Assembly (NCBI GenBank): GCA_005502445.1
Contig: SCPB01000019.1
Location: 1 to 42,251, forward strand
Length of the DNA stretch: 42,251 bases
Reading direction: 5' to 3'
Source: Microbacteriaceae bacterium X2B
Lineage (GTDB): Bacteria; Actinomycetota; Actinomycetes; Actinomycetales; Microbacteriaceae
Positions 1-42,251 of the stretch are shown in pieces. The position numbers and the translations under genes were made by a program. Every line of letters begins with the position of its first letter. Position 1 is the first letter of the stretch. The notes beneath the pieces are model-generated. The model had not been told where the DNA came from and did no database searches. It saw only the letters and a list, made by a program, of their open reading frames with translations.

Positions 1-48
1 GACTAACGGCGCACGGTGACGGACAACCTCACGCCGTCGGCGCACCCG

Positions 49-123
49 AATGAAGGGAGCGGCCTGCCCGCGGTCGACGTGTCCGCGCGACACGCCGTGT
101 CTATGTGCCCCTCTCCCTTCATT
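49..123. repeat. Inverted repeat, 11-bp arms
   Basis: AATGAAGGGAG at 49-59 is repeated in inverted orientation as CTCCCTTCATT at 113-123, separated by 53 bases. The first 221 bases of the window hold no coding region I can support. The repeat could be a regulatory site or the remnant of a hairpin after an upstream gene; its role is unknown. Confidence 0.4.
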
Positions 124-221
124 TGGATGACGCGTCGCCCCGAGTGCGGACCTGCCGAGTGCCGCAGGCGCGCACGGCTCCGGCCCGCCGCCGCCCGCGA
201 CCGCGTGCGAGACTGGCGAGG

Positions 222-611
222 ATGGAAGACGACCCGCGCGAGCACCCCGCCTCCGACGACCTCGACGCCGACGACCTCGACGACGGCGACGGCGACGAGA
301 GCGCCCCGACCCGGTGGGAGCGCCGACGCCGCCTCACCCGCGCCGTGAGCGTCGTCGCCCTGCTCGCCCTCCTCGTGCCGGGTGCTCTCGCCACGTGGGC
401 GCTCGCCCGGTCGACGGCGGCGAGCGCCTGCCGGCTGGCCGTCGACGTCAGAGGGGATGCCCGCACTCCCGCCCGCGTCGCCTTCGAGCTCGACGCCCTC
501 GAGACCCTGGGGTGGAACTGCTACGCGCTCGCCCCCACGGGCGAGGTGCGCATCGCCGTGCTCGGCGTGATCCCCGGCGCGCCCGACCTGAGGCCGCGCA
601 GCGGCAGCTGA
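222..611 (+). CDS. Small acidic single-pass membrane protein, unknown function
   Basis: A predicted 129-residue protein I do not recognise. Residues 1-30 are strongly acidic, with Asp/Glu runs (DLDADDLDDGDGDE). A short basic patch, RWERRRR at about 31-37, precedes one hydrophobic helix at about 42-62, so the N-terminus should be cytoplasmic and the last 65 residues outside. The exported part has two cysteines (in SACRLAVDV and GWNCYAL) that could form a disulfide. I chose the ATG at 222 because the frame upstream of it is arginine-rich, atypical coding. A 223-base gap separates it from the next gene on the same strand. Probably a lineage-specific actinobacterial membrane protein. Confidence 0.55.
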   Translation: MEDDPREHPASDDLDADDLDDGDGDESAPTRWERRRRLTRAVSVVALLALLVPGALATWALARSTAASACRLAVDVRGDARTPARVAFELDALETLGWNCYALAPTGEVRIAVLGVIPGAPDLRPRSGS

Positions 612-689
612 GCGCGAGGCGAGCATCCCCTCTTCCGCGAATCGGCGTCGGTTTGCCATGATGGGCACGTTCCGTGTTCGCGGATGGCG

Positions 690-705
690 GCGCCCCGAAG
701 GGCGC
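690..705. terminator. GC-rich tetraloop hairpin after the first gene
   Basis: GCGCCC at 690-695 pairs with GGGCGC at 700-705 around a CGAA loop, about 80 bases after the stop of the gene at 222-611. No T-run follows, which is common for actinobacterial terminators. This is plausible but weak. Confidence 0.3.
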
Positions 706-834
706 AGCGCCTGACCCGTCGAGGAGCGGTGGTTGCTTTCATCGCTTCCGGTCACCTCATGCGAGAACACGCACGGAGCCGGTGCACTGTGCCCGCGAGC
801 GGGCCGCGCCGTCGACGAAACGAATGAGGACCCC

Positions 835-2196
835 ATGATCAGCATCGATCGCACCCGCCTGGCCGCGCTCACCGCCCGGGAACAGTACGCCTTCACCTCC
901 GCCCGCCCGAAGTCGAAGGCCGCCTACGCGCGCGCCGAGCACCTCTTCGGCCGCGTGCCGATGACGTGGATGAACAAGAAGGCGGGCGGCTTCCCGATCT
1001 ACCTCGACCGCGCGGTCGGCAACCGCGTCTGGGACATCGACGGGCACGAGTACATCGACTTCGCCCTCGGCGACACCGGCGCGATGGCCGGGCACTCGCA
1101 CCCCGCGGTCGTCGAGGCCGTGCAGCGCCGCATCGGCGAGCTCGGCGGGCTGACCACGATGCTTCCGACGGAGGACGCCGAGTGGGTCGGCGCCGAGCTC
1201 ACGCGCCGCTTCCGCATGGACCGCTGGAGCTTCTCACTCACGGCGACGGATGCGAATCGCTGGGCGATTCGACTCGTGCGCGCGCTCACCGGACGGCCGA
1301 AGATCGTCTTCCACTCGTACTGCTACCACGGATCGGTGGACGAGTCGCTCGTCGTCGTCGGGCCCGACGGCGAGAGCGCCTCGCGCCCCGGCAACGTCGG
1401 CGCCCCCGTGCCCGTGACCGAGACCTCGCGCGCGGCCGAGTACAACGACCTGCCCGGCCTCGAGCGCGCCCTCGCGCACGGCGACGTCGCGGCGGTGCTC
1501 ATCGAGCCGGCGCTCACCAACATCGGCATCGTGCTGCCCCAGCCCGGGTACCTCGAGGGCGTGCGCGCACTCACCCGGCAGTACGGGGCGCTGCTCATCA
1601 TCGACGAGACGCACACCTTCTCGGCCGGGCCCGGCGGCATGACCGCCGCCTACGACCTCGAGCCCGACATCGTCGTCATCGGCAAGGCGATCGGCGGGGG
1701 CATCCCGACCGGGGCGTACGGGTTGTCGGCCGAGTTCGCCGCCGCCGCGCTCGCCCGCACCGACCTCGACCTCGTCGACATGGGCGGCGTCGGCGGAACC
1801 CTCGCCGGCAACCCGCTCTCGGTCGCCGCCATGCGCGCGACGCTCGAGCACGTGCTCACCGACGAGGCCTTCGCGACAATGATCGACACGGCCACGTACT
1901 TCACCGCGGGGGTCGAGGAGCTGTTCGAGCGCTACGAGCTGCCGTGGGCGATCAACCAGCTCGGCGCACGCGCCGAGTACCGCTTCGCGCGGCCCTACCC
2001 GCTCGACGGCACGTCGGCGGCCGCGGCGGCCGACGGCGAGTTGGAGGACTTCGTCCACCTGTACCTCGCGAACCGCGGCATCATGCTCACGCCGTTCCAC
2101 AACATGGCGCTCATGGCGCCCATGACGACCCGGGCAGACGTGGATGCCCACCACCGCGTCTTCGAGGAGTGCATCCGCGAGCTCGTGGGCGCGTAG
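835..2196 (+). CDS. Class III PLP-dependent aminotransferase (glutamate-1-semialdehyde aminomutase-like)
   Basis: A 453-residue fold-type I PLP enzyme. The motif IIDETHTFSAG carries the Asp that contacts the pyridine nitrogen. VIGKAIGGGIPTGAYG places the Schiff-base lysine at about residue 284. The N-terminal YLDRAVGNRVWDIDGHEYID and DTGAMAGHSHP are typical of the class III / HemL-like group. The ATG at 835 is preceded by a good GAGGA ribosome site, so the in-frame upstream extension is not used. Residues and length fit an aspartate-aminotransferase-family or omega-transaminase enzyme; true HemL is less likely because no tetrapyrrole genes are nearby. It stands alone and converges with prs across 266 bases holding a repeat and two hairpins. 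The substrate cannot be read from the sequence. Confidence 0.85.
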   Translation: MISIDRTRLAALTAREQYAFTSARPKSKAAYARAEHLFGRVPMTWMNKKAGGFPIYLDRAVGNRVWDIDGHEYIDFALGDTGAMAGHSHPAVVEAVQRRIGELGGLTTMLPTEDAEWVGAELTRRFRMDRWSFSLTATDANRWAIRLVRALTGRPKIVFHSYCYHGSVDESLVVVGPDGESASRPGNVGAPVPVTETSRAAEYNDLPGLERALAHGDVAAVLIEPALTNIGIVLPQPGYLEGVRALTRQYGALLIIDETHTFSAGPGGMTAAYDLEPDIVVIGKAIGGGIPTGAYGLSAEFAAAALARTDLDLVDMGGVGGTLAGNPLSVAAMRATLEHVLTDEAFATMIDTATYFTAGVEELFERYELPWAINQLGARAEYRFARPYPLDGTSAAAAADGELEDFVHLYLANRGIMLTPFHNMALMAPMTTRADVDAHHRVFEECIRELVGA

Positions 2197-2272
2197 CGGT
2201 CGCGGCGCGGGTCGCGCGCTGCGTCGAGTGCGCGGCTCGGGTCGCACCGGGTACCGGGGTTCGGCTCCCGCC

Positions 2273-2338
2273 GAGTACACGCGTTCGTGGCGAGTTCACG
2301 GGTACGTCTGCGCGCACTCGTGACAAACCCGTGCACTC
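2273..2338. repeat. 66-nt palindromic intergenic repeat, copy A
   Basis: Two 21-nt arms (2273-2293 and 2318-2338, 16 of 21 complementary) flank a 24-nt centre. The element aligns without gaps to 25631-25696 with about 50 of 66 identical bases, including the CGCAC just before arm 2 and the GTGCACTC at its end. It lies between the converging aminotransferase and prs genes. By position and shape it resembles REP-like intergenic palindromes; the family name is unknown to me. Confidence 0.65.
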
Positions 2339-2386
2339 GCGGGTGAGCCCGAGCCCGGCCCGGCCCGGCCGCGGCTCGAGGTGTGA

Positions 2387-2409
2387 CCGATGGCCGAGAC
2401 GGCCATCGG
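2387..2409. terminator. Perfect 9-bp hairpin between converging genes
   Basis: CCGATGGCC (2387-2395), loop GAGAC, then GGCCATCGG (2401-2409). It lies between the stops of the aminotransferase (plus strand) and prs (minus strand), so it may end transcription from either side. No T-run is present. Confidence 0.45.
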
Positions 2410-2419
2410 CGCCGGCGTC

Positions 2420-2449
2420 GCAGCGAAGGCATGAAATTGCCTTCGCTGC
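2420..2449. terminator. Perfect 12-bp hairpin downstream of prs
   Basis: GCAGCGAAGGCA (2420-2431), a 6-nt loop, and TGCCTTCGCTGC (2438-2449) form a perfect stem 14 bases beyond the prs stop. The position and strength fit an intrinsic terminator for the glmU-prs transcript, although no U-tract follows on the minus strand. Confidence 0.6.
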
Positions 2450-2462
2450 TGGCTCCAGCGCG

Positions 2463-3440
2463 CTACGCGGCGCCGTCGAACATCGAGGTGACCGACCCGT
2501 CGTCGAACACCTCGTGGATGGCGCGGGCGATGAGCGGCGCGATCGGCAGCACGGTGAGGCGGTCCCAGCGCTTCGCCTCCGGGATCGGCAGGGTGTCGGT
2601 GACGACGACGCGGTCGATCGCCTCCGACTGAAGGATCTCGAACGCGGGGTCGGAGAAGATCGCGTGCGTCGCCGCCACGACGACTCCGGTGGCGCCGCTC
2701 TTCTTCAGAGCCTCGGCGGCCTTCACGATGGTGCGGCCGGTGTCGATCATGTCGTCGACGAGCAGGCAGACACGGCCCGAGACGTCGCCGACGATCTCGT
2801 GCACCGAGACCTGGTTCGGCACGAGCGGGTCGCGGCGCTTGTGGATGATCGCGAGCGGCGCACCGAGCTTGTCGCTCCAGATGTCGGCGACGCGCACGCG
2901 CCCCATGTCGGGCGAGACGACCGCGAGGGTCGAGGGGTCGAGCTGCGAGCGGAAGTGCTCGAGCAGCACGGGCATCGCGAACAGGTGGTCGACGGGCCCG
3001 TCGAAGAAGCCCTGGATCTGCGCGGCGTGCAGGTCGACGCTCATGATGCGATCGGCGCCGGCCGCCTTGAAGAGGTCGGCGACGAGGCGGGCCGAGATCG
3101 GCTCGCGCCCGCGCCCCTTCTTGTCCTGCCGCGAGTAGGGGTAGAAGGGCGCGACGACGGTGATGCGCTTGGCCGAGGCGCGCTTGAGCGCGTCGACCAT
3201 GATGAGCTGCTCCATGAGCGCCTCGTTGATGGGCCGCGCGTGCGACTGGATGACGAAGGCGTCGCAGCCGCGCACGCTTTCGTCGAATCGGGCGTAGATC
3301 TCGCCGTTGGCGAAGGTGCGCGCATCGGTCGGCACGATCTCGGTCTCGAGCTCGGCGGCGATCTGCGCCGCGAGCTCGGGGTAGGCGCGGCCCGACACGA
3401 TGACGAGGCGCTTCTGGCCGGTGATCTTGATGCTCGCCAC
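2463..3440 (-). CDS. prs: Ribose-phosphate pyrophosphokinase (PRPP synthase)
   Basis: A cytosolic enzyme making 5-phosphoribosyl-1-pyrophosphate from ribose 5-phosphate and ATP for purine, pyrimidine, His, Trp and NAD synthesis. At 325 residues it has the usual length of class I bacterial Prs. The catalytic-flap region PFYPYSRQDKKGRGREPI, the metal-binding SVDLHAAQIQGFFD and the PRPP-binding DDMIDTGRTIVKAAEAL are all present. It follows glmU on the minus strand with about 91 bases between them, the glmU-prs order conserved across actinobacteria. A strong hairpin lies just after its stop. Confidence 0.97.
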   Translation of the reverse strand: MASIKITGQKRLVIVSGRAYPELAAQIAAELETEIVPTDARTFANGEIYARFDESVRGCDAFVIQSHARPINEALMEQLIMVDALKRASAKRITVVAPFYPYSRQDKKGRGREPISARLVADLFKAAGADRIMSVDLHAAQIQGFFDGPVDHLFAMPVLLEHFRSQLDPSTLAVVSPDMGRVRVADIWSDKLGAPLAIIHKRRDPLVPNQVSVHEIVGDVSGRVCLLVDDMIDTGRTIVKAAEALKKSGATGVVVAATHAIFSDPAFEILQSEAIDRVVVTDTLPIPEAKRWDRLTVLPIAPLIARAIHEVFDDGSVTSMFDGAA

Positions 3441-3531
3441 GAGTTCCTCGGTTTCTGCCGCCGCGGCGACGCTCGAATCGGTGCCGGTGCCGTACCGATG
3501 CCGGTGCCGTACCGGTGTCGTGCCGGGCGGG

Positions 3532-4959
3532 TCAGTCGTCCGTGGCGTCGGCCGCGGCCTCTGCCGCCGCGGTTCCCGGCCGGTTCTTCTCCACCCAGCC
3601 GGCGATGTTGCGCTGCGGAGCGACGGTCACGGCGAGCTCACCCGGCCCGACATCCTTGCGGATGACCGTGCCGGCGCCGGAATACGCTCCGTCGCCAATC
3701 CTAACGGGGGCGACGAAAACGTTGTGCGAGCCCGTGCGCACGTGCGAGCCGATGACCGTCTTGTGCTTGTTCACCCCGTCGTAGTTGGCCGTGATGGTGC
3801 CCGCGCCGATGTTCGAGCCCTCGCCGACGGTCGTGTCGCCGACGTACGACAGGTGCGGCACCTTGCTGCCCGCGCCGAGGGTCGTGTTCTTCGTCTCGAC
3901 GAAGGTGCCGATCTTGCCCTTCTCCCCCACGACCGTGCCGGGCCGCAGGTACGCGAAGGGGCCCACGGATGCCCTGGCCCCGATCACGGCGAGCGTCGCG
4001 TCGGTGCGGCTGACGCGGGCTCCTTCCCCTACCTCGGTGTCGGTGAGCGTCGTGTCGGGGCCGACGACGGCGCCGGCCGCGATCGTCGTCGCGCCCTTCA
4101 GCTGCGTGCCGGGCAGCACTTCGGAGTCGGCCTCGAGCGTGACGGTGCGGTCGATCCACACCGAGGCGGGGTCGCTGATGGTGACGCCCGCGAGTTGCCA
4201 GCCGCGCACGATCATCTGATTGAGGCGCAGCGCCGCGTCGGCGAGCTGCACGCGGTCGTTGACGCCCGCGACGAGCCACGACTGCCCGGCGGGAAGCGCC
4301 GCGACGCCGTGACCGTCGCCGCGCAGCAGCCCGATGACGTCGGTCAGGTACTTCTCCTGCGCCGCGTTGTCGGTCGACACGAGGGCGAGCGAGCTGCGCA
4401 GCGGCTCGACGCGGAAGACGTAGGTGCCCGAGTTGATCTCGGTGAGCGCCCGCTCGTCGTCGGAGGCGTCCTTCTGCTCGACGATGCGGTCCAGATCCCC
4501 CGACGCCGAGCGCACGATGCGGCCGTACCCGGTGGCGTCGTCGAGCACGGCGCTCAGCACGGTCGCGGCGGCCGCGCGTGCGCGGTGCTCGGCGACGAGC
4601 TCGGCGAGGGTCTCGGCGTCGAGCAGCGGCACGTCGCCCGAGACGACGAGCACGTCGCCGGCGAAATCGGCGGGGAGAGCATCCAATGCCGCCTCGACGG
4701 CGCGCCCGGTGCCCGGGATCTCGTCCTGATCGACGACGATCGCGTCAGCGTCGAGCTGGAGAATCGCGGCGGCGACCGTGTCGCGCTCGTGCCGCACGAC
4801 GGCGACGACGTGGGCCGGCTCGAGCGCGCGGGCCGTCGCGAGCACGTGCCCGATGAGCGGCACTCCGGCGAGCGGGTGCAGCACTTTGGGGGTGCGCGAC
4901 TTCATGCGAGTGCCCTGACCCGCGGCGAGGACGACGACGACGAGATGCTGATCGGTCAC
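3532..4959 (-). CDS. glmU: Bifunctional UDP-GlcNAc pyrophosphorylase / GlcN-1-P acetyltransferase
   Basis: This bifunctional enzyme acetylates glucosamine 1-phosphate and couples it to UTP to give UDP-GlcNAc for peptidoglycan. The protein is 475 residues. The N-terminal nucleotidyltransferase starts with VVVLAAGQGTRMKS and has the VSGDVPLLD metal site. The C-terminal half is a left-handed beta-helix with hexapeptide repeats and the NANYDG-like turn TANYDGVNKHKT. The GTG start at 4959 overlaps the TGA stop of the SRPBCC gene (4956-4958) as GTGA, implying translational coupling. The frame stays open upstream to 5268, but that part is an arginine-rich shadow of the preceding gene. prs follows. 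Confidence 0.96.
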   Translation of the reverse strand: MTDQHLVVVVLAAGQGTRMKSRTPKVLHPLAGVPLIGHVLATARALEPAHVVAVVRHERDTVAAAILQLDADAIVVDQDEIPGTGRAVEAALDALPADFAGDVLVVSGDVPLLDAETLAELVAEHRARAAAATVLSAVLDDATGYGRIVRSASGDLDRIVEQKDASDDERALTEINSGTYVFRVEPLRSSLALVSTDNAAQEKYLTDVIGLLRGDGHGVAALPAGQSWLVAGVNDRVQLADAALRLNQMIVRGWQLAGVTISDPASVWIDRTVTLEADSEVLPGTQLKGATTIAAGAVVGPDTTLTDTEVGEGARVSRTDATLAVIGARASVGPFAYLRPGTVVGEKGKIGTFVETKNTTLGAGSKVPHLSYVGDTTVGEGSNIGAGTITANYDGVNKHKTVIGSHVRTGSHNVFVAPVRIGDGAYSGAGTVIRKDVGPGELAVTVAPQRNIAGWVEKNRPGTAAAEAAADATDD

Positions 4960-5357
4960 CCCGACATCCTCTCGCACAGTTCGCGCAGGCGGCGCAGGTC
5001 GGCGGCGACGGCGGCCGCGTCGGCCTCGAACTCGTCGTCGCTCATCCCCGGGCGCTGGAAGAGGCTGAACACGACCTCGCTGCCACCGCCGTTGGGGATG
5101 ACGCGCATCGCGTTGTGCACGACGCTTCCGTCGGGCATCGCGACGTCGTGGTCGAGGATGCCCGCCTCGACATCGAAGCGGAACTCCACCCGCACCCGCC
5201 CGAAGGGGGCGTCGACGAGCCAGCCCTCGGCGTCGCGCGCGATGCCCGTGGCGAAACCCGCGGCCCACTCGGGCAGGCTCAGCGGATCGCGAGCGATGGC
5301 CATGACGACCGAGGGCGGTCGGTCGATCGATTCACTGAGGTGCCGGGATCTCCACAT
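4956..5357 (-). CDS. SRPBCC-superfamily (START-like) small protein
   Basis: About 133 residues. The pattern of a hydrophobic-ligand cup is visible: SESIDRPPSVVMAIARDP near the N-terminus, then alternating beta strands (GRVRVEFRFDVEAG, SVVHNAMRVIPNGGGSEVVFSLFQRP) and a long C-terminal helix. This is the layout of polyketide-cyclase/dehydrase-like SRPBCC proteins. I prefer the ATG at 5357 (MWRSRHLSES); another ATG at 5396 would add 13 residues. It is translationally coupled to glmU through a GTGA overlap, so it is made together with an essential enzyme, but its ligand and role are unknown. Confidence 0.7.
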   Translation of the reverse strand: MWRSRHLSESIDRPPSVVMAIARDPLSLPEWAAGFATGIARDAEGWLVDAPFGRVRVEFRFDVEAGILDHDVAMPDGSVVHNAMRVIPNGGGSEVVFSLFQRPGMSDDEFEADAAAVAADLRRLRELCERMSG

Positions 5358-5423
5358 GGGGGTCAGTCTGCCGGTCACCACCGACGCGGGCGGCAACGCA
5401 CTGCACAGGCCGGGTGCCCGGCT

Positions 5424-6845
5424 TCAGCACTCCACGTAGTTGACGGCGAGGCCGCCCTCGCTCGTCTCCTTGTACTTGCGCGACATGTCGTCGCCGGTCT
5501 GCCGCATGGTCTGCACGACGGTGTCGAAGCTGATGAGGTGCGTGCCGTCGCCGTGCATGGCCATGCGCGCCGCGGCGACGGCCTTGCCCGCGCCGATTGC
5601 GTTGCGTTCGATGCAGGGCAGCTGCACGAGGCCGGCGACGGGGTCGCACGTGAGGCCGAGGGAGTGCTCCATGGCGATCTCGGCGGCATTCTCGATCTGC
5701 TCGCTCGAGCCGCCGAGCAGGTGGGTGAATCCGGCGGCGGCCATCGAGGCGGCCGAGCCGACCTCGCCCTGGCAGCCGGCCTCGGCGCCCGAGATGCTCG
5801 CGTTGTTCTTGATGAGGGCGCCCATGGCCCCCGCGACGAGCAGGAAGTCCTCGGCCGCGGCATCCCTATCGGTGATCGGGAGGACGTCGAGCGCGTACCG
5901 CAGCACGGCCGGGATGATGCCCGCCGCCCCGTTCGTCGGCGCGGTGACGACGCGGCCGCCCGCGGCGTTCTCCTCGTTGACGGCGATCGCGTAGGCCTGC
6001 AGCCACTCGAGGGTGCAGTCGCGCGTGTGCGCCTCGTCGATGTCGCGCAGCTGTCCGGCCATCGCGGCCGCGCGGCGCGGAACGTTGAGCCCGCCGGGCA
6101 GGGTCCCGCGGGTCTCGAGCCCGGCGTCGATGCACGCGTTCATGGCGTGCCAGATGCGGCGCAGGGCGGCGCTCGACTCGTCGGGGGTGCGCAGCGCCTC
6201 CTCGTTGGCGCGCGCCAGCTGGGCGATCGTGAGGCCGTTCGCGCGGCAGAGGCGCAGGAGCTCGGCGGCGGTGTCGTGCGGGTACGGGACTCGCGGGGCC
6301 GCGTCGTGCGCGTCGCCGGCGCGCTCGGAGGCGGGCGCGCTCTCCTGCTCGACGAATCCTCCGCCGATCGAGTAGTAGGTCTCCTCCGCGACGACCGCGC
6401 CGGCCGCGTCGCGGGCGATGAGGGTCAGGGCGTTGGGATGCCGCGGCTTGAGCTCGCGCGGGGCGAAGATCAGCCAGCCGGCGTCGATCGCGATGTCATG
6501 GCGGCCGTTGAGCATGAGGCGCCCCTCGGTGTCGGCGCGCTCGCGGACGGCGACGACGTCGTCGCGCACGACGTGCTCGACCTCGTGGCCGGCGAGCCCG
6601 GCGAGGACGGCATCGGGGGTCCCGTGGCCGACGCCCGTGGAGCCGAGCGAGCCGAAGAGGGTGCACTGGACGCTGCTCACCTTGCTCAGCTCGGCGTCGC
6701 TGAGCGTGCTGACGAAGGCCTTCGCGGCGCGGAGCGGACCGACCGTGTGGGAGCTCGAGGGGCCGATGCCGACGCGGAACAGGTCGTGCACCGAGATGAA
6801 CTCGCGCTCGGCGAGCGGCAGGCTGACCGCCACGGGGATGCTCAC
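5424..6845 (-). CDS. sdaA: L-serine ammonia-lyase (iron-sulfur dependent)
   Basis: Deaminates L-serine to pyruvate and ammonia using a [4Fe-4S] cluster. The 473-residue chain carries the beta domain first ([19 protein letters not shown]) and the alpha domain after ([30 protein letters not shown]). Cysteines at about 358, 400 and 411 have the same spacing (42 and 11) as the cluster ligands of E. coli SdaA. The last residue is Cys (NYVEC), matching the tail-in-active-site cysteine known from the Legionella enzyme. The GTG at 6845 (VSIPVAV) is the most sensible start. It is transcribed toward glmU but separated from the SRPBCC gene by 66 bases. Confidence 0.93.
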
Positions 6846-7023
6846 GAGGGCTCCGATCGGTGGGGCCGGGTCACGGCCGAGGAGTGGAGCGACCCGATCA
6901 GCTCGCGCTGCGCGGGTCGGCGGCGCGCACGACGCCCCTCGTGCGGGCATCGTCGAGCCACACGTCCATTGTGTCGCGGATCGTTCGGGGGCGCACGACC
7001 TTGCGCGGGTGCGCGTCGGGGTC
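6846..7023. other. Gap between sdaA and the dehydrogenase stump
   Basis: This stretch should carry the sdaA promoter, but I see no convincing -35/-10 pair. A short minus-strand frame ending at 6898 (with a run reading TMDVWLDDARTRGVV) looks protein-like, yet I recognise no family and it continues under the dehydrogenase fragment. It may be decayed coding DNA. Confidence 0.3.
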
Positions 7024-7323
7024 ATGCGGCGGTCGGGCCAGCTCAACGCCGCCGTCCCCTGCGACACCGAGGTCATCGAGTTCGACTCCCCGTGGGGCGC
7101 GCAGCACTCGGGTGTGCTCGAGAACTTCGCGCAGGCGGTGCTGAACGGCACACCCCTGCTCGCCCCCGACTCGGACGGCATGAAGGGCGTGCGCCTGGCC
7201 AACGCCATCCTCCTCTCGAGCTGGACGTGCGCCGAGCTCTCGCTCGACTTTGACGAGGACGAACTCCTGGGGATGCTCAACGAGCGCATCCGCGGCGAGG
7301 GCAAGTTCGCCGAGCGGGTGTAA
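7024..7323 (+). pseudogene. C-terminal remnant of a Gfo/Idh/MocA family oxidoreductase
   Basis: About 99 codons match the C-terminal end of Gfo/Idh/MocA sugar dehydrogenases: EFDSPWGAQHSGVLENFAQA, LNGTPLLAPDSDGMKGVRLA, then a helical tail ending GEGKFAERV. The family is normally 330-390 residues with an N-terminal Rossmann domain (GxGxxG). Nothing of that domain is visible in any frame upstream, where sdaA begins within about 180 bases. I therefore read it as a gene truncated by deletion or by the rearrangement that brought sdaA next to it. It marks the left edge of the accessory island. Confidence 0.7.
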
Positions 7324-7368
7324 TCCAGTTGCACGGCGGCCTCGCTTGCTCCCTTGCGGAGGCGGCCG

Positions 7369-7392
7369 GGGCCGCTGTTGCGACAGCCGCCC
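7369..7392. terminator. Hairpin between the pseudogene and the island genes
   Basis: GGGC-C-GCTGT, loop TGCG, ACAGC-C-GCCC: a 9-bp stem with one C/C mismatch. It lies 45 bases after the pseudogene stop and 72 bases before the first island gene. It may insulate the island from upstream transcription. No T-run. Confidence 0.4.
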
Positions 7393-7463
7393 GAGAGCAA
7401 AACCGAGCGTTTGCGCCGACGGTGTTGTCGTGAAATGTCGCTCCTCTTCGCAAGACTTGCCCT

Positions 7464-8531
7464 ATGAACGATGATCACGTCTCCGGAGGGCTCCCCGGCG
7501 AATCCCAGGACCCGCTCTACGTGGCATTTGACCGCGCCCGCACTCGCGCTGAAGCCGCCATGGCTGCGGCGCTCGAAGCACAGTCCGCAGCGCTGAGCGC
7601 ACAGGCGAGCGCAGAGCAAGCGGTCGCGGACTACACGGAAGCGGCACGGGCGCTCGGAATCGACGTCGACAACGACATGGAGTTCGCGAACAGCCCCGAC
7701 GTGACGGACGGCCCTGAGCAGGCACTGCCCGAGTTCGAGCAAGCGATGTCGGAACTCGAAGACGAGATCGAATCGATGAAGGCACAGATCGAAGAGAGCC
7801 GGGCGCAGATCGAAGAGAGCCGGAATGCACGTGGCGCGTCCTTGAGGAACGACTCAATGGAACACGCGAGCTTGGAAGAGCTGCTTGGCCGCCTTCCCAT
7901 CAACGACGAAGCACTCGATCGGTACACCGAACGAACGGGCCGAGAGGTGTGGGAGTTCGAGGACTCGGACTGGGAGCTCGCGCGGGAACCGTTCACCCTG
8001 CAGCACTTGGCTCGCGCGTTGAGGACATCCATTGAGGCGTCGGAAGAAGTCTTCGCCGCGCGCACTGCCGACGGCGCACCTGAATTCCTGGGCGGCGGTG
8101 AGAATTCCGCCGAGTGGGCGGACCTCGAAATGAGGGTCGCCCTCTTGCTGATCGTCTACGGCAGCACGGAACGAGATGTCGATCTGAAGCTCGGGGAAGA
8201 CGTGGAGGAGAGCGCCCTGGAGATCACCCAGTTCGCCGGTTCCGACGCCACTCCGGAGCTCACCGTGTGGTGGTCAGGGGTGTGGGATGCCGACGCAAGC
8301 ACCGTCGAGCAACTCGCGGCCGATGTCACTTCCATGACGGGGTTGGAGCCCCGCTTCCGAGACGTCGACGGATGGGAGTTCCTGGTGGAGGGTCCACAAT
8401 CACTCGTCGCCACCGTGGCCGTCGCCCTTCTCCGAGCGATGGATGCGGATCCCACTAAAAACCGACTCCCAGAGTTATACAACCCGGGCATGGCTGCCTT
8501 GATGCAGTTCGTGAGCGCAGAGAAAGAATGA
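7464..8531 (+). CDS. Unrecognised acidic coiled-coil protein coupled to the SNF2 helicase
   Basis: A 355-residue protein that I cannot assign to a family. Residues about 20-62 are an Ala-rich helix. Residues about 92-122 form a predicted coiled coil with a perfect heptad duplication, AQIEESR twice (residues 107-120, encoded by tandem 21-bp units at 7782-7823). The middle (about 125-200) is acidic with Trp-rich segments (EVWEFEDSDWELARE). The last 120 residues look globular, with TPELTVWWSGVWDAD and a VATVAVALLRAMD helix. No catalytic motif, signal peptide or membrane segment is visible. Its stop overlaps the next start as ATGA (8528-8531), so it is translationally coupled to the SNF2 helicase and probably its partner. 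Confidence 0.75.
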   Translation: MNDDHVSGGLPGESQDPLYVAFDRARTRAEAAMAAALEAQSAALSAQASAEQAVADYTEAARALGIDVDNDMEFANSPDVTDGPEQALPEFEQAMSELEDEIESMKAQIEESRAQIEESRNARGASLRNDSMEHASLEELLGRLPINDEALDRYTERTGREVWEFEDSDWELAREPFTLQHLARALRTSIEASEEVFAARTADGAPEFLGGGENSAEWADLEMRVALLLIVYGSTERDVDLKLGEDVEESALEITQFAGSDATPELTVWWSGVWDADASTVEQLAADVTSMTGLEPRFRDVDGWEFLVEGPQSLVATVAVALLRAMDADPTKNRLPELYNPGMAALMQFVSAEKE

Positions 8532-11197
8532 AGCGAAACGAGCGCGCCGCTGCACAAGTCGTCATCGATGACATCTCGGCGTGGGTAGAGCAAGCGGCCC
8601 AGATACTCTCGCACCGGGAGGCCGTCAGGGATCGGGCGGACCTGGCATCGCGAGCTCTCGGCTCACGGATCCTCGACGTTTCCGTCAGAGGCAGTCGGCG
8701 CTGGCGTGTTCTCCCGCTCCGAGCGACTGATGCTGAAGCGCTGGAGGCGATCGCCAGGCGCACAAGGTTGCCGCTGCTGGACGAGACATCCGCCTCCATC
8801 CTGACGCGGTTGAGCACCGATGTGGCACGGTCGCTCGAGCTGGCCCGGCCTGGTGTGAGCACCTGGCGGGCATTCCGCAGTCGTTCGGTCAGAGAGTCTG
8901 CCCAATCGGCATTGGAGTTCCTCCAGGACTTTCACGGGTGGGCTGGCGAGGCGAGGCTCGCTGAAACACTGGCTGGTCTCGACGCTCGCACCGCTAGCGT
9001 GAAGAGACCAGCACTGCGCGACGCGCTGAGCGCTGACGTCGGATTCTCGTCCGAAATTCCAGACGCAGGGAATGCCTCGATCATCGACGCGTCGAAGCTG
9101 TCAAGTTTGACTCCGTCGGTGTCGCGAATCGAGGAAACCCTCGCGCATGAGAAGCGCGATCGCCAGGCTGCTGTCGATGCCGGGCTCGCGCTGCGGCGCG
9201 CGGAGACGAACGCCATGGTCGCCAACATGCCTGTCGAGAAATTGAAGGCCACGACCCGTCAGCGTCTGCGCATTCAGCCGCTCACCGACGCGGGCCTCAA
9301 GACCGTCATGGACGTGGTCGAGAACGAGTACATGCTGAGCGACCTGGACGGCATCGGCGACAAGACTGCATATCGGCTCTGGGGCGCAGCCCAGACGATC
9401 TGGAATGCGACCTTTGAAGAGATGCCGGTCAGAGTCGACGTCTCTAAGCGAACCGGCGAGGCCGGCACGCTCCTGAGAGCCCTGGCCGCGTGGGATGCCA
9501 CGCGAGCGATGCGCAATGCCACTGCCGATCTGGCGAGAGTGGAAGCGCTCGCACCTCTTTCTCGCAGTCTCGACGTCGGTGTCGAAGAACTGGCCGTCTT
9601 CGAGGTGGCCGCGACCGCGGAAGACCTGATCGCTGATGTGCGGAAGCTTGCCGAGCGCGCCGAGACACTGCGTCTCGCATCGGATCAAACGGGCGGCGAT
9701 CCATGGGCTGACTTTCTTGAACGGCCGGCGGACTACTTCACGATGCTGAGCGAGCTGGGCTTTCTGTTGGAGGACCAGAAGGCGGTTGAGGGCGACCTTC
9801 CCGACGAGGTCATCGAGAAGGTGCGCCGATTCGAGCTGTCCGCTGAACTGCTCAACGTCTCGCTCCGCGGCTATCAGGCGTTCGGGGCGAAGTTCGCTCT
9901 CGTGCAGAGAAAGGTCATCATCGGCGACGAGATGGGGCTCGGCAAGACCATCGAGGCGCTGGCCGTTATCGCGCACATCAGCCAGAAGGGCGCAGCCCAC
10001 TCCCTCGTGGTGTGCCCAGCCGCCGTGGTGACGAACTGGGTTCGGGAGGTTCAAGCCAAGTCGTCCCTGCAAGCTCATCGCCTTCACGGACCGGCCCGCG
10101 AACAGTCGCTGAAAGCTTGGGTGCGGCTCGGCGGGGTCGCCGTGACGACGTTCGAGTCCCTTGGCTGGTTCCACGGGTCCGCAACCGGCGTCGGCGAGGT
10201 GGGCTGCGTGGTGGTCGACGAAGCGCACTACATCAAGAATCCCGATGCCCTGCGCAGCTGGCGCACGAGCAAACTCATCGATGCGGCTGACTACGCCGTG
10301 CTTCTCACGGGAACACCTCTCGAGAACCGGCTCGAAGAGTTCCGCACCCTTGTTCGCTACGTGCGACCGAATCTCGTCGTCGACGCGCACGAGTTCCTTC
10401 CCCGACAGTTCCGCCAGCAGGTCGCTCCGGTGTACCTGCGCCGCAATCAAGAGGATGTGCTGACGGAGCTGCCTGAACTGGTCGAAGTGGACGAGTGGCT
10501 TCCGCTCTCCCGCTCCGACGAGAGGCGCTACCGAGAGGCAGTGGGCAGCGGCAACTTCGCGGCCATGCGCCAGGCCGCGATGGTGACCGGTCAGGACTCG
10601 ACCAAACTCGGACGACTGTGCGAGATCGTGGAAGAGGCCGAGGACAACGGACGCAAGGTCATCGTGTTCTCGCACTTCCTGGACGTGCTCGGGGTGGTGC
10701 GAGACGCACTCCCGGGCAAGGTGTTCGGGCCCCTCACCGGAAGCGTTCCGGCCGTCAAGCGTCAGCAGCTCGTGGACGAGTTCAGCGCCGCTAAGGGCGG
10801 GGCTGTGCTGGTGTCACAGATCATCGCTGGCGGCGTCGGCCTGAACATTCAGGCCGCTTCGGTCGTGATCATCACTGAGCCTCAGCTCAAGCCGACGACC
10901 GAATGGCAAGCCATCGCGCGCGCTCGCCGGATGGGGCAGCTGGAATCCGTCCAGGTTCACAGGCTCCTGTCCGAGGTCGGCGTGGATAAGCGCGTCACCG
11001 AGATACTCGAGCGCAAGCGTGCGCTCTTCGCCGAGTTCGCCGCGGTCAGCGAAACTGCGGACCACGCTCCGGAGGCCCTCGACGTCAGCGAGGCCGAACT
11101 GGTGCGCGAGGTGGTCGCAGCCGAACGCGAACGTCTCTTCGGCTCCTTGTCCGCACGGGAACCGTCGCCCCCTGCCGACGAGGCGGAAGCGATCTAG
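8528..11197 (+). CDS. SNF2-family DNA helicase/translocase with helix-hairpin-helix
   Basis: 889 residues. The C-terminal half is a SNF2 ATPase: Walker A GDEMGLGKT (466-474), DEAH (564-567), motif III LLTGTPLENR, and motif VI EWQAIARARRMGQ (792-804). The N-terminal 430 residues are not a standard domain. Around residues 245-290 there is a helix-hairpin-helix signature (LSDLDGIGDKTAYRLW), a DNA-backbone grip, and the rest is helical. SNF2 proteins in DISARM (DrmD) and related systems move on double-stranded DNA; by analogy this one may scan invading DNA. It is coupled to the upstream 355-residue protein. Its TAG stop shares the CTAG at 11194-11197 with the stop of the convergent DUF499 gene. 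Confidence 0.9.
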   Translation: MKRNERAAAQVVIDDISAWVEQAAQILSHREAVRDRADLASRALGSRILDVSVRGSRRWRVLPLRATDAEALEAIARRTRLPLLDETSASILTRLSTDVARSLELARPGVSTWRAFRSRSVRESAQSALEFLQDFHGWAGEARLAETLAGLDARTASVKRPALRDALSADVGFSSEIPDAGNASIIDASKLSSLTPSVSRIEETLAHEKRDRQAAVDAGLALRRAETNAMVANMPVEKLKATTRQRLRIQPLTDAGLKTVMDVVENEYMLSDLDGIGDKTAYRLWGAAQTIWNATFEEMPVRVDVSKRTGEAGTLLRALAAWDATRAMRNATADLARVEALAPLSRSLDVGVEELAVFEVAATAEDLIADVRKLAERAETLRLASDQTGGDPWADFLERPADYFTMLSELGFLLEDQKAVEGDLPDEVIEKVRRFELSAELLNVSLRGYQAFGAKFALVQRKVIIGDEMGLGKTIEALAVIAHISQKGAAHSLVVCPAAVVTNWVREVQAKSSLQAHRLHGPAREQSLKAWVRLGGVAVTTFESLGWFHGSATGVGEVGCVVVDEAHYIKNPDALRSWRTSKLIDAADYAVLLTGTPLENRLEEFRTLVRYVRPNLVVDAHEFLPRQFRQQVAPVYLRRNQEDVLTELPELVEVDEWLPLSRSDERRYREAVGSGNFAAMRQAAMVTGQDSTKLGRLCEIVEEAEDNGRKVIVFSHFLDVLGVVRDALPGKVFGPLTGSVPAVKRQQLVDEFSAAKGGAVLVSQIIAGGVGLNIQAASVVIITEPQLKPTTEWQAIARARRMGQLESVQVHRLLSEVGVDKRVTEILERKRALFAEFAAVSETADHAPEALDVSEAELVREVVAAERERLFGSLSAREPSPPADEAEAI

Positions 11198-14100
11198 TCC
11201 TGTTCGAAAGCGTTCGTGCTGAACTTCAGCGTGGAGGCGTTCTCACGGATGGTCCTGACCTGCTGCTCGGTGAACCCACTCGGGGAGACCGCATCGACGG
11301 AGAGCGATATGGAGACGTCAGCGCCTGCCGCCACGAGGTTCGCCAGCACCTCTTGGGCCACCTTCGCGAAGTCTCCGGAGTAGCGTTCTGCGCTGATCGA
11401 GACGCTGCCGACGTATCGCCTGAGAGGAGCCCTCTTCGGCGACACCTCCGTCTGTGGCGTCTCGGACGATCCCGAGCCCGACGTGCTCGCCTTGGGAGCA
11501 TCGGTATCCGTCGCCTCCGGGCTCGGTACCTCGCTCACCCTCTGCGCCTCGGCAACCTCGGGCTTGACGATGAGAGATGCGTCCGTGAGAGGAGATCTGC
11601 CCGCTTCGTGCGGAAGCCACAGGCCGAGATACCGGCCGGATGCAGAATCGAAGCTGTCCGCTACTGCGAAGCCTTCCGCTTGCCACAGCAGCGGCTGGTT
11701 GTCGATGGCGTCGATAAGCACGTCACGTGACCGCAGGCGAGGCATGTACGGGTACTGCGCGTAGAGACCCCACAGGGCAGCGATCGAGACGTGTCCGTCT
11801 GACCAGGCTGCGGGCACCTTCGATTCCAATGCGAGTCGAATCGATCGTGCGGCGTGCTCGACGCTGTAGGTTCCTGCGCTACCGAGCTTCTTGGCGACCT
11901 TTTCGGCGAGGGTGCCTGCCTGCCCGTCGACCTTGATCTCCTCGAGGGTGAACGGCGAGCCGGGGTCAGGGGCGACCGGGTTGAGGATCCACTGGTAGGT
12001 CAGGGAGAGTCGGTCGTTCAGCGTGTGGCTGAACTGCTCGCGCTTCTCTCCGGCCTGTGCCAGCTGCTGGGGAGTCAGGTTGAGCTCGTTGGACTTGGCG
12101 ACGATCTCATCCCATGCCAGGTACGAGCGGGTCGTCTGGTCGAGCTCAGCCAGCCTGTCCTCATCCGGTGCAAGGAACACGACCATGTTCCGGTAGGTGC
12201 GGTTGGCGGTGCCCTTGCGTTCGGTGGCCTGCTTGGCGAACTCAGATGCCGGCGAGGCGTCTTTGCGACGCTTATGCGCATAGCGTGGGTGCAAGATCAC
12301 CAGCCGAGCCTGGTCGGTATCCGGGATGTCACCAGAGTCGACGGGTCCGGCGTGCACGCCCAGGAAGTCCGACTTCGCACGCTCCTCCGTGCGCAGCCGC
12401 TTCACGATTTCCGCCCAGACGTCTTCCTGGTGGAGTGCTTCGGCCGCGTCTTTGGCCCGACGCGTGATGTTCGCCTCGGTGTCGTACCAGTGCTTGCCGG
12501 CGCTCGAGTAGTAGTAGGTGGTCCGGTCGCTGAGTGCTGCGAGCGCGGTGTGGAAGTTGCCCACGACGTCACCGGGCACTGCTGCTCCGAGGAACACCCG
12601 CTGCGTGTCGATTCCCTTATGCGCGGTGCCAATCGTGGGTGCTGCGCCGAAGAAGACCGTGCGGGCGAGACGCTTCGTCACGGAGCGCTGTCCCAGTACG
12701 GGCTTCTCGTTGTCAATGCGGGCCGGCTCGGAGTTGGCGCCGTCGACGTCGGCGTCGATGACTGCCTTCCACGAGTCCTGCAGGTACTGCGTGAGTTCGG
12801 AGTTGACGCGCGCGACCGACATCGGCACCGAGCCCGGAAGGATCAAGGGTGCCTGGTCGTCGCCCGCCCATAGTGCATGAATTACCTCGTTCATTAGTCG
12901 GAGGACGCCGCGCGTGCGCTGGAAGCGCTCCAGTGAGGACCAGTCTTCGTAGAGACGATCGAAGAGTTCGGGGTGCAGCGGGTAGGTTTCGCTGATCCGC
13001 CGCGCGTATTGCGGGTCGCGCGCCTCTTTCGGGAACTCCGCAGCGTTGGCGCGATAGAAGTCACTGAAGCTCTTTGCGGTCGAGCCGATCTGTGCCAGAG
13101 CGTCGGCGTTCTCCATCTCGAACAGGCGCTGCTTGACGATTCGGTAGGCCTCGTCTGCGGATGCAGGCCGCCACTGGTCCGCCACACGTCGCACGACATT
13201 CTGCAGTCGCTTGAGGGCTTCCTGCCCGTTGGACCCGCCCACCTCTTCGTCGTGCCCGACGATGAAGCCGTTCGAGTCGTCGCCGTCGTGGGACGCCGGA
13301 ATCGAGATGGCCAGAAGCACCCCGGGCGTCGACTTGACGGCCTCGGTCAGTGACTGCGCGAAGGTGAACTGCGTGTCGAAGGTGCCGCCGGCGAGATCGT
13401 CCCGCCCGTAAAGTTGCCGGGCATAGGCCACCCACTCATCGACCAGAATGACGGCCGGCGCGTAACGCGCAAGCAACTCGTGGAGGACGCCCCCCGGGTT
13501 GGTGCGTGCGGCGTCGTGCTCGGCGAGCATCGCGTATCCTTCGGCGCCGCCGAGCTGCCAGGCCAGTTCGCCCCAGAGCGTGTTGATCCGGACGTCGCCG
13601 TGGTCTTCGCCCTGCGGAGCGAGATGGTTGCCGACGAGCGCAACTCGCCGCGCAGAGATGCCTGGCGCCGGATATCCCGACGCGGTGAGAACCTCCTGGG
13701 TCTCTTGAGGAAAGCCTTCAAGCGCGAGGCCGCCGGCCAAGTGCCACAAGGCGAGCATGGAGTGGGTCTTGCCACCGCCGAAGTTGGTCTGCAGGTTGAT
13801 GACGGGCGAAGCGTTCGGGTCACCAGCCAGCCGACGAACAGCGCGGTCCACGAGATCGCGAAGACCTTCGGTCAGGTAGGTGCGAGCGAAGAACTCGGTG
13901 GGGTTGGAGTACTCCCCGGCTGCGCCTGCCTCGTCTCGCGCGACTTTGTAGAGATCTGCCGCGAACTCGGACGCGTGGAAGTTGCCGGTGGCGACTTCAT
14001 CGCGGGGCTTGAGCACCTGCCTCCACGGCACAAGGCCGGCAGCGCCCGGCATGACGGTGGACTGCTTGAGTGATTTGGCGTCCTGCTTCGCCATCACCAG

Positions 14101-14541
14101 CCGACGGAGTTCGAGTCGGATCTTGTCGACCTTGTCGGCTGCGTAGGGCTGTCCGACGGCGACGAGGAGCTGGCGAGCCTCGTCGAGTGAGCGAAGCGTG
14201 GCGTCGTCGTCGAACGGCTCGTTGTGGGCCCAGTCGTTCCGTGTTTCTCGAAGCAGGCTGATGTAGGCCTTGTCGCTGCGGCTCAGCAGACCGTCAAAGG
14301 GGCGCCAGCCCGCTTTCACGCGGCTGGTGATCGGTTCGGAGAGCATGCGCAGCTGAACCTGGGGGTCGCGCCGACTGTATTCCCGCGCACCTTGTCCCCG
14401 ATCGGCATCGGCCAAACGGACAACATCCGACCAATCCGAGTCGCCGATCTGAGGTGCGAGGGTCTCAGCGATGAAGTGGTCAAGCGCTTCGGCGAGCACT
14501 TCGAACATCTTGCCGATACGGTCACGATTAGTGGTTGCCAT
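11194..14541 (-). CDS. DUF499 family AAA-like ATPase with N-terminal Swt1-like HEPN domain
   Basis: 1115 residues, a typical length for DUF499 proteins of anti-phage loci. Residues 1-125 resemble the Swt1-type HEPN domain, with the R-x4-H signature RNDWAH at 101-106, the catalytic pattern of HEPN ribonucleases. The ATPase has Walker A NFGGGKTHS (253-261, Lys258) and Walker B ILVDEWVAY with Asp368-Glu369. A Ser/Thr/Pro/Glu-rich linker (about 1000-1050) precedes a C-terminal segment typical of the family (PSGFTEQQVRTIRENAS). The ATG at 14541 has a GGAGGA site 5-6 bases upstream. It is the second gene after the methylase on the minus strand, 92 bases apart. In the helicase-methylase-ATPase system it would be the ATPase. 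Confidence 0.9.
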   Translation of the reverse strand: MATTNRDRIGKMFEVLAEALDHFIAETLAPQIGDSDWSDVVRLADADRGQGAREYSRRDPQVQLRMLSEPITSRVKAGWRPFDGLLSRSDKAYISLLRETRNDWAHNEPFDDDATLRSLDEARQLLVAVGQPYAADKVDKIRLELRRLVMAKQDAKSLKQSTVMPGAAGLVPWRQVLKPRDEVATGNFHASEFAADLYKVARDEAGAAGEYSNPTEFFARTYLTEGLRDLVDRAVRRLAGDPNASPVINLQTNFGGGKTHSMLALWHLAGGLALEGFPQETQEVLTASGYPAPGISARRVALVGNHLAPQGEDHGDVRINTLWGELAWQLGGAEGYAMLAEHDAARTNPGGVLHELLARYAPAVILVDEWVAYARQLYGRDDLAGGTFDTQFTFAQSLTEAVKSTPGVLLAISIPASHDGDDSNGFIVGHDEEVGGSNGQEALKRLQNVVRRVADQWRPASADEAYRIVKQRLFEMENADALAQIGSTAKSFSDFYRANAAEFPKEARDPQYARRISETYPLHPELFDRLYEDWSSLERFQRTRGVLRLMNEVIHALWAGDDQAPLILPGSVPMSVARVNSELTQYLQDSWKAVIDADVDGANSEPARIDNEKPVLGQRSVTKRLARTVFFGAAPTIGTAHKGIDTQRVFLGAAVPGDVVGNFHTALAALSDRTTYYYSSAGKHWYDTEANITRRAKDAAEALHQEDVWAEIVKRLRTEERAKSDFLGVHAGPVDSGDIPDTDQARLVILHPRYAHKRRKDASPASEFAKQATERKGTANRTYRNMVVFLAPDEDRLAELDQTTRSYLAWDEIVAKSNELNLTPQQLAQAGEKREQFSHTLNDRLSLTYQWILNPVAPDPGSPFTLEEIKVDGQAGTLAEKVAKKLGSAGTYSVEHAARSIRLALESKVPAAWSDGHVSIAALWGLYAQYPYMPRLRSRDVLIDAIDNQPLLWQAEGFAVADSFDSASGRYLGLWLPHEAGRSPLTDASLIVKPEVAEAQRVSEVPSPEATDTDAPKASTSGSGSSETPQTEVSPKRAPLRRYVGSVSISAERYSGDFAKVAQEVLANLVAAGADVSISLSVDAVSPSGFTEQQVRTIRENASTLKFSTNAFEQD

Positions 14542-14575
14542 GTTTTCCTCCGGTTCCCGAGGCTAGCCAGACACA

Positions 14576-14606
14576 ACGACAATCCCGGCCCATGCTGGGG
14601 CGTCGT
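14576..14606. other. Hairpin in the methylase-DUF499 intergenic gap
   Basis: ACGAC (14576-14580) pairs with GTCGT (14602-14606), and CCCGGC (14584-14589) pairs with GCTGGG (14594-14599) around a CCAT loop, with one G-U pair. On the minus strand it follows the methylase stop and precedes the DUF499 ribosome site. It could lower downstream expression or protect the upstream message. Confidence 0.35.
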
Positions 14607-14633
14607 AGCGAAGAGTGCGCGACTCCAGGTAAA

Positions 14634-17498
14634 TCAGACGTCGAGTGAATCGAAGTCGAACATGCCAGCCTCCGATTCCGGCGCCGCGGCGATGTTGCGC
14701 CCAGCGTCCAGGATGTCGCCCCACGAGGACGCGATGGCGTTGAACGAGAGCGCATCCTTCGTCCAGCCATTCTTCTCCGCCACCTGGAACAGGAGATACG
14801 CAAGCTCTTTCACGAGGTCGAGGTCGACCGCACCGTCGCTTCTCTGAGTCGCGTCGCGGAGGAACTTTCCGGCGGCCGGGACACCCTCCGTGTCCAGAAT
14901 GCGGATCGCGTGGTGGAGTGCTTCCCAGGCAGACGTCGACGCATCACCGAGCACGTCATAGTCGTCCGGCAGCTCAGACGGCCGATAGACCTGAACCTTG
15001 CCTCCTCGGGCGGAAAGGACTCCAGAGCGTTCCATAGCTGATACGGCCGTCCCGCGGGCTCGGGCAAGATCATCTGCCTCACCGAACGGGGCCGCACTGT
15101 AGCCGTGCCCCCGGTACCAGGCCAGAGCAAAGCGGGTAGGTGGATCGAAGTCGCCTTCCTGCTCTGTGAGGAGCTCGTCCAGAACCTCGTTGATGCGGGC
15201 CAACGCCGACCGGACCGTCATCTCGGTGCCGTCGGACTCGATCACCTTTGCATACCGCGAGAACACAGCCATGCCAGGCCCAATGGCCGACTGCGGCAGG
15301 TCCACAGGGGCGATTCCGCCCTGCTGCAACTCTCTCAACGCCGGTCCCAGTTCACGCCTCATCGACGCGAGGAATCCGCGCCGATCTGTGATGGCGGCTT
15401 CGACCTCCCGCGGCCTGAGAGCGAGTACCACCGAAGATGCGAGGGCGTTCGTGCCGACACTGATCATCCGGCCACTACGTTCCGATCGGACGGGCCATGT
15501 CGCTGTGACCTGCCAGCCCGCGCTAATCATCGATCCAAGGATGGTCTCCCAACCAGTAGAGGCTTCCCCTCCTTCGTCTGTCTCTGATTGCTTGAACGCG
15601 TAATACACAGTAATCGGGAAATCATGGGGGGCAGACTTCCGAGCATTAGAGAATACATTCTCGAAGCCCGTCTCGAAAAACGCTCTAGCATTCGCAGAAC
15701 CCCCGTGTCGGTAGGGATTCGCAACCAGCTCCTCGGCCTTAGGAACAAGAAGAGTCCCGAGCAGCTCCGGATGGACATTACGCAAGCTACGACGCATCCA
15801 AACGTAATAAAAGTCACTGAGATCCGAATAGCCGATGTTGTCGTAGTAAGGGGGGTCGGTCGAGATCAAATATCCGTCCAGATCACGAGTGGCAGCATCA
15901 GCCTGAGACACTTTGCCGTTCCCGATTGGAAGTGATTCGAGTGCGCGCGTAACCCAGACAATGCTCCATCCAATGTTACCAGGACCCCATTGAAAGGGAT
16001 TAGCTTCCGCGAAGTCCCAGACCATAGGCAAAGCCTGGCGACCAAAAGCATCAGTGACGCTTTCCTTGGAAGGTGCTGAATTCCACCGCGCAAGAGAGCA
16101 ATTTATGGAGGTAACACGGTCTGTCGCGAGTCCCAGATACGTTGCCACAACATCGGCATACGCCAAAGCACCACGGCCTCCCGCTTCAAGCGCGATACCG
16201 TCGCTCATTCCGGCATTGCGCGCGTCAACGCGCACTCGCTCACGGACTTCACCAACAAGATCACTGAGGGTCGTCAGCGCAACAAGTTGTCGATTCGTGA
16301 AAAGATCGGCGAATTCGGTCAAGCCGTAGGCGGGTGGCGAAAACCATCGGGGGTTATCTGCGATCGTCCCCGCTGGCACATCAGTGGGGCGGTGCACGTT
16401 GGCCGCGGCGATTTGCTCGTCGGAAGGCGGCACATAAATGCGGGTACGGTTGCCTTCTGCGACGACCGCGATGAGGTGAGCTCCCAGCCGGCCAGCGACA
16501 CCCTCCGCTCGGATATGGGACATCGAAACAGCAGATGCACATGCGACGCACCTAGCGCCAATGCGTCCTGAAATTGTCCCGTCGTCGCTTTTCGAAGGAC
16601 CCTTGCTTGGATCGGTCCCAATTCCATATCGAACCGCTCCGGACGCGAGGTACGGCACGACGTAAGCTTCCTTGCCTTTTTTCTTTCCGAGCCACCAGGA
16701 TCGGACGAGAGGCATTTCGATACCGCATGCAGGGTTGGAGCAGATGACGGTGCGGGCCCAAACCCACGCAACGACCGTCGCTTCGCCCCCGCCGGGAAGT
16801 CTTGCTTTGGGGTAAAGGTGGCCGTTTCGGCTTTGGGCCTGTTCGCGCACCCAGTCACCGTAGCGACGCACGTCTTCCGCGAGTCCCGTCGCATTCGGCC
16901 AGTAATTTCTTTGGCCGCCCGCTTCGGGAAAGACTGGGCCGACGCCATTAAATCTCGAAGGGAAATCGATAAGCGCCTTATTTATCAGGACGGCGACGGG
17001 GTTCAGATCGCTTGCGTGCGCCGACAGCCCGAGGCGCTGAGCCTCAAGGGGGATTGTGCCGCCTCCAGCGAAAGGATCGAGGATCGCTGGCGGCGCACCG
17101 TTCGTGCTGCGCATGATCTCCGCTCGAACTTCTCCTAAAAGAGCCTCGTCCGCCAGGTTGTCCCAGTTCACCATGCGAGTGATCAAGTCGAATAGTCGTT
17201 GCCGCTCCTGCTTCACACGATGCTCGGCCCAGCCATCGGCATCTTCATACCCCTTGTCGACTGCCTCCTGCCGGTACTGCTCGACGAAGTTGCTGGGGTC
17301 GTCGACGAGCTGCGCGAAGAGCACCGCGCGAGCAGTTGCGAGTGGCCGACGCGCCCACCACAGGTGCAGTGTGCTCGGGTGTCCATGACGAATGGACTTC
17401 TCGCGCGCCGACTGCGCGTTGATCTCCTCGAGGGGCAGAGAGACCTCGATCAGCTTGCGCTTGAGCATTGGTGCCTTTCTCCGCGGGGCGTCAGACAT
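14634..17498 (-). CDS. DUF1156 zinc-ribbon adenine/cytosine DNA methyltransferase
   Basis: 954 residues. The N-terminal DUF1156 block is clear (KLIEVSLPLEEINAQSAREK, then HGHPSTLHLWWARRPLATAR). SAM motif I is DPFAGGGT at 141-148 and catalytic motif IV DPPY at 548-551, so it is an amino-methyltransferase (N6-adenine or N4-cytosine). A zinc ribbon is formed by Cys253, Cys258, Cys317 and Cys320. In the anti-phage family it marks host DNA. A second ATG at 17468 (MLKRKLIEV) has a better AAAGG ribosome site and may be the true start. The stretch at about 15560-16980 (residues about 170-645, carrying the zinc ribbon and motif IV) is visibly richer in A/T than both gene ends. Confidence 0.92.
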   Translation of the reverse strand: MSDAPRRKAPMLKRKLIEVSLPLEEINAQSAREKSIRHGHPSTLHLWWARRPLATARAVLFAQLVDDPSNFVEQYRQEAVDKGYEDADGWAEHRVKQERQRLFDLITRMVNWDNLADEALLGEVRAEIMRSTNGAPPAILDPFAGGGTIPLEAQRLGLSAHASDLNPVAVLINKALIDFPSRFNGVGPVFPEAGGQRNYWPNATGLAEDVRRYGDWVREQAQSRNGHLYPKARLPGGGEATVVAWVWARTVICSNPACGIEMPLVRSWWLGKKKGKEAYVVPYLASGAVRYGIGTDPSKGPSKSDDGTISGRIGARCVACASAVSMSHIRAEGVAGRLGAHLIAVVAEGNRTRIYVPPSDEQIAAANVHRPTDVPAGTIADNPRWFSPPAYGLTEFADLFTNRQLVALTTLSDLVGEVRERVRVDARNAGMSDGIALEAGGRGALAYADVVATYLGLATDRVTSINCSLARWNSAPSKESVTDAFGRQALPMVWDFAEANPFQWGPGNIGWSIVWVTRALESLPIGNGKVSQADAATRDLDGYLISTDPPYYDNIGYSDLSDFYYVWMRRSLRNVHPELLGTLLVPKAEELVANPYRHGGSANARAFFETGFENVFSNARKSAPHDFPITVYYAFKQSETDEGGEASTGWETILGSMISAGWQVTATWPVRSERSGRMISVGTNALASSVVLALRPREVEAAITDRRGFLASMRRELGPALRELQQGGIAPVDLPQSAIGPGMAVFSRYAKVIESDGTEMTVRSALARINEVLDELLTEQEGDFDPPTRFALAWYRGHGYSAAPFGEADDLARARGTAVSAMERSGVLSARGGKVQVYRPSELPDDYDVLGDASTSAWEALHHAIRILDTEGVPAAGKFLRDATQRSDGAVDLDLVKELAYLLFQVAEKNGWTKDALSFNAIASSWGDILDAGRNIAAAPESEAGMFDFDSLDV

Positions 17499-17621
17499 CG
17501 CCTACCGCTGCGTTTGAGACTACTGATGGCATGGGATAAGCGAGTCCTACACGGCAAGAAGTCTCGAATGTCTCCTTGGCTCAATACGCTCGATGCGACC
17601 GGACAACAGTGAGGGAATACC
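17499..17621. promoter_or_regulatory. Divergent intergenic region, methylase / DUF3883 helicase
   Basis: These 123 bases separate the divergent starts of the methylase and the DUF3883 helicase and must hold promoters for both. A possible plus-strand pair is TTGAGA, 17 bases, TAAGCG, which has a poor -10. A good ribosome site, GAGGGA, lies 5 bases before the helicase GTG at 17622. I see no clear operator palindrome. Confidence 0.4.
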
Positions 17622-20600
17622 GTGCGACTTGAAGACATCGCTGGCACAGCAAGGCTTGCCGGAGTTCTGCCCGACCGCCCGGTGACGGTACTGGGCGCTC
17701 AGATGCATGGCAAGGACGCGCTCGAGGTGACCTTCAGAGACGACAACGGTGCGCTTGGTCAGGTCGTGCTCTACCGCCACGACGAGGAGCGAATCAGTGC
17801 ACACCTCGAGAGCGGGCGCCCGTTCGACGCCGACCCGCGGGATTTCCGGCTCGCGGCTGAAGCGCAACGCATCATGCTGGCCGGCCTTCACGACCCGATG
17901 CTCGCTGTGGCAACCAGCGACGTGCAGCCGCTCCCCCACCAGATTCGGGCGGTCTACGGCGAATTGCTCCCGCGCACACCGCTACGGTTCCTCCTCGCGG
18001 ACGACCCAGGCGCCGGAAAGACAATCATGGCTGGGCTATACATCAAGGAGCTCATCCTGAGGGACGACGTCCGCTCCTGTCTGATCGTCGCCCCCGGTGG
18101 CCTGGTGGAGCAGTGGCAGGACGAGCTCTCGATGAAGTTCGGCCTCGACTTCGAGATTCTCGCGCCGGGGGCAGAGGATCTCGCGCCCGGCCGGACCGTC
18201 TTCGATCAGAAGCCGCTTCTCATCGCGCGCATGGACCAGTTGGCCCGCAACGAGATGCTCATCGAGCAGATCGAGCAGTCCGAATTCGACCTCGTCGTCG
18301 TTGACGAGGCGCATCGGATGAGCGCGACGTGGTTCAGCGGAGAACTGAAGTCGTCGAAGCGATTCCAGCTCGGCGAGTTACTGAGCGAGCGCGCCCGACA
18401 TTTCCTGCTCATGACGGCTACGCCGCACAACGGTAAGGAAGAGGATTTCCAGACATTCCTCTCCCTTCTGGACCGGGATCGGTTCGTGGGCCCCGGTGAC
18501 AAGCGAGCGCAGTCCGGCACCGTCGACGGCATCATGCGGCGCATGGTCAAGGAGCGGCTGGTCAAGTTCGACGGCACTCCGCTGTTCCCACCTCGGATCG
18601 CCGAGACCGCGATGTATCGCCTGTCGTACGACGAGCAGCACCTCTATGAAGAGGTCACCGAGTACGTGCGCAACGGCATGAATCTTGCCGATCGGCTCGA
18701 CGGCAAGCGAAAGAACACGGTCGGATTTGCGCTCACAGTTCTGCAGCGTCGCCTCGCCTCCAGCCCGGAGGCGATCCACCACTCACTCCGCCGGCGTGCC
18801 GAACGACTCGAGCGGGTCCGCACCGACTTGCTCGCGGGAATCGCGTCGTTGCCGGACGCCGAGGCGCCAGCAGCTCTGGTGGATGACGACCCCGACTACG
18901 AGGAGTTCGACGCAGAAGAACTCGAGAAGGCGGAGGACGAGCTGGTTGACGCCGCGACCGCCGCTCGCACTGCCGCCGAACTCGAGACGGAGATCCTCGA
19001 TCTCAAGAGACTGACGGCGATCGCCGCTCAGTTGCTTGCGAGCCAGCAAGACGTGAAGTGGCGCGAGCTGCGCGAGGTCATCGAGAGTCAGGTGCTCGTT
19101 CGTGACGACGGAGCTCCGCGGAAGATCATCATCTTCACCGAGCACCGCGATACGCTCAACTACCTCGAGCGGCGCATTGTGTCACTGTTGGGCAAGCGCG
19201 AACCGGTTGTGGTGATTCACGGCGCGGTGCCCCGATACGAGCGTCGCCGAATCACCGCCGAATTCACGAGCAACCCCGACGTGCAGATCCTCATCGCCAC
19301 CGACGCCGCCGGCGAGGGACTCAACCTGCAGGCCGCACATCTGATGGTGAATTACGACCTGCCTTGGAACCCGAATCGCATCGAGCAGCGATTCGGACGC
19401 ATCCACCGCATCGGGCAGACCGAGGTCTGCCGCCTCTGGAACCTCGTCGCCGAGGACACGCGCGAAGGCGAGGTGTTCATCCGACTGCTCGACAAGATCG
19501 AGGAACAGCGCGCCGCCTATGACGGCGAGATCTTCAACGTTCTCGGAACCTCCCTCGGCGACATGAACCTCACGAAGGTGTTGCGCGAGGCCATCCGTTA
19601 CGGAGAGCTGCCAGAGGTGAAGGCGAAGATGTGGGAGGTCATCGACGACGGAGTGGCGGCCGGGCTCCAGGAGCTGCTCGAGGAGGAGGCCCTCGCCGCC
19701 GACACCTTCGACGCATCGGACCTGGAGCAACTGCGCCGTCAGATGGAGGACGCGAAGGCGAAGCGCCTCCAGCCCCACTTCATCAGAGATGCCTTCATCG
19801 AAGCGTTCACTCGTCTCGGAGGGCGGATCGAGCGACGCGAAAAGGGGCGGTATGAGATCGGCCACGTGCCCGCCGTCATTCGTGAGCGCGCCGGGCGAGC
19901 CCCGGTGTCGCGACGGTACGAGCGCGTCACGTTCGACGTGGCGACCATCGAGGGTCACAACCTGAGCCGTGCCGAACTGCTCGCGCCCGGGCATCCGCTT
20001 CACGACGCCACGCTGAATCTGGTGATCGACCAGTACGGGCGCGCTCTCGATCGGGGCGCGGTGCTTGTTGCGGACGCCGTGACCGCGCCCACGCTCCTCG
20101 TCGGTGTGCTCAATGAAGTGAAGGACTCCACCGGCGCAACGGTGGGCAAACGATTCGGATACTCGTTCGTAGACGAGTCAGGAGCGATCCGCGAGGCGGG
20201 CCCCGCGCCATATCTCGACTTCGCCCCGGCGACGGTCGACCAGCGTTCCGCAGGGGCAGGGCTACCCTGGCTGGCACAGAGCGAGCGCGACGCCGTCTCG
20301 TGGGTGATCGCAGAGCAGCTGCCGACATTCTCGGCGGAGGTGACTTTGCGCCGCACTGCCGAGTTCGAGCGAGTGCGCGAACGAGTGAGCACCAGGCTCA
20401 CGCGTGAAGTTAACCGCCTCGAGACCGAGGCGCTTAAGGCCGATGCGAACGCCGCGACGGGGAAGAAGGTGCGGGTCTCCAGCGATCACCTGCGTCGGCT
20501 GGCCAACGACCTTCTCGCGCGCCGCGAGAGCCGTCTCACCCTCATCGAGCGCCAGCTTTCCATGTCGCCGATCACGCCTCAGATCACGGCCATCGCACTC

Positions 20601-21056
20601 GTGCTGCCGAAGCTGCACGAGGACGAACGGGGGGCGGAGGCGCCACAGCATGCGGTCAACACGACGGCCGTCGAACGACGAGGCGTCGATGCCGTGCTTG
20701 CCGCGGAGCGTGCTCTCGGTCGTTCGCCTGAAGAGCAGGCGCACAACAACCCCGGATTCGACGTGCTCTCTCGAATGCCGAACGGTGCGGGACTTCGGGT
20801 TGAGGTCAAGGCCCGGATCGACGGTGGTGACACCTTCTCCATCACTAGAACCGAAGTCTTGCTGGCCCTCAACGCGAGCCCCGACCATCGACTCGCCCTC
20901 GTGCGCGTCAGCAAAGAGGGGCCTCACCTCGACGAGGTTCGATACATCGCCGATGCCTTCAATGGCTTCGAGCCGGTGCAATTCGAAGACTTCGACGTCG
21001 AGGCGCTGACGCTCAACTTCGCGGACTGGTGGGCTAGGGGTTCGGCGCCGTTCTGA
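17622..21056 (+). CDS. DEAH helicase with C-terminal DUF3883 nuclease-like domain
   Basis: 1144 residues, starting at GTG 17622. This is a superfamily 2 SNF2/RapA-like helicase: Walker A DDPGAGKT (127-134), DEAH (228-231), LLMTATPHNGKEEDF, and motif VI QRFGRIHRIGQ (589-599). An acidic insert at about 415-450 separates the two ATPase lobes. The last 120 residues are a DUF3883 domain with a PD-(D/E)xK-like set: Glu1029, Asp1047 in NNPGFDVL, and Glu1061-Val-Lys1063 in VEVKAR. This suggests DNA cleavage or binding coupled to translocation. It is divergent from the DUF1156 methylase; the pair with DUF499 makes up the helicase-methylase-ATPase composition. Whether the nuclease-like site is active is not shown. 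Confidence 0.93.
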   Translation: MRLEDIAGTARLAGVLPDRPVTVLGAQMHGKDALEVTFRDDNGALGQVVLYRHDEERISAHLESGRPFDADPRDFRLAAEAQRIMLAGLHDPMLAVATSDVQPLPHQIRAVYGELLPRTPLRFLLADDPGAGKTIMAGLYIKELILRDDVRSCLIVAPGGLVEQWQDELSMKFGLDFEILAPGAEDLAPGRTVFDQKPLLIARMDQLARNEMLIEQIEQSEFDLVVVDEAHRMSATWFSGELKSSKRFQLGELLSERARHFLLMTATPHNGKEEDFQTFLSLLDRDRFVGPGDKRAQSGTVDGIMRRMVKERLVKFDGTPLFPPRIAETAMYRLSYDEQHLYEEVTEYVRNGMNLADRLDGKRKNTVGFALTVLQRRLASSPEAIHHSLRRRAERLERVRTDLLAGIASLPDAEAPAALVDDDPDYEEFDAEELEKAEDELVDAATAARTAAELETEILDLKRLTAIAAQLLASQQDVKWRELREVIESQVLVRDDGAPRKIIIFTEHRDTLNYLERRIVSLLGKREPVVVIHGAVPRYERRRITAEFTSNPDVQILIATDAAGEGLNLQAAHLMVNYDLPWNPNRIEQRFGRIHRIGQTEVCRLWNLVAEDTREGEVFIRLLDKIEEQRAAYDGEIFNVLGTSLGDMNLTKVLREAIRYGELPEVKAKMWEVIDDGVAAGLQELLEEEALAADTFDASDLEQLRRQMEDAKAKRLQPHFIRDAFIEAFTRLGGRIERREKGRYEIGHVPAVIRERAGRAPVSRRYERVTFDVATIEGHNLSRAELLAPGHPLHDATLNLVIDQYGRALDRGAVLVADAVTAPTLLVGVLNEVKDSTGATVGKRFGYSFVDESGAIREAGPAPYLDFAPATVDQRSAGAGLPWLAQSERDAVSWVIAEQLPTFSAEVTLRRTAEFERVRERVSTRLTREVNRLETEALKADANAATGKKVRVSSDHLRRLANDLLARRESRLTLIERQLSMSPITPQITAIALVLPKLHEDERGAEAPQHAVNTTAVERRGVDAVLAAERALGRSPEEQAHNNPGFDVLSRMPNGAGLRVEVKARIDGGDTFSITRTEVLLALNASPDHRLALVRVSKEGPHLDEVRYIADAFNGFEPVQFEDFDVEALTLNFADWWARGSAPF

Positions 21057-21126
21057 CCTTGCGCCGTGCGAACATCACGCGCTGGGACGTCCGCCTGGGC
21101 AACTCCAGACCGCTACTCGCTAAGGG

Positions 21127-21354
21127 TCAGCCAAGCGAGGTCGGTCGGCTACCAGAACGATGCGGGAAGTCCCAATCGCCCCGCCACTGTTCGGTCGCTT
21201 CGAGCCAGTGCCCCACGAAGTCAGTTGCGTTGTCTGCGGAGTCGATCAGGATCGCTCTTGCCTCCGCCTCCAAAGACCGTTCGTGGAGAGCCGCGCGGGC
21301 GACGAGCGCCCGGTAGACCGATTCCGGCACGTCACGGACAATGAGATCGATCAT
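21127..21354 (-). CDS. FitA-like ribbon-helix-helix antitoxin, orphan
   Basis: 75 residues. The N-terminal IDLIVRDVPESVYRALVARA and SLEAEARAILIDSADN are the beta strand and two helices of Arc/FitA-type antitoxins. These bind their own promoter and neutralise a VapC-like PIN toxin. The ATG at 21354 has a strong GGAGGG site 6-7 bases upstream; a GTG one codon earlier is possible. The toxin gene should follow on the minus strand, at lower coordinates, but there the helicase gene ends at 21056 on the opposite strand and no PIN domain is visible. The toxin has probably been lost. The last 25 residues (GHWLEATEQWRGDWDFP) are family-typical, so the antitoxin itself looks intact. Confidence 0.75.
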   Translation of the reverse strand: MIDLIVRDVPESVYRALVARAALHERSLEAEARAILIDSADNATDFVGHWLEATEQWRGDWDFPHRSGSRPTSLG

Positions 21355-21395
21355 CACAATCCCTCCTCAGCAGCCGATGAATTGCAGATCGCCGG

Positions 21396-21467
21396 CTCCG
21401 CCTCCAGGATTCGAACCTGGGCCTAACAGCTCCAAAGGCTGTCGTGCTGCCGTTACACCAAGGCGGA
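21396..21467 (-). tRNA. tRNA-Gln (UUG anticodon)
   Basis: On the minus strand the 72-nt gene starts TCCGCCT, which pairs with AGGCGGA at the 3' end before discriminator G. The anticodon stem ACAGC/GCTGT encloses CTTTGGA, giving anticodon UUG. The T arm has GGTTCGAATCC. CCA is not encoded. Its 3' end faces the island. In many actinobacteria a tRNA-Gln lies close to glmU-prs, so it may be the insertion point that separated them here. Confidence 0.95.
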
Positions 21468-21558
21468 CCACGCCCAGCAGGCGCGCCCCAAGTCTGCCAG
21501 ACCTGCCCGAGCGCGCCCGGTGGCCGGGCGCACATGACCCGCCCGCGATAATGAACGC

Positions 21559-22062
21559 ATGACCGCCCCCGCTGATGACGTCGACCGCATCGTCGACGCG
21601 TGGCAGCGCGAGCGGCCCGACCTCGACTTCTCTCCGCTGCATGTGCTGTCGCGGCTCGGTCGCGTCGCCAAGCACCTGGATCGGGCGCGGAAGGCGGCGT
21701 TCGCGGCATCCGCGCTCGAGAGCTGGGAGTTCGACGTGCTCGCGGCCCTGCGCCGCGCCGGCTCCCCGTACGAGCTGAGCCCCACGTCATTGCTGCGCCA
21801 GACCCTCGTCTCGAGCGGCACCATGACCAACCGCATCGACCGGCTGACCGCGCGCGGCCTCGTCGAGCGGCGGACGGACCCGAACGATGGCCGCGGCATC
21901 CTGGTGCGGATGACCGAGTCGGGCCGCGAGCGGGTCGACCACGCGATCGCCGAACTCGTCGTCGCCGAGCGCGAGCTGCTCAGTGGCCTCACCCGCGCCG
22001 ACCAGGAGCGGCTCGCGAGCCTGCTGCGGACGCTCGGCGCGGACTTCGAGGGGTCGGTCTAG
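21559..22062 (+). CDS. MarR-family transcriptional regulator
   Basis: 167 residues with the winged helix-turn-helix of MarR proteins. The helices run from SALESWEFDVLAALRRAG through SPTSLLRQTLVSSGTMTNRI (recognition helix), and the wing is GLVERRTDPNDGRGILVRMT. Flanking N- and C-terminal helices serve dimerisation. The gene starts at ATG 21559, about 90 bases from and divergent to tRNA-Gln. The next gene on its right converges with it, so its target is not evident from position; MarR proteins usually control a neighbouring divergent gene or themselves. It looks like ordinary high-GC host DNA and belongs to the chromosome side of the island boundary. Confidence 0.88.
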   Translation: MTAPADDVDRIVDAWQRERPDLDFSPLHVLSRLGRVAKHLDRARKAAFAASALESWEFDVLAALRRAGSPYELSPTSLLRQTLVSSGTMTNRIDRLTARGLVERRTDPNDGRGILVRMTESGRERVDHAIAELVVAERELLSGLTRADQERLASLLRTLGADFEGSV

Positions 22063-22098
22063 ACCCTCAGGCGCCACACACTCCCGCCGCGCACGCGA

Positions 22099-22527
22099 TC
22101 ATCGACGGGCTCCATCGACAAGCCTGCGATCACCGACGGGCTGATCGAGTGTGACGGTGTACTCGACTTGATCGTTCCCCTGACAGGTGGCGGCCGCGGG
22201 TGTACCCGGACTGACCGTGAACGAGATCACGATCTCCTCGGCGCGAAAATCGACGAGCGGCGGGTTCACGGTGCCCGTCACGCCGCTGTTGCACTCAGTT
22301 CGCATGACGAGGACATCGAAAACTGTTGCGCCGCTGTCTATCGCAGTGCTGGTCGCGAGCTCCCACACCGCAGGAGACGAGTCAGGCATCGCAGGTGAGT
22401 CGGTCACCTCTGGAGAGGCCGTGGCGTTCGGCGCGGCCTCGGGCGCGGGCGAAGTGCAGCCCAGGAGGGCGACGATCATGGCGGCACTTCCCAGGGCTCC
22501 GAGCAGAGATCGCATACGCCTCACCAT
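22099..22527 (-). CDS. Small secreted lipoprotein, unknown function
   Basis: About 142 residues from ATG 22527, or 138 from ATG 22515. The N-terminus is a lipoprotein signal: basic MVRRMR, a hydrophobic stretch, and the lipobox ALLGC. A Ser/Pro/Ala/Glu-rich linker typical of actinobacterial cell-surface lipoproteins follows. The mature domain has two further cysteines (in RTECNSGV and AATCQGND) and a beta-rich pattern ending VEYTVTLDQPVGDRRLVDG. I know no family for it. It follows the membrane protein at 22551-22952 by 23 bases on the same strand and is probably co-transcribed with it. Confidence 0.7.
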   Translation of the reverse strand: MVRRMRSLLGALGSAAMIVALLGCTSPAPEAAPNATASPEVTDSPAMPDSSPAVWELATSTAIDSGATVFDVLVMRTECNSGVTGTVNPPLVDFRAEEIVISFTVSPGTPAAATCQGNDQVEYTVTLDQPVGDRRLVDGARR

Positions 22528-22550
22528 GCCACCACTCAGCTTCAGCCGCA

Positions 22551-22952
22551 CTACCCCAGCAGCGGCAGCACGAACGACAGCACGACCGCGATCACTCCGA
22601 CCGCCGTCAGGATGCCGCCCAAGGTGATCAGCGCGCGCCCGTCGTGGGCCGGCGAGTCGAGGCGGGCGCTCTCGGGGCGGGAGGGGTGCACCCAGACGGT
22701 CCGGGCATCCCCCACCGCCGGAATCGGCCCCGTGAGGGGCGAGACGGTCTCGTGCACGTCGCCTCCGTCGCCGAACCAGCGCAGCTTCGCGTCGCGCTCG
22801 TGCACGTTCGTGATCACCGCCTTCGCCGTGCGGTAGCGGCGCGCCCACGCGCGGCGCGAGAGTCCGATGACGAGCAGGATGATGCCGCTCGGCAGCAGCA
22901 GCCACGACACGGCCTCGGCGACGATCGCGATGGCGTCGAGGGGGTCGGTCAT
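22551..22952 (-). CDS. DUF3592-like two-helix membrane protein
   Basis: 133 residues. Transmembrane helices at about 12-32 (VSWLLLPSGIILLVIGL) and about 108-131 (ITLGGILTAVGVIAVVLSF) flank a soluble domain. The soluble part has the pattern of DUF3592 proteins: AKAVITNVHERD, VSPLTGPIPAVGDARTVWVH, then a proline-containing turn. The function of such proteins is unknown. It is upstream of the lipoprotein gene in the same direction. Confidence 0.65.
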   Translation of the reverse strand: MTDPLDAIAIVAEAVSWLLLPSGIILLVIGLSRRAWARRYRTAKAVITNVHERDAKLRWFGDGGDVHETVSPLTGPIPAVGDARTVWVHPSRPESARLDSPAHDGRALITLGGILTAVGVIAVVLSFVLPLLG

Positions 22953-23012
22953 GTGCTCATCGTAGGGGCGAACGCTCGGTCACGACGGGTCGGGCGCTGG
23001 GCCCGGTCACGC

Positions 23013-23780
23013 TCAGCGCGGAGCCATCCGCACCGCGCCGTCGAGCCTGATCACCTCGCCGTTGAGCATCGGGTTCTCGACGATGTGCTGCACGAGCGCC
23101 GCGTACTCCTCGGGCTTGCCGAGGCGGTGCGGGTGCAGGGTCTGCTCTTCGAGCGAGGCGAGGGCCTCCTCGGGCAGCATCTCGGCCATCGGCGTGCGGA
23201 ACAGGCTCGGCGCGATCGCCATGACCCGGATGCGGTGCTCGGCCAGGTCGCGCGCGAGCGGCAGCGTGAGGCCCACGATCGCACCCTTCGACGCCGAGTA
23301 GGCGGCCTGACCGACCTGCCCGTCGAACGCGGCGACCGAGGCGGTCATGACGATGACGCCAGCCTCTTCATCGGGGGCGTCCGCCGCCGTCTCGACCATG
23401 CGAGCGGCCGCGAGACTCACGACGGTGAACGTGCCGGTGAGGTTGATGTCGACCACCTGCCGGAACACGTCCAGCGGGAACGGCCCCTTCCGCCCGACGA
23501 CGCGCGCCCCGCGCACGATGCCCGCGCACGCCACGACGACGTCGAGCCGCCCGAGCTCGCTCGCGGCGTCCACAGCGGCCTGCACCTGCTCGGCGTCGGT
23601 GACGTCGGTCGGCACGAAGATCGCGCGGTCGCCCCACTCGTCGGCGAGCGCGGCTCCCGGAGACTGGGGCAGGTCGGCGATGACGACCGAGCTGCCCGCG
23701 GCGAGCATCCGCTCAGCCGTCGCCCGGCCCAGCCCCGAAGCGCCACCGGTGATGAGAGCGGTGCGGCCGGTGATGTGCAT
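23013..23780 (-). CDS. SDR oxidoreductase, HSD10-like 3-hydroxyacyl-CoA dehydrogenase type
   Basis: 255 residues, a classical short-chain dehydrogenase. The cofactor motif is TGGASGLG (12-19). DVTDAEQVQAAVD lies at the adenine-contact position, VACAG is at about 85, and catalytic Tyr/Lys are in YSASK. The C-terminus (RLGKPEEYAALVQHIVENPM) and overall sequence resemble type 2 3-hydroxyacyl-CoA dehydrogenases, which oxidise 3-hydroxyacyl-CoA with NAD in fatty-acid or branched-chain amino-acid breakdown. The ATG at 23780 has a GGAGGA site 6 bases upstream. It is divergent from the Fgd-like gene, with 120 bases between them. The substrate assignment is by resemblance only. Confidence 0.85.
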   Translation of the reverse strand: MHITGRTALITGGASGLGRATAERMLAAGSSVVIADLPQSPGAALADEWGDRAIFVPTDVTDAEQVQAAVDAASELGRLDVVVACAGIVRGARVVGRKGPFPLDVFRQVVDINLTGTFTVVSLAAARMVETAADAPDEEAGVIVMTASVAAFDGQVGQAAYSASKGAIVGLTLPLARDLAEHRIRVMAIAPSLFRTPMAEMLPEEALASLEEQTLHPHRLGKPEEYAALVQHIVENPMLNGEVIRLDGAVRMAPR

Positions 23781-23900
23781 GGATGTCCTCCGAGAGCTCT
23801 TCCGAGCGCCGACGACGATGACGGCGCGGCTTCCATGCCTACCACGGGGGTGCGCCGCGTAGGGTTCTTCTGCACCTGCCGCCGTCGACTGGAGTCACGC

Positions 23901-24938
23901 ATGAGCACCGTCCCGTTCCGCATCGGCTACAAGGCCTCGAGCGAGCAGTTCGCTCCGCGCGAGCTGCTCGACTACGGCGTGCTCGCCGAGCAGGCCGGCT
24001 TCGAGTCAGTCTTCATCAGCGACCACCTGCAGCCGTGGAAGCACACCGACGGCCACGCCCCCGCCGCGATCGCCTGGCTCGGCGCCCTCGGCGCGAAGAC
24101 CGAGCGCATCGTCATGGGCACCTCGGTGCTGACGCCGACGTTCCGCCACCACCCGGCGATGGTCGCGCAGGCGTTCGGCACGCTCGGGCAGCTGTACCCG
24201 GGGCGGGTGATCCTCGGCGTCGGCACGGGCGAGTCGCTCAACGAGGCTCCGCTCGGCTTCGTCTGGCCCGACATCAAGGAGCGCTTCGCCCGGCTCAAGG
24301 AGGCCGTGCTGCTCATCGAGCGGCTCTGGGCCGAGGAGCGCGTCACGCACGAGGGCGAGTACTACCGCACCGACAGCGTCACGATCTACGACCGCCCCGA
24401 GGTGCGCGTGCCGATCTACATCGGAGCCTCGGGCCCCGCCGCGACGCGCCTCGCGGGCCGCATCGCCGACGGCTACATCACGACCTCGGGCAAGCCGCGT
24501 GAGCTCTACACCGAGAACCTGCTGCCCGCCTTCCGCGAGGGGCTCGAGAAGGGGTCGCGGGTGCCGGGGAGCGTCGACACGCTCATCGAGATGAAGGTGT
24601 CGTTCGACACCGACCGTCAGCGGGCGCTCGAGGACACCCGGCACTGGGCGGCGCTCGCGCTGAGCGGTGAGGAGAAGATGGGCGTCGAGGATCCGCGCGA
24701 GATGGAGCGCCTCGCCGACGCCCTGCCGATCGAGCGCGCCGCCTCGCGCTGGATCGTCTCGACCGACCCCGACGAGCACGTCTCGCGCGTCATGGAGTAT
24801 GTGCGGATGGGGTTCCGGCACCTCGTCTTCCACGCGCCGGGGCCCGACCAGGCGCGGTTCCTCGAGCTGTACGGGGCCGAGGTCGTGCCGCGGCTGCGCG
24901 CGGCGGTCGCCGAGGTCGATCGTGCGGCCCTCGGCTAG
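23901..24938 (+). CDS. fgd: F420-dependent glucose-6-phosphate dehydrogenase-like LLM enzyme
   Basis: 345 residues of the luciferase-like monooxygenase superfamily, close to mycobacterial Fgd1 (336 residues). Visible matches to Fgd1 are GYKASSEQFAPRELLDYGV, the catalytic SDHLQPWKH (His and Trp), GTSVLTPTFRHHPAMVAQA, GVGTGESLNE with the catalytic Glu, and PIERAASRWIVSTDPDE near the C-terminus. Fgd oxidises glucose 6-phosphate to 6-phosphogluconolactone and reduces coenzyme F420. No F420 synthesis genes are in the window, so F420 use by this organism is inferred. The ATG at 23901 follows GGAG at spacing 6. Confidence 0.88.
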   Translation: MSTVPFRIGYKASSEQFAPRELLDYGVLAEQAGFESVFISDHLQPWKHTDGHAPAAIAWLGALGAKTERIVMGTSVLTPTFRHHPAMVAQAFGTLGQLYPGRVILGVGTGESLNEAPLGFVWPDIKERFARLKEAVLLIERLWAEERVTHEGEYYRTDSVTIYDRPEVRVPIYIGASGPAATRLAGRIADGYITTSGKPRELYTENLLPAFREGLEKGSRVPGSVDTLIEMKVSFDTDRQRALEDTRHWAALALSGEEKMGVEDPREMERLADALPIERAASRWIVSTDPDEHVSRVMEYVRMGFRHLVFHAPGPDQARFLELYGAEVVPRLRAAVAEVDRAALG

Positions 24939-24947
24939 CATCCCGCC

Positions 24948-25379
24948 ATGCCCTTCTGGAAGAAGTCGACGACCGGCGACGAGAGCCTGCCCGCGCACGA
25001 TCGCGGCGCGGGCTCCTTCGACGACTACCTGTACGACCTGATCCCGAAGAATCGCGACATCACGATGCGGCTCGCCGACTGCGATCCGCGCCAGGACGAG
25101 ATCGCCGCGCTCGCGGCCGACGACCCCGAGGCGCTGTTCACGGCGACCCCGGCGCGCACGCTCGATCAGGAGCGCGTGGATGCTCCCATCGAGGTGCGCG
25201 TCTTCGCGGGCCGTCGCGTGACCGGGGTCGTGGGAGTCGTTCCGCGCGGGCTCGAGAGCGTCTACGACGAGGCCGTGCGGCGCCTCGACGGGCGCGGCGA
25301 CAAGCCGCGGATACCCGTCGCGGTCGTGCGGACCAAGCGCGGCTGGAGGGTCGACCTGCTGATGGGCCGCACGAAGTAG
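24948..25379 (+). CDS. Small conserved-looking protein, unknown function
   Basis: 143 residues, no recognisable family. It starts MPFWKKS nine bases after the fgd stop and is likely co-transcribed with it. Residues 20-40 contain FDDYLYDLIPKNRDITM. The second half is a compact alpha/beta domain with IEVRVFAGRRVTGVVGVVP, a helix (ESVYDEAVRRLD), then RIPVAVVRTKRGWRVDLLMG, which suggests a small beta-barrel fold. No membrane segment or signal peptide. Codon use matches its neighbours. Confidence 0.65.
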   Translation: MPFWKKSTTGDESLPAHDRGAGSFDDYLYDLIPKNRDITMRLADCDPRQDEIAALAADDPEALFTATPARTLDQERVDAPIEVRVFAGRRVTGVVGVVPRGLESVYDEAVRRLDGRGDKPRIPVAVVRTKRGWRVDLLMGRTK

Positions 25380-25523
25380 GCCGGGGGCCGCCCGCGCCGG
25401 CGCGGCGGCGTGAGCCGGGCGAGTGATCATGCGCTGGTTCGGACTCGCTCATCATCGCAGCGGGCGCTCGACGCCGATTCGGGCTCGTCGCCTTCCGGAG
25501 CGCAGGTCAGTGTCGCGCGCCCC

Positions 25524-25578
25524 TTCCACAATTGCGGAAAGCAATGAGTCGAGTTCGCGTACTTCCGAAATTGTGGAA
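25524..25578. repeat. Paired 16-bp palindromes
   Basis: TTCCACAATTGCGGAA (25524-25539) and TTCCGAAATTGTGGAA (25563-25578) are each imperfect palindromes. They are also inverted copies of each other, extending to 19-nt arms with one mismatch (25521-25539 and 25563-25581). The start-to-start distance is 39 bases. They could form a terminator hairpin for the converging genes or be binding sites for a dimeric regulator. Confidence 0.55.
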
Positions 25579-25630
25579 GGGCTCGAGCCCGTGTGGCGGC
25601 GGGCTCGCCTCCTGGGCGGGAGCGCCACCT

Positions 25631-25696
25631 GAGTGCGCGCGTTTGTGGCAACTGCATGCGCACGTTTGCTCGCACTTGCCACAAAGGCGTGCACTC
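25631..25696. repeat. 66-nt palindromic intergenic repeat, copy B
   Basis: Two 21-nt arms (25631-25651 and 25676-25696; 19 of 21 complementary) surround a 24-nt centre. It aligns gap-free with 2273-2338. TTTGTGGCAA and TTGCCACAAA form the inner arms. As at copy A, it lies between two converging genes, 22 bases beyond the ABC-F stop. Confidence 0.7.
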
Positions 25697-25718
25697 GTGC
25701 TGGCGGGCGCTCCTCCGC

Positions 25719-27575
25719 TCAGCCGAGCAGTTCGCCGAGCTCGAGCCAGCGGGTCTCGAACTCGTCGCGCTGCGACTCGAGCGCCCGCACCTCGTCGTGC
25801 AGGGCGGCGATGCCGGTGTAGTCGCTGACGTCGTGCTCGGCGAGCGCCACGTGCAGCCCGTCGATCTCGCCCTGCAGCTTCCCGATGCGGCGCTCGATCG
25901 AGGCGAGCTCCTTCTCGGCGGTGCGGCGCTCGGCGCCGCCGAGCGAGAGCGCGGGGGCCGCAGGGGCCGCCGAGCCTGCACCGGCCGAGCCCGACGACGA
26001 GACGGCGGATGCCCCGCCCGCGCTCGTGACGGAGGCGACCGTCGCACGCCCCGCATCCTGCGCCGACCCGGCCGCGGCCGCACCGAGCCGCAGGTACTCG
26101 TCGACGCCGCCCGGCAGGTGCCTCAGCCGCCCGCCGAGCACCGCGAACTGCTGGTCGGTCACGCGCTCGAGCAGGTACCGGTCGTGCGAGACGACGATGA
26201 GGGTGCCCGGCCACGAGTCGAGCAGGTCCTCGATCGCGGCGAGCATGTCGGTGTCCATGTCGTTCGTGGGCTCGTCCATGATGAGCACGTTCGGTTCGTC
26301 GAGCAGGATCAACAGCAGTTGCAGGCGGCGCTTCTGGCCACCGCTGAGATCCTTGATCGGGGTCGAGAGCTGCGCCGAGGTGAAGCCGAGCCGCTCGAGC
26401 AGCTGGCCGGGCGTGAGCTCCTTGTCGCCCGCGACGTAGCTGGTGCGCTTGGTCGCGATGACGGCCGAGACGCGCTCGTGCTCGACGGCGCTCAGGTCGC
26501 CGAGCTGCTGGTCGAGCGTCGCGACGACGACCGTCTTGCCGCGCTTGACGCGGCCCGTCGTCGGCGCGAGCGAGCCGTCGATGAGCTTCAGGAGCGTCGA
26601 CTTGCCGGCGCCGTTGACGCCGAGGATTCCCGTGCGCTCCCCGGGCGCGATGCGCCACTCGATGCCGTGCAGAATCGGCGTGGAACCGTACGACACCGAC
26701 ACGTCGAGCAGGTCGATGACGTCTTTGCCGAGCCGGGCGGTCGCCATCTGCGCGAGCTCGACCGGGTTGCGCAGCGGCGGCACGTCGTCGATGAGCGCGT
26801 TCGCCGCCTCGATGCGGAACTTCGGCTTCGCCGTGCGGGCGGGCGCGCCTCGCCGCAGCCACGCGAGCTCCTTCTTCATGAGGTTCTGACGCTTCGACTC
26901 CATCGTCGCCGCCTGCCGGTCGCGCTCGACGCGCTGCAGCACGTACGCCGCGTAGCCTCCCTCGAAGGGCTCGACGATGCGGTCGTGCACCTCCCACGTG
27001 CTCGACGAGACCTCGTCGAGGAACCACCGGTCGTGCGTCACGACGAGCAGCGCGCCCTGCCCGGCCGGCCAGCGGCGCTTGAGGTGCGCCGCGAGCCACG
27101 CGACGCCGCCGATGTCGAGGTGGTTCGTGGGCTCGTCGAGCACGACGACATCCCACTCGCGGCTCAGCAGCGCGGCCAGGGCGACGCGGCGCCGCTGGCC
27201 GCCGCTCAGGTCGTCGACGAGCGTGTCGCCCGGGATGTCCGCGATGAGCCCCGCGAGCACGTCGCGAACGTTCCGATCGCCCGCCCATTCGTGCTCGGGC
27301 CGCCCGCTCACGACCGTGTCGAGCACCGTGCGCCCGGTGCCGAGCTCGTCGGCCTGCTCGAGCATGCCGAGCGTGACGCCGCCGCGGCGCGTGACGCGGC
27401 CGGCGTCGGGATGCTGCCTGCCCGCGAGGATGCGCAGCAGGGTCGACTTGCCGTCGCCGTTGCGGCCGACCACGCCGATGCGGTCGCCGTCGCCGATGCC
27501 GACCGTCACCCCGTCGAGCACGACGCGGGTGGGGTATTCGAGGCGGAGCTGCTCGGCTCCCAGCAGGTGGGCCAC
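25719..27575 (-). CDS. ABC-F family ATP-binding protein
   Basis: 618 residues with two ABC ATPase domains and no membrane segment, the ABC-F layout of ribosome-associated factors (EttA/Uup/antibiotic-resistance types). Domain 1 has GRNGDGKST, LSGGQRRRVALAALL and VLDEPTNHLD. Domain 2 has GVNGAGKST, LSGGQKRRLQ and IMDEPTNDMD. A Lys/Arg-rich interdomain linker (about 215-260) fits the P-site tRNA interaction motif. A C-terminal extension with a helical hairpin (ASIERRIGKLQGEIDGL...) resembles Uup. ABC-F proteins bind the ribosomal E site. An actinobacterial homologue commonly follows ispE; here lspA lies between. It starts at GTG 27575, 32 bases from the divergent lspA. Confidence 0.92.
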   Translation of the reverse strand: MAHLLGAEQLRLEYPTRVVLDGVTVGIGDGDRIGVVGRNGDGKSTLLRILAGRQHPDAGRVTRRGGVTLGMLEQADELGTGRTVLDTVVSGRPEHEWAGDRNVRDVLAGLIADIPGDTLVDDLSGGQRRRVALAALLSREWDVVVLDEPTNHLDIGGVAWLAAHLKRRWPAGQGALLVVTHDRWFLDEVSSSTWEVHDRIVEPFEGGYAAYVLQRVERDRQAATMESKRQNLMKKELAWLRRGAPARTAKPKFRIEAANALIDDVPPLRNPVELAQMATARLGKDVIDLLDVSVSYGSTPILHGIEWRIAPGERTGILGVNGAGKSTLLKLIDGSLAPTTGRVKRGKTVVVATLDQQLGDLSAVEHERVSAVIATKRTSYVAGDKELTPGQLLERLGFTSAQLSTPIKDLSGGQKRRLQLLLILLDEPNVLIMDEPTNDMDTDMLAAIEDLLDSWPGTLIVVSHDRYLLERVTDQQFAVLGGRLRHLPGGVDEYLRLGAAAAGSAQDAGRATVASVTSAGGASAVSSSGSAGAGSAAPAAPALSLGGAERRTAEKELASIERRIGKLQGEIDGLHVALAEHDVSDYTGIAALHDEVRALESQRDEFETRWLELGELLG

Positions 27576-27607
27576 CGCACGAGCCTAGTCGGGGCAGAAT
27601 GGGAGGC

Positions 27608-28168
27608 ATGCCAGTGCCCGACATCGCCACGACCTCGCTCGACGACCCCGAGGTGCGTGCTCGCATCCGCCGCGTACTGCCGTGGACCCTAGTGCTCGCC
27701 GCGGGGGTCGTGCTGCTCGATCAGAGTTCGAAGTTCTGGGCAGAAACCACGCTCGAGCCCGGCGTCGGAGTTCCCGTGATCGGCGAGCTCATCCAGTGGA
27801 GACTCGTGTACAACCCGGGCGCGGCTTTCGGGATCGGCGGTGACTACACCTGGATCATCTCCATCATCGCGGCGTTCGCCGTCGTCGGACTCGGCGTCCT
27901 CGTCACGCGCATCTCGAGCGTGCGCTGGGCCATCGCCGGCGGCTCGCTCTTCGGCGGCGCGATCAGCCACCTCGGCGATCGGCTCTTCCGTCAACCGGGG
28001 TTCGGTCGCGGCGAGATCGTCGATTTCATCGACTACGGGGGTTTCTTCATCGGCAATGTCACCGACATCTTCCTCGTCGGCGGCGCGATCGCGATCGTGC
28101 TGCTGAGCGTCGCCGGCGTCAGCCCGCGACGAGCCGAGCGCCGTGAACCGGCCCCGTCGCCCGAATGA
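27608..28168 (+). CDS. lspA: Signal peptidase II (lipoprotein signal peptidase)
   Basis: About 186 residues. An inner-membrane aspartyl protease that cleaves prolipoproteins after lipid attachment. Four hydrophobic segments are visible (about 24-42, 77-97, 100-118, 152-172), with family motifs [22 protein letters not shown] (Asp124), VVDFI-like EIVDFI, and NVTDIF (Asp153). The two Asp form the catalytic pair. Usual residues differ: SHLGDR replaces GNLxDR, and NVTD replaces NxAD. The start is uncertain: ATG 27599, ATG 27608 or GTG 27614, the last best spaced from GGGAGG at 27601-27606. Its 3' end overlaps ispE by 50 bases, convergently. It would process the lipoproteins seen in this window. 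Confidence 0.88.
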
Positions 28169-29057
28169 CGGTGTGACCCCCGGCGCTCAGCGCCACCTGC
28201 AGCTCGAGCGCCGCGTCGGCGTCGGCGACGAGGAAGGCCACGGTCGGGCCCGAGCCCGAGACGATGCCGGCGAGGGCGCCGTTGCGCTCGCCCACCTCGA
28301 TCGTGCGCGACAGGCTCGGCTCGAGGTGCAGCGCGGGAGCCTGGAGGTCGTTGTGCAGGTACTCGGCGAGCTGGTGCGGGTCGCCAGCGCGCAGCGCCTG
28401 CAGCACCTCGACGTCGACGGTCGGCTGCTCGGGCGCGGGAGCGATGTCGTGCACGTGGCGCTCGCGGTGCCGGTCGAGCTCGGCGTACACCTCGGGTGTC
28501 GACAGCCCGAGCTCGGTCAGCACGAGCACCCAGTGGAAGGTGCCCTGCGCGAGGGCGGGCGAGAGCCGGTCGCCGCGACCGGTTCCGACCGCCGTGCCGC
28601 CCATGAGGGCGAACGGCACGTCGGCGCCGAGCTCGACGGCGAGGGAGTGCAGCTCGTCGCGCCCGAGGTCGGTGCCCCACAGGTGGTCGCAGGCGAGCAG
28701 CGTCGCGGCGGCGTCGGCCGAGCCCCCGCCCATGCCGCCCGCGATCGGCACGTGCTTCTCGACGTCGAGGTGCACGCCTCCGCGGTAATCGGCGACGCGC
28801 GCGAGCAGTCGGGCAGCGCGGATGGCGAGGTTCGAGCCGTCGGTCGGCAGCCCGCGCGCGTCGATGGGCCCGCGGAACGCGACCGAGAAGTCGTCGGCGT
28901 CGCTCGCCCGCACGTGCTCGAGCAGGCTGAGCGCCTGATAGGCGGTCGCGACGTCGTGGTAGCCGTCGTCGAGCAGCGCGCCGACCTTCATGAAGACGTT
29001 GATCTTGCCGGGAGCGGTCGCGTGCACCGTGCGGGGCACGGGCGCGGTCACGGTCAT
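28119..29057 (-). CDS. ispE: 4-diphosphocytidyl-2-C-methyl-D-erythritol kinase
   Basis: 312 residues, a GHMP kinase that phosphorylates CDP-methylerythritol in the MEP isoprenoid pathway. [12 protein letters not shown] at the N-terminus, the ATP loop [15 protein letters not shown] and the C-terminal [14 protein letters not shown] are diagnostic. In many actinobacteria it directly follows rsmA; here rlmC, in the opposite direction, sits between them. Its start at 29057 is 42 bases from the divergent rlmC start. Its last 50 bases overlap the end of lspA. Confidence 0.95.
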
Positions 29058-29099
29058 GCCACCACCCTAGGGGAGGCGCGGCAGTAGCCTGACGGAGCT

Positions 29100-30263
29100 A
29101 TGCAGTGCGACTACTTCGACGCCCGCGCGTGCCGCTCGTGCACCCTCATGGGCGAGCCGTACGTCGCGCAGCTGGCCGAGAAGCAGCGCGCGGTCGAGGA
29201 ACAGCTGGCCCCGCTCGCGCCCGCTGTGCACTGGCTTCCGCCGGTCGCGAGTCGCGAATCGGGCTTCCGCACGAAGGCGAAGATGGTCGTCGGCGGAACG
29301 CTCGCCGCCCCCACGCTCGGAATCCTCGACCGGGCGGGCCGCGGGGTCGACCTGCGCGAGTGCGGCGTCATCGCCCCGGGCGTCCTCGCCGCCTTCCCCG
29401 CGCTCATCCACTTCATCACTGCGGCGGATCTCGAGCCCTATGATGTGCCGGCGCGCCGCGGCGAGCTCAAGCACCTCATCGTGACCGAGTCGCCCGACGG
29501 GGAGCTCATGGTGCGCTTCGTCGTGCGGTCGGAGGGCGCGGTCGACGCCGTGCGCGGTTCGCTGACGCTGCTGCAGGATGCCCTTCCGAGGCTCGCGGTG
29601 GCGACCGCGAACATCCTGCCCGAGCACAAGGCGGTGCTCGAGGGCGACGTCGAGCGCGTGCTCACGCCGCGCGGCACCCTGCCGATGCGCGTCGCGGGGC
29701 CCGGGCTCGCGATACAGCTGGAGCTGCGGCCGAAGAGCTTCTTCCAGACCAACACGGTCGTCGCCGGCGAGCTCTACGCGCAGGCGCGGGCGTGGGTGGA
29801 GGAGCTCGCACCGCGGTCGCTGTGGGATCTGTACTGCGGGGTCGGCGGGTTCGCCATCGCCTGCGCGGGGGCGGGTGCGGGTGCGAGTGCGCGCACCGTG
29901 CTCGGCGTCGAGTCGAGCGCCGAGGCGGTCGAGAGCGCGCGTGCGGCTGCGGTGGCCGCGGAACTCGACGGCGTGCGCTTCGCGGTCGGCGACGCGACGG
30001 CGTTCGCCCTCGCGGCAGCAGCGGATGCGGTGCCCGAGCTCGTGATCGTCAACCCTCCGCGGCGCGGCCTGGGGGCGGAGCTCGCCGACTGGCTCGAGCA
30101 CTCGGGCGCGCGCTGGGTGCTGTACTCGAGCTGCAACCCGGCGACGCTCGCGCGCGACCTCGCGGTGATGCCCGCGCTCGCCGTGCGGCGGGCGCGGCTG
30201 TTCGACATGTTCCCGCAGACGGGGCACGCCGAGGTCGCGGTGCTGCTCGAGCGCGTTCGCTGA
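29100..30263 (+). CDS. rlmC: 23S rRNA (uracil-747-C5)-methyltransferase
   Basis: 387 residues, clearly RlmC/RumB-like: MQCDYFDARACRSC carries the iron-sulfur cysteines (3, 11, 14; a fourth in DLRECGV). RTKAKMVVGGT, RGELKHLIVTESPDGE, KSFFQTNTVVA and the SAM site WDLYCGVGGFAIACA follow. The catalytic pair is VNPPRRGLG and YSSCNPATLARDL. It methylates U747-type positions of 23S rRNA. A stretch of short Gly/Ala repeats at about 258-264 is a small insertion relative to E. coli RlmC. The gene is divergent from ispE and converges with rsmA, breaking the usual rsmA-ispE adjacency. Confidence 0.95.
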   Translation: MQCDYFDARACRSCTLMGEPYVAQLAEKQRAVEEQLAPLAPAVHWLPPVASRESGFRTKAKMVVGGTLAAPTLGILDRAGRGVDLRECGVIAPGVLAAFPALIHFITAADLEPYDVPARRGELKHLIVTESPDGELMVRFVVRSEGAVDAVRGSLTLLQDALPRLAVATANILPEHKAVLEGDVERVLTPRGTLPMRVAGPGLAIQLELRPKSFFQTNTVVAGELYAQARAWVEELAPRSLWDLYCGVGGFAIACAGAGAGASARTVLGVESSAEAVESARAAAVAAELDGVRFAVGDATAFALAAAADAVPELVIVNPPRRGLGAELADWLEHSGARWVLYSSCNPATLARDLAVMPALAVRRARLFDMFPQTGHAEVAVLLERVR

Positions 30264-30296
30264 GTCCGGTGAGCCCGGTGGGCCGTGCCGGCCGGC

Positions 30297-31136
30297 TCAG
30301 GCGCGGGCGAGGGCGAGGTAGTCGCGCATGACGAGCTGCTCGCCGCGGGCGGTCGGGGCGAGCCCGGCGCGCTCGAGGGCCGCCGACGCCTCGGCCGATG
30401 AGCCGAAGTGCTCGGCGAGCGCCTGCCGCAGCATCTTGCGACGCTGCCCGAATGCGGCGTCGACGAGCGCGAAGAGGCGCTGCCGCTCCGCCTCGGTGCC
30501 GGGAGGGTCGCTGCGCCGCTTCATGCCCACGAGCACGCTGTCGACGTTCGGCACCGGCCAGAACACCTGCCGGCTGACGAGCCCCGCGAGCCTCCACTCG
30601 CCGTACCACGCGGCCTTCACGCTCGGGCTGCCGTAGATCTTCGAGCCGGGCCCGGCGGCGAGGCGCTGGCCGACCTCCGCCTGCACCATGACGAGCGTGC
30701 GCGCGATCGACGGGAAGGTCGCGAGCAGGTGCAGCAGCACGGGCACCGAGATGTTGTACGGCAGGTTCGCCACGAGCGATGTCGGCGGCCCGAACCTGTC
30801 GGGCAGCTCGGTCACGCGCATCGCGTCGGCCGCGACGACCTCGAGGCGGGCCGACGGCTGCAACTGCTCGACCGTGCGCGGCAGCTGCTCGGCGAGGCGC
30901 TTGTCGATCTCGACCGCCACCACCGGGTGCCCCGCCTCCAGCAGGCCGAGTGTCAGGCTGCCGAGCCCGGGGCCGACCTCGAGCACCGTCGAGCCGGGCG
31001 GCAGCGAGGCGCAGGCGACGATGCGGCGCACCGTGTTGGCGTCGTGCACGAAGTTCTGGCCGAGCTTCTTCGTCGGCGTCACGCCGAGCAGCTCGGCGAG
31101 GTCGCGCACCTCCGCGGGGCCGAGGAGGCCCCCCAC
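30297..31136 (-). CDS. rsmA: 16S rRNA (A1518/A1519-N6) dimethyltransferase
   Basis: 279 residues, KsgA. It dimethylates two adjacent adenines in the 3' hairpin of 16S rRNA during small-subunit maturation. [10 protein letters not shown], the SAM loop [16 protein letters not shown], and the catalytic [11 protein letters not shown] are present, followed by the C-terminal helical domain. The start is GTG 31136, immediately after the TGA of tatD, so the two are translationally coupled. Confidence 0.96.
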
Positions 31137-32159
31137 TCAGGCTCCGCCCTGCCCGGTCGTCAGCTCGGAGGGGTGACCCGAGATGGTCGATTCGCGGTGC
31201 TCCGCGGCGGCCTCCTCGAGCGTCGGCCGGTCGGCCCACGGGTCGCCGGGCGCCGTCACCGGCTCGGAATCCCACTGGCCGTAGACGTACTCGGTGTTCG
31301 AGCTGATCTGCGCGGCGAGCATCGACACGTCGGTGCGCAGGTGCTCGGCCATCGCCCGCAGCGTCCACGGCAGCAGGTACGGCGAGTTCGGCCGGCCGCG
31401 GAAGGGGTGCGGCGTCAGGAACGGCGCGTCCGTCTCGACGAGCAGCAGGGCGCGCGGCAGCACGTCGAGCGCCTCGCGCAGGCCCCGCGCGTTGCGGAAC
31501 GTCGCGGTGCCCGCGAAGGAGGCGTACCAGCCGTTCTCGGTGCAGATCGACGCGAGCTCGACGTCGCCGCTGAAGCAGTGGAACACCGTGCGCTCGGGCG
31601 CGCCGACCCGCCGCAGCGTCGCGACGACGTCGGCGTGGGCCTCGCGGTCGTGGATCTGCAGGGCCAGGCCGTGCCGCTTGGCCATCGCGATGTGGGCTTC
31701 GAAGGCGCGCAGCTGCGCGGCGCGTCCGCTCGCCGACTCGGTGCGGTAGTAGTCGAGGCCGGTCTCGCCGATCGCGACGACGCGGGGCTGCGCGGCGAGC
31801 TCGTCGATGATCGCGAGAGCGGCATCCAGTTCGCCGACGGCATCGAGAACCGCCGCCTCGTTGGGGTGGATGGCGACGGCCGCGAGCACGCGCGGCTCGC
31901 GCGCCGCGATCGCGGCCGACCAGCGGCTCGTCGGCACGTCGGTGCCGACCTGCACGACGCCGCGCACGCCGACGGCGGAGGCGCGGTCGAGGTGCTCGCG
32001 GTAGTGCATCGGGCTCTCGCCGTCGGCGATCTCGAGGTGCGTGTGGTTGTCGTAGACGGGCACGACGAGCGCCTCGGGGCTCGGCGGGTAGCTGAGGTCG
32101 CGCGCGGAGTCCTCCATCGCGGCGCGAGTGCGCACGTGCGGGTCGATAGCGTCCGTCAT
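31137..32159 (-). CDS. tatD: TatD-family metal-dependent hydrolase
   Basis: 340 residues, a TIM-barrel metallohydrolase. The metal ligands are in DNHTHLE (HxH), the glutamate of AIGETGLDYYR, and the histidines of LQIHDREAH and FHCFSG. ETDAPFLTPHPFRGRPN near the C-terminus is the family signature. TatD proteins are 3'-5' exonucleases/DNases; the cellular role is unsettled. It has a 35-residue N-terminal extension and a 45-residue C-terminal tail beyond the usual 260. The ATG at 32159 has AGGAGGG 8 bases upstream. It lies 12 bases after metG and abuts rsmA, the conserved metG-tatD-rsmA operon. Confidence 0.93.
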   Translation of the reverse strand: MTDAIDPHVRTRAAMEDSARDLSYPPSPEALVVPVYDNHTHLEIADGESPMHYREHLDRASAVGVRGVVQVGTDVPTSRWSAAIAAREPRVLAAVAIHPNEAAVLDAVGELDAALAIIDELAAQPRVVAIGETGLDYYRTESASGRAAQLRAFEAHIAMAKRHGLALQIHDREAHADVVATLRRVGAPERTVFHCFSGDVELASICTENGWYASFAGTATFRNARGLREALDVLPRALLLVETDAPFLTPHPFRGRPNSPYLLPWTLRAMAEHLRTDVSMLAAQISSNTEYVYGQWDSEPVTAPGDPWADRPTLEEAAAEHRESTISGHPSELTTGQGGA

Positions 32160-32171
32160 GGTCGCGCCCTC

Positions 32172-33761
32172 CTAGGCGATGGCCTCCTGCTCGATGCGCG
32201 GGAAGAGTGCCGCGAGCGGCGTCGTGACGGCGCCGGCCGGCAACTGCCCCCACTCTCCCGCGTTCGGGATGCGCTGGTCGACGAGCGCTCCCAGGTGCGG
32301 TTCGGCGCCGAGCGCCGCCCACAGCGTCGCCGTCGACTGCGGCAGCACGGGCGAGAGCAGGACGGCGAGCGCGCGCAGCCCCTCTGCCGCGGTGTACAGG
32401 ATCGTGTGCAGCCGCTCGGTCTGCGACTCGTCCTTCGCGACTTTCCACGGCTCCTGAACCGTCAGGTAGCCGTTGAGCTCGTCGACGATCGTCCACACCG
32501 CCGCGATCGCCTCATGGATCGCGAAGCGGTCGATCGCGGCGCTCGCGGCGACCACGGCATCCGCGACGGTGCGATGGATGCCCGCCTCGGCCTCCGAGGG
32601 CGCGCCCGCCTCGGGCACGACGCCGTCGCAGTACTTCGCCGTCATCGCGACCACGCGCGAGGCGAGGTTGCCGAAGCCGTTGGCCAGCTCGGCCTGGTAG
32701 CGGGCCGAGAGGTCCTCCCAGCTGAACGAGCCGTCCTGCCCGAAGCTGATCGCACGCATGAAGTAGTAGCGGAACGCGTCGGAGCCGAACACGTCGGTGA
32801 TCTGCGACGGCGCGATGCCGGTGAGCTTCGACTTCGACATCTTCTCGCCGCCGACGAGCAGCCAGCCGTGGCCGAAGACGCGCGCGGGCACCGGCAGGTC
32901 GGCGGCCATGAGCATCGCCGGCCAGATGACGGCGTGGAACCGCGCGATGTCCTTGCCGACGATGTGGGCGCTCGGCCAGTAGCGGTCGAAGAGTTCGCCG
33001 GGGGCGTCGGGGCTCCAGCCGAGGGCGGAGATGTAGTTGATGAGGGCGTCGAACCAGACGTAGACGACGTGCTTGTCATCCCACGGAACGCGCACGCCCC
33101 AGTCGAAGCTCTGGCGCGAGATCGACAGGTCGTCGAGGCCGCGGCGCACGAACGACACGATCTCGTTGCGCAGGCTCTCGGGCTGGATGAAGTCGGGCTG
33201 CGACTCGTAGAGGTCGAGCAGCCGCTGCTGGTACTGACTCATGCGGAAGAAGTAGTTCTTCTCCTTCAGCACCTCGACCGGGCGGCCGTGGATGGGGCAC
33301 ACGAACTGGCCGGCGAACTCGCCGGCGCCCTCGACGAGGTCGGCGAGCTGCTTGTACTCCTCGCAGCCGACGCAGTAGTAGCCCTCGTACTCGCCGTCGT
33401 AGATGAGCCCGGCGTCGTAGAGCTTCTGCAGGAAGGCCTGCACGACGGTCTCGTGGCGCTCCTCCGTCGTGCGGATGAAGTCGTCGTTGGCGATGTCGAT
33501 CGTCTTCAGCAGCGGGATCCACGACTCGGCGACGAGCTTGTCCGCCCACTCCTTCGGGCTCACGCCGTTCGCGACGGCGGTGCGCAGGATCTTCTGACCG
33601 TGCTCGTCGGTGCCGGTGAGCGACCAGGTGTCGATGCCCGACTGCCGGTTCCAGCGCGCGAGCACGTCGGCCGCGACCTCAGTGTAGGCGTGCCCGATGT
33701 GGGGCGCGTCGTTGACGTAGAAGATCGGGGTCGTGACGGAGAAGGAGTCGCCTGCGGCCAT
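32172..33761 (-). CDS. metG: Methionyl-tRNA synthetase
   Basis: 529 residues, class I synthetase charging tRNA-Met. The HIGH motif is HIGH in DAPHIGHAYTEV, the KMSKS motif is KMSKSKL, and a zinc knuckle lies between (YYCVGCEEYK ... CPIHGRP). The short length and lack of a C-terminal tRNA-binding domain match the actinobacterial form. It is first in the metG-tatD-rsmA run. Its start is 151 bases from the divergent LacI regulator, in a region containing that regulator's likely operators. Confidence 0.97.
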   Translation of the reverse strand: MAAGDSFSVTTPIFYVNDAPHIGHAYTEVAADVLARWNRQSGIDTWSLTGTDEHGQKILRTAVANGVSPKEWADKLVAESWIPLLKTIDIANDDFIRTTEERHETVVQAFLQKLYDAGLIYDGEYEGYYCVGCEEYKQLADLVEGAGEFAGQFVCPIHGRPVEVLKEKNYFFRMSQYQQRLLDLYESQPDFIQPESLRNEIVSFVRRGLDDLSISRQSFDWGVRVPWDDKHVVYVWFDALINYISALGWSPDAPGELFDRYWPSAHIVGKDIARFHAVIWPAMLMAADLPVPARVFGHGWLLVGGEKMSKSKLTGIAPSQITDVFGSDAFRYYFMRAISFGQDGSFSWEDLSARYQAELANGFGNLASRVVAMTAKYCDGVVPEAGAPSEAEAGIHRTVADAVVAASAAIDRFAIHEAIAAVWTIVDELNGYLTVQEPWKVAKDESQTERLHTILYTAAEGLRALAVLLSPVLPQSTATLWAALGAEPHLGALVDQRIPNAGEWGQLPAGAVTTPLAALFPRIEQEAIA

Positions 33762-33829
33762 AACGCCCCAGTCTACGGGCGAGCGGATGCGCGTTTCGGC
33801 GGGGCGGTGCAGCCGTCGCAGCGGGGCAA

Positions 33830-33859
33830 TTGGACAAAGCTGGTAATGCGTATTACTAT
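33830..33859 (+). promoter_or_regulatory. Likely promoter of the LacI-sugar operon
   Basis: A -35 TTGGAC (33830-33835), an 18-base spacer and a -10 TACTAT (33854-33859) would start transcription near 33866, about 47 bases before the regulator ATG. The first operator overlaps the spacer and -10, as expected for repression. Confidence 0.5.
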
Positions 33860-33887
33860 CTCCGTCAACCCCAAGTAATGCGCATTA
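33844..33887. promoter_or_regulatory. Two LacI-type operators
   Basis: TAATGCGCATTA (33876-33887) is a perfect 12-bp palindrome with a central CG, as in LacI/GalR operators. TAATGCGTATTA (33844-33855) differs from it in one base. They lie 32 bases apart (about three helical turns), one over the promoter and one just downstream of it, suggesting autorepression by the adjacent LacI protein. metG, divergent, may also be touched. Confidence 0.7.
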
Positions 33888-33912
33888 GTCGCGCTCGACC
33901 AGCAAGGTAAGG

Positions 33913-34971
33913 ATGCCCACCCGCATGGCCAATCCGGGCAAGACGAAGATGACCCAGCGCCGCATCGCCGAGCTCGCCGGGGTGAGCCAGGCGACCGTGT
34001 CGCTCGTGCTCAACGGCAAGGCCGATGCCGAGGTGCGGATCCCGGCATCGACGCGGCAGCGCGTGCTCGACGTGATCGCCGGCACCTCGTACGTCGCCGA
34101 CCCGGCGGCCCGTCGGCTCGCCGGCGTCGGCAACAAGATCCTCGGGGTCTTCACCTACGAGCCGGCCTTCCCGAGCGCGAGCATCGACTTCTACACGCCC
34201 CTGCTCACCGGCATCGAGGCGGAGGCCGAGAAGCTCGGCTGCGACCTGCTCGTGTTCACGAGCGCCCCGGTCGAGAACAGCCGGCGACGCCTCTTCCACG
34301 AGAACAACCGTCTCGGCCTGGCCGACGGGGCGCTCCTGCTCGGCCGGGAGATGGACCCCGTCGAGCTCCAGCGCCTCGTCGCCATGGACTTCCCCTTCGT
34401 CGCGATCGGACGCCGCGACGTCGATGGCGTACCGTACGTCGGCGTCGACTACGCCACGGGCACGGCTCTGCTCGCCCGCCGGGCCTACGACCTCGGCCAT
34501 CGGCGCTTCGCTCTGCTGCATCTCGACTCCACCGGCGAATCGGGCCTCGACCGCCAGCGCGGATTCCACGACGAACTCGCGACGCATCCCGACGCGAGGG
34601 TATGGACGGGGCCGGCGACGAGCGGCAACCTCGCCCCGATCTGGCGCAGCATCCGCGACTTCGCCCCGACGGTGGTCTTCGTCGAATCGCCGGAGCACGC
34701 CGCCGAACTCGCCCGGATCGCGCGGGACGACGGCGTCGAGATCCCGCGGGATCTCTCCGTCGTGGTGCTCGGCGAGGTCGCTGTGCCCGACGCGCTCGCG
34801 ACCGACTTCACGCGCCTTTCGCCCCCCCGCGTGCGCCTCGGCGCCGAGGCGGTGATCCTGCTGAGCCGGATGCTCGATCCCGATGACGAGCCGGCGCCCG
34901 CCGAGCTCCGCCGGCTGCTCGACTGCGGCATCGCGGATGGAGCCACCCTCGTCGCTCCGGTGACGGCATGA
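33913..34971 (+). CDS. LacI-family transcriptional regulator of the sugar operon
   Basis: 352 residues. The N-terminal helix-turn-helix is unmistakable (MTQRRIAELAGVSQATVS at about 13-30, hinge helix VRIPASTRQRVLDVI). The rest is a periplasmic-binding-protein-like sugar-sensing core. ATG 33913 is preceded by AAGG at 5 bases; ATG 33925 is an alternative. Its stop overlaps the start of the FAD oxidoreductase as ATGA, so regulator and operon are one transcription unit behind the two palindromic operators. It probably represses until a sugar imported by the downstream transporter binds. The inducer is unknown. Confidence 0.93.
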   Translation: MPTRMANPGKTKMTQRRIAELAGVSQATVSLVLNGKADAEVRIPASTRQRVLDVIAGTSYVADPAARRLAGVGNKILGVFTYEPAFPSASIDFYTPLLTGIEAEAEKLGCDLLVFTSAPVENSRRRLFHENNRLGLADGALLLGREMDPVELQRLVAMDFPFVAIGRRDVDGVPYVGVDYATGTALLARRAYDLGHRRFALLHLDSTGESGLDRQRGFHDELATHPDARVWTGPATSGNLAPIWRSIRDFAPTVVFVESPEHAAELARIARDDGVEIPRDLSVVVLGEVAVPDALATDFTRLSPPRVRLGAEAVILLSRMLDPDDEPAPAELRRLLDCGIADGATLVAPVTA

Positions 34972-36575
34972 GCGCGCTCCGGTGCGAGGTCCTCGTCGTC
35001 GGGGGCGGAATGGGCGGTGTCGCGGCCGCACTCGCAGCAGCGGAAGCCGGGCGCACCGTGATCCTGACGGAGGACCAGCCGTGGCTCGGCGGGCAGCTGA
35101 CCAGCCAGGCGGTTCCGATGGACGAACACACCTGGGTCGAGCAGTTCGGCGTCTCGGCGACCTACCGGCGCTTGCGCGAGAGGATCCGCGACTACTACCG
35201 CCACAACTACCCGCTGACCGCGGCGGCGCGGCGCGACCCCGCGCTGAACCCCGGAGCCGGACTCGTCAGCCGACTGTGCGCCGAGCCCCGAGTCGCCGCG
35301 GCCGTCATCGACGAGCTGCTCGCGCCGTGGCGGTCGAGCGGGCGCCTGCAGGTCCTGCAGCCCTACCGTCCGGTCGCCGCGGACACCGACGGAGACACGG
35401 TGCGCGCGGTCGAGCTCGAACATCGGCAGACGGGCGCGCGCCTCCAGGTGTCGGCCGACTACGTCCTCGACGCGACCGAGCTGGGCGACCTGCTGCCGCT
35501 CACGGGCACCGAGTACGTGACCGGCTTCGAATCCCGCGCCGACACCGGCGAACCCAGCGCGCCGGTCGAGGCGCAGCCCGACAACCAGCAGGCGATCAGC
35601 TGGTGCTTCGTCATCGACCACGTCGACGGCGATCACACGATCGACCGGCCGCACGACTACGACCGCTGGCGCGCGCTCCAGCCCGACTTCTGGGGTGCGC
35701 CGATGCTCTCGCTCACGGGCCCCGACCCGCGCACGCTGCAGCCGGTGACGCGCACCTTCACGCCGAACCAGCCGGAGGACGACCCGACGCGCCTCATCGC
35801 CGACCAGCGCGCGAGCGGCGGCGACCGCGAGCTGTGGACCTTCCGCCGCATCGCCGCGCGCGCCAACTTCACCGGCGACCTCTACCCGAGCGACATCGTG
35901 CTCGTGAACTGGCCGATGATCGACTACATCGACGGCACCGTCGTCGACAACCCGGATGCCGCATCCCACTTCGAGGGCGCCCGCCGCCAGTCCCTGTCGA
36001 TGTTCTACTGGCTGCAGACGGAGGCGCCCCGCCCCGACGGCGGCACCGGCTGGCCAGGGCTGCGCCTCCGCGGCGACATCACCGGAACCGACGACGGGTT
36101 CGCGCAAGCCGCGTACATCCGCGAATCCCGCCGCATCCGCGCCGAGGTCACGGTGCGCGAGCAGGATCTCTCGATCGCCGTGCGCGGGCACGGGCGGCCT
36201 GCGCGGTTCGCCGACTCGGTCGGCATCGGCATGTACCGGATCGACCTGCACCCCTCCACGGGAGGGGACAACTACATCGACGTCGCTTCGGCGCCGTTCG
36301 AGATCCCGCTCGGCGCGCTGATCCCGGTTCGGACCCGGAATCTGCTCGCCGCGGGAAAGAACGTCGGCACCACTCACATCACCAACGGAGCATTCCGACT
36401 CCACCCGGTGGAGTGGAGCATCGGCGAGGCGGCGGGCTGGCTAGCGGCCTTCTGTCTGGACCGTGCGGTTGATCCCCGCACGGTCCGCACCACCCCTCGA
36501 CTCCTCGAGGAATTCCAATCCCTTCTCCACCGCTCCGGCGTCGAGCTGCACTGGCCCGACGTCGAGGGCTACTGA
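34968..36575 (+). CDS. FAD-dependent oxidoreductase (FAD_oxidored family)
   Basis: 535 residues. A Rossmann FAD motif at the N-terminus (LVVGGGMGGVAAA, GxGxxG at 12-17), then the sequence WLGGQLTSQAVP, which is typical of the PF12831-type FAD oxidoreductases often found beside carbohydrate transport genes. The C-terminal FAD contact region is LLAAGKNVGTTHITNGAFRL. No signal peptide, so the enzyme is cytosolic. It likely oxidises the imported sugar or a derivative; sometimes such proteins are mis-annotated as xanthan lyases. Start overlaps the regulator stop (ATGA). 21 bases separate it from the binding-protein gene. Confidence 0.85.
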   Translation: MSALRCEVLVVGGGMGGVAAALAAAEAGRTVILTEDQPWLGGQLTSQAVPMDEHTWVEQFGVSATYRRLRERIRDYYRHNYPLTAAARRDPALNPGAGLVSRLCAEPRVAAAVIDELLAPWRSSGRLQVLQPYRPVAADTDGDTVRAVELEHRQTGARLQVSADYVLDATELGDLLPLTGTEYVTGFESRADTGEPSAPVEAQPDNQQAISWCFVIDHVDGDHTIDRPHDYDRWRALQPDFWGAPMLSLTGPDPRTLQPVTRTFTPNQPEDDPTRLIADQRASGGDRELWTFRRIAARANFTGDLYPSDIVLVNWPMIDYIDGTVVDNPDAASHFEGARRQSLSMFYWLQTEAPRPDGGTGWPGLRLRGDITGTDDGFAQAAYIRESRRIRAEVTVREQDLSIAVRGHGRPARFADSVGIGMYRIDLHPSTGGDNYIDVASAPFEIPLGALIPVRTRNLLAAGKNVGTTHITNGAFRLHPVEWSIGEAAGWLAAFCLDRAVDPRTVRTTPRLLEEFQSLLHRSGVELHWPDVEGY

Positions 36576-36596
36576 CACCCACCAAGGAGCAATCCC

Positions 36597-37880
36597 ATGA
36601 GATCAGCGAAGATGCTGACCGCCACCGGCGCGCTGGCCGCGTCGGCGATTACGCTCGCCGCGTGCAGCGCACCGGCCCCCGCGGAGCCCGAGGGCCCCGT
36701 CGACCTCCGGATGACCGTCTGGACTTCGAACGAGGACCACCTGGCCCTGTTCGACTCCATCGCCGAGGCGTACATGGCCGAGAACGAGAACGTCTCCTCG
36801 GTGACGTTCGATCCCCTCCCCTTCGACGACTACACCACGACCATCACGACGCAGATCGCTGGCGGCAACGCCCCCGATCTCGCCTGGGTGCTCGAGAATG
36901 CCGCGCTCGACTTCGTCGGCAGCGGCGCTCTGCTCGATCTCGCCCCGACCTTCGAGGCGGCCGAGGGCTTCGAGTACGACGACCTCTCCGACGCGGCGAC
37001 GGGCCTGTGGCGCCAGGGCGACGGGCTGTACGCCTACCCGTTCTCGACCTCGCCGTTCGCGGTCTTCTCCAACACCACGCTCCTGGCCGAGGCGAACCTG
37101 CCCAGCGCCGGCGAGCAGGTCGCCGCCGGCGACTGGAACTGGGACGCGGTCGCCGCCAACGGCGCGGCCGTGAACGCCGCGACGGGCAAGGCCGGCTTCA
37201 TCGTCCGCGACTTCGAGTACCAGCAGTGGGACCTCCTCTCGACGGTCTGGAACGGCTGGGGCGCCCAGCCCTGGAACGATGACCGCACCGAGTGCACGAT
37301 CGACTCCGACGAGATGGTGGACGCCTTCGAGTTCCTGCACGAGGCCGCGTTCGAGACCGGCGCCATGCCGGGCCCCGGCACGACCGCCGACTTCTTCGCC
37401 GGCGAGGCCGCGTACACCGTGACGCAGATCTCACGCGCCGGGCTCCTCGCGGAGGCTGGCTTCGACTGGGAGCTGAACCCGCTGCCGGAAGGCCCCGCGG
37501 GCGAGTACTCGGTCGTCGGGCAGGCGGGCATCGGCGTGATCGCCGACAGCCCGAACGCCCAGGTCGCCGCCGACTTCCTCGCGTTCTTCACGAACCCGGA
37601 GAACTCGCGCCAGCTCGCGCAGTACTTCCCGCCGCCGCGGGAGTCGCTGCTGACCGGCGAGACGCTCGCGAAGACCAACCCGCTGCTGAGCGCCGAGCAG
37701 CTCGACAGCGTCGTCATCGAGGGCATCGCGACGGGGGTCACGCGCCCGTCGATCGAGGGTTCGGCCGAGATCCAGCAGGCCGTGCGCTCGGAGCTGGACG
37801 CGCTCTGGACGCCCGACGCGGACATCCCCGCGGTGCTGTCGGCGACGTGCGACGCGATGCAGCCGCTCATCCAGGGCTGA
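36597..37880 (+). CDS. Carbohydrate ABC transporter substrate-binding lipoprotein
   Basis: 427 residues. A lipoprotein signal with lipobox LAAC (Cys23) anchors it outside the membrane. The mature part is a family 1 extracellular solute-binding protein: LRMTVWTSNEDH, TTQIAGGNAPDLAWV, and FPPPRESLL near the C-terminus. A clear AAGGAG ribosome site lies 7 bases before ATG 36597. It delivers sugars or oligosaccharides to the two permeases that follow. Which sugar cannot be told from the sequence. Confidence 0.93.
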   Translation: MRSAKMLTATGALAASAITLAACSAPAPAEPEGPVDLRMTVWTSNEDHLALFDSIAEAYMAENENVSSVTFDPLPFDDYTTTITTQIAGGNAPDLAWVLENAALDFVGSGALLDLAPTFEAAEGFEYDDLSDAATGLWRQGDGLYAYPFSTSPFAVFSNTTLLAEANLPSAGEQVAAGDWNWDAVAANGAAVNAATGKAGFIVRDFEYQQWDLLSTVWNGWGAQPWNDDRTECTIDSDEMVDAFEFLHEAAFETGAMPGPGTTADFFAGEAAYTVTQISRAGLLAEAGFDWELNPLPEGPAGEYSVVGQAGIGVIADSPNAQVAADFLAFFTNPENSRQLAQYFPPPRESLLTGETLAKTNPLLSAEQLDSVVIEGIATGVTRPSIEGSAEIQQAVRSELDALWTPDADIPAVLSATCDAMQPLIQG

Positions 37881-37882
37881 CC

Positions 37883-38836
37883 GTGACCGTCACCGTTGTT
37901 CGCGCGCTCCCGGACCGGGCTCCGGCCCGGGCCGGGGGCGCGCCCCGGCGGCGCCCTTCCCGACAGCGCCGGCAGGACGCCCTCGTCGGCTACCTCTTCA
38001 TCGCCCCGCAGGCCCTCGGCATCGCCGCCTTCGTACTCGTGCCGCTCGGTCTGATCGCCTACTACAGCGCCCACGAGTGGAACGTGCTCGCCGGCAGCTT
38101 CCGCTTCGTCGGCACCGAGAACGTCGAGCGGCTGTTCGCCGATCCGCGGCTCGCCGGCGTGCTGCAGGCCACCGCCGTGTTCTCGATCGGCCTCGTGATC
38201 GCCAACCTCACCCTCGCCCTCGCCCTCGCTGTGCTGCTGAACCGCCGGATGCGCGGGGTCGGCTTCTTCCGGACCGTCTTCTTCTCGCCCGTGGTCGTCT
38301 CGCTCGTCGCCTGGACGATCGTCTGGGGCTTCCTCCTGCAGGCCGACGGCGGCATCAACGGGATGCTCGCCACGATCGGCATCGAGGGGCCCAACTGGCT
38401 GCGCGAGGGGCCGACGGCGATGGCCAGCGTCGTCATCGTGCAGGTGTTCAAAAACGTCGGCCTCAACATGGTGCTGTTCCTCGCCGCCCTCCAGGGCGTG
38501 CCGCACGAGCTCTTCGAGGCCGCGCGCGTCGACGGCGCCCGACCCGCGACGATCTTCTGGCGCATCACCTTCCCGATGATCTCTCCGACGATCCTGCTCA
38601 CGGTCATCATCACGATCGTGGGTTCGCTGCAGGTCTTCGCCCAGATCGCCGTGCTGACGCAGGGCGGCCCGGGAACCTCGACCACCGTGCTCGTCTACTA
38701 CCTCTTCCAGCAGGCCTTCCAGTTCGGCAAGTTCGGCTACGGCTCCGTGCTGGCGATCCTGCTGTTCCTCATCGTGCTCGTGCTGACGATCGTGCAATGG
38801 ACGCTGCGCCGGAAGTGGGTCTTCCATGAGAACTGA
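37883..38836 (+). CDS. Carbohydrate ABC transporter permease (MalF/UgpA type)
   Basis: 317 residues from GTG 37883, two bases after the stop of the binding protein. Six hydrophobic segments are visible and the EAA loop EAARVDGARPATIFWRITFP contacts the ATPase. The N-terminal 35 residues are Arg/Pro-rich and cytoplasmic. Its end overlaps the next permease start by 11 bases. This is MalF-type half of the transporter. Confidence 0.93.
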   Translation: MTVTVVRALPDRAPARAGGAPRRRPSRQRRQDALVGYLFIAPQALGIAAFVLVPLGLIAYYSAHEWNVLAGSFRFVGTENVERLFADPRLAGVLQATAVFSIGLVIANLTLALALAVLLNRRMRGVGFFRTVFFSPVVVSLVAWTIVWGFLLQADGGINGMLATIGIEGPNWLREGPTAMASVVIVQVFKNVGLNMVLFLAALQGVPHELFEAARVDGARPATIFWRITFPMISPTILLTVIITIVGSLQVFAQIAVLTQGGPGTSTTVLVYYLFQQAFQFGKFGYGSVLAILLFLIVLVLTIVQWTLRRKWVFHEN

Positions 38837-39707
38837 GACGGCCACGGACGTGAGCCACGCATCACGCCGCTCACGCCGCCGTACCCTGTCGTACCTCGCG
38901 TTCTACGTCGTGATGACGGTGCTCGCGGTGCCCTTCGTCTTCCCGACGTGGTGGATGATCACCTCGAGCTTCAAGCCGATCACCGAGATCTTCGCCTTCC
39001 CGCCGACGCTCGTGCCGGCGAACCCGACGATCCAGCCGTTCGTCGACGTGTTCGCACTGCAACCGTTCGCGCAGCAGTACTGGAACTCGGCCTATGTCTC
39101 GATCGTGGTGACGATCGGCACGATGCTCGTCTCATCCCTCGCCGGGTACGCCTTCGCGCGCATCCAGTTCCCGGGTGCGAACGCGATCTTCCTCGTCGTC
39201 CTCGTGGGGCTCCTGATCCCGTCGGAGGTGACGATCGTGCCTCTCTTCCAGATGTTCAACGGGCTGGGACTCATCGACACGCACTGGCCGATCATCCTCG
39301 TCTCGACCTTCGGGGCGCCGAGCGTGCTGACGACGTTCATCATGCGGCAGTTCTTCCTCGCCCTGCCGGTCGAGCTCGAGGAGGCCGCGCGCCTCGACGG
39401 GCTCAACCGCTTCTCGATCTGGTGGCGCATCGCCCTGCCGCTCGCGCGTCCCGCGCTCGCGGCCGTCGCGATCTTCTCGTTCCTGCACGTATGGAACCTC
39501 TACCTCGAACCCACGGTGTACCTGCAGTCGAACGAGCTGTTCACGCTGCCGGTCGCGCTGACGCGGTTCACCGACGCCTATGGCGGAGCACTGTGGAACG
39601 TGCAGCTCGCGGCCGCGACCATGACGGCCGTGCCCGTGCTGCTCGTCTTCATCGTCGCGCAGAGGCAGTTCGTCGAGGGGCTCGCCCACACGGGGCTGAA
39701 GGGCTGA
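38826..39707 (+). CDS. Carbohydrate ABC transporter permease (MalG/UgpE type)
   Basis: 293 residues with six membrane segments. The EAA loop is EAARLDGLNRFSIWWRIALP, and the N-terminal TWWMITSSFKP is typical of MalG-type partners. ATG 38826 lies inside the end of the previous permease gene. No ATPase gene follows, so a shared MsiK-like ATPase elsewhere in the genome presumably powers uptake, as in many actinobacteria. It is the last gene of the operon. Confidence 0.93.
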   Translation: MRTETATDVSHASRRSRRRTLSYLAFYVVMTVLAVPFVFPTWWMITSSFKPITEIFAFPPTLVPANPTIQPFVDVFALQPFAQQYWNSAYVSIVVTIGTMLVSSLAGYAFARIQFPGANAIFLVVLVGLLIPSEVTIVPLFQMFNGLGLIDTHWPIILVSTFGAPSVLTTFIMRQFFLALPVELEEAARLDGLNRFSIWWRIALPLARPALAAVAIFSFLHVWNLYLEPTVYLQSNELFTLPVALTRFTDAYGGALWNVQLAAATMTAVPVLLVFIVAQRQFVEGLAHTGLKG

Positions 39708-40078
39708 GCGGCACGGCGGCGGCCGCCGTGAAGGGCGTGCACCCGCCGCGAGCACACGAGCACCCCAGATCGGTCACTCGTCGCCTTCGCCTGCGCTCTG
39801 TGAAGCAACACATGACTGATCTGGGAGGGCGACCGCACGCCGCCGTCGCTGTGCTCCCCGGGAGCGAGGGGGGCGAGAACCCTCTGGCCCAGCGTGCGCG
39901 CCGCGGCATGTGCCGGGAGAGGCACACGCGCCGAGGAAGCGGAGCCGTCGGCGAGAGCGGTCAGGGCAGCAGGCGTCGGGCAGACGGGAGCCGGGGTGCT
40001 CCGCCAGTGACGAGAGCAGGTCCGCTCACCCGTGACGCGGCGGCGGCCGTTGCGGCCTGCGGCGCGGCGAACCGCTCC
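39708..40078. other. 371-base gap after the sugar operon
   Basis: I see no supported gene. The only structure is the inverted repeat at 39764-39825. The rest is GC-rich sequence without promoter-like elements; the gap lies between two converging genes, so none is required. Confidence 0.6.
39764..39825. repeat. Inverted repeat after the sugar operon
   Basis: CCCAGATCGGTCA (39764-39776) and TGACTGATCTGGG (39813-39825) are complementary over 12 of 13 bases across a 36-base loop. It may form the operon terminator, or be a further dispersed palindrome. Confidence 0.5.
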
Positions 40079-40906
40079 TTAGCCCGGGCGCTTCGCGGCG
40101 AGCGCCGCCGCGTAGAGCTCGCGCGTGCCGAGCCCGGTGGCGTCGGCGACCGCCGACGCCGCATCCTTCAGCCGCTCGCCGGCGGCGACGCGCGACAGCA
40201 CCTCGGCGACCGCGGCGGGCACGTCGCCCGAACGGGCGGGGGCGCCCTCGACGACGATGACGATCTCGCCACGGGCGCCCTCGGCGAAGCGCTCGGCGAG
40301 CACGGCGAGGGTGCCGCGCGCGACCTCCTCGAACTTCTTGGTCAGCTCTCGGCAGACGGCGGCGCGGCGGTCGGGGCCGAAGACGTCGCGCAGGTCGGCG
40401 AGAGCCGCGTCGATGCGGTGCGGCGCCTCGAAGAAGATGATCGTGCGCTGCTCGGCGGCGAGAGCGCGCAGGTGGGAGGCGCGGCCCTTGCGGGGCAGGA
40501 AGCCCTCGAAGGCGAAGCGGTCGGTCGGCAGCCCGCTCAGCACGAGGGCGGTGAGCACGGCGCTCGGGCCGGGCAGCGCCGTCACGGTCACGCCGGCCGC
40601 GATAGCCGCCTCGACGAGGACGTAGCCGGGGTCGCTGATGCCGGGCATTCCGGCGTCGGTGAGCACGATGACGTCGTGGTCGCGCGCGAGCTCGACGAGC
40701 TCTGCCGACTTCGCGCGCTCGTTGTGCTCGTGCAACGCGAGCAGCCGCGGTCGGTTCTCGATGCCGAGGGCGCGCAGCAGGTGGGCGGCCGTGCGGGTGT
40801 CCTCGGCGACGACGTGCTCGGCCGCCTCGAGGGTCTCGATGAGTCGCCGCGACGCGTCGCCGAGGTTGCCGATGGGGGTGGCGGCGAGCACGATCACGGG
40901 CCCCAT
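40079..40906 (-). CDS. rsmI: 16S rRNA (cytidine-1402-2'-O)-methyltransferase
   Basis: 275 residues, tetrapyrrole-methylase fold. LAATPIGNLGDASRR, the VAEDTRTAAHLL block, LTDAGMPGISDPG and the SAM-binding LPGPSAVLTAL are diagnostic, and FEAPHRIDAAL is conserved in the family. It ribose-methylates C1402 of 16S rRNA. I chose ATG 40906 (MGPVIVLA); the frame is open further upstream but lacks family sequence. It is divergent from the mannosyltransferase, an arrangement conserved in actinobacteria. Confidence 0.95.
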   Translation of the reverse strand: MGPVIVLAATPIGNLGDASRRLIETLEAAEHVVAEDTRTAAHLLRALGIENRPRLLALHEHNERAKSAELVELARDHDVIVLTDAGMPGISDPGYVLVEAAIAAGVTVTALPGPSAVLTALVLSGLPTDRFAFEGFLPRKGRASHLRALAAEQRTIIFFEAPHRIDAALADLRDVFGPDRRAAVCRELTKKFEEVARGTLAVLAERFAEGARGEIVIVVEGAPARSGDVPAAVAEVLSRVAAGERLKDAASAVADATGLGTRELYAAALAAKRPG

Positions 40907-40950
40907 CCTCCCACCCGGGTTCGGCGGGGCGGCGCGGATAGCATGAGCGC

Positions 40951-42251
40951 GTGACCCGAGCCGAGCCCGCGACCGCGCATCCGCCGGGCGCGAGGTCGGG
41001 GGCCCACCGGGCATCGACCGGCTCGCGCCTCGACGGGTGGTGGGCCGCGGCACCCCCGTCGACGCACCGCCTGGTGCGCATCGCCGGGCCCGTCGCCGTG
41101 ATGGGCGTCGCCGCCGCGACCCGCCTGATCGGGCTCGACGAGCCCCGCACGCTCGTCTTCGACGAGACCTACTACGTCAAGGACGCCTTGAGCCTGCTGC
41201 AGCTCGGCTACGAGGGCCGCTGGCCCGACGACGCGAACGAGCTCTTCGCCGCCGGAACGCCGGGCGAGCCGAGCACCGACGCCGCTTTCGTCGCGCACCC
41301 TCCGCTCGGCAAGTGGATGATCGCCCTCGGCCTCGCGCTCGTCGGCCCGCAGTCTCCCCTCGGCTGGCGCCTCGGGACGGCGGTCGCGGGCATCGTGCTC
41401 GTCGCGCTCCTCATGATCATCGCGCACCGGCTGCTCGGCTCGCTCCCGCTCGCGACCCTCGCGGGCGGGTTCGTGGCGATCGACGGCAACGCGATCGTCA
41501 TGAGCCGCGTCGCCCTGCTCGACGGCATGCTCGCGATGCTCGTGATGCTCGCCGTGCTGTTCGTGGTGCTCGACCGCGAGCACTCGCGGCGACGGCTCGC
41601 GCGCTGGCTCGCGATGCGCCGCTTCACGGGCGGCACGACCGACTGGGGTCCGGCGCTGTGGGCCCGGCCGTGGCTCATCGCCGCGGGGGCGGCCTTCGGG
41701 CTCGCGATCGCGGTGAAATGGAGCGCCCTGTACCTGTTCGCGGCCTTCGCCGTGCTGACGGTCGTCGCCGACGCTCTCGACCGACGGCACGCCGGCGTCG
41801 CACTCTGGGCGAGCGGCGCGCTGCTGAAGCAGGCGCCGGTGAGCGCGGTGCTCGCGGTGCCGACGGCGCTCGCGGCGCACCTGGCGACGTGGACGGGCTG
41901 GTTCCTCTCGAGCAGCGGCTACGACCGGCAGTGGATCGCGGGTGGCGGCGAGCGCTGGAGCGGCATCCTGTCGTGGGTCCCGGACGACCTGCAGAACCTG
42001 TGGCACTACCAGGCCGCCGTCTACGGGTACCACGTGGGCGAGTCGACCCCGCACGCCTACGAGGCGCCCGCGATCGGCTGGCCGCTGCTGCTGCGCCCCA
42101 CCTACATGCACTACGTCGATCGGGGCGACGGCACGGCCGAGGCGATCACGGGAATCCCGAACCCGCTGCTCTGGTGGGCCTCGGTCGCCGCCGTCGTCGT
42201 CCTCGTGATCGGATGCCTCGCGGTCGCCGTCGCGATCGCCCGCCGCCGCCC
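40951..42251 (+). CDS. Protein O-mannosyltransferase (PMT family), cut by window end
   Basis: 433 codons are visible and the frame is still open at the window edge. GTG 40951 is the likely start; ATG 40943 is in another frame and stops at once. The family signature is FDETYYVKDALSLLQ, with the catalytic Asp-Glu in the first extracytoplasmic loop, followed by HPPLGKWMIALGLAL and several membrane helices. Actinobacterial PMT transfers mannose from polyprenyl-phosphate-mannose to secreted proteins. Full-length homologues have about 500-530 residues, so roughly the last 80-100 are missing here. Confidence 0.93.
   Translation, partial: MTRAEPATAHPPGARSGAHRASTGSRLDGWWAAAPPSTHRLVRIAGPVAVMGVAAATRLIGLDEPRTLVFDETYYVKDALSLLQLGYEGRWPDDANELFAAGTPGEPSTDAAFVAHPPLGKWMIALGLALVGPQSPLGWRLGTAVAGIVLVALLMIIAHRLLGSLPLATLAGGFVAIDGNAIVMSRVALLDGMLAMLVMLAVLFVVLDREHSRRRLARWLAMRRFTGGTTDWGPALWARPWLIAAGAAFGLAIAVKWSALYLFAAFAVLTVVADALDRRHAGVALWASGALLKQAPVSAVLAVPTALAAHLATWTGWFLSSSGYDRQWIAGGGERWSGILSWVPDDLQNLWHYQAAVYGYHVGESTPHAYEAPAIGWPLLLRPTYMHYVDRGDGTAEAITGIPNPLLWWASVAAVVVLVIGCLAVAVAIARRR

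Follow-up and report, generated by a model that had tools for sequence, protein, structure and literature searches.

The window, that is, the whole stretch of 42,251 nucleotides that was analysed, is a 42 kb contig of a high-GC actinobacterium in which five long genes fill positions 7464-21056. This block had been singled out in a preliminary description of the sequence; all five ORFs are open where that description had placed them, they are intact, and their domains were confirmed by Pfam. Three of the genes encode the components of an Hma system. HmaC (1115 aa; 11194..14541, minus strand) combines an N-terminal Swt1-type HEPN domain (RNDWAH at 101) with a DUF499 AAA+ ATPase, HmaB (954 aa; 14634..17498, minus strand) is a predicted DUF1156 adenine methylase (DPPY at 548), and HmaA (1144 aa, GTG start; 17622..21056, plus strand) is a RapA-like SNF2 helicase with a C-terminal NOV_C/DUF3883 nuclease domain, in which a motif scan located the pattern FD...EVK at 1046. 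Pfam returned HEPN_Swt1 (residues 11-130) and DUF499 on HmaC, DUF1156 (94 bits) on HmaB, and Helicase_C, SNF2-rel_dom and NOV_C (48 bits) on HmaA. A Swt1-HEPN-like domain on the DUF499 protein had been recognized before; its presence is borne out and its place is corrected to the N-terminus. The motor, methylase, HEPN and nuclease motifs were found by pattern in the proteins of the block. The proposal that the DUF1156, DUF499 and DUF3883 proteins match the composition of Hma was upheld by the PADLOC models, which assigned HmaA (1256 bits) and HmaB (1062 bits) over nearly their full length and HmaC (869 bits) over residues 170-1113. To judge from sequence, the HmaABC part is the already known Hma system.

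The fourth gene encodes an SNF2/HhH helicase (889 aa; 8528..11197, plus strand); its 3' end and that of the HmaC gene share 4 bp. The SNF2 product, in which Pfam detects SNF2-rel_dom and Helicase_C, is laid out as a mostly helical N-terminus (residues 1 to ~230), an HhH segment (~236-298) and the SNF2 motor (~430-840). The HhH assignment depends on a motif (GIGDKTA at 275); in one homologue among eight proteins scanned it is backed by a weak Pfam HHH_5 hit that does not reach the cut-off (E 0.0045). In a comparison of the whole structural model with PDB structures, the matches were dominated by the motor (model residues ~426-838). The PADLOC cluster PDLC02852, labelled DpdE, matches residues 3-869 with 866 bits, and the family is therefore already present in the PADLOC library. 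Relatives in viral contigs (best 80 of 596 SNF2 matches) comprise one at 36% identity and others at ~26-31% over the motor, and phage records yielded one match with 37.5% identity over 69% of the protein.

The fifth gene (7464..8531, plus strand) encodes a 355-aa protein with a predicted coiled-coil hairpin followed by a possible alpha+beta end, for which the single-sequence fold model was poor (mean pLDDT 48). It overlaps the SNF2 gene by 4 bp (ATGA), the two have similarly low GC3 (0.75 and 0.77), and its coding score per codon is like that of the SNF2 gene, a weak indication as both belong to the training set. These features would suit a two-gene unit of adaptor and motor, that is, a defence candidate separate from Hma. 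Such a unit is nevertheless improbable, given that the coiled-coil protein has no credible relative in the sets searched: at E 0.001 none was found in 394 genomes of the class besides the window's own, the 150 genomes of the family gave a single match (E 0.0015, 64 residues), and there were none in plasmids, phages and viral contigs or, by tblastn at E 0.001, at 84 SNF2 loci. In four loci (L007, L082, L234, G545) SNF2 and HmaC are likewise convergent, L007 and L082 having a small predicted gene in the interval, and in none of the four does a gene like that of the coiled-coil protein lie upstream of SNF2. It was also considered that the 355-aa protein might be a split-off SNF2 N-terminus; a comparison with the extended N-terminal regions of L069, L071, L075, L081 and L084 yielded no significant similarity. 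The preliminary description had joined both proteins to Hma in a five-gene variant. Of this pair the SNF2 protein stands, as it recurs beside HmaA, whereas the absence of a credible relative of the 355-aa protein in the sets searched leaves a five-gene system unsupported. The wording that is supported is Hma plus a recurrent second motor, the coiled-coil protein being an unproven local add-on.

The block differs in composition from its surroundings. Sliding-window GC is 0.59-0.65 across it vs 0.67-0.75 outside, and GC3 is 0.65-0.80 in its five genes vs 0.84-0.98 in nine of the ten flanking genes measured, the tenth (21127-21357, 77 codons) having a GC3 of 0.71; the block therefore looks foreign. 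On the right, the variable region is bounded by a tRNA-Gln gene (TTG; 21394..21467, minus strand). Among the matches listed, the match to the tRNA-Gln/MarR flank starts at the same position in 19 of the 20 other genomes of the genus, and the GlmU-like/SdaA flank has a strong match in 19 of the 20. In the stretches examined the site is empty, with the flanks adjoining, in three genomes (G543, G544, G550), and other genomes of the genus hold different cargo there, up to ~50 kb in G537. Across the genus, HmaA is found in one and the SNF2 protein in two of 21 genomes, counts that include the window's own genome and a sample in which six genomes are <90% complete. Since the flanks are conserved, the filling varies and HmaA and SNF2 are rare in the genus, the block represents a patchily distributed insertion at a much-used site, the variable nature of which is clear. 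Integration via tRNA att repeats was considered and dropped, as no direct repeat of at least 16 nt (12-nt seed) was found between the tRNA-Gln end and the left edge, nor did Pfam detect an integrase in the ten flanking genes on which it was run. Mobility is also indicated by a related locus: the G545 contig encodes a TrwC relaxase, and its first bases lie in the final codons of HmaC.

The association of the SNF2 protein with Hma genes was evaluated in an even sample of 394 genomes of the class, in which the SNF2 family comprised a split gene in G079 and 16 loci scoring 685 bits or more; this threshold was chosen with the list in view, above a gap that extends to 558 bits. HmaA lies within 15 kb of SNF2 in 11 of these 17 loci, the window counted among the 11, against a chance expectation of ~0.006 loci if the genes were independent and genomes of 7 Mb are assumed. 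In genomes with only weaker SNF2 relatives, HmaA was beside SNF2 in 1/28 (Fisher p 1.2e-5 vs the family, a test that, like the other Fisher tests given here, ignores shared descent); in that single genome, G432, the two genes overlap by 4 bp. The six unlinked loci include two on short contigs (G298, G421) and two whose genomes carry HmaA elsewhere (G378, G079), and at E 1e-150 no HmaA was found in the genomes G298, G421, G509 and G486. In the sample of 150 genomes of the family, HmaA is near three of four SNF2 loci. The preliminary description had expected DUF1156 and DUF499 genes as neighbours of SNF2, and the outcome is mixed: HmaB is beside SNF2 in just 5/17 loci, while HmaA is the frequent neighbour. 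Even next to HmaA, HmaB is missing in six of the 11 linked loci (G464, G456, G307, G220, G249, G352).

A second set, the best 80 of 579 SNF2 relatives in named genomes, is biased to close kin and shares several contigs with the even sample, so that the two sets are not independent. Hma genes lie near 53 of these loci (28 with HmaB or HmaC, 25 with HmaA only) and were absent near 27, some of them at contig ends, so that the linkage counts are minima. The 27 solo loci speak for an independent motor of defence or repair: the SNF2/HhH protein would then often settle in defence islands and share mobile elements, not function, with Hma, a possible if unlikely reading. Conserved non-Hma neighbourhoods of SNF2 in Serinicoccus, Arcanobacterium and Micromonospora point in the same direction, as do three solo loci that were checked: L012 has a DrmD-like helicase and a type IIG enzyme next to SNF2, L044 a DruE-like helicase, and L083 a UvrD-type helicase 1 bp away. 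The arrangement of the linked loci, however, argues against it. Of the 52 loci in which HmaA was placed, 46 have it transcribed divergently from SNF2, and where both starts could be set (37 loci) the spacer is near-fixed at 118-198 bp; an alignment of 14 of the 37 spacers shows an invariant T-A-A and, two bases on, T-T on the SNF2 side, a promoter-like feature. The linkage is kept across five gene orders. Where HmaA is the sole Hma gene seen near SNF2 (25/80 loci), the pair has no recurrent non-transposase neighbours: 112 of the 113 listed neighbours of 20 of these 25 loci gave no recurring Pfam family beyond transposase among the best 25 of 112 families by number of members, transposase being the top family, none occurring in more than four members and none but transposase in more than three, and PADLOC (best 25 of 86) matched one family in two members and the rest as singletons. 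A larger conserved system around HmaA-SNF2 pairs was thus discarded. Since six of the 11 linked loci are without adjacent HmaB and there is no recurring companion, the constant partner is HmaA.

The partnership is concentrated in one part of the HmaA family. In an HmaA tree of 78 rows, built by a quick method without bootstrap, 56 of the 57 SNF2-linked rows group in a single actinobacterial clade (66 rows, support 100). Because most rows had been fetched through SNF2, the even sample, with 34 HmaA loci in 32 genomes, gives the fair count: linked HmaA amounts to 11/21 inside the clade vs 1/13 outside (p 0.011), with G189, absent from the tree, assigned by identity. That SNF2 partners mostly one HmaA clade speaks against a motor unrelated in function to Hma. 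Within the clade, 10 of the 21 HmaA have no SNF2 gene nearby. In the SNF2 tree (88 rows), linkage changes ~10 times and the deepest branches are mostly solo, the latter being compatible with a free-standing motor; the SNF2-HmaA link has therefore been made or lost many times. The HmaA of the window shares 75-79% identity with the four closest relatives, its SNF2 protein only 53-57%, and the two genes are therefore not inherited strictly together. On plasmids the SNF2 family occurs in two of 19 HmaA-bearing records, both with a four-gene block of HmaC-HmaB-HmaA and SNF2 divergent from HmaA; one of the two is p232 of Arthrobacter sp. Rue61a. An SNF2 match is present in 2/4 records with HmaA at 57-58% identity vs 0/15 at <=51.2% (p 0.035, several of the 15 being near-copies); the other two plasmids with HmaA at 57-58% carry a DUF1156 gene and a HEPN or DUF499 gene with no SNF2 match.

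Absence of the methylase gene bears on a different reading, according to which HmaA and SNF2 constitute a two-motor defence system of their own that HmaB and HmaC joined or left, the window being a merger. Five of the six genomes in which linked HmaA stands without HmaB lack any HmaB at E 1e-80, and over the 34 HmaA loci HmaB is missing in 7/12 with SNF2 vs 3/22 without (p 0.015). Inside the clade, however, the difference (6/11 vs 2/10) is not significant (p 0.18), HmaA and HmaC covary in loci containing the two, and in nine HmaA-SNF2 pairs, from Streptomyces and Actinomadura, HmaA seems to be without its nuclease end (it aligns only as far as residue ~995-1020), hence the effector of such a pair is not evident. 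On this evidence an independent HmaA-SNF2 system appears rather unlikely. The nine proteins likewise do not fit the idea that SNF2 directs a nuclease.

Divergence within the linked loci was examined in all pairs among the 57, binned by HmaA identity. For pairs with HmaA at 0.80-0.90, the median identity was 0.84 for HmaC (143 pairs), 0.66 for HmaB, 0.72 for the SNF2 motor (312 pairs) and 0.31 for SNF2 residues 1-230 (277 pairs); at 0.90-0.95 the respective medians were 0.90, 0.66, 0.83 and 0.56. The divergence is milder among close loci, with a median of 0.65 for SNF2 residues 1-230 in pairs with HmaA above 0.95, and eight Mycobacterium pairs have SNF2 N-terminal identities of 0.74-0.85. Seven hand-picked pairs with HmaA at 0.92-0.95 and low SNF2 identity gave 0.19-0.33 in N-terminal blocks, 0.50-0.85 in motor blocks and 0.88-1.00 in HmaC blocks (one exception, 0.62); these pairs exaggerate SNF2 divergence and the all-pairs medians are the figures to cite. 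The fast change of the SNF2 N-terminus beside the steadier HmaA and HmaC suggests that it may be a sensing part, such contrast being the pattern expected for a sensor caught up in an arms race, and an unconstrained domain would show equally fast divergence. Three Arthrobacter SNF2 proteins have N-terminal C-x4-C-x3-H motifs at 112-residue steps, and the same motor therefore seems to carry different modules. The possibility that SNF2 is a specificity subunit exchanged in concert with HmaB was rejected, as the identities of the two correlate weakly (r 0.27, 28 loci) in comparison with HmaA-SNF2 (r 0.53) and HmaA-HmaB (r 0.56).

Hma in the sense of PADLOC corresponds to the Type-1 BREX-related (BR) systems of Rakesh and Krishnan (2026; PMC12839542), a source that, like the others cited here by PMC number, was available in part. 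Taken together, the block is held with moderate confidence to be a horizontally acquired Hma (Type-1 BR) anti-phage system with an accessory second motor that partners HmaA. In line with the published model (PMC12839542), HmaB most likely methylates host DNA, HmaC would assemble on DNA with its HEPN RNase as a last resort, and HmaA would translocate on DNA and cut with its C-terminal nuclease. As the SNF2 protein is often beside HmaA in other actinobacteria, it is probably an unnoticed partner of HmaA, one that may grip and move along duplex DNA. Its fast-diverging N-terminus could sense something variable among invaders, and such sensing might load, activate or direct HmaA. We infer the defence function of the window's copy, the physical partnership of SNF2 and HmaA, sensing by SNF2 and all the biochemical steps. 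A bolder version can be put forward tentatively, although we doubt that it holds: HmaA and the SNF2/HhH protein would form an actinobacterial two-motor anti-phage module in which an exchangeable SNF2 N-terminus, in Arthrobacter the C-x4-C-x3-H series with its 112-residue steps, recognizes the invader; the module would function in the absence of methylation, with HmaB and HmaC as optional additions for self-marking and a suicide RNase.

With Hma itself known, the new point is the recurrent, HmaA-centred SNF2 second motor. The suggestion of the preliminary description that the SNF2 addition may be undescribed still holds, in that no account of an SNF2 partner of HmaA was found in the available portions of the literature searched. 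Hma/BR systems are widespread, with 2446 taxa for Type-1 (PMC12839542), and an SNF2 protein that accompanies one HmaA clade and whose N-terminus diverges fast is a concrete sensor candidate, bearing on how these systems tell invader from self and get switched on. Natural experiments are on offer in plasmids that have or lack SNF2 and in HmaA-SNF2 pairs that have or lack the methylase. The locus further suggests that such a unit can be broken up by defence-finding software, since the best PADLOC model for the flanking SNF2 gene is named DpdE.

This DpdE label of PDLC02852 looks like a misfiling for the SNF2 family: the NCBI DpdE model NF041062 gives the protein 70 bits vs a cut-off of 500, and non-helicase Dpd families are absent among the matches listed for the five proteins. 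Regarding DISARM, the PADLOC DrmD cluster PDLC02627 reaches 447 bits over residues 226-853, the curated DrmD models stay below their cut-offs (NF038317, 52 of 610 bits; NF038318, 73 of 950), and neither DrmB nor DrmC is among the matches listed. ARMADA (PMC12458937) is a comparable defence system that has three different helicases, one of them BrxHII/RapA-like, and a methylase; it differs in that its other motors are YprA-like and UvrD-like, and neither DUF499 nor SNF2/HhH figures in the available part of its description. PglZ, the mark of Type-3 BREX and Type-3 BR, was not found by Pfam or among the PADLOC matches listed for the block and the ten flanking genes. DUF3780 is a marker of Type-2 BR systems (PMC12839542), and the earlier remark that it is absent was right for the five proteins by Pfam; neither DUF3780 nor the helicase HKD nuclease of Type-2 BR is among the Pfam matches of the five proteins and ten flanking genes, and the NCBIfam models DUF499_antiphage and DUF1156_antiphage gave 163 of 1200 and 104 of 1000 bits, respectively.

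The Hma system was named in the PADLOC paper (PMC8565338), and neighbourhoods of this type had been noted earlier with HEPN (PMC3710099) and with EVE domains (PMC7641849). The Hma-embedded candidates (HECs; Payne et al., 2024) are likewise extra genes tied to Hma (PMC12988326), and no HEC model matched the SNF2 protein among the best 25 of 33 PADLOC matches; HECs are embedded in Hma according to the citing text (PMC12988326), whereas the SNF2 gene flanks it. As described in the available text of PMC12839542, Type-1 BR consists of ATPase, methylase and helicase only, the helicase having a C-terminal REase in 79% of taxa and the HEPN fusion occurring in 1370/2446 taxa; a TUDOR domain at the N-terminus is a further trait of the Type-1 BR helicase. 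The window shares with it the HEPN-DUF499 protein, the DUF1156 methylase and the helicase-nuclease fusion (PMC12839542); unlike the published Type-1 BR, it adds the SNF2/HhH gene, and its relatives can keep the SNF2-HmaA pair even where HmaB and HmaC are not adjacent.

Comparison within the genus places the insert at a variable insertion site bounded by window positions 5424-6845 and 21559-22062, with a serine dehydratase gene on one side and tRNA-Gln/MarR on the other. In three other genomes of the genus (G543, G544, and G550) the flanks directly abut, and in a fourth (G537) the same site holds other cargo of up to ~50 kb. At the left edge of the insert, positions 7009-7323 (+ strand) encode 104 aa that correspond to the C-terminal part of a GFO/IDH/MocA oxidoreductase and are matched by a 388-aa protein of locus L221, and near the right edge lies a FitA-like ribbon-helix-helix antitoxin gene (21127-21357, - strand), with no adjoining toxin gene among the called genes. 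The coiled-coil gene contains a 21-bp tandem duplication (7781-7823).

In pairs of Hma loci with near-identical HmaA, the methylase HmaB diverges strongly (median 0.65-0.66) and HmaA and HmaC are both >0.90, as if methylation specificity were exchanged. Genes of 613-619 aa or ~560 aa were detected in L013, L016, L024, L038, L059, and L081 and in L025, L026, and L084, located between HmaB and HmaC, or next to HmaB where HmaC is cut off; the gene at the corresponding position of plasmid NZ_CP025961.1 is annotated as DUF262.

Nine loci (L009, L010, L011, L015, L017, L021, L049, L057, and L063) encode an HmaA of ~991-1063 aa that adjoins the SNF2/HhH helicase and has neither HmaB nor HmaC nearby. 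The HmaA alignment stops at about residue 995-1020, so the NOV_C nuclease end is apparently missing from these proteins.

The SNF2 N-termini of L069, L071, and L075 show C-x4-C-x3-H at 112-residue steps ahead of the motor, likely a zinc-binding repeat array. Solo SNF2 copies, lacking Hma genes nearby, adjoin a DrmD-like helicase and a type IIG enzyme (L012), a DruE-like helicase (L044), or a UvrD-type helicase (L083); based on these neighbors, the SNF2 family may partner other defence motors as well.
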